A stretch of 64,000 bases of DNA from Arbacia lixula (lineage: Eukaryota; Echinodermata; Echinoidea; Arbacioida; Arbaciidae): contig OZ022591.1 of NCBI GenBank assembly GCA_963669155.1, positions 22,409,324 to 22,473,323 of the forward strand. Direction: 5' to 3'. This document shows positions 1 to 64,000 of the stretch, one piece after another. Position numbers and translations under genes: made by a program. The notes below the pieces were generated by a model. It saw only the letters and a program-made list of their open reading frames with translations, had not been told where the DNA came from and made no database searches. Each line of letters starts with the position of its first letter. Positions within the stretch are counted from its first letter, which is position 1.

Positions 1-82
1 GGCTTCTTTCCTTGCGGTGTTCCATCTTCCATTCCCTTTTTTTTTAAATGAATAGTAATTTTGTTTACCAGGCGAGTTCTGG

Positions 83-136
83 TTAGGGTTAGGGTTAGCG
101 TTAGGGTTAGGGTTAGGGTTAGGTTTAGGTTTAGGG
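83..136 (+). repeat. Telomere-like TTAGGG tract (representative; one in every spacer)
   Basis: Nine hexamers in perfect register: TTAGGG twice, TTAGCG, TTAGGG three times, TTAGGT twice, TTAGGG. The degenerate hexamers keep the same place in nearly all units, so the tract was copied with the unit and was not added afresh by telomerase. Units differ mainly by whole hexamers: 5 (such as 43014-43043), 6 (such as 22338-22373), 8, 9 or 10. The G-rich strand is the non-template-sense strand relative to 5S, so the 5S-sense strand reads CCCTAA. Five GGG runs within a short span give G-quadruplex potential. Confidence 0.95.
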
Positions 137-227
137 CTAAGCAAGACAAAGGTATCAAATGAAAAAAAAGAGATAGCCAACATCCACAAGAAGAGCAAGA
201 TAATGGATTTCAAAAGGTAAGGAAGTG

Positions 228-330
228 GTAGGTGAAAAAAAGTGAGGAAAGGGTAAGTGAAAAAAAATGACGACAGGGTAAGTGAAAAAAAAGAATGAGG
301 GAAGAGTAAGTAAAAAAAGACGAGACATAC
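228..330. repeat. 25 bp minisatellite in the 3' flank (representative; one in every spacer)
   Basis: Imperfect copies begin at 228, 253, 278 and 306. Each opens with GTAGGTG, GTAAGTG or GTAAGTA, followed by 6 to 8 A and a short GA-rich part. Spacing is 25, 25 and 28. On the 5S-sense strand the A runs become T runs of 7 or 8, so they may act as fail-safe Pol III terminators behind the T5 at the gene end. Nine units carry one extra 25 bp copy. Confidence 0.9.
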
Positions 331-340
331 TTTCATTAGG

Positions 341-345
341 AAAAA
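341..345 (-). terminator. Pol III terminator T5 (representative)
   Basis: Five T residues on the minus strand follow base 118 of the first gene directly. A run of four or more T is the standard Pol III stop. With one or two U retained the mature RNA would be about 120 nt, the usual eukaryotic size. The same T5 lies directly below each of the other gene starts I checked. Confidence 0.95.
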
Positions 346-463
346 GCCTACAACACCTGGTATTCCCAGGCGGTCTCCCATCCAAGTACTAACCGGGCCC
401 TACGCTGCTTGACTTCGGTGATCGGACGAGAACCGGTATGTTCAGCGTGGTATGGTCGTAGGC
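346..463 (-). rRNA. 5S: 5S ribosomal RNA, consensus type (copy 1)
   Basis: Structural RNA of the large ribosomal subunit, made by RNA polymerase III. The gene reads GCCTACGACCATACC at the 5' end and GGTGTTGTAGGC at the 3' end, so the ends pair as helix I. The stretch from position 64 to 111 is close to vertebrate 5S, and positions 28 to 58 are like echinoderm 5S as I recall it. Helix II (16-20 with 58-62) and helix III (28-32 with 45-51, A49 and A50 bulged) form without mismatch. The start was set by helix I pairing and the end by the T5 run at 341-345. This sequence is the commonest in the window. The span recurs 8,141 bp to the right. Confidence 0.98.
367..414 (-). promoter_or_regulatory. 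Internal control region of the first 5S gene (representative)
   Basis: Type 1 Pol III promoter inside the gene, covering gene positions 50 to 97. The A box (403-414) reads AGTCAAGCAGCG, the intermediate element (392-397) lies at gene positions 67-72, and box C (367-384) contains TTGGATGGGAGACCGCC. These positions follow the vertebrate 5S numbering, which this gene matches without gaps. TFIIIA is the expected binding factor. Confidence 0.9.
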
Positions 464-510
464 AAACACTTAAGTAAATCACAAAATGACATTCAACTGG
501 CACCTTTTCT
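464..510 (-). promoter_or_regulatory. Conserved 5' flank of 5S genes (representative)
   Basis: The first 45 or so bases upstream of each gene are among the least variable parts of the spacer: an ACTTAAG motif at about -11 to -5, GTGATTTAC, then an ATTTTG stretch near -24 to -19. Only a few point changes occur across copies (for example ACTTAGT at 4263 and 7526). An upstream TATA-like element is known for some animal 5S genes; here the match is weak, so the role is inferred from conservation only. Confidence 0.5.
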
Positions 511-888
511 CATGTTCGTTTTATTTTGATCTTTTGTTGCTTGGCTTCTTTCCTTGCGGTGTTCCATCTTCCATTCCCTTTTTTTTTAAATGAATAGTAA
601 TTTTGTTTACCAGGCGAGTTCTGGTAAGGGTTAGGGTTAGCGTAAGGGTTAGGGTTAGGGTTAGGTTTAGGTTTAGGGCTAAGCAAGACAAAGGTATCAA
701 ATGAAAAAAAAGAGATAGCCAACATCCACAAGAAGAGCAAGATAATGGATTTCAAAAGGTAAGGAAGTGGTAGGTGAAAAAAAGTGAGGAAAGGGTAAGT
801 GAAAAAAAATGACGACAGGGTAAGTGAAAAAAAAGAATGAGGGAAGAGTAAGTAAAAAAAGACGAGACATACTTTCAATTAGGAAAAA
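464..888. repeat. Complete intergenic spacer (representative, 425 bp)
   Basis: First full spacer. It has the conserved 5' flank at 464-510, a T-rich part, an oligo-T run near 579-587, the telomere-like tract from about 625 to 679, a unique segment to about 770, and the minisatellite to about 873. Two hexamers here read TAAGGG in place of TTAGGG. No RNA gene or credible coding region is visible. Confidence 0.95.
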
Positions 889-1006
889 GCCTACAACACC
901 TGGTATTCCCAGGCGGTCTCCCATCCAAGTACTAACCGGGCCCTACGCTGCTTGACTTCGGTCATCGGACGAGAACCGGTATGTTCAGCGTGGTATGGTC
1001 GTAGGC
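889..1006 (-). rRNA. 5S: 5S ribosomal RNA, class G44 (copy 2)
   Basis: One change, C44G (base 963), in loop C, where it should not break a stem. This is the commonest single variant, seen in 23 copies across most of the window. The spacer below has two TAAGGG hexamers. Confidence 0.97.
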
Positions 1007-1430
1007 AAACACTTAAGTAAATCACAAAATGACATTCAACTGGCACCTTTTCTCATGTTCGTTTTATTTTGATCTTTTGTTGCTTGGCTTCTTTCCTTGC
1101 GGTGTTCCATCTTCCATTCCCTTTTTTTTTAAATGAATAGTAATTTTGTTTAGCAGGCGAGTTCTGGTTAGGGTTAGGGTTAGCGTTAGGGTTAGGGTTA
1201 GGGTTAGGTTTAGGTTTAGGGCTAAGCAAGACAAAGGTATCAAATGAAAAAAAAGAGATAGCCAACATCCACAAGAAGAGCAAGATAATGGATTTCAAAA
1301 GGTAAGGAAGTGGTAGGTGAAAAAAAGTGAGGAAAGGGTAAGTGAAAAAAAATGACGACAGGGTAAGTAAAAAAAAGAATGAGGGAAGAGTAAGTAAAAA
1401 AAGACGAGACATACTTTCAATTAGGAAAAA

Positions 1431-1548
1431 GCCTTCAACACCTGGTATTCCCTGGCGGTCTCCAATCCAAGTACTAACCGGGCCCTACGCTGCTTGACTT
1501 CGGTGATCGGACGAGAACCGGTATGTTCAGCGTGGTATGGTCGTAGGC
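1431..1548 (-). rRNA. 5S: 5S ribosomal RNA, class TAT (copy 3)
   Basis: T114A breaks the A5-U114 pair of helix I; T96A and G85T lie in box C, with G85T in the core GGATGGG motif. Transcription and folding may both be weaker. Helix II is intact, unlike the other TAT copies outside this block. Confidence 0.93.
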
Positions 1549-1973
1549 AAACACTTAAGTAAATCACAAAATGACATTCAACTGGCACCTTTTCTCATGT
1601 TCGTTTTATTTTGATCTTTTGTTGCTTGGCTTCTTTCCTTGCGGTGTTCCATCTTCCATTCCCTTTTTTTTTAAATGAATAGTAATTTTGTTTACCAGGC
1701 GAGTTCTGGTTAGGGTTAGGGTTAGCGTTAGGGTTAGGGTTAGGGTTAGGTTTAGGTTTAGGGCTAAGCAAGACAAAGGTATCAAATGAAAAAAAAGAGA
1801 TAGCCAACATCCACAAGAAGAGCAAGATAATGGATTTCAAAAGGTAAGGAAGTGGTAGGTGAAAAAAAGTGAGGAAAGGGTAAGTGAAAAAAAATGACGA
1901 CAGGGTAAGTGAAAAAAAAGAATGAGGGAAGAGTAAGTAAAAAAAGACGAGACATACTTTCAATTAGGAAAAA

Positions 1974-2091
1974 GCCTACAACACCTGGTATTCCCAGGCG
2001 GTCTCCCATCCAAGTACTAACCGGGCCCTACGCTGCTTGACTTCGGTCATCGGACGAGAACCGGTATGTTCAGCGTGGTATGGTCGTAGGC
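1974..2091 (-). rRNA. 5S: 5S ribosomal RNA, class G44 (copy 4)
   Basis: C44G only. The unit to the right begins with CAACTGCCACC in place of CAACTGGCACC, a spacer marker that recurs in several left-hand units. Confidence 0.97.
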
Positions 2092-2516
2092 AAACACTTA
2101 AGTAAATCACAAAATGACATTCAACTGCCACCTTTTCTCATGTTCGTTTTATTTTGATCTTTCGTTGCTTGGCTTCTTTCCTGGCGGTGTTCCATCTTCC
2201 ATTCCCTTTTTTTTTAAATGAATAGTAATTTTGTTTACCAGGCGAGTTCTGGTAAGGGTTAGGGTTAGCGTTAGGGTTAGGGTTAGGGTTAGGTTTAGGT
2301 TTAGGGCTAAGCAAGACAAAGGTATCAAATGAAAAAAAAGAGATAGCCAACATCCACAAGAAGAGCATGATAATGGATTTCAAAAGGTAAGGAAGTGGTA
2401 GGTGAAAAAAAGTGAGGAAAGGGTAAGTGAAAAAAAATGACGACAGGGTAAGTGAAAAAAAAGAATGAGGGAAGGGTAAGTAAAAAAAGACGAGACATAC
2501 TTTCAATTAGGAAAAA

Positions 2517-2634
2517 GCCTACAACACCTGGTATTCCCAGGCGGTCTCCCATCCAAGTACTAACCGGGCCCTACGCTGCTTGACTTCGGTCATCGGACGA
2601 GAACCGGTATGTTCAGCGTGGTATGGTCGTGGGC
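2517..2634 (-). rRNA. 5S: 5S ribosomal RNA, class G44 with T4C (copy 5)
   Basis: C44G plus T4C at base 2631. T4 pairs with A115, so T4C gives a C-A mismatch in helix I. Only this copy and its block partner at 10658 have it. Confidence 0.95.
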
Positions 2635-3053
2635 AAACACTTAAGTAAATCACAAAATGACATTCAACTGCCACCTTTTCTCATGTTCGTTTTATTTTGA
2701 TCTTTTGTTGCTTGGCTTCTTTCCTGGCGGTGTTCCATCTTTCATTCCCTTTTTTTTAAAATGAATAGTAATTTTGTTTACCAGGCGAGTTCTGGTTAGG
2801 GTTAGGGTTAGCGTTAGGGTTAGGGTTAGGTTTAGGTTTAGGGCTAAGCAAGACAAAGGTATCAAATGAAAAAAAAAAGAGATAGCCAACATCCACAAGA
2901 AGAGCAAGATAATGGATTTCAAAAGGTAAGGAAGTGGTAGGTAAAAAAGGGAGGAAAGGGTAAGTGAAAAAAAATGACGACAGGGTAAGTGAAAAAAAAG
3001 AATGAGGAAAGAGTAAGTAAAAAAAGACGAGACATACTTTCAATTAGGAAAAA

Positions 3054-3171
3054 TCCTACAACACCTGGTATTCCAAGGCGGTCTCCAATCCAAGTACTAA
3101 CCGGGCCCTACGCTGCTTGACTTCGGTGATCGGACGAGAACCGGTATGTTCAGCGTGGTATGGTCGTAGGC
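3054..3171 (-). rRNA. 5S: 5S ribosomal RNA, private variant (copy 6)
   Basis: C118A removes the terminal helix I pair, G97T is at the box C edge, and G85T is within box C. The spacer to the left lost one hexamer and has AGGTAAAAAAGGGAGG in the minisatellite. Found only here and at 11195. Confidence 0.92.
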
Positions 3172-3593
3172 AAACACTTAAGTAAATCACAAAATGACAT
3201 TCAACTGGCACCTTTTCTCATGTTCGTTTTATTTTGATCTTTTGTTGCTTGGCTTCTTTCCTTGCGGTGTTCCATCTTCCATTCCCTTTTTTTTAAATGA
3301 ATAGTAATTTTGTTTACCAGGCAAATTCTGGTTAGGGTTAGGGTTAGCGTTAGAGTTAGGGTTAGGGTTAGGTTTAGGTTTAGGGCTAAGCAAGACAAAG
3401 GTATCAAATGAAAAAAAAAGAGATAGCCAACATCCACAAGAAGAGCAAGATAATGGATTTAAAAAGGTGAGGAAATATTAAGTGAAAAAGAGGTGAGAAA
3501 AGGGTAAGTGAAAAAAATTAAGGAAAGGGTAAGTGAAAATAAAATGAGGGAAGAGTAAGTAAAAAAAGACGACATACTTCATAAAAGGGAAAA

Positions 3594-3711
3594 ACCTATA
3601 ACACCCGGTATTCCCTGGCGGTCTCTTATCCAAGTACTAACCGGGCCCTACGCTGCTTGACTTCGGTGATCGGACGAGAGCCGGTATGTTCAGCGTGGTA
3701 TGATCGTAGGC
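3594..3711 (-). rRNA. 5S: 5S ribosomal RNA, most divergent copy, possible pseudogene (copy 7)
   Basis: Eight changes: C9T, T32C, G85A, G86A, T96A, A106G, G113A and C118T. Two hit the box C core, one removes the C6-G113 pair, one the terminal pair. The 3' flank is also rearranged (3460-3590: AATATTAAGTG, AAGAGGTGAG, a shortened GACGACATAC). The T5 terminator remains. Likely poorly expressed or silent; the block partner at 11735 has all the same changes. Confidence 0.85.
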
Positions 3712-4138
3712 AAACACTTAAGTAAATCACAAAATGACATTCAACTGGCACCTCTTCTCATGTTCGTTTTATTTTGATCCTTTGTTGCTTGTTTTCTTTC
3801 CTTGCGGTGTTCCATCTTCCATTCTCTTTTTTTTTTAAATGAATAGTAATTTTGTTTACCAGGCGAGTTCTGGTTAGGGTTAGGGTTAGCGTTAGGGTTA
3901 GGGTTAGGGTTAGGTTTAGGTTTAGGGCTAAGCAAGACAAAGGTATCAAATGAAAAAAAAGAGATAGCCAACATCCACAAGAAGAGCAAGATAATGGATT
4001 TCAAAAGGTAAGGAAGTGGTAGGTGAAAAAAAGTGAGGAAAGGGTAAGTGAAAAAAAAATGACGACAGGGTAAGTGAAAAAAAAGAATGAGGGAAGAGTA
4101 AATAAAAAAAGACGAGACATACTTTCAATTAGGAAAAA

Positions 4139-4256
4139 GCCTACAACACCTGGTATTCCCAGGCGGTCTCCCATCCAAGTACTAACCGGGCCCTACGCTG
4201 CTTGACTTCGGTGATCGGACGAGAACCGGTATGTTCAGCGTGGTATGGTCGTAGGC
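4139..4256 (-). rRNA. 5S: 5S ribosomal RNA, consensus type (copy 8)
   Basis: No difference from the consensus. The upstream flank reads CACTTAGTAAATC (two bases fewer AG), shared with 7402 and 12280. Confidence 0.98.
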
Positions 4257-4683
4257 AAACACTTAGTAAATCACAAAATGACATTCAACTGGCACCTTTT
4301 CTCATGTTCGTTTTATTTTGATCTTTTGTTGCTTGGCTTCTTTCCTTGCGGTGTTCCATCTTCCATTCCCTTTTTTTTTTAAATGAATAGTAATTTTGTT
4401 TACCAGGCGAGTTCTGGTTAGGGTTAGGGTTAGCGTTAGGGTTAGGGTTAGGGTTAGGTTTTGGTTTAGAGCTAAGCAAGACAAAGGTATCAAATGAAAA
4501 AAAAGAGATAGCCAACATCCACAAGAAGAGCAAGATAATGGATTTCAAAAGGTAAGGAAGTGGTAGGTGAAAAAAAGTGAAGAAAAGGGTAAGTGAAAAA
4601 AAAATGACGACAGGGTAAGTGAAAAAAAAGAATGAGGGAAGAGTAAGTAAAAAAAGACGAGACATACTTTCAATTAGGAAAAA

Positions 4684-4801
4684 GCCTACAACACCTGGTA
4701 TTCCCAGGCGGTCTCCCATCCAAGTACTAACCGGGCCCTACGCTGCTTGACTTCGGTGATCGGACGAGAACCGGTATGTTCAGCGTGGTATGGTCGTAGG
4801 C
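4684..4801 (-). rRNA. 5S: 5S ribosomal RNA, consensus type (copy 9)
   Basis: Consensus gene. The spacer to its left has a TTTTGG hexamer in the telomere tract and GTTTAGAGC at its end. Confidence 0.98.
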
Positions 4802-5226
4802 AAACACTTAAGTAAATCACAAAATGACATTCAACTGCCACCTTTTCTCATGTTCGTTTTATTTTGATCTTTTGTTGCTTGGCTTCTTTCCTTGCGGTGT
4901 TCCATCTTCCATTCCCTTTTTTTTTAAATGAATAGTAATTTTGTTTACCAGGCGAGTTCTGGTAAGGGTTAGGGTTAGCGTAAGGGTTAGGGTTAGGGTT
5001 AGGTTTAGGTTTAGGGCTAAGCAAGACAAAGGTATCAAATGAAAAAAAAGAGATAGCCAACATCCACAAGAAGAGCAAGATAATGGATTTCAAAAGGTAA
5101 GGAAGTGGTAGGTGAAAAAAAGTGAGGAAAGGGTAAGTGAAAAAAAATGACGACAGGGTAAGTGAAAAAAAAGAATGAGGGAAGAGTAAGTAAAAAAAGA
5201 CGAGACATACTTTCAATTAGGAAAAA

Positions 5227-5344
5227 GCCTACAACACCTGGTATTCCCAGGCGGTCTCCCATCCAAGTACTAACCGGGCCCTACGCTGCTTGACTTTGGT
5301 GATCGGACGAGAACCGGTATGTTCAGCGTGGTATGGTCGTAGGC
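5227..5344 (-). rRNA. 5S: 5S ribosomal RNA, class A48 (copy 10)
   Basis: G48A alone; this replaces the C29-G48 pair of helix III by C-A next to the bulged adenines, near the known L5 and TFIIIA contact area. Eight copies carry it, none right of 36311. Confidence 0.96.
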
Positions 5345-5769
5345 AAACACTTAAGTAAATCACAAAATGACATTCAACTGGCACCTTTTCTCATGTTCGT
5401 TTTATTTTGATCTTTTGTTGCTTGGCTTCTTTCCTTGCGGTGTTCCATCTTCCATTCCCTTTTTTTTTTAAATGAATAGTAATTTTGTTTACCAGGCGAG
5501 TTCTGGTTAGGGTTAGGGTTAGCGTTAGGGTTAGGGTTAGGGTTAGGTTTAGGTTTAGGGCTAAGCAAGACAAAGGTATCAAATGAAAAAAAAGAGATAG
5601 CCAACATCCACAAGAAGAGCAAGATAATGGATTTCAAAAGGTAAGGAAGTGGTAGGTGAAAAAAAGTGAGGAAAGGGTAAGTGAAAAAAAATGACGACAG
5701 GGTAAGTGAAAAAAAGAATGAGGGAAGAGTAAGTAAAAAAAGACGAGACGTACTTTCAATTAGGAAAAA

Positions 5770-5887
5770 GCCTTCAACACCTGGTATTCCCTGGCGGTCT
5801 CCAATCCAAGTACTAACCGGGCCCTACGCTGCTTGACTTCGGTGATCGGACGAGAACCGGTATGTTCAGCCTGGTATGGTCGTAGGC
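5770..5887 (-). rRNA. 5S: 5S ribosomal RNA, class TAT with C17G (copy 11)
   Basis: T114A, T96A, G85T plus C17G. C17G turns the C17-G61 pair of helix II into G-G. The 3' flank has GAGACGTAC. It is always followed on the right by a unit with a ten-hexamer tract. Confidence 0.9.
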
Positions 5888-6318
5888 AAACACTTAAGTA
5901 AATCACAAAATGACATTCAACTGGCACCTTTTCTCATGTTCGTTTTATTTTGATCTTTTGTTGCTTGGCTTCTTTCCTTCCGGTGTTCCATCTTCTATTC
6001 CCTTTTTTTTTAAATGAATAGTAATTTTGTTTACCAGGCGAGTTCTGGTTAGGTTTAGGGTTAGCGTTAGGGTTAGGGTTAGGGTTAGGTTTAGGTTTAG
6101 GTTTAGGGCTAAGCAAGACAAAGGTATCAAATGAAAAAAAAGAGATAGCCAACATCCACAAGAAGAGCAAGATAATGGATTTCAAAAGGTAAGGAAGTGG
6201 TAGGTGAAAAAAAGTGAGGAAAGGGTAAGTGAAAAAAAATGACGACAGGGTAAGTGAAAAAAAAGAATGAGGGAAGAGTAAGTAAAAAAAGACGAGACAT
6301 ACTTTCAATTAGGAAAAA

Positions 6319-6436
6319 GCCTACAACACCTGGTATTCCCAGGCGGTCTCCCATCCAAGTACTAACCGGGCCCTACGCTGCTTGACTTTGGTGATCGGAC
6401 GAGAACCGGTATGTTCAGCGTGGTATGGTCGTAGGC
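6319..6436 (-). rRNA. 5S: 5S ribosomal RNA, class A48 (copy 12)
   Basis: G48A. The spacer to its left has ten hexamers, including three TTAGGT in a row, giving a 549 bp unit. Confidence 0.96.
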
Positions 6437-6856
6437 AAACACTTAAGTAAATCACAAAATGACATTCAACTGGCACCTTTTCTCATGTTCGTTTTATTTT
6501 GATCTTTTGTTGCTTGGCTTCTTTCCTTGCGGTGTTCCATCTTCCATTCCCTTTTTTTTTTAAATGAATAGTAATTTTGTTTACCAGGCGAGTTCTGGTT
6601 AGGGTTAGGGTTAGCGTTAGGGTTAGGGTTAGGTTTATTTTTAGGGCTAAGCAAGACAAAGGTATCAAATGAAAAAAAAGAGATAGCCAACATCCACAAG
6701 AAGAGCAAGATAATGGATTTCAAAAGGTAAGGAAGTGGTAGGTGAAAAAAAGTGAGGAAAGGGTAGGTGAAAAAAAATGACGGCAGGGTGAGTAAAAAAA
6801 AAGAATGAGGGAAGAGTAAGTAAAAAAAGACGAGACATACTTTCAATTAGGAAAAA

Positions 6857-6974
6857 GCCTACAACACCTGGTATTCCCAGGCGGTCTCCCATCCAAGTAC
6901 TAACCGGGCCCTACGCTGCTTGACTTCGGTGATCGGACGAGAACCGGTATGTTCAGCGTGGTATGGTCGTAGGC
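6857..6974 (-). rRNA. 5S: 5S ribosomal RNA, consensus type (copy 13)
   Basis: Consensus gene. Its left spacer has the TTTATTTTTAGGG tract end (6634-6646) and GACGGCAGGG in the minisatellite. Confidence 0.98.
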
Positions 6975-7401
6975 AAACACTTAAGTAAATCACAAAATGA
7001 CATTCAACTGGCACCTTTTCTTATGTTCGTTTTATTTTGATCTTTTGTTGCTTGGCTTCTTTCCTGGCGGTGTTCCATCTTCCATTCCCTTTTTTTTTTA
7101 AATGAATAGTAATTTTGTTTACCAGGCGAGTTCTGGTTAGGGTTAGGGTTAGCGTTAGGGTTAGGGTTAGGGTTAGGTTTAGGTTTAGGGCTAAGCAAGA
7201 CAAAGGTATCAAATGAAAAAAAAAGAGATAGCCAACATCCACAAGAAGAGCAAGATAATGGATTTCAAAAGGTAAGGAAGTGGTAGGTGAAAAAAAGTGA
7301 GGAAAGGGTAAGTGAAAAAAAAATGACGACAGGGTAAGTGAAAAAAAAGAATGAGGGAAGAGTAAATAAAAAAGACGAGACATACTTTCAATTAGGAAAA
7401 A

Positions 7402-7519
7402 GCCTACAACACCTGGTATTCCCAGGCGGTCTCCCATCCAAGTACTAACCGGGCCCTACGCTGCTTGACTTCGGTGATCGGACGAGAACCGGTATGTTCA
7501 GCGTGGTATGGTCGTAGGC
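7402..7519 (-). rRNA. 5S: 5S ribosomal RNA, consensus type (copy 14)
   Basis: Consensus gene with the shortened CACTTAGTAAATC upstream flank. Confidence 0.98.
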
Positions 7520-7944
7520 AAACACTTAGTAAATCACAAAATGACATTCAACTGGCACCTTTTCTCATGTTCGTTTTATTTTGATCTTTTGTTGCTTGGC
7601 TTCTTTCCTTGCGGTGTTCCATCTTCCATTCCCTTTTTTTTTTAAATGAATAGTAATTTTGTTTACCAGGCGAGTTCTGGTTAGGGTTAGGGTTAGCGTT
7701 AGGGTTAGGGTTAGGGTTAGGTTTAGGTTTAGAGCTAAGCAAGACAAAGGTATCAAATGAAAAAAAAGAGATAGCCAACATCCACAAGAAGAGCAAGATA
7801 ATGGATTTCAAAAGGTAAGGAAGTGGTAGGTGAAAAAAAGTGAGGAAAGGGTAAGTGAAAAAAAATGACGACAGGGTAAGTGAAAAAAAAGAATGAGGGA
7901 AGAGTAAGTAAAAAAAGACGAGACATACTTTCAATTAGGAAAAA

Positions 7945-8062
7945 GCCTACAACACCTGGTATTCCCAGGCGGTCTCCCATCCAAGTACTAACCGGGCCCT
8001 ACGCTGCTTGACTTCGGTCATCGGACGAGAACCGGTATGTTCAGCGTGGTATGGTCGTAGGC
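7945..8062 (-). rRNA. 5S: 5S ribosomal RNA, class G44 (copy 15)
   Basis: C44G. Last gene before the second copy of the 15-unit block begins. Confidence 0.97.
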
Positions 8063-8486
8063 AAACACTTAAGTAAATCACAAAATGACATTCAACTGGC
8101 ACCTTTTCTCATGTTCGTTTTATTTTGATCTTTTGTTGCTTGGCTTCTTTCCTTGCGGTGTTCCATCTTCCATTCCCTTTTTTTTTAAATGAATAGTAAT
8201 TTTGTTTACCAGGCGAGTTCTGGTTAGGGTTAGGGTTAGCGTTAGGGTTAGGGTTAGGGTTAGGTTTAGGTTTAGGGCTAAGCAAGACAAAGGTATCAAA
8301 TGAAAAAAAAGAGATAGCCAACATCCACAAGAAGAGCAAGATAATGGATTTCAAAAGGTAAGGAAGTGGTAGGTGAAAAAAAGTGAGGAAAGGGTAAGTG
8401 AAAAAAAATGACGACAGGGTAAGTGAAAAAAAAGAATGAGGGAAGAGTAAGTAAAAAAAGACGAGACATACTTTCATTAGGAAAAA

Positions 8487-8604
8487 GCCTACAACACCTG
8501 GTATTCCCAGGCGGTCTCCCATCCAAGTACTAACCGGGCCCTACGCTGCTTGACTTCGGTGATCGGACGAGAACCGGTATGTTCAGCGTGGTATGGTCGT
8601 AGGC
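8487..8604 (-). rRNA. 5S: 5S ribosomal RNA, consensus type (copy 16)
   Basis: Consensus; block partner of 346. Both share the TTTCATTAGG 3' flank, one base shorter than the usual TTTCAATTAGG. Confidence 0.98.
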
Positions 8605-9029
8605 AAACACTTAAGTAAATCACAAAATGACATTCAACTGGCACCTTTTCTCATGTTCGTTTTATTTTGATCTTTTGTTGCTTGGCTTCTTTCCTTGCGG
8701 TGTTCCATCTTCCATTCCCTTTTTTTTTAAATGAATAGTAATTTTGTTTACCAGGCGAGTTCTGGTAAGGGTTAGGGTTAGCGTAAGGGTTAGGGTTAGG
8801 GTTAGGTTTAGGTTTAGGGCTAAGCAAGACAAAGGTATCAAATGAAAAAAAAGAGATAGCCAACATCCACAAGAAGAGCAAGATAATGGATTTCAAAAGG
8901 TAAGGAAGTGGTAGGTGAAAAAAAGTGAGGAAAGGGTAAGTGAAAAAAAATGACGACAGGGTAAGTGAAAAAAAAGAATGAGGGAAGAGTAAGTAAAAAA
9001 AGACGAGACATACTTTCAATTAGGAAAAA

Positions 9030-9147
9030 GCCTACAACACCTGGTATTCCCAGGCGGTCTCCCATCCAAGTACTAACCGGGCCCTACGCTGCTTGACTTC
9101 GGTCATCGGACGAGAACCGGTATGTTCAGCGTGGTATGGTCGTAGGC
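9030..9147 (-). rRNA. 5S: 5S ribosomal RNA, class G44 (copy 17)
   Basis: C44G; block partner of 889. Confidence 0.97.
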
Positions 9148-9571
9148 AAACACTTAAGTAAATCACAAAATGACATTCAACTGGCACCTTTTCTCATGTT
9201 CGTTTTATTTTGATCTTTTGTTGCTTGGCTTCTTTCCTTGCGGTGTTCCATCTTCCATTCCCTTTTTTTTTAAATGAATAGTAATTTTGTTTAGCAGGCG
9301 AGTTCTGGTTAGGGTTAGGGTTAGCGTTAGGGTTAGGGTTAGGGTTAGGTTTAGGTTTAGGGCTAAGCAAGACAAAGGTATCAAATGAAAAAAAAGAGAT
9401 AGCCAACATCCACAAGAAGAGCAAGATAATGGATTTCAAAAGGTAAGGAAGTGGTAGGTGAAAAAAAGTGAGGAAAGGGTAAGTGAAAAAAAATGACGAC
9501 AGGGTAAGTAAAAAAAAGAATGAGGGAAGAGTAAGTAAAAAAAGACGAGACATACTTTCAATTAGGAAAAA

Positions 9572-9689
9572 GCCTTCAACACCTGGTATTCCCTGGCGGT
9601 CTCCAATCCAAGTACTAACCGGGCCCTACGCTGCTTGACTTCGGTGATCGGACGAGAACCGGTATGTTCAGCGTGGTATGGTCGTAGGC
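9572..9689 (-). rRNA. 5S: 5S ribosomal RNA, class TAT (copy 18)
   Basis: T114A, T96A and G85T without C17G; block partner of 1431. Confidence 0.93.
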
Positions 9690-10114
9690 AAACACTTAAG
9701 TAAATCACAAAATGACATTCAACTGGCACCTTTTCTCATGTTCGTTTTATTTTGATCTTTTGTTGCTTGGCTTCTTTCCTTGCGGTGTTCCATCTTCCAT
9801 TCCCTTTTTTTTTAAATGAATAGTAATTTTGTTTACCAGGCGAGTTCTGGTTAGGGTTAGGGTTAGCGTTAGGGTTAGGGTTAGGGTTAGGTTTAGGTTT
9901 AGGGCTAAGCAAGACAAAGGTATCAAATGAAAAAAAAGAGATAGCCAACATCCACAAGAAGAGCAAGATAATGGATTTCAAAAGGTAAGGAAGTGGTAGG
10001 TGAAAAAAAGTGAGGAAAGGGTAAGTGAAAAAAAATGACGACAGGGTAAGTGAAAAAAAAGAATGAGGGAAGAGTAAGTAAAAAAAGACGAGACATACTT
10101 TCAATTAGGAAAAA

Positions 10115-10232
10115 GCCTACAACACCTGGTATTCCCAGGCGGTCTCCCATCCAAGTACTAACCGGGCCCTACGCTGCTTGACTTCGGTCATCGGACGAGA
10201 ACCGGTATGTTCAGCGTGGTATGGTCGTAGGC
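10115..10232 (-). rRNA. 5S: 5S ribosomal RNA, class G44 (copy 19)
   Basis: C44G; block partner of 1974. Confidence 0.97.
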
Positions 10233-10657
10233 AAACACTTAAGTAAATCACAAAATGACATTCAACTGCCACCTTTTCTCATGTTCGTTTTATTTTGATC
10301 TTTCGTTGCTTGGCTTCTTTCCTGGCGGTGTTCCATCTTCCATTCCCTTTTTTTTTAAATGAATAGTAATTTTGTTTACCAGGCGAGTTCTGGTAAGGGT
10401 TAGGGTTAGCGTTAGGGTTAGGGTTAGGGTTAGGTTTAGGTTTAGGGCTAAGCAAGACAAAGGTATCAAATGAAAAAAAAGAGATAGCCAACATCCACAA
10501 GAAGAGCATGATAATGGATTTCAAAAGGTAAGGAAGTGGTAGGTGAAAAAAAGTGAGGAAAGGGTAAGTGAAAAAAAATGACGACAGGGTAAGTGAAAAA
10601 AAAGAATGAGGGAAGGGTAAGTAAAAAAAGACGAGACATACTTTCAATTAGGAAAAA

Positions 10658-10775
10658 GCCTACAACACCTGGTATTCCCAGGCGGTCTCCCATCCAAGTA
10701 CTAACCGGGCCCTACGCTGCTTGACTTCGGTCATCGGACGAGAACCGGTATGTTCAGCGTGGTATGGTCGTGGGC
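10658..10775 (-). rRNA. 5S: 5S ribosomal RNA, class G44 with T4C (copy 20)
   Basis: C44G and the private T4C; block partner of 2517. Confidence 0.95.
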
Positions 10776-11194
10776 AAACACTTAAGTAAATCACAAAATG
10801 ACATTCAACTGCCACCTTTTCTCATGTTCGTTTTATTTTGATCTTTTGTTGCTTGGCTTCTTTCCTGGCGGTGTTCCATCTTTCATTCCCTTTTTTTTAA
10901 AATGAATAGTAATTTTGTTTACCAGGCGAGTTCTGGTTAGGGTTAGGGTTAGCGTTAGGGTTAGGGTTAGGTTTAGGTTTAGGGCTAAGCAAGACAAAGG
11001 TATCAAATGAAAAAAAAAAGAGATAGCCAACATCCACAAGAAGAGCAAGATAATGGATTTCAAAAGGTAAGGAAGTGGTAGGTAAAAAAGGGAGGAAAGG
11101 GTAAGTGAAAAAAAATGACGACAGGGTAAGTGAAAAAAAAGAATGAGGAAAGAGTAAGTAAAAAAAGACGAGACATACTTTCAATTAGGAAAAA

Positions 11195-11312
11195 TCCTAC
11201 AACACCTGGTATTCCAAGGCGGTCTCCAATCCAAGTACTAACCGGGCCCTACGCTGCTTGACTTCGGTGATCGGACGAGAACCGGTATGTTCAGCGTGGT
11301 ATGGTCGTAGGC
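11195..11312 (-). rRNA. 5S: 5S ribosomal RNA, private variant (copy 21)
   Basis: C118A, G97T and G85T; block partner of 3054. Confidence 0.92.
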
Positions 11313-11734
11313 AAACACTTAAGTAAATCACAAAATGACATTCAACTGGCACCTTTTCTCATGTTCGTTTTATTTTGATCTTTTGTTGCTTGGCTTCTTT
11401 CCTTGCGGTGTTCCATCTTCCATTCCCTTTTTTTTAAATGAATAGTAATTTTGTTTACCAGGCAAATTCTGGTTAGGGTTAGGGTTAGCGTTAGAGTTAG
11501 GGTTAGGGTTAGGTTTAGGTTTAGGGCTAAGCAAGACAAAGGTATCAAATGAAAAAAAAAGAGATAGCCAACATCCACAAGAAGAGCAAGATAATGGATT
11601 TAAAAAGGTGAGGAAATATTAAGTGAAAAAGAGGTGAGAAAAGGGTAAGTGAAAAAAATTAAGGAAAGGGTAAGTGAAAATAAAATGAGGGAAGAGTAAG
11701 TAAAAAAAGACGACATACTTCATAAAAGGGAAAA

Positions 11735-11852
11735 ACCTATAACACCCGGTATTCCCTGGCGGTCTCTTATCCAAGTACTAACCGGGCCCTACGCTGCTTG
11801 ACTTCGGTGATCGGACGAGAGCCGGTATGTTCAGCGTGGTATGATCGTAGGC
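11735..11852 (-). rRNA. 5S: 5S ribosomal RNA, most divergent copy, possible pseudogene (copy 22)
   Basis: Carries the same eight changes and rearranged 3' flank as 3594, so the defective unit was duplicated whole within the block. Confidence 0.85.
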
Positions 11853-12279
11853 AAACACTTAAGTAAATCACAAAATGACATTCAACTGGCACCTCTTCTC
11901 ATGTTCGTTTTATTTTGATCCTTTGTTGCTTGTTTTCTTTCCTTGCGGTGTTCCATCTTCCATTCTCTTTTTTTTTTAAATGAATAGTAATTTTGTTTAC
12001 CAGGCGAGTTCTGGTTAGGGTTAGGGTTAGCGTTAGGGTTAGGGTTAGGGTTAGGTTTAGGTTTAGGGCTAAGCAAGACAAAGGTATCAAATGAAAAAAA
12101 AGAGATAGCCAACATCCACAAGAAGAGCAAGATAATGGATTTCAAAAGGTAAGGAAGTGGTAGGTGAAAAAAAGTGAGGAAAGGGTAAGTGAAAAAAAAA
12201 TGACGACAGGGTAAGTGAAAAAAAAGAATGAGGGAAGAGTAAATAAAAAAAGACGAGACATACTTTCAATTAGGAAAAA

Positions 12280-12397
12280 GCCTACAACACCTGGTATTCC
12301 CAGGCGGTCTCCCATCCAAGTACTAACCGGGCCCTACGCTGCTTGACTTCGGTGATCGGACGAGAACCGGTATGTTCAGCGTGGTATGGTCGTAGGC
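12280..12397 (-). rRNA. 5S: 5S ribosomal RNA, consensus type (copy 23)
   Basis: Consensus; block partner of 4139, with the same shortened upstream flank. Confidence 0.98.
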
Positions 12398-12824
12398 AAA
12401 CACTTAGTAAATCACAAAATGACATTCAACTGGCACCTTTTCTCATGTTCGTTTTATTTTGATCTTTTGTTGCTTGGCTTCTTTCCTTGCGGTGTTCCAT
12501 CTTCCATTCCCTTTTTTTTTTAAATGAATAGTAATTTTGTTTACCAGGCGAGTTCTGGTTAGGGTTAGGGTTAGCGTTAGGGTTAGGGTTAGGGTTAGGT
12601 TTTGGTTTAGAGCTAAGCAAGACAAAGGTATCAAATGAAAAAAAAGAGATAGCCAACATCCACAAGAAGAGCAAGATAATGGATTTCAAAAGGTAAGGAA
12701 GTGGTAGGTGAAAAAAAGTGAAGAAAAGGGTAAGTGAAAAAAAAATGACGACAGGGTAAGTGAAAAAAAAGAATGAGGGAAGAGTAAGTAAAAAAAGACG
12801 AGACATACTTTCAATTAGGAAAAA

Positions 12825-12942
12825 GCCTACAACACCTGGTATTCCCAGGCGGTCTCCCATCCAAGTACTAACCGGGCCCTACGCTGCTTGACTTCGGTGA
12901 TCGGACGAGAACCGGTATGTTCAGCGTGGTATGGTCGTAGGC
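12825..12942 (-). rRNA. 5S: 5S ribosomal RNA, consensus type (copy 24)
   Basis: Consensus; block partner of 4684, with the TTTTGG hexamer to its left. Confidence 0.98.
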
Positions 12943-13367
12943 AAACACTTAAGTAAATCACAAAATGACATTCAACTGCCACCTTTTCTCATGTTCGTTT
13001 TATTTTGATCTTTTGTTGCTTGGCTTCTTTCCTTGCGGTGTTCCATCTTCCATTCCCTTTTTTTTTAAATGAATAGTAATTTTGTTTACCAGGCGAGTTC
13101 TGGTAAGGGTTAGGGTTAGCGTAAGGGTTAGGGTTAGGGTTAGGTTTAGGTTTAGGGCTAAGCAAGACAAAGGTATCAAATGAAAAAAAAGAGATAGCCA
13201 ACATCCACAAGAAGAGCAAGATAATGGATTTCAAAAGGTAAGGAAGTGGTAGGTGAAAAAAAGTGAGGAAAGGGTAAGTGAAAAAAAATGACGACAGGGT
13301 AAGTGAAAAAAAAGAATGAGGGAAGAGTAAGTAAAAAAAGACGAGACATACTTTCAATTAGGAAAAA

Positions 13368-13485
13368 GCCTACAACACCTGGTATTCCCAGGCGGTCTCC
13401 CATCCAAGTACTAACCGGGCCCTACGCTGCTTGACTTTGGTGATCGGACGAGAACCGGTATGTTCAGCGTGGTATGGTCGTAGGC
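13368..13485 (-). rRNA. 5S: 5S ribosomal RNA, class A48 (copy 25)
   Basis: G48A; block partner of 5227 and the last gene inside the stretch that matches copy 1 of the block without difference. Confidence 0.96.
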
Positions 13486-13904
13486 AAACACTTAAGTAAA
13501 TCACAAAATGACATTCAACTGGCACCTTTTCTCATGTTCGTTTTATTTTGATCTTTTGTTGCTTGGCTTCTTTCCTTGCGGTGTTCCATCTTCCATTCCC
13601 TTTTTTTTTTAAATGAATAGTAATTTTGTTTACCAGGCGAGTTGTGGTTAGGGTTAGGGTTAGCGTTAGGGTTAGGGTTAGGTTTATTTTTAGGGCTAAG
13701 CAAGACAAAGGTATCAAATGAAAAAAAAGAGATAGCCAACATCCACAAGAAGAGCAAGATAATGGATTTCAAAAGGTAAGGAAGTGGTAGGTGAAAAAAA
13801 GTGAGGAAAGGGTAAGTGAAAAAAAATGACGACAGGGTAAGTGAAAAAAAGAATGAGGGAAGAGTAAGTAAAAAAAGACGAGACGTACTTTCAATTAGGA
13901 AAAA

Positions 13905-14022
13905 GCCTTCAACACCTGGTATTCCCTGGCGGTCTCCAATCCAAGTACTAACCGGGCCCTACGCTGCTTGACTTCGGTGATCGGACGAGAACCGGTATGT
14001 TCAGCCTGGTATGGTCGTAGGC
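13905..14022 (-). rRNA. 5S: 5S ribosomal RNA, class TAT with C17G (copy 26)
   Basis: Same four changes as 5770, but the telomere tract to its left (13646-13695) has the TTTATTTTTAGGG form, so gene and spacer have different affinities. Confidence 0.9.
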
Positions 14023-14453
14023 AAACACTTAAGTAAATCACAAAATGACATTCAACTGGCACCTTTTCTCATGTTCGTTTTATTTTGATCTTTTGTTGCT
14101 TGGCTTCTTTCCTTCCGGTGTTCCATCTTCTATTCCCTTTTTTTTTAAATGAATAGTAATTTTGTTTACCAGGCGAGTTCTGGTTAGGTTTAGGGTTAGC
14201 GTTAGGGTTAGGGTTAGGGTTAGGTTTAGGTTTAGGTTTAGGGCTAAGCAAGACAAAGGTATCAAATGAAAAAAAAGAGATAGCCAACATCCACAAGAAG
14301 AGCAAGATAATGGATTTCAAAAGGTAAGGAAGTGGTAGGTGAAAAAAAGTGAGGAAAGGGTAAGTGAAAAAAAATGACGACAGGGTAAGTGAAAAAAAAG
14401 AATGAGGGAAGAGTAAGTAAAAAAAGACGAGACATACTTTCAATTAGGAAAAA

Positions 14454-14571
14454 GCCTACAACACCTGGTATTCCCAGGCGGTCTCCCATCCAAGTACTAA
14501 CCGGGCCCTACGCTGCTTGACTTTGGTGATCGGACGAGAACCGGTATGTTCAGCGTGGTATGGTCGTAGGC
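14454..14571 (-). rRNA. 5S: 5S ribosomal RNA, class A48 (copy 27)
   Basis: G48A with a ten-hexamer spacer to the left; partner of 6319 at 8,135 bp. Confidence 0.96.
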
Positions 14572-14990
14572 AAACACTTAAGTAAATCACAAAATGACAT
14601 TCAACTGGCACCTTTTCTCATGTTCGTTTTATTTTGATCTTTTGTTGCTTGTTTTCTTTCCTTGCGGTGTTCCATCTTCCATTCCCTTTTTTTTTTAAAT
14701 GAATAGTAATTTTGTTTACCAGGCGAGTTCTGGTTAGGGTTAGGGTTAGCGTTAGGGTTAGGGTTAGGTTTATTTTTAGGGCTAAGCAAGACAAAGGTAT
14801 CAAATGAAAAAAAAGAGATAGCCAACATCCACAAGAAGAGCAAGATAATGGATTTCAAAAGGTAAGGAAGTGGTAGGTGAAAAAAAGTGAGGAAAGGGTA
14901 AGTGAAAAAAAATGACGACAGGGTAAGTGAAAAAAAGAATGAGGGAAGAGTAAGTAAAAAAAGACGAGACGTACTTTCAATTAGGAAAAA

Positions 14991-15108
14991 GCCTTCAACA
15001 CCTGGTATTCCCTGGCGGTCTCCAATCCAAGTACTAACCGGGCCCTACGCTGCTTGACTTCGGTGATCGGACGAGAACCGGTATGTTCAGCCTGGTATGG
15101 TCGTAGGC
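14991..15108 (-). rRNA. 5S: 5S ribosomal RNA, class TAT with C17G (copy 28)
   Basis: T114A, T96A, G85T and C17G; second member of the 1,086 bp dimer duplication (partner 13905). Confidence 0.9.
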
Positions 15109-15540
15109 AAACACTTAAGTAAATCACAAAATGACATTCAACTGGCACCTTTTCTCATGTTCGTTTTATTTTGATCTTTTGTTGCTTGGCTTCTTTCCTT
15201 CCGGTGTTCCATCTTCTATTCCCTTTTTTTTTAAATGAATAGTAATTTTGTTTACCAGGCGAGTTCTGGTTAGGTTTAGGGTTAGCGTTAGGGTTAGGGT
15301 TAGGGTTAGGTTTAGGTTTAGGTTTAGGGCTAAGCAAGACAAAGGTATCAAATGAAAAAAAAGAGATAGCCAACATCCACAAGAAGAGCAAGATAATGGA
15401 TTTCAAAAGGTAAGGAAGTGGTAGGTGAAAAAAAGTGAGGAAAGGGTAAGTGAAAAAAAAATGACGACAGGGTAAGTGAAAAAAAAGAATGAGGGAAGAG
15501 TAAGTAAAAAAAGACGAGACATACTTTCAATTAGGAAAAA

Positions 15541-15658
15541 GCCTACAACACCTGGTATTCCCAGGCGGTCTCCCATCCAAGTACTAACCGGGCCCTACGC
15601 TGCTTGACTTCGGTGATCGGACGAGAACCGGTATGTTCAGCGTGGTATGGTCGTAGGC
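15541..15658 (-). rRNA. 5S: 5S ribosomal RNA, consensus type (copy 29)
   Basis: Consensus gene behind a ten-hexamer spacer; elsewhere in the block the same spacer allele carries class A48. Confidence 0.98.
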
Positions 15659-16085
15659 AAACACTTAAGTAAATCACAAAATGACATTCAACTGCCACCT
15701 TTTCTCATGCTCGTTTTATTTTGATCTTTTGTTGCTTGGCTTCTTTCCTTGCGGTGTTCCATCTTCCATTCCCTTTTTTTTTTAAATGAATAGTAATTTT
15801 GTTTACCAGGCGAGTTCTGGTTAGGGTTAGGGTTAGCGTTAGGGTTAGGGTTAGGGTTAGGTTTAGGTTTAGGGCTAAGCAAGACAAAGGTATCAAAAGA
15901 AAAAAAAGAGATAGCCAACATCCACAAGAAGAGCAAGATAATGGATTTCAAAAGGTAAGGAAGTGGTAGGTGAAAAAAAGTGAGGAAAGGGTAAGTGAAA
16001 AAAAATGACGACAGGGTAAGTGAAAAAAAAAGAATGAGGGAAGAGTAAGTAAAAAAAGACGAGACATACTTTCAATTAGGAAAAA

Positions 16086-16203
16086 GCCTACAACACCTGG
16101 TATTCCCAGGCGGTCTCCCATCCAAGTACTAACCGGGCCCTACGCTGCTTGACTTCGGTCATCGGACGAGAACCGGTATGTTCAGCGTGGTATGGTCGTA
16201 GGC
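16086..16203 (-). rRNA. 5S: 5S ribosomal RNA, class G44 (copy 30)
   Basis: C44G. Upstream flank has TTAAGAAAATC for TTAAGTAAATC. Confidence 0.97.
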
Positions 16204-16628
16204 AAACACTTAAGAAAATCACAAAATGACATTCAACTGCCACCTTTTCTCATGTTCGTTTTATTTTGATCTTTCGTTGCTTGGCTTCTTTGCTTCCGGT
16301 GTTCCATCTTCCATTCCCTTTTTTTTTAAATGAATAGTAATTTTGTTTACCAGGCGAGTTCTGGTAAGGGTTAGGGTTAGCGTTAGGGTTAGGGTTAGGG
16401 TTAGGATTAGGTTTAGGGCTAAGCAAGACAAAGGTATCAAATGAAAAAAAAGAGATAGCCAACATCCACAAGAAGAGCAAGATAATGGATTTCAAAAGGT
16501 AAGGAAGTGGTAGGTGAAAAAAAGTGAGGAAAGGGTAAGTGAAAAAAAATGACGACAGGGTAAGTGAAAAAAAAGAATGAGGGAAGAGTAAGTAAAAAAA
16601 GACGAGACATACTTTCAATTAGGAAAAA

Positions 16629-16746
16629 GCCTACAACACCTGGTATTCCCAGGCGGTCTCCCATCCAAGTACTAACCGGGCCCTACGCTGCTTGACTTCG
16701 GTCATCGGACGAGAACCGGTATGTTCAGCGTAGTATGGTCGTAGGC
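16629..16746 (-). rRNA. 5S: 5S ribosomal RNA, class G44 with C15T (copy 31)
   Basis: C44G plus private C15T at the helix I to helix II junction. The tract to its left has a TTAGGA hexamer near 16404. Confidence 0.95.
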
Positions 16747-17171
16747 AAACACTTAAGTAAATCACAAAATGACATTCAACTGCCACCTTTTCTCATGTTC
16801 GTTTTATTTTGATCTTTTGTTGCTTGGCTTCTTTCCTTGCGGTGTTCCATCTTCCATTCCCTTTTTTTTTAAATGAATAGTAATTTTGTTTACCAGGCGA
16901 GTTCTGGTAAGGGTTAGGGTTAGCGTAAGGGTTAGGGTTAGGGTTAGGTTTAGGTTTAGGGCTAAGCAAGACAAAGGTATCAAATGAAAAAAAAGAGATA
17001 GCCAACATCCACAAGAAGAGCAAGATAATGGATTTATAAAGGTAAGGAAGTGGAAGGTGAAAAAAAGTGAGGAAAGGGTAAGTGAAAAAAAATGACGACA
17101 GGGTAAGTGAAAAAAAAGAATGAGGGAAGAGTAAGTAAAAAAAGACGAGACATACTTTCAATTAGGAAAAA

Positions 17172-17289
17172 GCCTACAACACCTGGTATTCCCAGGCGGT
17201 CTCCCATCCAAGTACTAACCGGGCCCTACGCTGCTTGACTTTGGTGATCGGACGAGAACCGGTATGTTCAGCGTGGTATGGTCGTAGGC
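17172..17289 (-). rRNA. 5S: 5S ribosomal RNA, class A48 (copy 32)
   Basis: G48A. Left spacer has two TAAGGG hexamers and GATTTATAAAGG for GATTTCAAAAGG. Confidence 0.96.
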
Positions 17290-17707
17290 AAACACTTAAG
17301 TAAATCACAAAATGACATTCAACTGCCACCTTTTCTCATGTTCGTTTTATTTTGATCTTTTGTTGCTTGGCTTCTTTCCTTGCGGTGTTCCATCTTCCAT
17401 TCCCTTTTTTTTAAATGAATAGTAATTTTGTTTACCAGGCGAGTTCTGGTTAGGGTTAGGGTTAGCGTTAGGGTTAGGGTTAGGTTTAGGTTTAGGGCTA
17501 AGCAAGACAAAGGTATCAAATGAAAAAAAAAGAGATAGCCAACATCCACAAGAAGAGCAAGATAATGGATTTCAAAAGGTAAGGAAGTGGTAGGTGAAAA
17601 AAAGTGAGGAAAGGGTAAGTGAAAAAAAATGACGACAGGGTAAGTGAAAAAAAGAATGAGGGAAGAGTAAGTAAAAAAAGACGAGACATACTTTCAATTA
17701 GGAAAAA

Positions 17708-17825
17708 GCCTTCAACACCTGGTATTCCCTGGCGGTCTCCAATCCAAGTACTAACCGGGCCCTACGCTGCTTGACTTCGGTGATCGGACGAGAACCGGTA
17801 TGTTCAGCCTGGTATGGTCGTAGGC
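17708..17825 (-). rRNA. 5S: 5S ribosomal RNA, class TAT with C17G (copy 33)
   Basis: Fourth copy with T114A, T96A, G85T and C17G; again followed on the right by a ten-hexamer unit. Confidence 0.9.
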
Positions 17826-18257
17826 AAACACTTAAGTAAATCACAAAATTACATTCAACTGGCACCTTTTCTCATGTTCGTTTTATTTTGATCTTTTGTT
17901 GCTTGGCTTCTTTCCTTCCGGTGTTCCATCTTCTATTCCCTTTTTTTTTAAATGAATAGTAATTTTGTTTACCAGGCGAGTTCTGGTTAGGTTTAGGGTT
18001 AGCGTTAGGGTTAGGGTTAGGGTTAGGTTTAGGTTTAGGTTTAGGGCTAAGCAAGACAAAGGTATCAAATGAAAAAAAAGAGATAGCCAACATCCACAAG
18101 AAGAGCAAGATAATGGATTTCAAAAGGTAAGGAAGTGGTAGGTGAAAAAAAGTGAGGAAGGGGTAAGTGAAAAAAAAATGACGACAGGGTAAGTGAAAAA
18201 AAAGAATGAGGGAAGAGTAAGTAAAAAAAGACGAGACATACTTTCAATTAGGAAAAA

Positions 18258-18375
18258 GCCTACAACACCTGGTATTCCCAGGCGGTCTCCCATCCAAGTA
18301 CTAACCGGGCCCTACGCTGCTTGACTTCGGTGATCTGACGAGAACCGGTATGTTCAGCGTGGTATGGTCGTAGGC
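18258..18375 (-). rRNA. 5S: 5S ribosomal RNA, private C40A (copy 34)
   Basis: Single change C40A in loop C, seen nowhere else. Ten-hexamer spacer to the left. Confidence 0.95.
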
Positions 18376-18799
18376 AAACACTTAAGTAAATCACAAAATG
18401 ACATTCAACTGCCACCTTTTCTCATGCTCGTTTTATTTTGATCTTTTGTTGCTTGGCTTCTTTCCTTGCGGTGTTCCATCTTCCATTCCCTTTTTTTTTA
18501 AATGAATAGTAATTTTGTTTAGCAGGCGAGTTCTGGTTAGGGTTAGGGTTAGCGTTAGGGTTAGGGTTAGGGTTAGGTTTAGGTTTAGGGCTAAGCAAGA
18601 CAAAGGTATCAAATGAAAAAAAGAGATAGCCAACATCCACAAGAAGAGCAAGATAATGGATTTCAAAAGGTAAGGAAGTTGTAGGTGAAAAAAAGTGAGG
18701 AAAGGGTAAGTGAAAAAAAATGACGACAGGGTAAGTGAAAAAAAAGAATGAGGGAAGAGTAAGTAAAAAAAGACGAGACATACTTTCAATTAGGAAAAA

Positions 18800-18917
18800 G
18801 CCTACAACACCTGGTATTCCCAGGCGGTCTCCCATCCAAGTACTAACCGGGCCCTACGCTGCTTGACTTCGGTGATCGGACGAGAACCGGTATGTTCAGC
18901 GTGGTATGGTCGTAGGC
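18800..18917 (-). rRNA. 5S: 5S ribosomal RNA, consensus type (copy 35)
   Basis: Consensus. The left spacer has TTTAGCAGG for TTTACCAGG, a marker that dominates many right-hand units. Confidence 0.98.
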
Positions 18918-19340
18918 AAACACTTAAGTAAATCACAAAATGACATTCAACTGCCACCTTTTCTCATGTTCGTTTTATTTTGATCTTTTGTTGCTTGGCT
19001 TCTTTCCTGGCGGTGTTCCATCTTTCATTCCCTTTTTTTTTAAATGAATAGTAATTTTGTTTACCAGGCGAGTTCTGGTTAGGGTTAGGGTTAGCGTTAG
19101 GGTTAGGGTTAGGGTTAGGTTTAGGTTTAGGGCTAAGCAAGACAAAGGTATCAAATGAAAAAAAAGAGATAGCCAACATCCACAAGAAGAGCAAGATAAT
19201 GGATTTCAAAAGGTAAGGAAGTGGTAGGTAAAAAAGGGAGGAAAGGGTAAGTGAAAAAAAATGACGACAGGGTAAGTGAAAAAAAAGAATGAGGGAAGAG
19301 TAAGTAAAAAAAGACGAGACATACTTTCAATTAGGAAAAA

Positions 19341-19458
19341 GCCTACAACACCTGGTATTCCCAGGCGGTCTCCCATCCAAGTACTAACCGGGCCCTACGC
19401 TGCTTGACTTCGGTGATCGGACGAGAACCGGTATGTTCAGCGTGGTATGGTCGTAGGC
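19341..19458 (-). rRNA. 5S: 5S ribosomal RNA, consensus type (copy 36)
   Basis: Consensus. The left minisatellite has the AGGTAAAAAAGGGAGG form also seen near 2940, 23555, 24640 and 35540. Confidence 0.98.
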
Positions 19459-19884
19459 AAACACTTAAGTAAATCACAAAATGACATTCAACTGCCACCT
19501 TTTCTCATGTTTGTTTTATTTTGATCTTTTGTTGCTTGGCTTCTTTCCTGGCGGTGTTCCATCTTCCATTCCCTTTTTTTTTAAATGAATAGTAATTTTG
19601 TTTAGCAGGCGAGTTCTGGTTAGGGTTAGGGTTAGCGTTAGGGTTAGGGTTAGGGTTAGGTTTAGGTTTAGGGCTAAGCAAGACAAAGGTATCAAATGAA
19701 AAAAAAAGAGATAGCCAACATCCACAAGAAGAGCAAGATAATGGATTTCAAAAGGTAAGGAAGTGGTAGGTGAAAAAAGTGAGGAAAGGGTAAGTGAAAA
19801 AAAAATGACGACAGGGTAAGTGAAAAAAAAGAATGAGGGAAGAGTAAGTAAAAAAAGACGAGACATACTTTCAATTAGGAAAAA

Positions 19885-20002
19885 GCCTACAACACCTGGT
19901 ATTCCCAGGCGGTCTCCCATCCAAGTACTAACCGGGCCCTACGCTGCTTGACTTTGGTGATCGGACGAGAACCGGTATGTTCAGCGTGGTATGGTCGTAG
20001 GC
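19885..20002 (-). rRNA. 5S: 5S ribosomal RNA, class A48 (copy 37)
   Basis: G48A. Confidence 0.96.
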
Positions 20003-20427
20003 AAACACTTAAGTAAATCACAAAATGACATTCAACTGGCACCTTTTCTCATGTTCGTTTTATTTTGATCTTTTGTTGCTTGGCTTCTTTCCTGGCGGTG
20101 TTCCATCTTCCATTCCCTTTTTTTTTAAATGAATAGTAATTTTGTTTACCAGGCGAGTTCTGGTTAGGGTTAGGGTTAGCGTTAGGGTTAGGGTAAGGGT
20201 TAGGTTTAGGTTTAGGGCTAAGCAAGACAAAGGTATCAAATGAAAAAAAAGAGATAGCCAACATCCACAAGAAGAGCAAGATAATGGATTTCAAAAGGTA
20301 AGGAAGTGGTAGGTGAAAAAAAGTGAGGAAAGGGTAAGTGAAAAAAAATGACGACAGGGTAAGTAAAAAAAAAGAATGAGGGAAGAGTAAGTAAAAAAAG
20401 ACGAGACATACTTTCAATTAGGAAAAA

Positions 20428-20545
20428 GCCTACAACACCTGGTATTCCCAGGCGGTCTCCCATCCAAGTACTAACCGGGCCCTACGCTGCTTGACTTCGG
20501 TGATCGGACGAGAACCGGTATGTTCAGCGTGGTATGGTCGTAGGC
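20428..20545 (-). rRNA. 5S: 5S ribosomal RNA, consensus type (copy 38)
   Basis: Consensus. Left tract has a TAAGGG hexamer near 20193, a marker shared with the units at 25590 and 36502. Confidence 0.98.
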
Positions 20546-20971
20546 AAACACTTAAGTAAATCACAAAATGACATTCAACTGGCACCTTTTCTTATGTTCG
20601 TTTTATTTTGATCTTTTGTTGCTTGGCTTCTTTCCTGGCGGTGTTCCATCTTCCATTCCCTTTTTTTTTTAAATGAATAGTAATTTTGTTTACCAGGCGA
20701 GTTCTGGTTAGGGTTAGGGTTAGCGTTAGGGTTAGGGTTAGGGTTAGGTTTAGGTTTAGGGCTAAGCAAGACAAAGGTATCAAATGAAAAAAAAGAGATA
20801 GCCAACATCCACAAGAAGAGCAAGATAATGGATTTCAAAAGGAAAGGAAGTGGTAGGTGAAAAAAGTGAGGAAAGGGTAAGTGAAAAAAAAATGACGACA
20901 GGGTAAGTGAAAAAAAAGAATGAGGGAAGAGTAAGTAAAAAAAGACGAGACATACTTTCAATTAGGAAAAA

Positions 20972-21089
20972 GCCTACAACACCTGGTATTCCCAGGCGGT
21001 CTCCCATCCAAGTACTAACCGGGCCCTACGCTGCTTGACTTCGGTGATCGGACGAGAACCGGTATGTTCAGCGTGGTATGGTCGTAGGC
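20972..21089 (-). rRNA. 5S: 5S ribosomal RNA, consensus type (copy 39)
   Basis: Consensus gene; left spacer has AAAAGGAAAGGAAG. Confidence 0.98.
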
Positions 21090-21514
21090 AAACACTTAAG
21101 TAAATCACAAAATGACATTCAACTGGCACCTTTTCTCATGTTCGTTTTATTTTGATCTTTTGTTGCTTGGCTTCTTTCCTGGCGGTGTTCCATCTTCCAT
21201 TCCCTTTTTTTTTAAATGTATAGTAATTTTGTTTACCAGGCGAGTTCTGGTTAGGGTTAGGGTTAGCGTTAGGGTTAGGGTTAGGGTTAGGTTTAGGTTT
21301 AGGGCTAAGCAAGACAAAGGTATCAAATGAAAAAAAAGAGATAGCCAACATCCACAAGAAGAGCAAGATAATGGATTTCAAAAGGTAAGGAAGTGGTAGG
21401 TGAAAAAAAGTGAGGAAAGGGTAGGTGAAAAAAAATGACGGCAGGGTAAGTAAAAAAAAAGAATGAGGGAAGAGTAAGTAAAAAAAGACGAGACATACTT
21501 TCAATTAGGAAAAA

Positions 21515-21632
21515 GCCTACAACACCTGGTATTCCCAGGCGGTCTCCCATCCAAGTACTAACCGGGCCCTACGCTGCTTGACTTCGGTGATCGGACGAGA
21601 ACCGGTATGTTCAGCGTGGTATGGTCGTAGGC
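21515..21632 (-). rRNA. 5S: 5S ribosomal RNA, consensus type (copy 40)
   Basis: Consensus. Left spacer has AAATGTATAG and GACGGCAGGG, a pair that recurs in the unit below 28032. Confidence 0.98.
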
Positions 21633-22058
21633 AAACACTTAAGTAAATCACAAAATGACATTCAACTGGCACCTTTTCTTATGTTCGTTTTATTTTGATC
21701 TTTTGTTGCTTGGCTTCTTTCCTGGCGGTGTTCCATCTTCCATTCCCTTTTTTTTTTAAATGAATAGTAATTTTGTTTAGCAGGCGAGTTCTGGTTAGGG
21801 TTAGGGTTAGCGTTAGGGTTAGGGTTAGGGTTAGGTTTAGGTTTAGGGCTAAGCAAGACAAAGGTATCAAATGAAAAAAAGAGATAGCCAACATCCACAA
21901 GAAGAGCAAGATAATGGATTTCAAAAGGTAAGGAAGTGGTAGGTGAAAAAAAGTGAGGAAAGGGTAAGTGAAAAAAAAATGACGACAGGGTAAGTGAAAA
22001 AAAAGAATGAGGGAAGAGTAAGTAAAAAAAGACGAGACATACTTTCAGTTAGGAAAAA

Positions 22059-22176
22059 GCCTACAACACCTGGTATTCCCAGGCGGTCTCCCATCCAAGT
22101 ACTAACCGGGCCCTACGCTGCTTGACATCGGTGATCGGACGAGAACCGGTATGTTCAGCGTGGTATGGTCGTAGGC
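22059..22176 (-). rRNA. 5S: 5S ribosomal RNA, class T50 (copy 41)
   Basis: A50T (base 22127) replaces one of the two bulged adenines of helix III, a conserved protein-contact site in eukaryotic 5S. First of nine T50 copies; all but the ones at 26951 (AATTAGG) share the CAGTTAGG 3' flank. Confidence 0.95.
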
Positions 22177-22582
22177 AAACACTTAAGTAAATCACAAAAT
22201 GACATTCAACTGGCACCTTTTCTTATGTTCGTTTTATTTTGATCTTTTGTTGCTTGGCTTCTTTCCTGGCGGTGTTCCATCTTCCATTCCCTTTTTTTTT
22301 AAATGAATAGTAATTTTGTTTACCAGGCGAGTTCTGGTTAGGGTTAGGGTTAGGGTTAGGTTTAGGTTTAGGGCTAAGCAAGACAAAGGTATCAAATGAA
22401 AAAAAGAGATAGCCAACATCCACAAGAAGAGCAAGATAATGGATTTCAAAAGGTAAGGAAGTGGTAGGTGAAAAAAAGTGAGGAAAGGGTAAGTGAAAAA
22501 AAATGACGACAGGGTAAGTGAAAAAAAAGAATGAGGGAAGAGTAAGTAAAAAAAGACGAGACATACTTTCAATTAGGAAAAA

Positions 22583-22700
22583 GCCTACAACACCTGGTAT
22601 TCCCAGGCGGTCTCCCATCCAAGTACTAACCGGGCCCTACGCTGCTTGACTTCGGTCATCGGACGAGAACCGGTATGTTCAGCGTGGTATGGTCGTAGGC
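22583..22700 (-). rRNA. 5S: 5S ribosomal RNA, class G44 (copy 42)
   Basis: C44G. The left tract (22338-22373) has only six hexamers and lacks TTAGCG, giving a 524 bp unit. Confidence 0.97.
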
Positions 22701-23126
22701 AAACACTTAAGTAAATCACAAAATGACATTCAACTGCCACCTTTTCTCATGTTTGTTTTATTTTGATCTTTCGTTGCTTGGCTTCTTTGCTTCCGGTATT
22801 CCATCTTCCATTCCCTTTTTTTTTAAATGAATAGTAATTTTGTTTACCAGGCGAGTTCTGGTAAGGGTTAGGGTTAGCGTTAGGGTTAGGGTTAGGGTTA
22901 GGTTTAGGTTTAGGGCTAAGCAAGACAAAGGTATCAAATGAAAAAAAAGAGATAGCCAACATCCACAAGAAGAGCAAGATAATGGATTTCAAAAGGTAAG
23001 GAAGTGGTAGGTGAAAAAAAGTGAGGAAAGGGTAAGTGAAAAAAAAATGACGACAGGGTAAGTGAAAAAAAAGAATGAGGGAAGGGTAAGTAAAAAAAGA
23101 CGAGACATACTTTCAATTAGGAAAAA

Positions 23127-23244
23127 GCCTACAACACCTGGTATTCCCAGGCGGTCTCCCATCCAAGTACTAACCGGGCCCTACGCTGCTTGACTTCGGT
23201 CATCGGACGAGAACCGGTATGTTCAGCGTGGTATGGTCGTAGGC
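23127..23244 (-). rRNA. 5S: 5S ribosomal RNA, class G44 (copy 43)
   Basis: C44G; start of the 1,084 bp dimer duplication. The 3' flank has GGAAGGGTAAG. Confidence 0.97.
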
Positions 23245-23667
23245 AAACACTTAAGTAAATCACAAAATGACATTCAACTGCCACCTTTTCTCATGTTCTT
23301 TTTATTTTGATCTTTTGTTGCTTGGCTTCTTTCCTGGCGGTGTTCCATCTTTCATTCCCTTTTTTTTTAAATGAATAGTAATTTTGTTTACCAGGCGAGT
23401 TCTGGTTAGGGTTAGGGTTAGCGTTAGGGTTAGGGTTAGGGTTAGGTTTAGGTTTAGGGCTAAGCAAGACAAAGGTATCAAATGAAAAAAAAGAGATAGC
23501 CAACATCCACAAGAAGAGCAAGATAATGGATTTCAAAAGGTAAGGAAGTGGTAGGTAAAAAAGGGAGGAAAGGGTAAGTGAAAAAAAATGACGACAGGGT
23601 AAGTGAAAAAAAAGAATGAGGGAAGAGTAAGTAAAAAAAGACGAGACATACTTTCAATTAGGAAAAA

Positions 23668-23785
23668 GCCTACAACACCTGGTATTCCCAGGCGGTCTCC
23701 CATCCAAGTACTAACCGGGCCCTACGCTGCTTGACTTCGGTGATCGGACGAGAACCGGTATGTTCAGCGTGGTATGGTCGTAGGC
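23668..23785 (-). rRNA. 5S: 5S ribosomal RNA, consensus type (copy 44)
   Basis: Consensus; dimer partner of 24752. Confidence 0.98.
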
Positions 23786-24210
23786 AAACACTTAAGTAAA
23801 TCACAAAATGACATTCAACTGCCACCTTTTCTCATGTTTGTTTTATTTTGATCTTTTGTTGCTTGGCTTCTTTCCTTGCGGTGTTCCATCTTCCATTCCC
23901 TTTTTTTTAAATGAATAGTAATTTTGTTTACCAGGCGAGTTCTGGTTAGGTTTAGGGTTAGCGTTAGGGTTAGGGTTAGGGTTAGGTTTAGGTTTAGGGC
24001 TAAGCAAGACAAAGGTATCAAATGAAAAAAAAAGAGATAGCCAACATCCACAAGAAGAGCAAGATAATGGATTTCAAAAGGTAAGGAAGTGGTAGGTGAA
24101 AAAAAGTGAGGAAAGGGTAAGTGAAAAAAAATGACGACAGGGTAAGTGAAAAAAAAGAATGAGGGAAGAGTAAGTAAAAAAGGACGAGACATACTTTCAA
24201 TTAGGAAAAA

Positions 24211-24328
24211 GCCTACAACACCTGGTATTCCCAGGCGGTCTCCCATCCAAGTACTAACCGGGCCCTACGCTGCTTGACTTCGGTCATCGGACGAGAACCG
24301 GTATGTTCAGCGTGGTATGGTCGTAGGC
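24211..24328 (-). rRNA. 5S: 5S ribosomal RNA, class G44 (copy 45)
   Basis: C44G; the 3' flank has a rare AAAAAGGACGAG. Confidence 0.97.
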
Positions 24329-24751
24329 AAACACTTAAGTAAATCACAAAATGACATTCAACTGCCACCTTTTCTCATGTTCTTTTTATTTTGATCTTTT
24401 GTTGCTTGGCTTCTTTCCTGGCGGTGTTCCATCTTTCATTCCCTTTTTTTTTAAATGAATAGTAATTTTGTTTACCAGGCGAGTTCTGGTTAGGGTTAGG
24501 GTTAGCGTTAGGGTTAGGGTTAGGGTTAGGTTTAGGTTTAGGGCTAAGCAAGACAAAGGTATCAAATGAAAAAAAAGAGATAGCCAACATCCACAAGAAG
24601 AGCAAGATAATGGATTTCAAAAGGTAAGGAAGTGGTAGGTAAAAAAGGGAGGAAAGGGTAAGTGAAAAAAAATGACGACAGGGTAAGTGAAAAAAAAGAA
24701 TGAGGGAAGAGTAAGTAAAAAAAGACGAGACATACTTTCAATTAGGAAAAA

Positions 24752-24869
24752 GCCTACAACACCTGGTATTCCCAGGCGGTCTCCCATCCAAGTACTAACC
24801 GGGCCCTACGCTGCTTGACTTCGGTGATCGGACGAGAACCGGTATGTTCAGCGTGGTATGGTCGTAGGC
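24752..24869 (-). rRNA. 5S: 5S ribosomal RNA, consensus type (copy 46)
   Basis: Consensus; dimer partner of 23668. Confidence 0.98.
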
Positions 24870-25294
24870 AAACACTTAAGTAAATCACAAAATGACATTC
24901 AACTGCCACCTTTTCTCATGTTTGTTTTATTTTGATCTTTTGTTGCTTGGCTTCTTTCCTTGCGGTGTTCCATCTTCCATTCCCTTTTTTTTAAATGAAT
25001 AGTAATTTTGTTTACCAGGCGAGTTCTGGTTAGGTTTAGGGTTAGCGTTAGGGTTAGGGTTAGGGTTAGGTTTAGGTTTAGGGCTAAGCAAGACAAAGGT
25101 ATCAAATGAAAAAAAAAGAGATAGCCAACATCCACAAGAAGAGCAAGATAATGGATTTCAAAAGGTAAGGAAGTGGTAGGTGAAAAAAAGTGAGGAAAGG
25201 GTAAGTGAAAAAAAATGACGACAGGGTAAGTGAAAAAAAAGAATGAGGGAAGAGTAAGTAAAAAAGGACGAGACATACTTTCAATTAGGAAAAA

Positions 25295-25412
25295 GCCTAC
25301 AACACCTGGTATTCCCAGGCGGTCTCCCATCCAAGTACTAACCGGGCCCTACGCTGCTTGACTTTGGTGATCGGACGAGAACCGGTATGTTCAGCGTGGT
25401 ATGGTCGTAGGC
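25295..25412 (-). rRNA. 5S: 5S ribosomal RNA, class A48 (copy 47)
   Basis: G48A, while its left flank matches the G44 copy at 24211. The crossover between the two lineages therefore lies inside or beside this gene. Confidence 0.96.
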
Positions 25413-25862
25413 AAACACTTAAGTAAATCACAAAATGACATTCAACTGGCACCTTTTCTCATGTTCGTTTTATTTTGATCTTTTGTTGCTTGGCTTCTTT
25501 CCTGGCGGTGTTCCATCTTCCATTCCCTTTTTTTTTAAATGAATAGTAATTTTGTTTACCAGGCGAGTTCTGGTTAGGGTTAGGGTTAGCGTTAGGGTTA
25601 GGGTAAGGGTTAGGTTTAGGTTTAGGGCTAAGCAAGACAAAGGTATCAAATGAAAAAAAAGAGATAGCCAACATCCACAAGAAGAGCAAGATAATGGATT
25701 TCAAAAGGTAAGGAAGTGGTAGGTGAAAAAAAGTGAGGAAAGGGTAAGTGAAAAAAAATGACGACAGGGTAAGTAAAAAAAAATGACGACAGGGTGAGTG
25801 AAAAAAAAGAATGAGGGAAGAGTAAGTAAAAAAAGACGAGACATACTTTCAATTAGGAAAAA

Positions 25863-25980
25863 GCCTACAACACCTGGTATTCCCAGGCGGTCTCAGATCC
25901 AAGTACTAACCGGGCCCTACACTGCTTGACTTCGGTGATCGGACGAGAACCGGTATGTTCAGCGTGGTATGGTCGTAGGC
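25863..25980 (-). rRNA. 5S: 5S ribosomal RNA, class CT85 (copy 48)
   Basis: G85C and G86T alter the box C core and C60T turns G18-C60 into a G-U pair. The left minisatellite has one extra 25 bp copy (starts at 25744, 25769 and 25794), giving a 568 bp unit. First of nine such units. Confidence 0.93.
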
Positions 25981-26406
25981 AAACACTTAAGTAAATCACA
26001 AAATGACATTCAACTGGCACCTTTTCTCATGTTCGTTTTATTTTGATCTTTTGTTGCTTGGCTTCTTTCCTTGCGGTGTTTCATCTTCCATTCCCTTTTT
26101 TTTTTAAATGAATAGTAATTTTGTTTAGCAGGCGAGTTCTGGTTAGGGTTAAGGTTAGCGTTAGGGTTAGGGTTAGGGTTAGGTTTAGGTTTAGGGCTAA
26201 GCAAGACAAAGGTATCAAATGAAAAAAAAAGAGATAGCCAACATCCACAAGAAGAGCAAGATAATGAATTTCGAAAGGTAAGGAAGTTGTAGGTGAAAAA
26301 AAGTGAGGAAAGGGTAAGTGAAAAAAAATGACGACAGGGTAAGTGAAAAAGAGAATGAGGGAAGAGTAAGTAAAAAAAGACGAGACATACTTTCAATTAG
26401 GAAAAA

Positions 26407-26524
26407 GCCTACAACACCTGGTATTCCCAGGCGGTCTCCCATCCAAGTACTAACCGGGCCCTACGCTGCTTGACTTCGGTGATCGGACGAGAACCGGTAT
26501 GTTCAGCGTGGTATGGTCGTAGGC
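26407..26524 (-). rRNA. 5S: 5S ribosomal RNA, consensus type (copy 49)
   Basis: Consensus gene. Its left spacer has GAATTTCGAAAGG, AGTTGTAGG and GAAAAAGAGAATG, an allele found only directly right of CT85 genes. Confidence 0.98.
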
Positions 26525-26950
26525 AAACACTTAAGTAAATCACAAAATGACATTCAACTGGCACCTTTTCTTATGTTCGTTTTATTTTGATCTTTTGTTG
26601 CTTGGCTTCTTTCCTTGCGGTGTTCCATCTTCCATTCCCTTTTTTTTTTAAATGAATAGTAATTTTGTTTACCAGGCGAGTTCTGGTTAGGGTTAGGGTT
26701 AGCGTTAGGGTTAGGGTTAGGGTTAGGTTTAGGTTTAGGGCTAAGCAAGACAAAGGTATCAAATGAAAAAAAAGAGATAGCCAACATCCACAAGAAGAGC
26801 AAGATAATGGATTTCAAAAGGTAAGGAAGTGGTAGGTGAAAAAAGTGAGGAAAGGGTAAGTGAAAAAAAAATGACGACAGGGTAAGTGAAAAAAAAGAAT
26901 GAGGGAAGAGTAAGTAAAAAAAGACGAGACATACTTTCAATTAGGAAAAA

Positions 26951-27068
26951 GCCTACAACACCTGGTATTCCCAGGCGGTCTCCCATCCAAGTACTAACCG
27001 GGCCCTACGCTGCTTGACATCGGTGATCGGACGAGAACCGGTATGTTCAGCGTGGTATGGTCGTAGGC
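26951..27068 (-). rRNA. 5S: 5S ribosomal RNA, class T50 (copy 50)
   Basis: A50T with the ordinary AATTAGG 3' flank. Confidence 0.95.
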
Positions 27069-27488
27069 AAACACTTAAGTAAATCACAAAATGACATTCA
27101 ACTGGCACCTTTTCTTATGTTCGTTTTATTTTGATCTTTTGTTGCTTGGCTTCTTTCCTTGCGGTGTTCCATCTTCCATTCCCTTTTTTTTTTAAATGAA
27201 TAGTAATTTTGTTTACCAGGCGAGTTCTGGTTAGGGTTAGGGTTAGCGTTAGGGTTAGGGTTAGGTTTAGGCTTAGGGCTAAGCAAGACAAAGGTATCAA
27301 ATGAAAAAAAAGAGATAGCCAACATCCAAAAGAGGAGCAAGATAATGGATTTCAAAAGGTAAGGAAGTGGTAGGTGAAAAAAAGTGAGGAAAGGGTAAGT
27401 GAAAAAAAATGACGACAGGGTAAGTGAAAAAAAAGAATGAGGGAAGAGTAAATAAAAAAAGACGAGACATACTTTCAATTAGGAAAAA

Positions 27489-27606
27489 GCCTACAACACC
27501 TGGTATTCCCAGGCGGTCTCCCATCCAAGTACTAACCGGGCCCTACGCTGCTTGACTTCGGTGATCGGACGAGAACCGGTATGTTCAGCGTGGTATGGTC
27601 GTAGGC
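27489..27606 (-). rRNA. 5S: 5S ribosomal RNA, consensus type (copy 51)
   Basis: Consensus. Left spacer has eight hexamers, a TTAGGC hexamer near 27270 and ATCCAAAAGAGGAGC. Confidence 0.98.
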
Positions 27607-28031
27607 AAACACTTAAGTAAATCACAAAATGACATTCAACTGGCACCTTTTCTCATGTTCGTTTTATTTTGATCTTTTGTTGCTTGGCTTCTTTCCTGGC
27701 GGTGTTCCATCTTCCATTCCCTTTTTTTTTAAATGTATAGTAATTTTGTTTAGCAGGCGAGTTCTGGTTAGGGTTAGGGTTAGCGTTAGGGTTAGGGTTA
27801 GGGTTAGGTTTAGGTTTAGGGCTAAGCAAGACAAAGGTATCAAATGAAAAAAAAGAGATAGCCAACATCCACAAGAAGAGCAAGATAATGGATTTCAAAA
27901 GGTAAGGAAGTGGTAGGTGAAAAAAAGTGAGGAAAGGGTAGGTGAAAAAAAATGACGGCAGGGTAAGTAAAAAAAAAGAATGAGGGAAGAGTAAGTAAAA
28001 AAAGACGAGACATACTTTTAATTAGGAAAAA

Positions 28032-28149
28032 GCCTACAACACCTGGTATTCCCAGGCGGTCTCCCATCCAAGTACTAACCGGGCCCTACGCTGCTTGACT
28101 TCGGTGATCGGACGAGAACCGGTATGTTCAGCGTGGTATGGTCGTAGGC
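28032..28149 (-). rRNA. 5S: 5S ribosomal RNA, consensus type (copy 52)
   Basis: Consensus; 3' flank reads CTTTTAATTAGG. Confidence 0.98.
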
Positions 28150-28576
28150 AAACACTTAAGTAAATCACAAAATGACATTCAACTGGCACCTTTTCTTATG
28201 TTCGTTTTATTTTGATCTTTTGTTGCTTGGCTTCTTTCCTGGCGGTGTTCCATCTTCCATTCCCTTTTTTTTTAAATGAATAGTAATTTTGTTTAGCAGG
28301 CGAGTTCTGGTTAGGGTTAGGGTTAGCGTTAGGGTTAGGGTTAGGGTTAGGTTTAGGTTTAGGGCTAAGCAAGACAAAGGTATCAAATGAAAAAAAAGAG
28401 ATAGCCAACATCCACAAGAAGAGCAAGATAATGGATTTCAAAAGGTAAGGAAGTGGAAGGTGAAAAAAAGTGAGGAAAGGGTAAGTGAAAAAAAAAATGA
28501 CGACAGGGTAAGTGAAAAAAAAGAATGAGGGAAGAGTAAGTAAAAAAAGACGAGACATACTTTCAGTTAGGAAAAA

Positions 28577-28694
28577 GCCTACAACACCTGGTATTCCCAG
28601 GCGGTCTCCCATCCAAGTACTAACCGGGCCCTACGCTGCTTGACATCGGTGATCGGACGAGAACCGGTATGTTCAGCGTGGTATGGTCGTAGGC
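28577..28694 (-). rRNA. 5S: 5S ribosomal RNA, class T50 (copy 53)
   Basis: A50T with the CAGTTAGG flank. Confidence 0.95.
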
Positions 28695-29101
28695 AAACAC
28701 TTAAGTAAATCACAAAATGACATTCAACTGGCACCTTTTCTTATGTTCGTTTTATTTTGATCTTTTGTTGCTTGGCTTCTTTCCTGGCGGTGTTCCATCT
28801 TCCATTCCCTTTTTTTTTAAATGAATAGTAATTTTGTTTACCAGGCGAGTTCTGGTTAGGGTTAGGGTTAGGGTTAGGTTTAGGTTTAGGGCTAAGCAAG
28901 ACAAAGGTATCAAATGAAAAAAAAGAGATAGCCAACATCCACAAGAAGAGCAAGATAATGGATTTCAAAAGGTAAGGAAGTGGTAGGTGAAAAAAAGTGA
29001 GGAAAGGGTAAGTGAAAAAAAATGACGACAGGGTAAGTAAAAAAAAAGAATGAGGGAAGAGTAAGTAAGAAAAGACGAGACATACTTTCAATTAGGAAAA
29101 A

Positions 29102-29219
29102 GCCTACAACACCTGGTATTCCCAGGCGGTCTCCCATCCAAGTACTAACCGGGCCCTACGCTGCTTGACTTCGGTCATCGGACGAGAACCGGTATGTTCA
29201 GCGTGGTATGGTCGTAGGC
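29102..29219 (-). rRNA. 5S: 5S ribosomal RNA, class G44 (copy 54)
   Basis: C44G with a six-hexamer left tract (525 bp unit). Upstream flank has GACATTTAACTGG, a marker found beside AT97 units. Confidence 0.97.
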
Positions 29220-29643
29220 AAACACTTAAGTAAATCACAAAATGACATTTAACTGGCACCTTTTCTCATGTTCGTTTTATTTTGATCTTTTGTTGCTTGG
29301 CTTCTTTCCTTGCGGTGTTCCATCTTCCATTCCCTTTTTTTTTAAATGAATAGTAATTTTGTTTACCAGGCGAGTTCTGGTTAGGGTTAGGGTTAGCGTT
29401 AGGGTTAGGGTTAGGGTTAGGTTTAGGATTAGGGCTAAGCAAGACAAAGGTATCAAATGAAAAAAAGAGATAGCCAACATCCACAAGAAGAGCAAGATAA
29501 TGGATTTCAAAAGGTAAGGAAGTGGTAGGTGAAAAAAAGTGAGGAAAGGGTAAGTGAAAAAAAATGACGACAGGGTAAGTGAAAAAAAAGAATGAGGGAA
29601 GAGTAAGTAAAAAAAGACGAGACATACTTTCAATTAGGAAAAA

Positions 29644-29761
29644 GCCTACAACACCTGGTATTCATAGGCGGTCTCCGATCCAAGTACTAACCGGGCCCTA
29701 CGCTGCTTGACTTCGGTGATCGGACGAGAACCGGTATGTTCAGCGTGGTATGGTCGTAGGC
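29644..29761 (-). rRNA. 5S: 5S ribosomal RNA, class AT97 with G85C (copy 55)
   Basis: First copy with G97A and G98T, two adjacent changes at the box C and loop E edge, plus private G85C. The AT97 class occurs only from here to the right. Confidence 0.94.
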
Positions 29762-30186
29762 AAACACTTAAGTAAATCACAAAATGACATTCAACTGGCA
29801 CCTTTTCTCATGTTCGTTTTATTTTGATCTTTTGTTGCTTGGCTTCTTTCCTTGCGGTGTTCCATCTTCCATTCCCTTTTTTTTTAAATGAATAGTAATT
29901 TTGTTTACCAGGCGAGTTCTGGTTAGGGTTAGGGTTAGCGTTAGGGTTAGGGTTAGGGTTAGGTTTAGGTTTAGGGCTAAGCAAGACAAAGGTATCAAAT
30001 GAAAAAAAAGAGATAGCCAACATCCACAAGAAGAGCAAGATAATGGATTTCAAAAGGTAAGGAAGTGGTAGGTGAAAAAAAGTGAGGATAGGGTAAGTGA
30101 AAAAAAATGACGACAGGGTAAGTGAAAAAAAAGAATGAGGGAAGAGTAAGTAAAAAAAGACGAGACATACTTTCAATTAGGAAAAA

Positions 30187-30304
30187 GCCTACAACACCTG
30201 GTATTCCCAGGCGGTCTCCCATCCAAGTACTAACCGGGCCCTACGCTGCTTGACTTCGGTGATCGGACGAGAACCGGTATGTTCAGCGTGGTATGGTCGT
30301 AGGC
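30187..30304 (-). rRNA. 5S: 5S ribosomal RNA, consensus type (copy 56)
   Basis: Consensus; left minisatellite has GAGGATAGGG. Confidence 0.98.
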
Positions 30305-30729
30305 AAACACTTAAGTAAATCACAAAATGACATTCAACTGGCACCTTTTCTCATGTTCGTTTTATTTTGATCTTTTGTTGCTTGGCTTCTTTCCTTGCGG
30401 TGTTCCATCTTCCATTCCCTTTTTTTTTAAATGAATAGTAATTTTGTTTACCAGGCGAGTTCTGGTTAGGGTTAGGGTTAGCGTTAGGGTTAGGGTTAGG
30501 GTTAGGTTTAGGTTTAGGGCTAAGCAAGACAAAGGTATCAAATGAAAAAAAGAGATAGCCAACATCCACAAGAAGAGCAAGATAATGGATTTCAAAAGGT
30601 AAGGAAGTGGTAGGTGAAAAAAAGTGAGGAAAGGGTAAGTGAAAAAAAAATGACGACAGGGTAAGTGAAAAAAAAGAATGAGGGAAGAGTAAGTAAAAAA
30701 AGACGAGACATACTTTCAATTAGGAAAAA

Positions 30730-30847
30730 GCCTACAACACCTGGTATTCCCAGGCGGTCTCCCATCCAAGTACTAACCGGGCCCTACGCTGCTTGACTTC
30801 GGTCATCGGACGAGAACCGGTATGTTCAGCGTGGTATGGTCGTAGGC
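30730..30847 (-). rRNA. 5S: 5S ribosomal RNA, class G44 (copy 57)
   Basis: C44G; opens the 1,657 bp trimer. Upstream flank has CAACTTGCACC. Confidence 0.97.
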
Positions 30848-31297
30848 AAACACTTAAGTAAATCACAAAATGACATTCAACTTGCACCTTTTCTCATGTT
30901 CGTTTTATTTTGATCTTTTGTTGCTTGGCTTCTTTCCTTGCGGTGTTCCATCTTCCATTCCCTTTTTTTTTAAATGAATAGTAATTTTGTTTACCAGGCG
31001 AGTTCTGGTTAGGGTTAGGGTTAGCGTTAGGGTTAGGGTTAGGGTGAGGTTTAGGTTTAGGGCTAAGCAAGACAAAGGTATCAAATGAAAAAAAAGAGAT
31101 AGCCAACATCCACAAGAAGAGCAAGATAATGGATTTCAAAAGGTAAGGAAGTGGTAGGTGAAAAAAAGTGAGGAAAGGGTAAGTGAAAAAAAATGACGAC
31201 AGGGTAAGTAAAAAAAAATGACGACAGGGTGAGTGAAAAAAAAGAATGAGGGAAGAGTAAGTAAAAAAAGACGAGACATACTTTCAATTAGGAAAAA

Positions 31298-31415
31298 GCC
31301 TACAACACCTGGTATTCCCAGGCGGTCTCAGATCCAAGTACTAACCGGGCCCTACACTGCTTGACTTCGGTGATCGGACGAGAACCGGTATGTTCAGCGT
31401 GGTATGGTCGTAGGC
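31298..31415 (-). rRNA. 5S: 5S ribosomal RNA, class CT85 (copy 58)
   Basis: G85C, G86T and C60T with the extra 25 bp minisatellite copy (568 bp unit). The telomere tract has a GGTGAGG hexamer. Confidence 0.93.
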
Positions 31416-31841
31416 AAACACTTAAGTAAATCACAAAATGACATTCAACTGGCACCTTTTCTCATGTTCGTTTTATTTTGATCTTTTGTTGCTTGGCTTC
31501 TTTCCTTGCGGTGTTTCATCTTCCATTCCCTTTTTTTTTTAAATGAATAGTAATTTTGTTTAGCAGGCGAGTTCTGGTTAGGGTTAAGGTTAGCGTTAGG
31601 GTTAGGGTTAGGGTTAGGTTTAGGTTTAGGGCTAAGCAAGACAAAGGTATCAAATGAAAAAAAAAGAGATAGCCAACATCCACAAGAAGAGCAAGATAAT
31701 GAATTTCGAAAGGTAAGGAAGTTGTAGGTGAAAAAAAGTGAGGAAAGGGTAAGTGAAAAAAAATGACGACAGGGTAAGTGAAAAAGAGAATGAGGGAAGA
31801 GTAAGTAAAAAAAGACGAGACATACTTTCAATTAGGAAAAA

Positions 31842-31959
31842 GCCTACAACACCTGGTATTCCCAGGCGGTCTCCCATCCAAGTACTAACCGGGCCCTACG
31901 CTGCTTGACTTCGGTGATCGGACGAGAACCGGTATGTTCAGCGTGGTATGGTCGTAGGC
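31842..31959 (-). rRNA. 5S: 5S ribosomal RNA, consensus type (copy 59)
   Basis: Consensus with the GAATTTCGAAAGG spacer to the left. Confidence 0.98.
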
Positions 31960-32386
31960 AAACACTTAAGTAAATCACAAAATGACATTCAACTGGCACC
32001 TTTTCTTATGTTCATTTTATTTTGATCTTTTGTTGCTTGGCTTCTTTCCTGGCGGTGTTCCATCTTCCATTCCCTTTTTTTTTTAAATGAATAGTAATTT
32101 TGTTTAGCAGGCGAGTTCTGGTTAGGGTTAGGGTTAGCGTTAGGGTTAGGGTTAGGGTTAGGTTTAGGTTTAGGGCTAAGCAAGACAAAGGTATCAAATG
32201 AAAAAAAAGAGATAGCCAACATCCACAAGAAGAGCAAGATAATGGATTTCAAAAGGTAAGGAAGTGGTAGGTGAAAAAAAGTGAGGAAAGGGTAAGTGAA
32301 AAAAAAATGACGACAGGGTAAGTGAAAAAAAAGAATGAGGGAAGAGTAAGTAAAAAAAGACGAGACATACTTTCAGTTAGGAAAAA

Positions 32387-32504
32387 GCCTACAACACCTG
32401 GTATTCCCAGGCGGTCTCCCATCCAAGTACTAACCGGGCCCTACGCTGCTTGACTTCGGTCATCGGACGAGAACCGGTATGTTCAGCGTGGTATGGTCGT
32501 AGGC
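32387..32504 (-). rRNA. 5S: 5S ribosomal RNA, class G44 (copy 60)
   Basis: C44G but with the CAGTTAGG 3' flank typical of class T50, so it looks like a recombinant between T50 and G44 units at the trimer junction. Confidence 0.96.
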
Positions 32505-32954
32505 AAACACTTAAGTAAATCACAAAATGACATTCAACTGGCACCTTTTCTCATGTTCGTTTTATTTTGATCTTTTGTTGCTTGGCTTCTTTCCTTGCGG
32601 TGTTCCATCTTCCATTCCCTTTTTTTTTAAATGAATAGTAATTTTGTTTACCAGGCGAGTTCTGGTTAGGGTTAGGGTTAGCGTTAGGGTTAGGGTTAGG
32701 GTGAGGTTTAGGTTTAGGGCTAAGCAAGACAAAGGTATCAAATGAAAAAAAAGAGATAGCCAACATCCACAAGAAGAGCAAGATAATGGATTTCAAAAGG
32801 TAAGGAAGTGGTAGGTGAAAAAAAGTGAGGAAAGGGTAAGTGAAAAAAAATGACGACAGGGTAAGTAAAAAAAAATGACGACAGGGTGAGTGAAAAAAAA
32901 GAATGAGGGAAGAGTAAGTAAAAAAAGACGAGACATACTTTCAATTAGGAAAAA

Positions 32955-33072
32955 GCCTACAACACCTGGTATTCCCAGGCGGTCTCAGATCCAAGTACTA
33001 ACCGGGCCCTACACTGCTTGACTTCGGTGATCGGACGAGAACCGGTATGTTCAGCGTGGTATGGTCGTAGGC
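32955..33072 (-). rRNA. 5S: 5S ribosomal RNA, class CT85 (copy 61)
   Basis: G85C, G86T, C60T and extra minisatellite copy; trimer partner of 31298. Confidence 0.93.
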
Positions 33073-33498
33073 AAACACTTAAGTAAATCACAAAATGACA
33101 TTCAACTGGCACCTTTTCTCATGTTCGTTTTATTTTGATCTTTTGTTGCTTGGCTTCTTTCCTTGCGGTGTTTCATCTTCCATTCCCTTTTTTTTTTAAA
33201 TGAATAGTAATTTTGTTTAGCAGGCGAGTTCTGGTTAGGGTTAAGGTTAGCGTTAGGGTTAGGGTTAGGGTTAGGTTTAGGTTTAGGGCTAAGCAAGACA
33301 AAGGTATCAAATGAAAAAAAAAGAGATAGCCAACATCCACAAGAAGAGCAAGATAATGAATTTCGAAAGGTAAGGAAGTTGTAGGTGAAAAAAAGTGAGG
33401 AAAGGGTAAGTGAAAAAAAATGACGACAGGGTAAGTGAAAAAGAGAATGAGGGAAGAGTAAGTAAAAAAAGACGAGACATACTTTCAATTAGGAAAAA

Positions 33499-33616
33499 GC
33501 CTACAACACCTGGTATTCCCAGGCGGTCTCCCATCCAAGTACTAACCGGGCCCTACGCTGCTTGACTTCGGTGATCGGACGAGAACCGGTATGTTCAGCG
33601 TGGTATGGTCGTAGGC
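33499..33616 (-). rRNA. 5S: 5S ribosomal RNA, consensus type (copy 62)
   Basis: Consensus; trimer partner of 31842. Confidence 0.98.
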
Positions 33617-34042
33617 AAACACTTAAGTAAATCACAAAATGACATTCAACTGGCACCTTTTCTTATGTTCATTTTATTTTGATCTTTTGTTGCTTGGCTT
33701 CTTTCCTGGCGGTGTTCCATCTTCCATTCCCTTTTTTTTTAAATGAATAGTAATTTTGTTTAGCAGGCGAGTTCTGGTTAGGGTTAGGGTTAGCGTTAGG
33801 GTTAGGGTTAGGGTTAGGTTTAGGTTTAGGGCTAAGCAAGACAAAGGTATCAAATGAAAAAAAAGAGATAGCCAACATCCACAAGAAGAGCAAGATAATG
33901 GATTTCAAAAGGTAAGGAAGTGGTAGGTGAAAAAAAGTGAGGAAAGGGTAAGTGAAAAAAAAATGACGACAGGGTAAGTGAAAAAAAAGAATGAGGGAAG
34001 AGTAAGTAAAAAAAGACGAGACATACTTTCAGTTAGGAAAAA

Positions 34043-34160
34043 GCCTACAACACCTGGTATTCCCAGGCGGTCTCCCATCCAAGTACTAACCGGGCCCTAC
34101 GCTGCTTGACATCGGTGATCGGACGAGAACCGGTATGTTCAGCGTGGTATGGTCGTAGGC
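34043..34160 (-). rRNA. 5S: 5S ribosomal RNA, class T50 (copy 63)
   Basis: A50T with the CAGTTAGG flank. Confidence 0.95.
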
Positions 34161-34567
34161 AAACACTTAAGTAAATCACAAAATGACATTCAACTGGCAC
34201 CTTTTCTTATGTTCGTTTTATTTTGATCTTTTGTTGCTTGGCTTCTTTCCTGGCGGTGTTCCATCTTCCATTCCCTTTTTTTTTAAATGAATAGTAATTT
34301 TGTTTACCAGGCGAGTTCTGGTTAGGGTTAGGGTTAGGGTTAGGTTTAGGTTTAGGGCTAAGCAAGACAAAGGTATCAAATGAAAAAAAAGAGATAGCCA
34401 ACATCCACAAGAAGAGCAAGATAATGGATTTCAAAAGGTAAGGAAGTGGTAGGTGAAAAAAAGTGAGGAAAGGGTAAGTGAAAAAAAATGACGACAGGGT
34501 AAGTAAAAAAAAAGAATGAGGGAAGAGTAAGTAAAAAAAGACGAGACATACTTTCAATTAGGAAAAA

Positions 34568-34685
34568 GCCTACAACACCTGGTATTCCCAGGCGGTCTCC
34601 CATCCAAGTACTAACCGGGCCCTACGCTGCTTGACTTCGGTCATCGGACGAGAACCGGTATGTTCAGCGTGGTATGGTCGTAGGC
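34568..34685 (-). rRNA. 5S: 5S ribosomal RNA, class G44 (copy 64)
   Basis: C44G with a six-hexamer left tract; resembles the unit of 29102. Confidence 0.97.
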
Positions 34686-35109
34686 AAACACTTAAGTAAA
34701 TCACAAAATGACATTTAACTGGCACCTTTTCTCATGTTCGTTTTATTTTGATATTTTGTTGCTTGGCTTCTTTCCTTGCGGTGTTCCATCTTCCATTCCC
34801 TTTTTTTTTAAATGAATAGTAATTTTGTTTACCAGGCGAGTTCTGGTTAGGGTTAGGGTTAGCGTTAGGGTTAGGGTTAGGGTTAGGTTTAGGATTAGGG
34901 CTAAGCAAGACAAAGGTATCAAATGAAAAAAAGAGATAGCCAACATCCAAAAGAAGAGCAAGATAATGGATTTCAAAAAGTAAGGAAGTGGTAGGTGAAA
35001 AAAAGTGAGGAAAGGGTAAGTGAAAAAAAATGACGACAGGGTAAGTGAAAAAAAAGAATGAGGGAAGAGTAAGTAAAAAAAGACGAGACATACTTTCAAT
35101 TAGGAAAAA

Positions 35110-35227
35110 GCCTACAACACCTGGTATTCATAGGCGGTCTCCCATCCAAGTACTAACCGGGCCCTACGCTGCTTGACTTCGGTCATCGGACGAGAACCGG
35201 TATGTTCAGCGTGGTATGGTCGTAGGC
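35110..35227 (-). rRNA. 5S: 5S ribosomal RNA, AT97 plus C44G (copy 65)
   Basis: G97A and G98T at the 3' side with C44G at the 5' side: the only copy that joins these two classes, as expected from an exchange within the gene. Confidence 0.94.
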
Positions 35228-35650
35228 AAACACTTAAGTAAATCACAAAATGACATTTAACTGCCACCTTTTCTCATGTTCGTTTTATTTTGATCTTTTG
35301 TTGCTTGGCTTCTTTCCTGGCGGTGTTCCATCTTTCATTCCCTTTTTTTTTAAATGAATAGTAATTTTGTTTACCAGGCGAGTTCTGGTTAGGGTTAGGG
35401 TTAGCGTTAGGGTTAGGGTTAGGGTTAGGTTTAGGTTTAGGGCTAAGCAAGACAAAGGTATCAAATGAAAAAAAAGAGATAGCCAACATCCACAAGAAGA
35501 GCAAGATAATGGATTTCAAAAGGTAAGGAAGTGGTAGGTAAAAAAGGGAGGAAAGGGTAAGTGAAAAAAAATGACGACAGGGTAAGTGAAAAAAAAGAAT
35601 GAGGGAAGAGTAAGTAAAAAAAGACGAGACATACTTTCAATTAGGAAAAA

Positions 35651-35768
35651 GCCTACAACACCTGGTATTCCCAGGCGTTCTCCCATCCAAGTACTAACCG
35701 GGCCCTACGCTGCTTGACTTCGGTGATCGGACGAGAACCGGTATGTTCAGCGTGGTATGGTCGTAGGC
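35651..35768 (-). rRNA. 5S: 5S ribosomal RNA, private C91A (copy 66)
   Basis: Single change C91A inside box C, seen nowhere else. Confidence 0.95.
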
Positions 35769-36193
35769 AAACACTTAAGTAAATCACAAAATGACATTCA
35801 ACTGCCACCTTTTCTCATGTTTGTTTTATTTTGATCTTTTGTTGCTTGGCTTCTTTCCTTGCGGTGTTCCATCTTCCATTCCCTTTTTTTTAAATGAATA
35901 GTAATTTTGTTTACCAGGCGAGTTCTGGTTAGGTTTAGGGTTAGCGTTAGGGTTAGGGTTAGGGTTAGGTTTAGGTTTAGGGCTAAGCAAGACAAAGGTA
36001 TCAAATGAAAAAAAAAGAGATAGCAAACATCCACAAGAAGAGCAAGATAATGGATTTCAAAAGGTAAGGAAGTGGTAGGTGAAAAAAAGTGAGGAAAGGG
36101 TAAGTGAAAAAAAATGACGACAGGGTAAGTGAAAAAAAAGAATGAGGGAAGAGTAAGTAAAAAAAGACGAGACATACTTTCAATTAGGAAAAA

Positions 36194-36311
36194 GCCTACA
36201 ACACCTGGTATTCCCAGGCGGTCTCCCATCCAAGTACTAACCGGGCCCTACGCTGCTTGACTTTGGTGATCGGACGAGAACCGGTATGTTCAGCGTGGTA
36301 TGGTCGTAGGC
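36194..36311 (-). rRNA. 5S: 5S ribosomal RNA, class A48 (copy 67)
   Basis: G48A; the last A48 copy. Left spacer has GATAGCAAACATCC. Confidence 0.96.
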
Positions 36312-36736
36312 AAACACTTAAGTAAATCACAAAATGACATTCAACTGGCACCTTTTCTCATGTTCGTTTTATTTTGATCTTTTGTTGCTTGGCTTCTTTC
36401 CTGGCGGTGTTCCATCTTCCATTCCCTTTTTTTTTAAATGAATAGTAATTTTGTTTACCAGGCGAGTTCTGGTTAGGGTTAGGGTTAGCGTTAGGGTTAG
36501 GGTAAGGGTTAGGTTTAGGTTTAGGGCTAAGCAAGACAAAGGTATCAAATGAAAAAAAAGAGATAGCCAACATCCACAAGAAGAGCAAGATAATGGATTT
36601 CAAAAGGTAAGGAAGTGATAGGTGAAAAAAAGTGAGGAAAGGGTAAGTGAAAAAAAATGACGACAGGGTAAGTAAAAAAAAAGAATGAGGGAAGAGTAAG
36701 TAAAAAAAGACGAGACATACTTTCAATTAGGAAAAA

Positions 36737-36854
36737 GCCTACAACACCTGGTATTCCCAGGCGGTCTCCCATCCAAGTACTAACCGGGCCCTACGCTGCT
36801 TGACTTCGGTGATCGGACGAGAACCGGTATGTTCAGCGTGGTATGGTCGTAGGC
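36737..36854 (-). rRNA. 5S: 5S ribosomal RNA, consensus type (copy 68)
   Basis: Consensus; left tract has the TAAGGG hexamer near 36502. Confidence 0.98.
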
Positions 36855-37278
36855 AAACACTTAAGTAAATCACAAAATGACATTTAACTGGCACCTTTTC
36901 TCATGTTCGTTTTATTTTGATATTTTGTTGCTTGGCTTCTTTCCTTGCGGTGTTCCATCTTCCATTCCCTTTTTTTTTAAATGAATAGTAATTTTGTTTA
37001 GCAGGCGAGTTCTGGTTAGGGTTAGGGTTAGCGTTAGGGTTAGGGTTAGGGTTAGGTTTAGGATAAGGGCTAAGCAAGACAAAGGTATCAAATGAAAAAA
37101 AGAGATAGCCAACATCCACAAGAAGAGCAAGATAATGGATTTCAAAAGGTAAGGAAGTGGTAGGTGAAAAAAAGTGAGGAAAGGGTAAGTGAAAAAAAAT
37201 GACGACAGGGTAAGTGAAAAAAAAGAATGAGGGAAGAGTAAGTAAAAAAAGACGAGACATACTTTCAATTAGGAAAAA

Positions 37279-37396
37279 GCCTACAACACCTGGTATTCAT
37301 AGGCGGTCTCCCATCCAAGTACTAACCGGGCCCTACGCTGCTTGACTTCGGTGATCGGACGAGAACCGGTATGTTCAGCGTGGTATGGTCGTAGGC
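37279..37396 (-). rRNA. 5S: 5S ribosomal RNA, class AT97 (copy 69)
   Basis: G97A and G98T. Left tract ends TTAGGATAAGGGC and the flank of the unit has TTTTGATATTTTG. Confidence 0.95.
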
Positions 37397-37821
37397 AAAC
37401 ACTTAAGTAAATCACAAAATGACATTCAACTGGCACCTTTTCTCATGTTCGTTTTATTTTGATCTTTTGTTGCTTGGCTTCTTTCCTTGCGGTGTTCCAT
37501 CTTCCATTCCCTTTTTTTTTAAATGAATAGTAATTTTGTTTACCAGGCGAGTTCTGGTTAGGGTTAGGGTTAGCGTTAGGGTTAGGGTTAGGGTTAGGTT
37601 TAGGTTTAGGGCTAAGCAAGACAAAGGTATCAAATGAAAAAAAAGAGATAGCCAACATCCACAAGAAGAGCAAGATAATGGATTTCAAAAGGTAAGGAAG
37701 TGGTAGGTGAAAAAAAGTGAGGAAAGGGTAAGTAAGAAAAAATGACGACAGGGTAAGTGAAAAAAAAGAATGAGGGAAGAGTAAGTAAAAAAAGACGAGA
37801 CATACTTTCAATTAGGAAAAA

Positions 37822-37939
37822 GCCTACAACACCTGGTATTCATAGGCGGTCTCCCATCCAAGTACTAACCGGGCCCTACGCTGCTTGACTTCGGTGATCG
37901 GACGAGAACCGGTATGTTCAGCGTGGTATGGTCGTAGGC
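37822..37939 (-). rRNA. 5S: 5S ribosomal RNA, class AT97 (copy 70)
   Basis: G97A and G98T; left minisatellite has GTAAGTAAGAAAAAATG, shared only with the next unit. Confidence 0.95.
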
Positions 37940-38364
37940 AAACACTTAAGTAAATCACAAAATGACATTCAACTGGCACCTTTTCTCATGTTCGTTTTAT
38001 TTTGATCTTTTGTTGCTTGGCTTCTTTCCTTGCGGTGTTCCATCTTCCATTCCCTTTTTTTTTAAATGAATAGTAATTTTGTTTACCAGGCGAGTTCTGG
38101 TTAGGGTTAGGGTTAGCGTTAGGGTTAGGGTTAGGGTTAGGTTTAGGTTTAGGGCTAAGCAAGACAAAGGTATCAAATGAAAAAAAAGAGATAGCCAACA
38201 TCCACAAGAAGAGCAAGATAATGGATTTCAAAAGGTAAGGAAGTGGTAGGTGAAAAAAAGTGAGGAAAGGGTAAGTAAGAAAAAATGACGACAGGGTAAG
38301 TGAAAAAAAAGAATGAGGGAAGAGTAAGTAAAAAAAGACGAGACATACTTTCAATTAGGAAAAA

Positions 38365-38482
38365 GCCTACAACACCTGGTATTCCCAGGCGGTCTCCCAT
38401 CCAAGTACTAACCGGGCCCTACGCTGCTTGACTTCGGTGATCGGACGAGAACCGGTATGTTCAGCGTGGTATGGTCGTAGGC
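38365..38482 (-). rRNA. 5S: 5S ribosomal RNA, consensus type (copy 71)
   Basis: Consensus gene with nearly the same spacer as the AT97 copy at 37822, so the two units differ mainly in the gene. Confidence 0.98.
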
Positions 38483-38906
38483 AAACACTTAAGTAAATCA
38501 CAAAATGACATTTAACTGGCACCTTTTCTCATGTTCGTTTTATTTTGATCTTTTGTTGCTTGGCTTCTTTCCTTGCGGTGTTCCATCTTCCATTCCCTTT
38601 TTTTTTAAATGAATAGTAATTTTGTTTACCAGGCGAGTTCTGGTTAGGGTTAGGGTTAGCGTTAGGGTTAGGGTTAGGGTTAGGTTTAGGATTAGGGCTA
38701 AGCAAGACAAAGGTATCAAATGAAAAAAAGAGATAGCCAACATCCACAAGAAGAGCAAGATAATGGATTTCAAAAAGTAAGGAAGTGGTAGGTGAAAAAA
38801 GGTGAGGAAAGGGTAAGTGAAAAAAAATGACGACAGGGTAAGTGAAAAAAAAGAATGAGGGAAGAGTAAGTAAAAAAAGACGAGACATACTTTCAATTAG
38901 GAAAAA

Positions 38907-39024
38907 GCCTACAACACCTGGTATTCATAGGCGGTCTCCCATCCAAGTACTAACCGGGCCCTACGCTGCTTGACTTCGGTGATCGGACGAGAACCGGTAT
39001 GTTCAGCGTGGTATGGTCGTAGGC
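38907..39024 (-). rRNA. 5S: 5S ribosomal RNA, class AT97 (copy 72)
   Basis: G97A and G98T; left tract has a TTAGGA hexamer and CAAAAAGTAAGG follows. Confidence 0.95.
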
Positions 39025-39449
39025 AAACACTTAAGTAAATCACAAAATGACATTCAACTGGCACCTTTTCTTATGTTCGTTTTATTTTGATCTTTTGTTG
39101 CTTGGCTTCTTTCCTGGCGGTGTTCCATCTTCCATTCCCTTTTTTTTTAAATGAATAGTAATTTTGTTTAGCAGGCGAGTTCTGGTTAGGGTTAGGGTTA
39201 GCGTTAGGGTTAGGGTTAGGGTTAGGTTTAGGTTTAGGGCTAAGCAAGACAAAGGTATCAAATGAAAAAAAAGAGATAGCCAACATCCACAAGAAGAGCA
39301 AGATAATGGATTTCAAAAGGTAAGGAAGTGGTAGGTGAAAAAAGTGAGGAAAGGGTAAGTGAAAAAAAAATGACGACAGGGTAAGTGAAAAAAAAGAATG
39401 AGGGAAGAGTAAGTAAAAAAAGACGAGACATACTTTCAATTAGGAAAAA

Positions 39450-39567
39450 GCCTACAACACCTGGTATTCATAGGCGGTCTCCCATCCAAGTACTAACCGG
39501 GCCCTACGCTGCTTGACTTCGGTGATCGGACGAGAACCGGTATGTTCAGCGTGGTATGGTCGTAGGC
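39450..39567 (-). rRNA. 5S: 5S ribosomal RNA, class AT97 (copy 73)
   Basis: G97A and G98T, with a TTTAGCAGG spacer. Confidence 0.95.
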
Positions 39568-39991
39568 AAACACTTAAGTAAATCACAAAATGACATTCAA
39601 CTGGCACCTTTTCTCATGTTCGTTTTATTTTGATCTTTTGTTGCTTGGCTTCTTTCCTTGCGGTGTTCCATCTTCCATTCCCTTTTTTTTTAAATGAATA
39701 GTAATTTTGTTTACCAGGCGAGTTCTGGTTAGGGTTAGGGTTAGCGTTAGGGTTAGGGTTAGGGTTAGGTTTAGGTTTAGGGCTAAGCAAGACAAAGGTA
39801 TCAAATGAAAAAAAGAGATAGCCAACATCCACAAGAAGAGCAAGATAATGGATTTCAAAAGGTAAGGAAGTGGTAGGTGAAAAAAAGTGAGGAAAGGGTA
39901 AGTGAAAAAAAATGACGACAGGGTAAGTGAAAAAAAAGAATGAGGGAAGAGTAAGTAAAAAAAGACGAGACATACTTTCAATTAGGAAAAA

Positions 39992-40109
39992 GCCTACAAC
40001 ACCTGGTATTCATAGGCGGTCTCCCATCCAAGTACTAACCGGGCCCTACGCTGCTTGACTTCGGTGATCGGACGAGAACCGGTATGTTCAGCGTGGTATG
40101 GTCGTAGGC
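39992..40109 (-). rRNA. 5S: 5S ribosomal RNA, class AT97 (copy 74)
   Basis: G97A and G98T; first gene of the 10-unit block. Confidence 0.95.
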
Positions 40110-40534
40110 AAACACTTAAGTAAATCACAAAATGACATTCAACTGGCACCTTTTCTCATGTTCGTTTTATTTTGATCTTTTGTTGCTTGGCTTCTTTCCT
40201 TGCGGTGTTCCATCTTCCATTCCCTTTTTTTTTAAATGAATAGTAATTTTGTTTACCAGGCGAGTTCTGGTTAGGGTTAGGGTTAGCGTTAGGGTTAGGG
40301 TTAGGGTTAGGTTTAGGTTTAGGGCTAAGCAAGACAAAGGTATCAAATGAAAAAAAAGAGATAGCCAACATCCACAAGAAGAGCAAGATAATGGATTTCA
40401 AAAGGTAAGGAAGTGGTAGGTGAAAAAAAGTGAGGAAAGGGTAAGTGAAAAAAAATGACGACAGGGTAAGTGAAAAAAAAGAATGAGGGAAGAGTAAGTA
40501 AAAAAAGACGAGACATACTTTCAATTAGGAAAAA

Positions 40535-40652
40535 GCCTACAACACCTGGTATTCCCAGGCGGTCTCCCATCCAAGTACTAACCGGGCCCTACGCTGCTTG
40601 ACTTCGGTGATCGGACGAGAACCGGTATGTTCAGCGTGGTATGGTCGTAGGC
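40535..40652 (-). rRNA. 5S: 5S ribosomal RNA, consensus type (copy 75)
   Basis: Consensus; partner of 45948. Confidence 0.98.
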
Positions 40653-41077
40653 AAACACTTAAGTAAATCACAAAATGACATTCAACTGGCACCTTTTCTC
40701 ATGTTCGTTTTATTTTGATCTTTTGTTGCTTGGCTTCTTTCCTTGCGGTGTTCCATCTTCCATTCCCTTTTTTTTTAAATGAATAGTAATTTTGTTTACC
40801 AGGCGAGTTCTGGTTAGGGTTAGGGTTAGCGTTAGGGTTAGGGTTAGGGTTAGGTTTAGGTTTAGGGCTAAGCAAGACAAAGGTATCAAATGAAAAAAAG
40901 AGATAGCCAACATCCACAAGAAGAGCAAGATAATGGATTTCAAAAGGTAAGGAAGTGGTAGGTGAAAAAAAGTGAGGAAAGGGTAAGTGAAAAAAAAATG
41001 ACGACAGGGTAAGTGAAAAAAAAGAATGAGGGAAGAGTAAGTAAAAAAAGACGAGACATACTTTCAATTAGGAAAAA

Positions 41078-41195
41078 GCCTACAACACCTGGTATTCCCA
41101 GGCGGTCTCCCATCCAAGTACTAACCGGGCCCTACGCTGCTTGACTTCGGTCATCGGACGAGAACCGGTATGTTCAGCGTGGTATGGTCGTAGGC
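41078..41195 (-). rRNA. 5S: 5S ribosomal RNA, class G44 (copy 76)
   Basis: C44G; first gene of six-unit cassette 1. Confidence 0.97.
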
Positions 41196-41645
41196 AAACA
41201 CTTAAGTAAATCACAAAATGACATTCAACTGGCACCTTTTCTCATGTTCGTTTTATTTTGATCTTTTGTTGCTTGGCTTCTTTCCTTGCGGTGTTCCATC
41301 TTCCATTCCCTTTTTTTTTAAATGAATAGTAATTTTGTTTACCAGGCGAGTTCTGGTTAGGGTTAGGGTTAGCGTTAGGGTTAGGGTTAGGGTGAGGTTT
41401 AGGTTTAGGGCTAAGCAAGACAAAGGTATCAAATGAAAAAAAAGAAATAGCCAACATCCACAAGAAGAGCAAGATAATGGATTTCAAAAGGTAAGGAAGT
41501 GGTAGGTGAAAAAAAGTGAGGAAAGGGTAAGTAGAAAAAAATGACGACAGGGTAAGTGAAAAAAAATGACGACAGGGTGAGTGAAAAAAAAGAATGAGGG
41601 AAGAGTAAGTAAAAAAAGACGAGACATACTTTCAATTAGGAAAAA

Positions 41646-41763
41646 GCCTACAACACCTGGTATTCCCAGGCGGTCTCAGATCCAAGTACTAACCGGGCCC
41701 TACACTGCTTGACTTCGGTGATCGGACGAGAACCGGTATGTTCAGCGTGGTATGGTCGTAGGC
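41646..41763 (-). rRNA. 5S: 5S ribosomal RNA, class CT85 (copy 77)
   Basis: G85C, G86T and C60T; 568 bp unit with GGTAAGTAGAAAAAAATG in the expanded minisatellite and GAAATAGCC in the spacer. Confidence 0.93.
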
Positions 41764-42189
41764 AAACACTTAAGTAAATCACAAAATGACATTCAACTGG
41801 CACCTTTTCTCATGTTCGTTTTATTTTGATCTTTTGTTGCTTGGCTTCTTTCCTTGCGGTGTTCCATCTTCCATTCCCTTTTTTTTTTAAATGAATAGTA
41901 ATTTTGTTTAGCAGGCGAGTTCTGGTTAGGGTTAGGGTTAGCGTTAGGGTTAGGGTTAGGGTTAGGTTTAGGTTTAGGGCTAAGCAAGACAAAGGTATCA
42001 AATGAAAAAAAAAGAGATAGCCAACATCCACAAGAAGAGCAAGATAATGAATTTCGAAAGGTAAGGAAGTTGTAGGTGAAAAAAAGTGAGGAAAGGGTAA
42101 GTGAAAAAAAATGACGACAGGGTAAGTGAAAAAGAGAATGAGGGAAGAGTAAGTAAAAAAAGACGAGACATACTTTCAATTAGGAAAAA

Positions 42190-42307
42190 GCCTACAACAC
42201 CTGGTATTCCCAGGCGGTCTCCCATCCAAGTACTAACCGGGCCCTACGCTGCTTGACTTCGGTGATCGGACGAGAACCGGTATGTTCAGCGTGGTATGGT
42301 CGTAGGC
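42190..42307 (-). rRNA. 5S: 5S ribosomal RNA, consensus type (copy 78)
   Basis: Consensus with the GAATTTCGAAAGG spacer. Confidence 0.98.
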
Positions 42308-42734
42308 AAACACTTAAGTAAATCACAAAATGACATTCAACTGGCACCTTTTCTTATGTTCGTTTTATTTTGATCTTTTGTTGCTTGGCTTCTTTCCTGG
42401 CGGTGTTCCATCTTCCAATCCCTTTTTTTTTAAAATGAATAGTAATTTTGTTTAGCAGGCGAGTTCTGGTTAGGGTTAGGGTTAGCGTTAGGGTTAGGGT
42501 TAGGGTTAGGTTTAGGTTTAGGGCTAAGCAAGACAAAGGTATCAAATGAAAAAAAAGAGATAGCCAACATCCACAAGAAGAGCAAGATAATGGATTTCAA
42601 AAGGTAAGGAAGTGGTAGGTGAAAAAAAGTGAGGAAAGGGTAAGTGAAAAAAAAATGACGACAGGGTAAGTGAAAAAAAAGAATGAGGGAAGAGTAAGTA
42701 AAAAAAGACGAGACATACTTTCAGTTAGGAAAAA

Positions 42735-42852
42735 GCCTACAACACCTGGTATTCCCAGGCGGTCTCCCATCCAAGTACTAACCGGGCCCTACGCTGCTTG
42801 ACATCGGTGATCGGACGAGAACCGGTATGTTCAGCGTGGTATGGTCGTAGGC
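42735..42852 (-). rRNA. 5S: 5S ribosomal RNA, class T50 (copy 79)
   Basis: A50T, CAGTTAGG flank; left spacer has CTTCCAATCCC for CTTCCATTCCC. Confidence 0.95.
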
Positions 42853-43253
42853 AAACACTTAAGTAAATCACAAAATGACATTCAACTGGCACCTTTTCTT
42901 ATGTTCGTTTTATTTTGATCTTTTGTTGCTTGGCTTCTTTCCTGGCGGTGTTCCATCTTCCATTCCCTTTTTTTTTAAATGAATAGTAATTTTGTTTACC
43001 AGGCGAGTTCTGGTTAGGGTTAGGGTTAGGTTTAGGTTTAGGGCTAAGCAAGACAAAGGTATCAAATGAAAAAAAAGAGATAGCCAACATCCACAAGAAG
43101 AGCAAGATAATGGATTTCAAAAGGTAAGGAAGTGGTAGGTGAAAAAAAGTGAGGAAAGGGTAAGTGAAAAAAAATGACGACAGGGTAAGTAAAAAAAAAG
43201 AATGAGGGAAGAGTAAGTAAAAAAAGACGAGACATACTTTCAATTAGGAAAAA

Positions 43254-43371
43254 GCCTACAACACCTGGTATTCCCAGGCGGTCTCCCATCCAAGTACTAA
43301 CCGGGCCCTACGCTGCTTGACTTCGGTGATCGGACGAGAACCGGTATGTTCAGCGTGGTATGGTCGTAGGC
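43254..43371 (-). rRNA. 5S: 5S ribosomal RNA, consensus type (copy 80)
   Basis: Consensus behind the shortest spacer class: five hexamers (43014-43043), 519 bp unit. Confidence 0.98.
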
Positions 43372-43795
43372 AAACACTTAAGTAAATCACAAAATGACAT
43401 TTAACTGGCACCTTTTCTCATGTTCGTTTTATTTTGATATTTTGTTGCTTGGCTTCTTTCCTTGCGGTGTTCCATCTTCCATTCCCTTTTTTTTTAAATG
43501 AATAGTAATTTTGTTTACCAGGCGAGTTCTGGTTAGGGTTAGGGTTAGCGTTAGGGTTAGGGTTAGGGTTAGGTTTAGGATTAGGGCTAAGCAAGACAAA
43601 GGTATCAAATGAAAAAAAGAGATAGCCAACATCCACAAGAAGAGCAAGATAATGGATTTCAAAAAGTAAGGAAGTGGTAGGTGAAAAAAAGTGAGGAAAG
43701 GGTAAGTGAAAGAAAATGACGACAGGGTAAGTGAAAAAAAAGAATGAGGGAAGAGTAAGTAAAAAAAGACGAGACATACTTTCAATTAGGAAAAA

Positions 43796-43913
43796 GCCTA
43801 CAACACCTGGTATTCATAGGCGGTCTCCCATCCAAGTACTAACAGGGCCCTACGCTGCTTGACTTCGGTGATCGGACGAGAACCGGTATGTTCAGCGTGG
43901 TATGGTCGTAGGC
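43796..43913 (-). rRNA. 5S: 5S ribosomal RNA, class AT97 with G70T (copy 81)
   Basis: G97A, G98T and G70T in helix V beside the intermediate element. G70T occurs only here and at 49209. Confidence 0.94.
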
Positions 43914-44320
43914 AAACACTTAAGTAAATCACAAAATGACATTCAACTGGCACCTTTTCTCATGTTCGTTTTATTTTGATCTTTTGTTGCTTGGCTTCTT
44001 TCCTTGCGGTGTTCCATCTTCCATTCCCTTTTTTTTTAAATGAATAGTAATTTTGTTTAGCAGGCGAGTTCTGGTTAGGGTTAGGGTTAGGGTTAGGTTT
44101 AGGTTTAGGGCTAAGCAAGACAAAGGTATCAAATGAAAAAAAAGAGATAGCCAACATCCACAAGAAGAGCAAGATAATGGATTTCAAAAGGTAAGGAAGT
44201 GGTAGGTGAAAAAAAGTGAGGAAAGGGTAAGTGAAAAAAAATGACGACAGGGTAAGTAAAAAAAAAGAATGAGGGAAGAGTAAGTAAAAAAAGACGAGAC
44301 ATACTTTCAATTAGGAAAAA

Positions 44321-44438
44321 GCCTACAACACCTGGTATTCCCAGGCGGTCTCCCATCCAAGTACTAACCGGGCCCTACGCTGCTTGACTTCGGTGATCGG
44401 ACGAGAACCGGTATGTTCAGCGTGGTATGGTCGTAGGC
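44321..44438 (-). rRNA. 5S: 5S ribosomal RNA, consensus type (copy 82)
   Basis: Consensus; six-hexamer left tract (525 bp unit). Confidence 0.98.
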
Positions 44439-44862
44439 AAACACTTAAGTAAATCACAAAATGACATTTAACTGGCACCTTTTCTCATGTTCGTTTTATT
44501 TTGATATTTTGTTGCTTGGCTTCTTTCCTTGCGGTGTTCCATCTTCCATTCCCTTTTTTTTTAAATGAATAGTAATTTTGTTTAGCAGGCGAGTTCTGGT
44601 TAGGGTTAGGGTTAGCGTTAGGGTTAGGGTTAGGGTTAGGTTTAGGATAAGGGCTAAGCAAGACAAAGGTATCAAATGAAAAAAAGAGATAGCCAACATC
44701 CACAAGAAGAGCAAGATAATGGATTTCAAAAGGTAAGGAAGTGGTAGGTGAAAAAAAGTGAGGAAAGGGTAAGTGAAAAAAAATGACGACAGGGTAAGTG
44801 AAAAAAAAGAATGAGGGAAGAGTAAGTAAAAAAAGACGAGACATACTTTCAATTAGGAAAAA

Positions 44863-44980
44863 GCCTACAACACCTGGTATTCATAGGCGGTCTCCCATCC
44901 AAGTACTAACCGGGCCCTACGCTGCTTGACTTCGGTGATCGGACGAGAACCGGTATGTTCAGCGTGGTATGGTCGTAGGC
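44863..44980 (-). rRNA. 5S: 5S ribosomal RNA, class AT97 (copy 83)
   Basis: G97A and G98T; tract ends TTAGGATAAGGGC like the unit of 37279. Confidence 0.95.
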
Positions 44981-45404
44981 AAACACTTAAGTAAATCACA
45001 AAATGACATTCAACTGGCACCTTTTCTCATGTTCGTTTTATTTTGATCTTTTGTTGCTTGGCTTCTTTCCTTGCGGTGTTCCATCTTCCATTCCCTTTTT
45101 TTTTAAATGAATAGTAATTTTGTTTACCAGGCGAGTTCTGGTTAGGGTTAGGGTTAGCGTTAGGGTTAGGGTTAGGGTTAGGTTTAGGTTTAGGGCTAAG
45201 CAAGACAAAGGTATCAAATGAAAAAAAGAGATAGCCAACATCCACAAGAAGAGCAAGATAATGGATTTCAAAAGGTAAGGAAGTGGTAGGTGAAAAAAAG
45301 TGAGGAAAGGGTAAGTGAAAAAAAATGACGACAGGGTAAGTGAAAAAAAAGAATGAGGGAAGAGTAAGTAAAAAAAGACGAGACATACTTTCAATTAGGA
45401 AAAA

Positions 45405-45522
45405 GCCTACAACACCTGGTATTCATAGGCGGTCTCCCATCCAAGTACTAACCGGGCCCTACGCTGCTTGACTTCGGTGATCGGACGAGAACCGGTATGT
45501 TCAGCGTGGTATGGTCGTAGGC
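45405..45522 (-). rRNA. 5S: 5S ribosomal RNA, class AT97 (copy 84)
   Basis: G97A and G98T; partner of 39992 at 5,413 bp. Confidence 0.95.
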
Positions 45523-45947
45523 AAACACTTAAGTAAATCACAAAATGACATTCAACTGGCACCTTTTCTCATGTTCGTTTTATTTTGATCTTTTGTTGCT
45601 TGGCTTCTTTCCTTGCGGTGTTCCATCTTCCATTCCCTTTTTTTTTAAATGAATAGTAATTTTGTTTACCAGGCGAGTTCTGGTTAGGGTTAGGGTTAGC
45701 GTTAGGGTTAGGGTTAGGGTTAGGTTTAGGTTTAGGGCTAAGCAAGACAAAGGTATCAAATGAAAAAAAAGAGATAGCCAACATCCACAAGAAGAGCAAG
45801 ATAATGGATTTCAAAAGGTAAGGAAGTGGTAGGTGAAAAAAAGTGAGGAAAGGGTAAGTGAAAAAAAATGACGACAGGGTAAGTGAAAAAAAAGAATGAG
45901 GGAAGAGTAAGTAAAAAAAGACGAGACATACTTTCAATTAGGAAAAA

Positions 45948-46065
45948 GCCTACAACACCTGGTATTCCCAGGCGGTCTCCCATCCAAGTACTAACCGGGC
46001 CCTACGCTGCTTGACTTCGGTGATCGGACGAGAACCGGTATGTTCAGCGTGGTATGGTCGTAGGC
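45948..46065 (-). rRNA. 5S: 5S ribosomal RNA, consensus type (copy 85)
   Basis: Consensus; partner of 40535. Confidence 0.98.
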
Positions 46066-46490
46066 AAACACTTAAGTAAATCACAAAATGACATTCAACT
46101 GGCACCTTTTCTCATGTTCGTTTTATTTTGATCTTTTGTTGCTTGGCTTCTTTCCTTGCGGTGTTCCATCTTCCATTCCCTTTTTTTTTAAATGAATAGT
46201 AATTTTGTTTACCAGGCGAGTTCTGGTTAGGGTTAGGGTTAGCGTTAGGGTTAGGGTTAGGGTTAGGTTTAGGTTTAGGGCTAAGCAAGACAAAGGTATC
46301 AAATGAAAAAAAGAGATAGCCAACATCCACAAGAAGAGCAAGATAATGGATTTCAAAAGGTAAGGAAGTGGTAGGTGAAAAAAAGTGAGGAAAGGGTAAG
46401 TGAAAAAAAAATGACGACAGGGTAAGTGAAAAAAAAGAATGAGGGAAGAGTAAGTAAAAAAAGACGAGACATACTTTCAATTAGGAAAAA

Positions 46491-46608
46491 GCCTACAACA
46501 CCTGGTATTCCCAGGCGGTCTCCCATCCAAGTACTAACCGGGCCCTACGCTGCTTGACTTCGGTCATCGGACGAGAACCGGTATGTTCAGCGTGGTATGG
46601 TCGTAGGC
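46491..46608 (-). rRNA. 5S: 5S ribosomal RNA, class G44 (copy 86)
   Basis: C44G; first gene of cassette 2. Confidence 0.97.
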
Positions 46609-47058
46609 AAACACTTAAGTAAATCACAAAATGACATTCAACTGGCACCTTTTCTCATGTTCGTTTTATTTTGATCTTTTGTTGCTTGGCTTCTTTCCTT
46701 GCGGTGTTCCATCTTCCATTCCCTTTTTTTTTAAATGAATAGTAATTTTGTTTACCAGGCGAGTTCTGGTTAGGGTTAGGGTTAGCGTTAGGGTTAGGGT
46801 TAGGGTGAGGTTTAGGTTTAGGGCTAAGCAAGACAAAGGTATCAAATGAAAAAAAAGAAATAGCCAACATCCACAAGAAGAGCAAGATAATGGATTTCAA
46901 AAGGTAAGGAAGTGGTAGGTGAAAAAAAGTGAGGAAAGGGTAAGTAGAAAAAAATGACGACAGGGTAAGTGAAAAAAAATGACGACAGGGTGAGTGAAAA
47001 AAAAGAATGAGGGAAGAGTAAGTAAAAAAAGACGAGACATACTTTCAATTAGGAAAAA

Positions 47059-47176
47059 GCCTACAACACCTGGTATTCCCAGGCGGTCTCAGATCCAAGT
47101 ACTAACCGGGCCCTACACTGCTTGACTTCGGTGATCGGACGAGAACCGGTATGTTCAGCGTGGTATGGTCGTAGGC
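47059..47176 (-). rRNA. 5S: 5S ribosomal RNA, class CT85 (copy 87)
   Basis: G85C, G86T, C60T; 568 bp unit, still with the GAAATAGCC change of 41646. Confidence 0.93.
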
Positions 47177-47602
47177 AAACACTTAAGTAAATCACAAAAT
47201 GACATTCAACTGGCACCTTTTCTCATGTTCGTTTTATTTTGATCTTTTGTTGCTTGGCTTCTTTCCTTGCGGTGTTCCATCTTCCATTCCCTTTTTTTTT
47301 TAAATGAATAGTAATTTTGTTTAGCAGGCGAGTTCTGGTTAGGGTTAGGGTTAGCGTTAGGGTTAGGGTTAGGGTTAGGTTTAGGTTTAGGGCTAAGCAA
47401 GACAAAGGTATCAAATGAAAAAAAAAGAGATAGCCAACATCCACAAGAAGAGCAAGATAATGAATTTCGAAAGGTAAGGAAGTTGTAGGTGAAAAAAAGT
47501 GAGGAAAGGGTAAGTGAAAAAAAATGACGACAGGGTAAGTGAAAAAGAGAATGAGGGAAGAGTAAGTAAAAAAAGACGAGACATACTTTCAATTAGGAAA
47601 AA

Positions 47603-47720
47603 GCCTACAACACCTGGTATTCCCAGGCGGTCTCCCATCCAAGTACTAACCGGGCCCTACGCTGCTTGACTTCGGTGATCGGACGAGAACCGGTATGTTC
47701 AGCGTGGTATGGTCGTAGGC
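47603..47720 (-). rRNA. 5S: 5S ribosomal RNA, consensus type (copy 88)
   Basis: Consensus with the GAATTTCGAAAGG spacer. Confidence 0.98.
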
Positions 47721-48147
47721 AAACACTTAAGTAAATCACAAAATGACATTCAACTGGCACCTTTTCTTATGTTCGTTTTATTTTGATCTTTTGTTGCTTG
47801 GCTTCTTTCCTGGCGGTGTTCCATCTTCCAATCCCTTTTTTTTTAAAATGAATAGTAATTTTGTTTAGCAGGCGAGTTCTGGTTAGGGTTAGGGTTAGCG
47901 TTAGGGTTAGGGTTAGGGTTAGGTTTAGGTTTAGGGCTAAGCAAGACAAAGGTATCAAATGAAAAAAAAGAGATAGCCAACATCCACAAGAAGAGCAAGA
48001 TAATGGATTTCAAAAGGTAAGGAAGTGGTAGGTGAAAAAAAGTGAGGAAAGGGTAAGTGAAAAAAAAATGACGACAGGGTAAGTGAAAAAAAAGAATGAG
48101 GGAAGAGTAAGTAAAAAAAGACGAGACATACTTTCAGTTAGGAAAAA

Positions 48148-48265
48148 GCCTACAACACCTGGTATTCCCAGGCGGTCTCCCATCCAAGTACTAACCGGGC
48201 CCTACGCTGCTTGACATCGGTGATCGGACGAGAACCGGTATGTTCAGCGTGGTATGGTCGTAGGC
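48148..48265 (-). rRNA. 5S: 5S ribosomal RNA, class T50 (copy 89)
   Basis: A50T with the CAGTTAGG flank and CTTCCAATCCC spacer. Confidence 0.95.
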
Positions 48266-48666
48266 AAACACTTAAGTAAATCACAAAATGACATTCAACT
48301 GGCACCTTTTCTTATGTTCGTTTTATTTTGATCTTTTGTTGCTTGGCTTCTTTCCTGGCGGTGTTCCATCTTCCATTCCCTTTTTTTTTAAATGAATAGT
48401 AATTTTGTTTACCAGGCGAGTTCTGGTTAGGGTTAGGGTTAGGTTTAGGTTTAGGGCTAAGCAAGACAAAGGTATCAAATGAAAAAAAAGAGATAGCCAA
48501 CATCCACAAGAAGAGCAAGATAATGGATTTCAAAAGGTAAGGAAGTGGTAGGTGAAAAAAAGTGAGGAAAGGGTAAGTGAAAAAAAATGACGACAGGGTA
48601 AGTAAAAAAAAAGAATGAGGGAAGAGTAAGTAAAAAAAGACGAGACATACTTTCAATTAGGAAAAA

Positions 48667-48784
48667 GCCTACAACACCTGGTATTCCCAGGCGGTCTCCC
48701 ATCCAAGTACTAACCGGGCCCTACGCTGCTTGACTTCGGTGATCGGACGAGAACCGGTATGTTCAGCGTGGTATGGTCGTAGGC
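48667..48784 (-). rRNA. 5S: 5S ribosomal RNA, consensus type (copy 90)
   Basis: Consensus; five-hexamer spacer, 519 bp unit. Confidence 0.98.
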
Positions 48785-49208
48785 AAACACTTAAGTAAAT
48801 CACAAAATGACATTTAACTGGCACCTTTTCTCATGTTCGTTTTATTTTGATATTTTGTTGCTTGGCTTCTTTCCTTGCGGTGTTCCATCTTCCATTCCCT
48901 TTTTTTTTAAATGAATAGTAATTTTGTTTACCAGGCGAGTTCTGGTTAGGGTTAGGGTTAGCGTTAGGGTTAGGGTTAGGGTTAGGTTTAGGATTAGGGC
49001 TAAGCAAGACAAAGGTATCAAATGAAAAAAAGAGATAGCCAACATCCACAAGAAGAGCAAGATAATGGATTTCAAAAAGTAAGGAAGTGGTAGGTGAAAA
49101 AAAGTGAGGAAAGGGTAAGTGAAAGAAAATGACGACAGGGTAAGTGAAAAAAAAGAATGAGGGAAGAGTAAGTAAAAAAAGACGAGACATACTTTCAATT
49201 AGGAAAAA

Positions 49209-49326
49209 GCCTACAACACCTGGTATTCATAGGCGGTCTCCCATCCAAGTACTAACAGGGCCCTACGCTGCTTGACTTCGGTGATCGGACGAGAACCGGT
49301 ATGTTCAGCGTGGTATGGTCGTAGGC
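49209..49326 (-). rRNA. 5S: 5S ribosomal RNA, class AT97 with G70T (copy 91)
   Basis: G97A, G98T and G70T; partner of 43796. Confidence 0.94.
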
Positions 49327-49733
49327 AAACACTTAAGTAAATCACAAAATGACATTCAACTGGCACCTTTTCTCATGTTCGTTTTATTTTGATCTTTTGT
49401 TGCTTGGCTTCTTTCCTTGCGGTGTTCCATCTTCCATTCCCTTTTTTTTTAAATGAATAGTAATTTTGTTTAGCAGGCGAGTTCTGGTTAGGGTTAGGGT
49501 TAGGGTTAGGTTTAGGTTTAGGGCTAAGCAAGACAAAGGTATCAAATGAAAAAAAAGAGATAGCCAACATCCACAAGAAGAGCAAGATAATGGATTTCAA
49601 AAGGTAAGGAAGTGGTAGGTGAAAAAAAGTGAGGAAAGGGTAAGTGAAAAAAAATGACGACAGGGTAAGTAAAAAAAAAGAATGAGGGAAGAGTAAGTAA
49701 AAAAAGACGAGACATACTTTCAATTAGGAAAAA

Positions 49734-49851
49734 GCCTACAACACCTGGTATTCCCAGGCGGTCTCCCATCCAAGTACTAACCGGGCCCTACGCTGCTTGA
49801 CTTCGGTGATCGGACGAGAACCGGTATGTTCAGCGTGGTATGGTCGTAGGC
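49734..49851 (-). rRNA. 5S: 5S ribosomal RNA, consensus type (copy 92)
   Basis: Consensus; six-hexamer left tract; partner of 44321. Confidence 0.98.
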
Positions 49852-50275
49852 AAACACTTAAGTAAATCACAAAATGACATTTAACTGGCACCTTTTCTCA
49901 TGTTCGTTTTATTTTGATATTTTGTTGCTTGGCTTCTTTCCTTGCGGTGTTCCATCTTCCATTCCCTTTTTTTTTAAATGAATAGTAATTTTGTTTAGCA
50001 GGCGAGTTCTGGTTAGGGTTAGGGTTAGCGTTAGGGTTAGGGTTAGGGTTAGGTTTAGGATAAGGGCTAAGCAAGACAAAGGTATCAAATGAAAAAAAGA
50101 GATAGCCAACATCCACAAGAAGAGCAAGATAATGGATTTCAAAAGGTAAGGAAGTGGTAGGTGAAAAAAAGTGAGGAAAGGGTAAGTGAAAAAAAATGAC
50201 GACAGGGTAAGTGAAAAAAAAGAATGAGGGAAGAGTAAGTAAAAAAAGACGAGACATACTTTCAATTAGGAAAAA

Positions 50276-50393
50276 GCCTACAACACCTGGTATTCATAGG
50301 CGGTCTCCCATCCAAGTACTAACCGGGCCCTACGCTGCTTGACTTCGGTGATCGGACGAGAACCGGTATGTTCAGCGTGGTATGGTCGTAGGC
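50276..50393 (-). rRNA. 5S: 5S ribosomal RNA, class AT97 (copy 93)
   Basis: G97A and G98T; partner of 44863. Confidence 0.95.
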
Positions 50394-50818
50394 AAACACT
50401 TAAGTAAATCACAAAATGACATTCAACTGGCACCTTTTCTCATGTTCGTTTTATTTTGATCTTTTGTTGCTTGGCTTCTTTCCTTGCGGTGTTCCATCTT
50501 CCATTCCCTTTTTTTTTAAATGAATAGTAATTTTGTTTACCAGGCGAGTTCTGGTTAGGGTTAGGGTTAGCGTTAGGGTTAGGGTTAGGGTTAGGTTTAG
50601 GTTTAGGGCTAAGCAAGACAAAGGTATCAAATGAAAAAAAAGAGATAGCCAACATCCACAAGAAGAGCAAGATAATGGATTTCAAAAGGTAAGGAAGTGG
50701 TAGGTGAAAAAAAGTGAGGAAAGGGTAAGTGAAAAAAAATGACGACAGGGTGAGTGAAAAAAAAGAATGAGGGAAGAGTAAGTAAAAAAAGACGAGACAT
50801 ACTTTCAATTAGGAAAAA

Positions 50819-50936
50819 GCCTACAACACCTGGTATTCATAGGCGGTCTCCCATCCAAGTACTAACCGGGCCCTACGCTGCTTGACTTCGGTGATCGGAC
50901 GAGAACCGGTATGTTCAGCGTGGTATGGTCGTAGGC
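50819..50936 (-). rRNA. 5S: 5S ribosomal RNA, class AT97 (copy 94)
   Basis: G97A and G98T; left minisatellite has CAGGGTGAGTG. One base longer unit than its partner at 45405. Confidence 0.95.
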
Positions 50937-51361
50937 AAACACTTAAGTAAATCACAAAATGACATTCAACTGGCACCTTTTCTCATGTTCGTTTTATTTT
51001 GATCTTTTGTTGCTTGGCTTCTTTCCTTGCGGTGTTCCATCTTCCATTCCCTTTTTTTTTAAATGAATAGTAATTTTGTTTACCAGGCGAGTTCTGGTTA
51101 GGGTTAGGGTTAGCGTTAGGGTTAGGGTTAGGGTTAGGTTTAGGTTTAGGGCTAAGCAAGACAAAGGTATCAAATGAAAAAAAAGAGATAGCCAACATCC
51201 ACAAGAAGAGCAAGATAATGGATTTCAAAAGGTAAGGAAGTGGTAGGTGAAAAAAAGTGAGGAAAGGGTAAGTGAAAAAAAATGACGACAGGGTAAGTGA
51301 AAAAAAAGAATGAGGGAAGAGTAAGTAAAAAAAGACGAGACATACTTTCAATTAGGAAAAA

Positions 51362-51479
51362 GCCTACAACACCTGGTATTCCCAGGCGGTCTCCCATCCA
51401 AGTACTAACCGGGCCCTACGCTGCTTGACTTCGGTCATCGGACGAGAACCGGTATGTTCAGCGTGGTATGGTCGTAGGC
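51362..51479 (-). rRNA. 5S: 5S ribosomal RNA, class G44 (copy 95)
   Basis: C44G where the 10-unit block otherwise has a consensus gene (45948), so the gene or part of it was converted. Confidence 0.97.
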
Positions 51480-51904
51480 AAACACTTAAGTAAATCACAA
51501 AATGACATTCAACTGGCACCTTTTCTCATGTTCGTTTTATTTTGATCTTTTGTTGCTTGGCTTCTTTCCTTGCGGTGTTCCATCTTCCATTCCCTTTTTT
51601 TTTAAATGAATAGTAATTTTGTTTACCAGGCGAGTTCTGGTTAGGGTTAGGGTTAGCGTTAGGGTTAGGGTTAGGGTTAGGTTTAGGTTTAGGGCTAAGC
51701 AAGACAAAGGTATCAAATGAAAAAAAGAGATAGCCAACATCCACAAGAAGAGCAAGATAATGGATTTCAAAAGGTAAGGAAGTGGTAGGTGAAAAAAAGT
51801 GAGGAAAGGGTAAGTGAAAAAAAAATGACGACAGGGTAAGTGAAAAAAAAGAATGAGGGAAGAGTAAGTAAAAAAAGACGAGACATACTTTCAATTAGGA
51901 AAAA

Positions 51905-52022
51905 GCCTACAACACCTGGTATTCCCAGGCGGTCTCCCATCCAAGTACTAACCGGGCCCTACGCTGCTTGACTTCGGTCATCGGACGAGAACCGGTATGT
52001 TCAGCGTGGTATGGTCGTAGGC
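51905..52022 (-). rRNA. 5S: 5S ribosomal RNA, class G44 (copy 96)
   Basis: C44G; first gene of cassette 3 and second G44 in a row. Confidence 0.97.
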
Positions 52023-52472
52023 AAACACTTAAGTAAATCACAAAATGACATTCAACTGGCACCTTTTCTCATGTTCGTTTTATTTTGATCTTTTGTTGCT
52101 TGGCTTCTTTCCTTGCGGTGTTCCATCTTCCATTCCCTTTTTTTTTAAATGAATAGTAATTTTGTTTACCAGGCGAGTTCTGGTTAGGGTTAGGGTTAGC
52201 GTTAGGGTTAGGGTTAGGGTGAGGTTTAGGTTTAGGGCTAAGCAAGACAAAGGTATCAAATGAAAAAAAAGAGATAGCCAACATCCACAAGAAGAGCAAG
52301 ATAATGGATTTCAAAAGGTAAGGAAGTGGTAGGTGAAAAAAAGTGAGGAAAGGGTAAGTAGAAAAAAATGACGACAGGGTAAGTGAAAAAAAATGACGAC
52401 AGGGTGAGTGAAAAAAAAGAATGAGGGAAGAGTAAGTAAAAAAAGACGAGACATACTTTCAATTAGGAAAAA

Positions 52473-52590
52473 GCCTACAACACCTGGTATTCCCAGGCGG
52501 TCTCAGATCCAAGTACTAACCGGGCCCTACACTGCTTGACTTCGGTGATCGGACGAGAACCGGTATGTTCAGCGTGGTATGGTCGTAGGC
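52473..52590 (-). rRNA. 5S: 5S ribosomal RNA, class CT85 (copy 97)
   Basis: G85C, G86T, C60T; 568 bp unit, with the ordinary GAGATAGCC. Confidence 0.93.
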
Positions 52591-53016
52591 AAACACTTAA
52601 GTAAATCACAAAATGACATTCAACTGGCACCTTTTCTCATGTTCGTTTTATTTTGATCTTTTGTTGCTTGGCTTCTTTCCTTGCGGTGTTCCATCTTCCA
52701 TTCCCTTTTTTTTTTAAATGAATAGTAATTTTGTTTAGCAGGCGAGTTCTGGTTAGGGTTAGGGTTAGCGTTAGGGTTAGGGTTAGGGTTAGGTTTAGGT
52801 TTAGGGCTAAGCAAGACAAAGGTATCAAATGAAAAAAAAAGAGATAGCCAACATCCACAAGAAGAGCAAGATAATGAATTTCGAAAGGTAAGGAAGTTGT
52901 AGGTGAAAAAAAGTGAGGAAAGGGTAAGTGAAAAAAAATGACGACAGGGTAAGTGAAAAAGAGAATGAGGGAAGAGTAAGTAAAAAAAGACGAGACATAC
53001 TTTCAATTAGGAAAAA

Positions 53017-53134
53017 GCCTACAACACCTGGTATTCCCAGGCGGTCTCCCATCCAAGTACTAACCGGGCCCTACGCTGCTTGACTTCGGTGATCGGACGA
53101 GAACCGGTATGTTCAGCGTGGTATGGTCGTAGGC
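53017..53134 (-). rRNA. 5S: 5S ribosomal RNA, consensus type (copy 98)
   Basis: Consensus with the GAATTTCGAAAGG spacer. Confidence 0.98.
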
Positions 53135-53560
53135 AAACACTTAAGTAAATCACAAAATGACATTCAACTGGCACCTTTTCTTATGTTCGTTTTATTTTGA
53201 TCTTTTGTTGCTTGGCTTCTTTCCTGGCGGTGTTCCATCTTCCAATCCCTTTTTTTTTAAATGAATAGTAATTTTGTTTAGCAGGCGAGTTCTGGTTAGG
53301 GTTAGGGTTAGCGTTAGGGTTAGGGTTAGGGTTAGGTTTAGGTTTAGGGCTAAGCAAGACAAAGGTATCAAATGAAAAAAAAGAGATAGCCAACATCCAC
53401 AAGAAGAGCAAGATAATGGATTTCAAAAGGTAAGGAAGTGGTAGGTGAAAAAAAGTGAGGAAAGGGTAAGTGAAAAAAAAATGACGACAGGGTAAGTGAA
53501 AAAAAAGAATGAGGGAAGAGTAAGTAAAAAAAGACGAGACATACTTTCAGTTAGGAAAAA

Positions 53561-53678
53561 GCCTACAACACCTGGTATTCCCAGGCGGTCTCCCATCCAA
53601 GTACTAACCGGGCCCTACGCTGCTTGACATCGGTGATCGGACGAGAACCGGTATGTTCAGCGTGGTATGGTCGTAGGC
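53561..53678 (-). rRNA. 5S: 5S ribosomal RNA, class T50 (copy 99)
   Basis: A50T with the CAGTTAGG flank. Confidence 0.95.
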
Positions 53679-54079
53679 AAACACTTAAGTAAATCACAAA
53701 ATGACATTCAACTGGCACCTTTTCTTATGTTCGTTTTATTTTGATCTTTTGTTGCTTGGCTTCTTTCCTGGCGGTGTTCCATCTTCCATTCCCTTTTTTT
53801 TTAAATGAATAGTAATTTTGTTTACCAGGCGAGTTCTGGTTAGGGTTAGGGTTAGGTTTAGGTTTAGGGCTAAGCAAGACAAAGGTATTAAATGAAAAAA
53901 AAGAGATAGCCAACATCCACAAGAAGAGCAAGATAATGGATTTCAAAAGGTAAGGAAGTGGTAGGTGAAAAAAAGTGAGGAAAGGGTAAGTGAAAAAAAA
54001 TGACGACAGGGTAAGTAAAAAAAAAGAATGAGGGAAGAGTAAGTAAAAAAAGACGAGACATACTTTCAATTAGGAAAAA

Positions 54080-54197
54080 GCCTACAACACCTGGTATTCC
54101 CAGGCGGTCTCCCATCCAAGTACTAACCGGGCCCTACGCTGCTTGACTTCGGTGATCGGACGAGAACCGGTATGTTCAGCGTGGTATGGTCGTAGGC
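54080..54197 (-). rRNA. 5S: 5S ribosomal RNA, consensus type (copy 100)
   Basis: Consensus; five-hexamer spacer with GGTATTAAATG. Confidence 0.98.
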
Positions 54198-54621
54198 AAA
54201 CACTTAAGTAAATCACAAAATGACATTTAACTGGCACCTTTTCTCATGTTCGTTTTATTTTGATATTTTGTTGCTTGGCTTCTTTCCTTGCGGTGTTCCA
54301 TCTTCCATTCCCTTTTTTTTTAAATGAATAGTAATTTTGTTTACCAGGCGAGTTCTGGTTAGGGTTAGGGTTAGCGTTAGGGTTAGGGTTAGGGTTAGGT
54401 TTAGGATTAGGGCTAAGCAAGACAAAGGTATCAAATGAAAAAAAGAGATAGCCAACATCCACAAGAAGAGCAAGATAATGGATTTCAAAAAGTAAGGAAG
54501 TGGTAGGTGAAAAAAAGTGAGGAAAGGGTAAGTGAAAGAAAATGACGACAGGGTAAGTGAAAAAAAAGAATGAGGGAAGAGTAAGTAAAAAAAGACGAGA
54601 CATACTTTCAATTAGGAAAAA

Positions 54622-54739
54622 GCCTACAACACCTGGTATTCATAGGCGGTCTCCCATCCAAGTACTAACCGGGCCCTACGCTGCTTGACTTCGGTGATCG
54701 GACGAGAACCGGTATGTTCAGCGTGGTATGGTCGTAGGC
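54622..54739 (-). rRNA. 5S: 5S ribosomal RNA, class AT97 (copy 101)
   Basis: G97A and G98T without G70T; last gene of cassette 3. Confidence 0.95.
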
Positions 54740-55164
54740 AAACACTTAAGTAAATCACAAAATGACATTCAACTGGCACCTTTTCTCATGTTCGTTTTAT
54801 TTTGATCTTTTGTTGCTTGGCTTCTTTCCTTGCGGTGTTCCATCTTCCATTCCCTTTTTTTTTAAATGAATAGTAATTTTGTTTACCAGGCGAGTTCTGG
54901 TTAGGGTTAGGGTTAGCGTTAGGGTTAGGGTTAGGGTTAGGTTTAGGTTTAGGGCTAAGCAAGACAAAGGTATCAAATGAAAAAAAGAGATAGCCAACAT
55001 CCACAAGAAGAGCAAGATAATGGATTTCAAAAGGTAAGGAAGTGGTAGGTGAAAAAAAGTGAGGAAAGGGTAAGTGAAAAAAAAATGACGACAGGGTAAG
55101 TGAAAAAAAAGAATGAGGGAAGAGTAAGTAAAAAAAGACGAGACATACTTTCAATTAGGAAAAA

Positions 55165-55282
55165 GCCTACAACACCTGGTATTCCCAGGCGGTCTCCCAT
55201 CCAAGTACTAACCGGGCCCTACGCTGCTTGACTTCGGTCATCGGACGAGAACCGGTATGTTCAGCGTGGTATGGTCGTAGGC
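55165..55282 (-). rRNA. 5S: 5S ribosomal RNA, class G44 (copy 102)
   Basis: C44G; first gene of cassette 4, which abuts cassette 3. Confidence 0.97.
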
Positions 55283-55732
55283 AAACACTTAAGTAAATCA
55301 CAAAATGACATTCAACTGGCACCTTTTCTCATGTTCGTTTTATTTTGATCTTTTGTTGCTTGGCTTCTTTCCTTGCGGTGTTCCATCTTCCATTCCCTTT
55401 TTTTTTAAATGAATAGTAATTTTGTTTACCAGGCGAGTTCTGGTTAGGGTTAGGGTTAGCGTTAGGGTTAGGGTTAGGGTGAGGTTTAGGTTTAGGGCTA
55501 AGCAAGACAAAGGTATCAAATGAAAAAAAAGAGATAGCCAACATCCACAAGAAGAGCAAGATAATGGATTTCAAAAGGTAAGGAAGTGGTAGGTGAAAAA
55601 AAGTGAGGAAAGGGTAAGTAGAAAAAAATGACGACAGGGTAAGTGAAAAAAAATGACGACAGGGTGAGTGAAAAAAAAGAATGAGGGAAGAGTAAGTAAA
55701 AAAAGACGAGACATACTTTCAATTAGGAAAAA

Positions 55733-55850
55733 GCCTACAACACCTGGTATTCCCAGGCGGTCTCAGATCCAAGTACTAACCGGGCCCTACACTGCTTGAC
55801 TTCGGTGATCGGACGAGAACCGGTATGTTCAGCGTGGTATGGTCGTAGGC
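55733..55850 (-). rRNA. 5S: 5S ribosomal RNA, class CT85 (copy 103)
   Basis: G85C, G86T, C60T; 568 bp unit. Confidence 0.93.
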
Positions 55851-56276
55851 AAACACTTAAGTAAATCACAAAATGACATTCAACTGGCACCTTTTCTCAT
55901 GTTCGTTTTATTTTGATCTTTTGTTGCTTGGCTTCTTTCCTTGCGGTGTTCCATCTTCCATTCCCTTTTTTTTTTAAATGAATAGTAATTTTGTTTAGCA
56001 GGCGAGTTCTGGTTAGGGTTAGGGTTAGCGTTAGGGTTAGGGTTAGGGTTAGGTTTAGGTTTAGGGCTAAGCAAGACAAAGGTATCAAATGAAAAAAAAA
56101 GAGATAGCCAACATCCACAAGAAGAGCAAGATAATGAATTTCGAAAGGTAAGGAAGTTGTAGGTGAAAAAAAGTGAGGAAAGGGTAAGTGAAAAAAAATG
56201 ACGACAGGGTAAGTGAAAAAGAGAATGAGGGAAGAGTAAGTAAAAAAAGACGAGACATACTTTCAATTAGGAAAAA

Positions 56277-56394
56277 GCCTACAACACCTGGTATTCCCAG
56301 GCGGTCTCCCATCCAAGTACTAACCGGGCCCTACGCTGCTTGACTTCGGTGATCGGACGAGAACCGGTATGTTCAGCGTGGTATGGTCGTAGGC
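56277..56394 (-). rRNA. 5S: 5S ribosomal RNA, consensus type (copy 104)
   Basis: Consensus with the GAATTTCGAAAGG spacer. Confidence 0.98.
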
Positions 56395-56821
56395 AAACAC
56401 TTAAGTAAATCACAAAATGACATTCAACTGGCACCTTTTCTTATGTTCGTTTTATTTTGATCTTTTGTTGCTTGGCTTCTTTCCTGGCGGTGTTCCATCT
56501 TCCAATCCCTTTTTTTTTAAATGAATAGTAATTTTGTTTAGCAGGCGAGTTCTGGTTAGGGTTAGGGTTAGCGTTAGGGTTAGGGTTAGGGTTAGGTTTA
56601 GGTTTAGGGCTAAGCAAGACAAAGGTATCAAATGAAAAAAAAGAGATAGCCAACATCCACAAGAAGAGCAAGATAATGGATTTTTAAAAGGTAAGGAAGT
56701 GGTAGGTGAAAAAAAGTGAGGAAAGGGTAAGTGAAAAAAAAATGACGACAGGGTAAGTGAAAAAAAAGAATGAGGGAAGAGTAAGTAAAAAAAGACGAGA
56801 CATACTTTCAGTTAGGAAAAA

Positions 56822-56939
56822 GCCTACAACACCTGGTATTCCCAGGCGGTCTCCCATCCAAGTACTAACCGGGCCCTACGCTGCTTGACATCGGTGATCG
56901 GACGAGAACCGGTATGTTCAGCGTGGTATGGTCGTAGGC
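56822..56939 (-). rRNA. 5S: 5S ribosomal RNA, class T50 (copy 105)
   Basis: A50T; left spacer has GATTTTTAAAAGG, one base longer than usual. Confidence 0.95.
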
Positions 56940-57340
56940 AAACACTTAAGTAAATCACAAAATGACATTCAACTGGCACCTTTTCTTATGTTCGTTTTAT
57001 TTTGATCTTTTGTTGCTTGGCTTCTTTCCTGGCGGTGTTCCATCTTCCATTCCCTTTTTTTTTAAATGAATAGTAATTTTGTTTACCAGGCGAGTTCTGG
57101 TTAGGGTTAGGGTTAGGTTTAGGTTTAGGGCTAAGCAAGACAAAGGTATTAAATGAAAAAAAAGAGATAGCCAACATCCACAAGAAGAGCAAGATAATGG
57201 ATTTCAAAAGGTAAGGAAGTGGTAGGTGAAAAAAAGTGAGGAAAGGGTAAGTGAAAAAAAATGACGACAGGGTAAGTAAAAAAAAAGAATGAGGGAAGAG
57301 TAAGTAAAAAAAGACGAGACATACTTTCAATTAGGAAAAA

Positions 57341-57458
57341 GCCTACAACACCTGGTATTCCCAGGCGGTCTCCCATCCAAGTACTAACCGGGCCCTACGC
57401 TGCTTGACTTCGGTGATCGGACGAGAACCGGTATGTTCAGCGTGGTATGGTCGTAGGC
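57341..57458 (-). rRNA. 5S: 5S ribosomal RNA, consensus type (copy 106)
   Basis: Consensus; five-hexamer spacer. Confidence 0.98.
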
Positions 57459-57882
57459 AAACACTTAAGTAAATCACAAAATGACATTTAACTGGCACCT
57501 TTTCTCATGTTCGTTTTATTTTGATATTTTGTTGCTTGGCTTCTTTCCTTGCGGTGTTCCATCTTCCATTCCCTTTTTTTTTAAATGAATAGTAATTTTG
57601 TTTACCAGGCGAGTTCTGGTTAGGGTTAGGGTTAGCGTTAGGGTTAGGGTTAGGGTTAGGTTTAGGATTAGGGCTAAGCAAGACAAAGGTATCAAATGAA
57701 AAAAAGAGATAGCCAACATCCACAAGAAGAGCAAGATAATGGATTTCAAAAAGTAAGGAAGTGGTAGGTGAAAAAAAGTGAGGAAAGGGTAAGTGAAAGA
57801 AAATGACGACAGGGTAAGTGAAAAAAAAGAATGAGGGAAGAGTAAGTAAAAAAAGACGAGACATACTTTCAATTAGGAAAAA

Positions 57883-58000
57883 GCCTACAACACCTGGTAT
57901 TCATAGGCGGTCTCCCATCCAAGTACTAACCGGGCCCTACGCTGCTTGACTTCGGTGATCGGACGAGAACCGGTATGTTCAGCGTGGTATGGTCGTAGGC
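57883..58000 (-). rRNA. 5S: 5S ribosomal RNA, class AT97 (copy 107)
   Basis: G97A and G98T; last gene of cassette 4. Confidence 0.95.
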
Positions 58001-58424
58001 AAACACTTAAGTAAATCACAAAATGACATTCAACTGGCACCTTTTCTCATGTTCGTTTTATTTTGATCTTTTGTTGCTTGGCTTCTTTCCTTGCGGTGTT
58101 CCATCTTCCATTCCCTTTTTTTTTAAATGAATAGTAATTTTGTTTAGCAGGCGAGTTCTGGTTAGGGTTAGGGTTAGCGTTAGGGTTAGGGTTAGGTTTA
58201 GGTTTAGGTTTAGGGCTAAGCAAGACAAAGGTATCAAATGAAAAAAAAGAGATAGCCAACATCCACAAGAAGAGGAAGATAATGGATTTCAAAAGGTAAG
58301 GAAGTGGTAGGTGAAAAAAGTGAGGAAAGGGTAAGTGAAAAAAAATGACGACAGGGTAAGTGAAAAAAAAGAATGAGGGAAGAGTAAGTAAAAAAAGACG
58401 AGACATACTTTCAATTAGGAAAAA

Positions 58425-58542
58425 GCCTACAACACCTGGTATTCCCAGGCGGTCTCCCATCCAAGTACTAACCGGGCCCTACGCTGCTTGACTTCGGTGA
58501 TCGGACGAGAACCGGTATGTTCAGCGTGGTATGGTCGTAGGC
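58425..58542 (-). rRNA. 5S: 5S ribosomal RNA, consensus type (copy 108)
   Basis: Consensus in the single unit between cassettes 4 and 5; its spacer has three TTAGGT hexamers in a row and AAGAGGAAG, shared only with the unit of 62226. Confidence 0.98.
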
Positions 58543-58967
58543 AAACACTTAAGTAAATCACAAAATGACATTCAACTGGCACCTTTTCTCATGTTCGTTT
58601 TATTTTGATCTTTTGTTGCTTGGCTTCTTTCCTTGCGGTGTTCCATCTTCCATTCCCTTTTTTTTTAAATGAATAGTAATTTTGTTTACCAGGCGAGTTC
58701 TGGTTAGGGTTAGGGTTAGCGTTAGGGTTAGGGTTAGGGTTAGGTTTAGGTTTAGGGCTAAGCAAGACAAAGGTATCAAATGAAAAAAAGAGATAGCCAA
58801 CATCCACAAGAAGAGCAAGATAATGGATTTCAAAAGGTAAGGAAGTGGTAGGTGAAAAAAAGTGAGGAAAGGGTAAGTGAAAAAAAAATGACGACAGGGT
58901 AAGTGAAAAAAAAGAATGAGGGAAGAGTAAGTAAAAAAAGACGAGACATACTTTCAATTAGGAAAAA

Positions 58968-59085
58968 GCCTACAACACCTGGTATTCCCTGGCGGTCTCC
59001 CATCCAAGTACTAACCGGGCCCTACGCTGCTTGACTTCGGTCATCGGACGAGAACCGGTATGTTCAGCGTGGTATGGTCGTAGGC
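58968..59085 (-). rRNA. 5S: 5S ribosomal RNA, class G44 with T96A (copy 109)
   Basis: C44G plus T96A; T96A is otherwise seen in TAT and the divergent copies. First gene of cassette 5. Confidence 0.95.
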
Positions 59086-59535
59086 AAACACTTAAGTAAA
59101 TCACAAAATGACATTCAACTGGCACCTTTTCTCATGTTCGTTTTATTTTGATCTTTTGTTGCTTGGCTTCTTTCCTTGCGGTGTTCCATCTTCCATTCCC
59201 TTTTTTTTTAAATGAATAGTAATTTTGTTTACCAGGCGAGTTCTGGTTAGGGTTAGGGTTAGCGTTAGGGTTAGGGTTAGGGTGAGGTTTAGGTTTAGGG
59301 CTAAGCAAGACAAAGGTATCAAATGAAAAAAAAGAGATAGCCAACATCCACAAGAAGAGCAAGATAATGGATTTCAAAAGGTAAGGAAGTGGTAGGTGAA
59401 AAAAAGTGAGGAAAGGGTAAGTAGAAAAAAATGACGACAGGGTAAGTGAAAAAAAATGACGACAGGGTGAGTGAAAAAAAAGAATGAGGGAAGAGTAAGT
59501 AAAAAAAGACGAGACATACTTTCAATTAGGAAAAA

Positions 59536-59653
59536 GCCTACAACACCTGGTATTCCCAGGCGGTCTCAGATCCAAGTACTAACCGGGCCCTACACTGCTT
59601 GACTTCGGTGATCGGACGAGAACCGGTATGTTCAGCGTGGTATGGTCGTAGGC
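59536..59653 (-). rRNA. 5S: 5S ribosomal RNA, class CT85 (copy 110)
   Basis: G85C, G86T, C60T; 568 bp unit. Confidence 0.93.
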
Positions 59654-60079
59654 AAACACTTAAGTAAATCACAAAATGACATTCAACTGGCACCTTTTCT
59701 CATGTTCGTTTTATTTTGATCTTTTGTTGCTTGGCTTCTTTCCTTGCGGTGTTCCATCTTCCATTCCCTTTTTTTTTTAAATGAATAGTAATTTTGTTTA
59801 GCAGGCGAGTTCTGGTTAGGGTTAGGGTTAGCGTTAGGGTTAGGGTTAGGGTTAGGTTTAGGTTTAGGGCTAAGCAAGACAAAGGTATCAAATGAAAAAA
59901 AAAGAGATAGCCAACATCCACAAGAAGAGCAAGATAATGAATTTCGAAAGGTAAGGAAGTTGTAGGTGAAAAAAAGTGAGGAAAGGGTAAGTGAAAAAAA
60001 ATGACGACAGGGTAAGTGAAAAAGAGAATGAGGGAAGAGTAAGTAAAAAAAGACGAGACATACTTTCAATTAGGAAAAA

Positions 60080-60197
60080 GCCTACAACACCTGGTATTCC
60101 CAGGCGGTCTCCCATCCAAGTACTAACCGGGCCCTACGCTGCTTGACTTCGGTGATCGGACGAGAACCGGTATGTTCAGCGTGGTATGGTCGTAGGC
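60080..60197 (-). rRNA. 5S: 5S ribosomal RNA, consensus type (copy 111)
   Basis: Consensus with the GAATTTCGAAAGG spacer. Confidence 0.98.
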
Positions 60198-60622
60198 AAA
60201 CACTTAAGTAAATCACAAAATGACATTCAACTGGCACCTTTTCTTATGTTCGTTTTATTTTGATCTTTTGTTGCTTGGCTTCTTTCCTGGCGGTGTTCCA
60301 TCTTCCAATCCCTTTTTTTTAAATGAATAGTAATTTTGTTTAGCAGGCGAGTTCTGGTTAGGGTTAGGGTTAGCGTTAGGGTTAGGGTTAGGGTTAGGTT
60401 TAGGTTTAGGGCTAAGCAAGACAAAGGTATCAAATGAAAAAAAAGAGATAGCCAACATCCACAAGAAGAGCAAGATAATGGATTTCAAAAGGTAAGGAAG
60501 TGGTAGGTGAAAAAAAGTGAGGAAAGGGTAAGTGAAAAAAAAATGACGACAGGGTAAGTGAAAAAAAAGAATGAGGGAAGAGTAAGTAAAAAAAGACGAG
60601 ACATACTTTCAGTTAGGAAAAA

Positions 60623-60740
60623 GCCTACAACACCTGGTATTCCCAGGCGGTCTCCCATCCAAGTACTAACCGGGCCCTACGCTGCTTGACATCGGTGATC
60701 GGACGAGAACCGGTATGTTCAGCGTGGTATGGTCGTAGGC
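60623..60740 (-). rRNA. 5S: 5S ribosomal RNA, class T50 (copy 112)
   Basis: A50T with the CAGTTAGG flank. Confidence 0.95.
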
Positions 60741-61141
60741 AAACACTTAAGTAAATCACAAAATGACATTCAACTGGCACCTTTTCTTATGTTCGTTTTA
60801 TTTTGATCTTTTGTTGCTTGGCTTCTTTCCTGGCGGTGTTCCATCTTCCATTCCCTTTTTTTTTAAATGAATAGTAATTTTGTTTACCAGGCGAGTTCTG
60901 GTTAGGGTTAGGGTTAGGTTTAGGTTTAGGGCTAAGCAAGACAAAGGTATTAAATGAAAAAAAAGAGATAGCCAACATCCACAAGAAGAGCAAGATAATG
61001 GATTTCAAAAGGTAAGGAAGTGGTAGGTGAAAAAAAGTGAGGAAAGGGTAAGTGAAAAAAAATGACGACAGGGTAAGTAAAAAAAAAGAATGAGGGAAGA
61101 GTAAGTAAAAAAAGACGAGACATACTTTCAATTAGGAAAAA

Positions 61142-61259
61142 GCCTACAACACCTGGTATTCCCAGGCGGTCTCCCATCCAAGTACTAACCGGGCCCTACG
61201 CTGCTTGACTTCGGTGATCGGACGAGAACCGGTATGTTCAGCGTGGTATGGTCGTAGGC
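61142..61259 (-). rRNA. 5S: 5S ribosomal RNA, consensus type (copy 113)
   Basis: Consensus; five-hexamer spacer. Confidence 0.98.
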
Positions 61260-61683
61260 AAACACTTAAGTAAATCACAAAATGACATTTAACTGGCACC
61301 TTTTCTCATGTTCGTTTTATTTTGATATTTTGTTGCTTGGCTTCTTTCCTTGCGGTGTTCCATCTTCCATTCCCTTTTTTTTTAAATGAATAGTAATTTT
61401 GTTTACCAGGCGAGTTCTGGTTAGGGTTAGGGTTAGCGTTAGGGTTAGGGTTAGGGTTAGGTTTAGGATTAGGGCTAAGCAAGACAAAGGTATCAAATGA
61501 AAAAAAGAGATAGCCAACATCCACAAGAAGAGCAAGATAATGGATTTCAAAAAGTAAGGAAGTGGTAGGTGAAAAAAAGTGAGGAAAGGGTAAGTGAAAG
61601 AAAATGACGACAGGGTAAGTGAAAAAAAAGAATGAGGGAAGAGTAAGTAAAAAAAGACGAGACATACTTTCAATTAGGAAAAA

Positions 61684-61801
61684 GCCTACAACACCTGGTA
61701 TTCATAGGCGGTCTCCCATCCAAGTACTAACCGGGCCCTACGCTGCTTGACTTCGGTGATCGGACGAGAACCGGTATGTTCAGCGTGGTATGGTCGTAGG
61801 C
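61684..61801 (-). rRNA. 5S: 5S ribosomal RNA, class AT97 (copy 114)
   Basis: G97A and G98T; last gene of cassette 5 and last AT97 copy in the window. Confidence 0.95.
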
Positions 61802-62225
61802 AAACACTTAAGTAAATCACAAAATGACATTCAACTGGCACCTTTTCTCATGTTCGTTTTATTTTGATCTTTTGTTGCTTGGCTTCTTTCCTTGCGGTGT
61901 TCCATCTTCCATTCCCTTTTTTTTTAAATGAATAGTAATTTTGTTTAGCAGGCGAGTTCTGGTTAGGGTTAGGGTTAGCGTTAGGGTTAGGGTTAGGTTT
62001 AGGTTTAGGTTTAGGGCTAAGCAAGACAAAGGTATCAAATGAAAAAAAAGAGATAGCCAACATCCACAAGAAGAGGAAGATAATGGATTTCAAAAGGTAA
62101 GGAAGTGGTAGGTGAAAAAAGTGAGGAAAGGGTAAGTGAAAAAAAATGACGACAGGGTAAGTGAAAAAAAAGAATGAGGGAAGAGTAAGTAAAAAAAGAC
62201 GAGACATACTTTCAATTAGGAAAAA

Positions 62226-62343
62226 GCCTACAACACCTGGTATTCCCAGGCGGTCTCCCATCCAAGTACTAACCGGGCCCTACGCTGCTTGACTTCGGTG
62301 ATCGGACGAGAACCGGTATGTTCAGCGTGGTATGGTCGTAGGC
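62226..62343 (-). rRNA. 5S: 5S ribosomal RNA, consensus type (copy 115)
   Basis: Consensus; partner of 58425 at 3,801 bp. Confidence 0.98.
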
Positions 62344-62793
62344 AAACACTTAAGTAAATCACAAAATGACATTCAACTGGCACCTTTTCTCATGTTCGTT
62401 TTATTTTGATCTTTTGTTGCTTGGCTTCTTTCCTTGCGGTGTTCCATCTTCCATTCCCTTTTTTTTTAAATGAATAGTAATTTTGTTTACCAGGCGAGTT
62501 CTGGTTAGGGTTAGGGTTAGCGTTAGGGTTAGGGTTAGGGTTAGGTTTAGGTTTAGGGCTAAGCAAGACAAAGGTATCAAATGAAAAAAAGAGATAGCCA
62601 ACATCCACAAGAAGAGCAAGATAATGGATTTCAAAAGGTAAGGAAGTGGTAGGTGAAAAAAAGTGAGGAAAGGGTAAGTAAAAAAAAAATGACGACAGGG
62701 TAAGTGAAAAAAAATGACGACAGGGTGAGTGAAAAAAAAGAATGAGGGAAGAGTAAGTAAAAAAAGACGAGACATACTTTCAATTAGGAAAAA

Positions 62794-62911
62794 GCCTACA
62801 ACACCTGGTATTCCCAGGCGGTCTCAGATCCAAGTACTAACCGGGCCCTACACTGCTTGACTTCGGTGATCGGACGAGAACCGGTATGTTCAGCGTGGTA
62901 TGGTCGTAGGC
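62794..62911 (-). rRNA. 5S: 5S ribosomal RNA, class CT85 (copy 116)
   Basis: G85C, G86T, C60T with the 568 bp unit. The G44 gene that normally precedes CT85 in the cassette is missing here, and the telomere tract has the ordinary hexamers instead of GGTGAGG. Confidence 0.93.
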
Positions 62912-63337
62912 AAACACTTAAGTAAATCACAAAATGACATTCAACTGGCACCTTTTCTCATGTTCGTTTTATTTTGATCTTTTGTTGCTTGGCTTCTTTC
63001 CTTGCGGTGTTCCATCTTCCATTCCCTTTTTTTTTTAAATGAATAGTAATTTTGTTTAGCAGGCGAGTTCTGGTTAGGGTTAGGGTTAGCGTTAGGGTTA
63101 GGGTTAGGGTTAGGTTTAGGTTTAGGGCTAAGCAAGACAAAGGTATCAAATGAAAAAAAAAGAGATAGCCAACATCCACAAGAAGAGCAAGATAATGAAT
63201 TTCGAAAGGTAAGGAAGTTGTAGGTGAAAAAAAGTGAGGAAAGGGTAAGTGAAAAAAAATGACGACAGGGTAAGTGAAAAAGAGAATGAGGGAAGAGTAA
63301 GTAAAAAAAGACGAGACATACTTTCAATTAGGAAAAA

Positions 63338-63455
63338 GCCTACAACACCTGGTATTCCCAGGCGGTCTCCCATCCAAGTACTAACCGGGCCCTACGCTGC
63401 TTGACTTCGGTGATCGGACGAGAACCGGTATGTTCAGCGTGGTATGGTCGTAGGC
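63338..63455 (-). rRNA. 5S: 5S ribosomal RNA, consensus type (copy 117)
   Basis: Consensus with the GAATTTCGAAAGG spacer, as always right of CT85. Confidence 0.98.
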
Positions 63456-63881
63456 AAACACTTAAGTAAATCACAAAATGACATTCAACTGGCACCTTTT
63501 CTCATGTTCGTTTTATTTTGATCTTTTGTTGCTTGGCTTCTTTCCTTGCGGTGTTCCATCTTCCATTCCCTTTTTTTTTAAATGAATAGTAATTTTGTTT
63601 ACCAGGCGAGTTCTGGTTAGGTTTAGGGTTAGCGTTAGGGTTAGGGTTAGGGTTAGGTTTAGGTTTAGGGCTAAGCAAGACAAAGGTATCAAATGAAAAA
63701 AAAGAGAAAGCCAACATCCACAAGAAGAGCAAGATAATGGATTTCAAAAGGTAAGGAAGTGGTAGGTGAAAAAAAGTGAGGAAAGGGTAAGTGAAAAAAA
63801 ATGACGACAGGGTAAGTGAAAAAAAAGAATGAGGGAAGAGTAAGTAAAAAAAAGACGAGACATACTTTCAATTAGGAAAAA

Positions 63882-63999
63882 GCCTACAACACCTGGTATT
63901 CCCAGGCGGTCTCCCATCCAAGTACTAACCGGGCCCTACGCTGCTTGACTTCGGTGATCGGACGAGAACCGGTATGTTCAGCGTGGTATGGTCGTAGGC
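63882..63999 (-). rRNA. 5S: 5S ribosomal RNA, consensus type (copy 118)
   Basis: Complete consensus gene ending one base before the window edge; its 5' flank is outside. Left spacer has TTAGGT as second hexamer and GAGAAAGCC. Confidence 0.98.
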
Positions 64000-64000
64000 A

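Follow-up and report, generated by a model that had tools for sequence, protein, structure and literature searches.

A telomere-like tract in the spacers of a 5S rDNA array at a chromosome end in one assembly of Arbacia lixula

Ribosomal DNA is joined directly to telomeres in the NORs of Arabidopsis and in Giardia (PMC6410037, PMC9498494), and in armoured catfishes 5S rDNA and interstitial telomeric sites are found in the same places, where they are tied to breaks and fusions (PMC9693754). The literature also gives TTAGGG as the telomere motif of echinoderms (PMC3308324, PMC6410037), describes short interstitial telomeric sequences as thought to be inserted during the repair of breaks (PMC9693754, PMC6410037) and presents the Y′ elements of yeast as tandem units adjoining the telomere (PMC11042809). 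Both the joining of ribosomal arrays to telomeres and the co-location of 5S genes with telomeric sites are already known. In yeast, Y′ arrays also carry short internal telomeric tracts between their units, in the orientation of the chromosome end.

The locus considered here (the window) is a stretch of 64,000 nucleotides in the 607-Mb genome of Arbacia lixula, located at C16:22409324-22473323 on a sequence of 22,479,952 bases, and it is made up of 5S rDNA from end to end. A search with Rfam finds 118 5S genes in it, every one of them on the minus strand and with scores of 89-116 bits, arranged in units of 519-568 bp (most commonly 543). These belong to a larger array of 131 head-to-tail 5S genes with their spacers, all on one strand, which can accordingly be classed as a 5S array; eight of the genes lie to the left of the window and five to the right. 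The features needed to follow the text, in window coordinates, are:

1 to 64,000, no strand: the window, a section of the terminal 5S array on C16, with 118 of the 131 genes and 118 tracts
81 to 136, plus strand: telomere-like tract of nine TTAGNN hexamers, with TTAGCG in slot 3 and TTAGGT in slots 7 and 8
212 to 319, plus strand: A-rich subrepeat of about 25 bp, in four copies, in the spacer that holds the tract at 81 to 136
345 to 463, minus strand: 5S rRNA gene of the unit with the tract at 81 to 136, 115.8 bits (Rfam)
623 to 678, plus strand: tract belonging to the next unit, 159 bp upstream of the gene at 345 to 463, counted from its 5′ end, and 209 bp past the 3′ end of the gene at 888 to 1006

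With transcription as the direction of reading, about 209 bp separate the tract from the 3′ end of the gene before it, and 159 bp from the 5′ end of the gene after it. The first-pass annotation had reckoned with five to ten hexamers in each spacer and with some 118 tracts amounting to about 6 kb, and these figures are borne out: a flank-anchored search of the window returns 118 tracts with a summed length of 6,144 bp, consisting of nine hexamers in 97 cases, eight in 7, six in 5, five in 5 and ten in 4 (the last hexamer of some tracts being cut by the flank anchor). Lengths other than nine arise via changes of whole hexamers. The array as a whole contains 131 tracts, 106 of them with nine slots, and in all 106 slot 3 is TTAGCG and slot 5 is TTAGGG, while TTAGGT fills slot 7 in 96 and slot 8 in 93; another 11 have TTAGGA in slot 8. 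The degenerate hexamers do keep the fixed places ascribed to them as far as nine-slot tracts are concerned, but this fails for the ten shortest of the 117 tracts (out of 118) that were extracted from the window with whole units, all ten of which lack TTAGCG. A lack of hexamer register or the presence of unrelated flanks, either of which would have spoken against a common origin of the tracts, was not seen: the register is present across the tracts, and the flanks are identical around all 118 of those in the window.

The plus strand of the window contains 638 copies of TTAGGG and no CCCTAA. Chance can be rejected as the origin of the tract: one unit holds 6 TTAGGG, while its 1000 dinucleotide shuffles hold 0.44 on average, at most 3, and never two in succession. 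The motif is the genome's own terminal motif and stands away from the terminal telomere, and in this sense the tract is an interstitial telomeric sequence.

In the window 78 of 117 units are distinct, and identical units recur 6, 7, 10, 13 and 15 units apart, that is, as block duplications, which show array growth of some kind; because of this recurrence the units on C16 cannot be treated as independent. Over 130 whole units of the array (86 distinct), the tract has a pi of 0.023, vs 0.022 for the 5S gene and 0.0185 for the remaining spacer. The 5S genes are as variable as the spacers here (29 of 117 5S columns vary), and the same few variants are met in many genes as a result of block duplication. 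Differences from the consensus amount to 76 per kb in unit 1 and 64 in unit 2, the two that border unique DNA, and only 4-7 in units 125-130. Interior units 14 and 29 are likewise far from the consensus (54 per kb), so decay is not confined to the array edge. The clean distal edge is consistent with homogenisation or truncation of the array as far as the telomere.

A second 5S array is located at C13:22977646-23005488, with 38 5S genes on the plus strand (46-112 bits), about 0.58 Mb from the contig end and adjoining a gap of 2,700 N. Among the 5S matches obtained, the 41 places listed are all on C13, and the 47 scored out of 15,339 candidates are all on C16. The C13 array has mixed unit lengths (331-560 bp), includes units without a tract and is broken by two interruptions of 2.5 and 8 kb. 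After identical units were collapsed and two oversized intervals (2546 and 7972 bp) skipped, 27 distinct units could be compared, of which 21 have the tract at the same place as on C16 and 6 lack both the tract and the neighbouring spacer. Because that part of the spacer is missing too, the tract-less units look like deletions. The flanks of the 21 distinct tracts are those of C16 with one or two differences, and TTAGCG is kept in 13 of them (6 at slot 3, 7 at slot 4). Distances between the two arrays are 0.046 for 5S, 0.114 for the tract and 0.135 and 0.168 for two parts of the spacer, and a tree separates C13 (27 rows) from C16 (32 rows, with 30 of 84 core units sampled) at 100/100. Since the two arrays have the tract, its flanks and the TTAGCG hexamer in common, the capture predates their split. 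The same flanks in both arrays, the common hexamer and the separation of the arrays in the tree all support what the first-pass annotation had proposed from the window, namely one capture in an ancestral unit followed by spread with the unit, and this part of the interpretation is well supported.

The first-pass annotation had also suggested that the tract could bind telomere-repeat proteins or affect how the array replicates and recombines. A tract present in 118 of 118 window spacers invites the explanation that it is a selected element, acting as a platform for TRF-type proteins in array chromatin, telomere tethering or fork stalling. The sequence YTAGGGTTR, which is taken here to be the TRF-type core motif, has 569 sites, all on one strand and none on the other, and between the arrays the tract has diverged slightly less than the spacer parts, as given above; both observations would suit such a role, but gapped alignment of the hexamers can conceal differences, and the placement of gaps may account for the lower divergence. 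Variation within arrays points the other way, with the tract exceeding the rest of the spacer in pi on C16 and being the most variable part on C13 (0.092 vs 0.024 and 0.050), and so does the lack of the tract from 10 of 35 unit-sized C13 spacers, whose adjoining genes can still reach 111 bits. A selected role is consequently considered unlikely. No clear selection on the tract is apparent, its variation appearing similar to that of the spacer, and it is treated here as an inherited passenger that has a latent capacity for recombination. G-quadruplex formation was also considered, and under a strict rule none of the 131 tracts qualifies, vs 115 under a looser one.

To the right of the window the remaining 6.6 kb comprise five 5S genes, a broken unit and 3,572 bp of TTAGGG that run up to the contig end, the telomere (C16:22476381-22479952) starting about 3 kb past the window. 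The array's final unit breaks off within its A-rich 25-bp subrepeat and is joined to the telomere at C16:22476381, with an overlap of at most a base or two and no N, and the 131 spacer tracts and the terminal TTAGGG are all in one orientation. In the one assembly available, the array is the end of the chromosome, capped by a telomere to which it is joined straight, with no block between, as in other telomere-adjacent rDNA; this terminal position, seen in that same assembly, is the surprising part. The terminal TTAGGG has a non-telomeric interruption of 20 bp (at about 3498-3515 of the end extract L010) and also one short repeat. On the proximal side, unique DNA gives way at C16:22405111 to TTAGGG hexamers, and the first 5S gene comes after them; the position of this edge inside a tract is only suggestive, because the tract makes up 54 of the 543 bp of a unit and roughly every tenth edge placed at random would fall in it. 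The idea that a tract seeded the present telomere was rejected, the junction being situated in the A-rich subrepeat and not in the tract.

For comparison, 22 left and 21 right ends of C1-C22 (the right end of C22 being left out) were read over 1-7 kb each, the left end of C16 consisting of 3 kb of N. Terminal TTAGGG is found at eight ends: the right ends of C16, C3, C7, C8 and C9 and the left ends of C11, C13 and C15. Six of the seven telomeric ends other than that of C16 have a subtelomere block in common, with main matches of 0.8-3.0 kb (a length partly set by the extent of sequence fetched) and 96-100% identity; nothing in the final 80 kb of C16 matches the block. At these six ends (right of C3, C7, C8 and C9, left of C15 and C13) the junction is the same, CCCACAACCCTAA adjoining TTAGGG, and on C3 there is an insertion within the block. 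The left end of C11 has no common block and passes from telomere to subtelomere through variant telomeric repeats with a GACG insertion (about 3400-4040 of extract L027). No 5S was found in the seven other telomeric ends (up to 3 kb read before the telomere), nor in 20 left ends (6 kb each, partly N in five) or 20 right ends (1 kb each). A junction of pure hexamers was rejected as a sign of a young telomere, 4 of the 7 other telomeric ends being equally pure over 400 bases. Near the starts of C12, C13, C15, C16, C17 and C19 there are blocks of 1,000-5,000 N, which may be scaffold padding or withheld sequence and which on C13 and C15 precede telomeric repeats, and at the left end of C18 (L032:3589-3624) six CCCTAA hexamers with degenerate neighbours form a short interstitial telomeric site in non-telomeric DNA.

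These ends bear on a further explanation, that the tract is a hexamer microsatellite which grew by slippage and is telomere-like but not telomere-derived. Length steps of whole hexamers are what slippage yields, and the adjoining A-rich part is likewise tandem. The motif is, however, exactly that of the genome's telomeres at eight contig ends, and the array abuts a telomere in the same orientation, which makes a microsatellite origin rather doubtful. It is also conceivable that the join between array and telomere is an assembly error, given that tandem arrays are hard to assemble, that the tracts share sequence with telomeric reads and that the join, next to a terminal repeat with an interruption, is known from the assembly alone. 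Such an error is improbable when the join is situated in the A-rich spacer, outside the tract, with hardly any overlap and no N, and when the orientation is right for an end. Independent capture in the two arrays, or repeated capture within one, is very improbable with insertion site and flanks the same in both and the same hexamer in most tracts (13 of 21 on C13), even though the 8 of 21 distinct C13 tracts without TTAGCG, several of them with five to seven perfect hexamers running, could be renewed tracts and count against a single capture.

Probably, telomeric sequence was captured a single time and concerted evolution then spread it, in an array that today carries a telomere as its cap. 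The event would have placed a short interstitial telomeric sequence in one ancestral 5S spacer before the C16 and C13 arrays diverged, and unequal exchange and block amplification, as the means of concerted evolution, would then have multiplied it along with its unit. The capturing unit would most likely have been terminal or close to the end of a chromosome, a setting in which spacer and telomeric DNA could come together when breaks are repaired; the C13 array, some 0.58 Mb inside its contig, offers by its present place no argument for a terminal origin. Later, a break within a spacer on C16 may have been capped by (TTAGGG)n, most simply through healing by telomerase or copying from another telomere, and the array would occupy the place of the subtelomere block of other ends because of that capping. 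Capture near an end, healing as the origin of the present end and the use of tracts in repair are what we infer from the arrangement. The tracts would need no selected role in any of this, and would provide each unit with a standing homology with the telomere. As each unit has a tract in end orientation, a more speculative and rather unlikely extension is that the 5S array acts as a renewable, gene-bearing subtelomere, in which copying through the tracts, as in yeast Y′ arrays, could give a broken or eroded end a new cap or more length, coupling 5S dosage to end maintenance.

The locus provides a base-level view of a 5S array that serves as a subtelomere and has a telomere motif in each unit. 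With two edges, a tract history recorded in two arrays and a common block that is missing, models of break-and-heal and of recombination become testable, and the C16 array is a good place to study the exchange of sequence between gene arrays and chromosome ends. In the mainly open-access literature searched, no 5S unit with an internal telomere tract was found, which does not prove absence in print.

To our knowledge, the large rDNA units of Arabidopsis NORs and Giardia have no telomere motif. These systems are alike to C16 in that a tandem ribosomal array forms the subtelomere and directly abuts the telomere, no other block intervening (PMC6410037, PMC9498494), and unlike it in that large ribosomal genes are concerned there, whereas on C16 it is 5S, with the telomere motif in every spacer. 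The armoured catfishes similarly have 5S and telomeric DNA in one place, but the evidence there is in situ hybridisation, whereas the C16 tract is resolved within each unit and the array is terminal (PMC9693754). With the short interstitial telomeric sequences of the sources cited at the outset the tract shares its few TTAGGG hexamers, some of them degenerate, in non-telomeric DNA; unlike these, it has been multiplied more than a hundredfold because it is inside a tandem gene unit. As regards spread to many ends in the manner of Y′, the 1-6 kb read of each other end show no 5S. The units of the C16 array are 5S genes, unlike Y′ elements, but as in Y′ arrays telomeric tracts, here 131 of them, stand between tandem subtelomeric units in a single orientation, which is that of the telomere.
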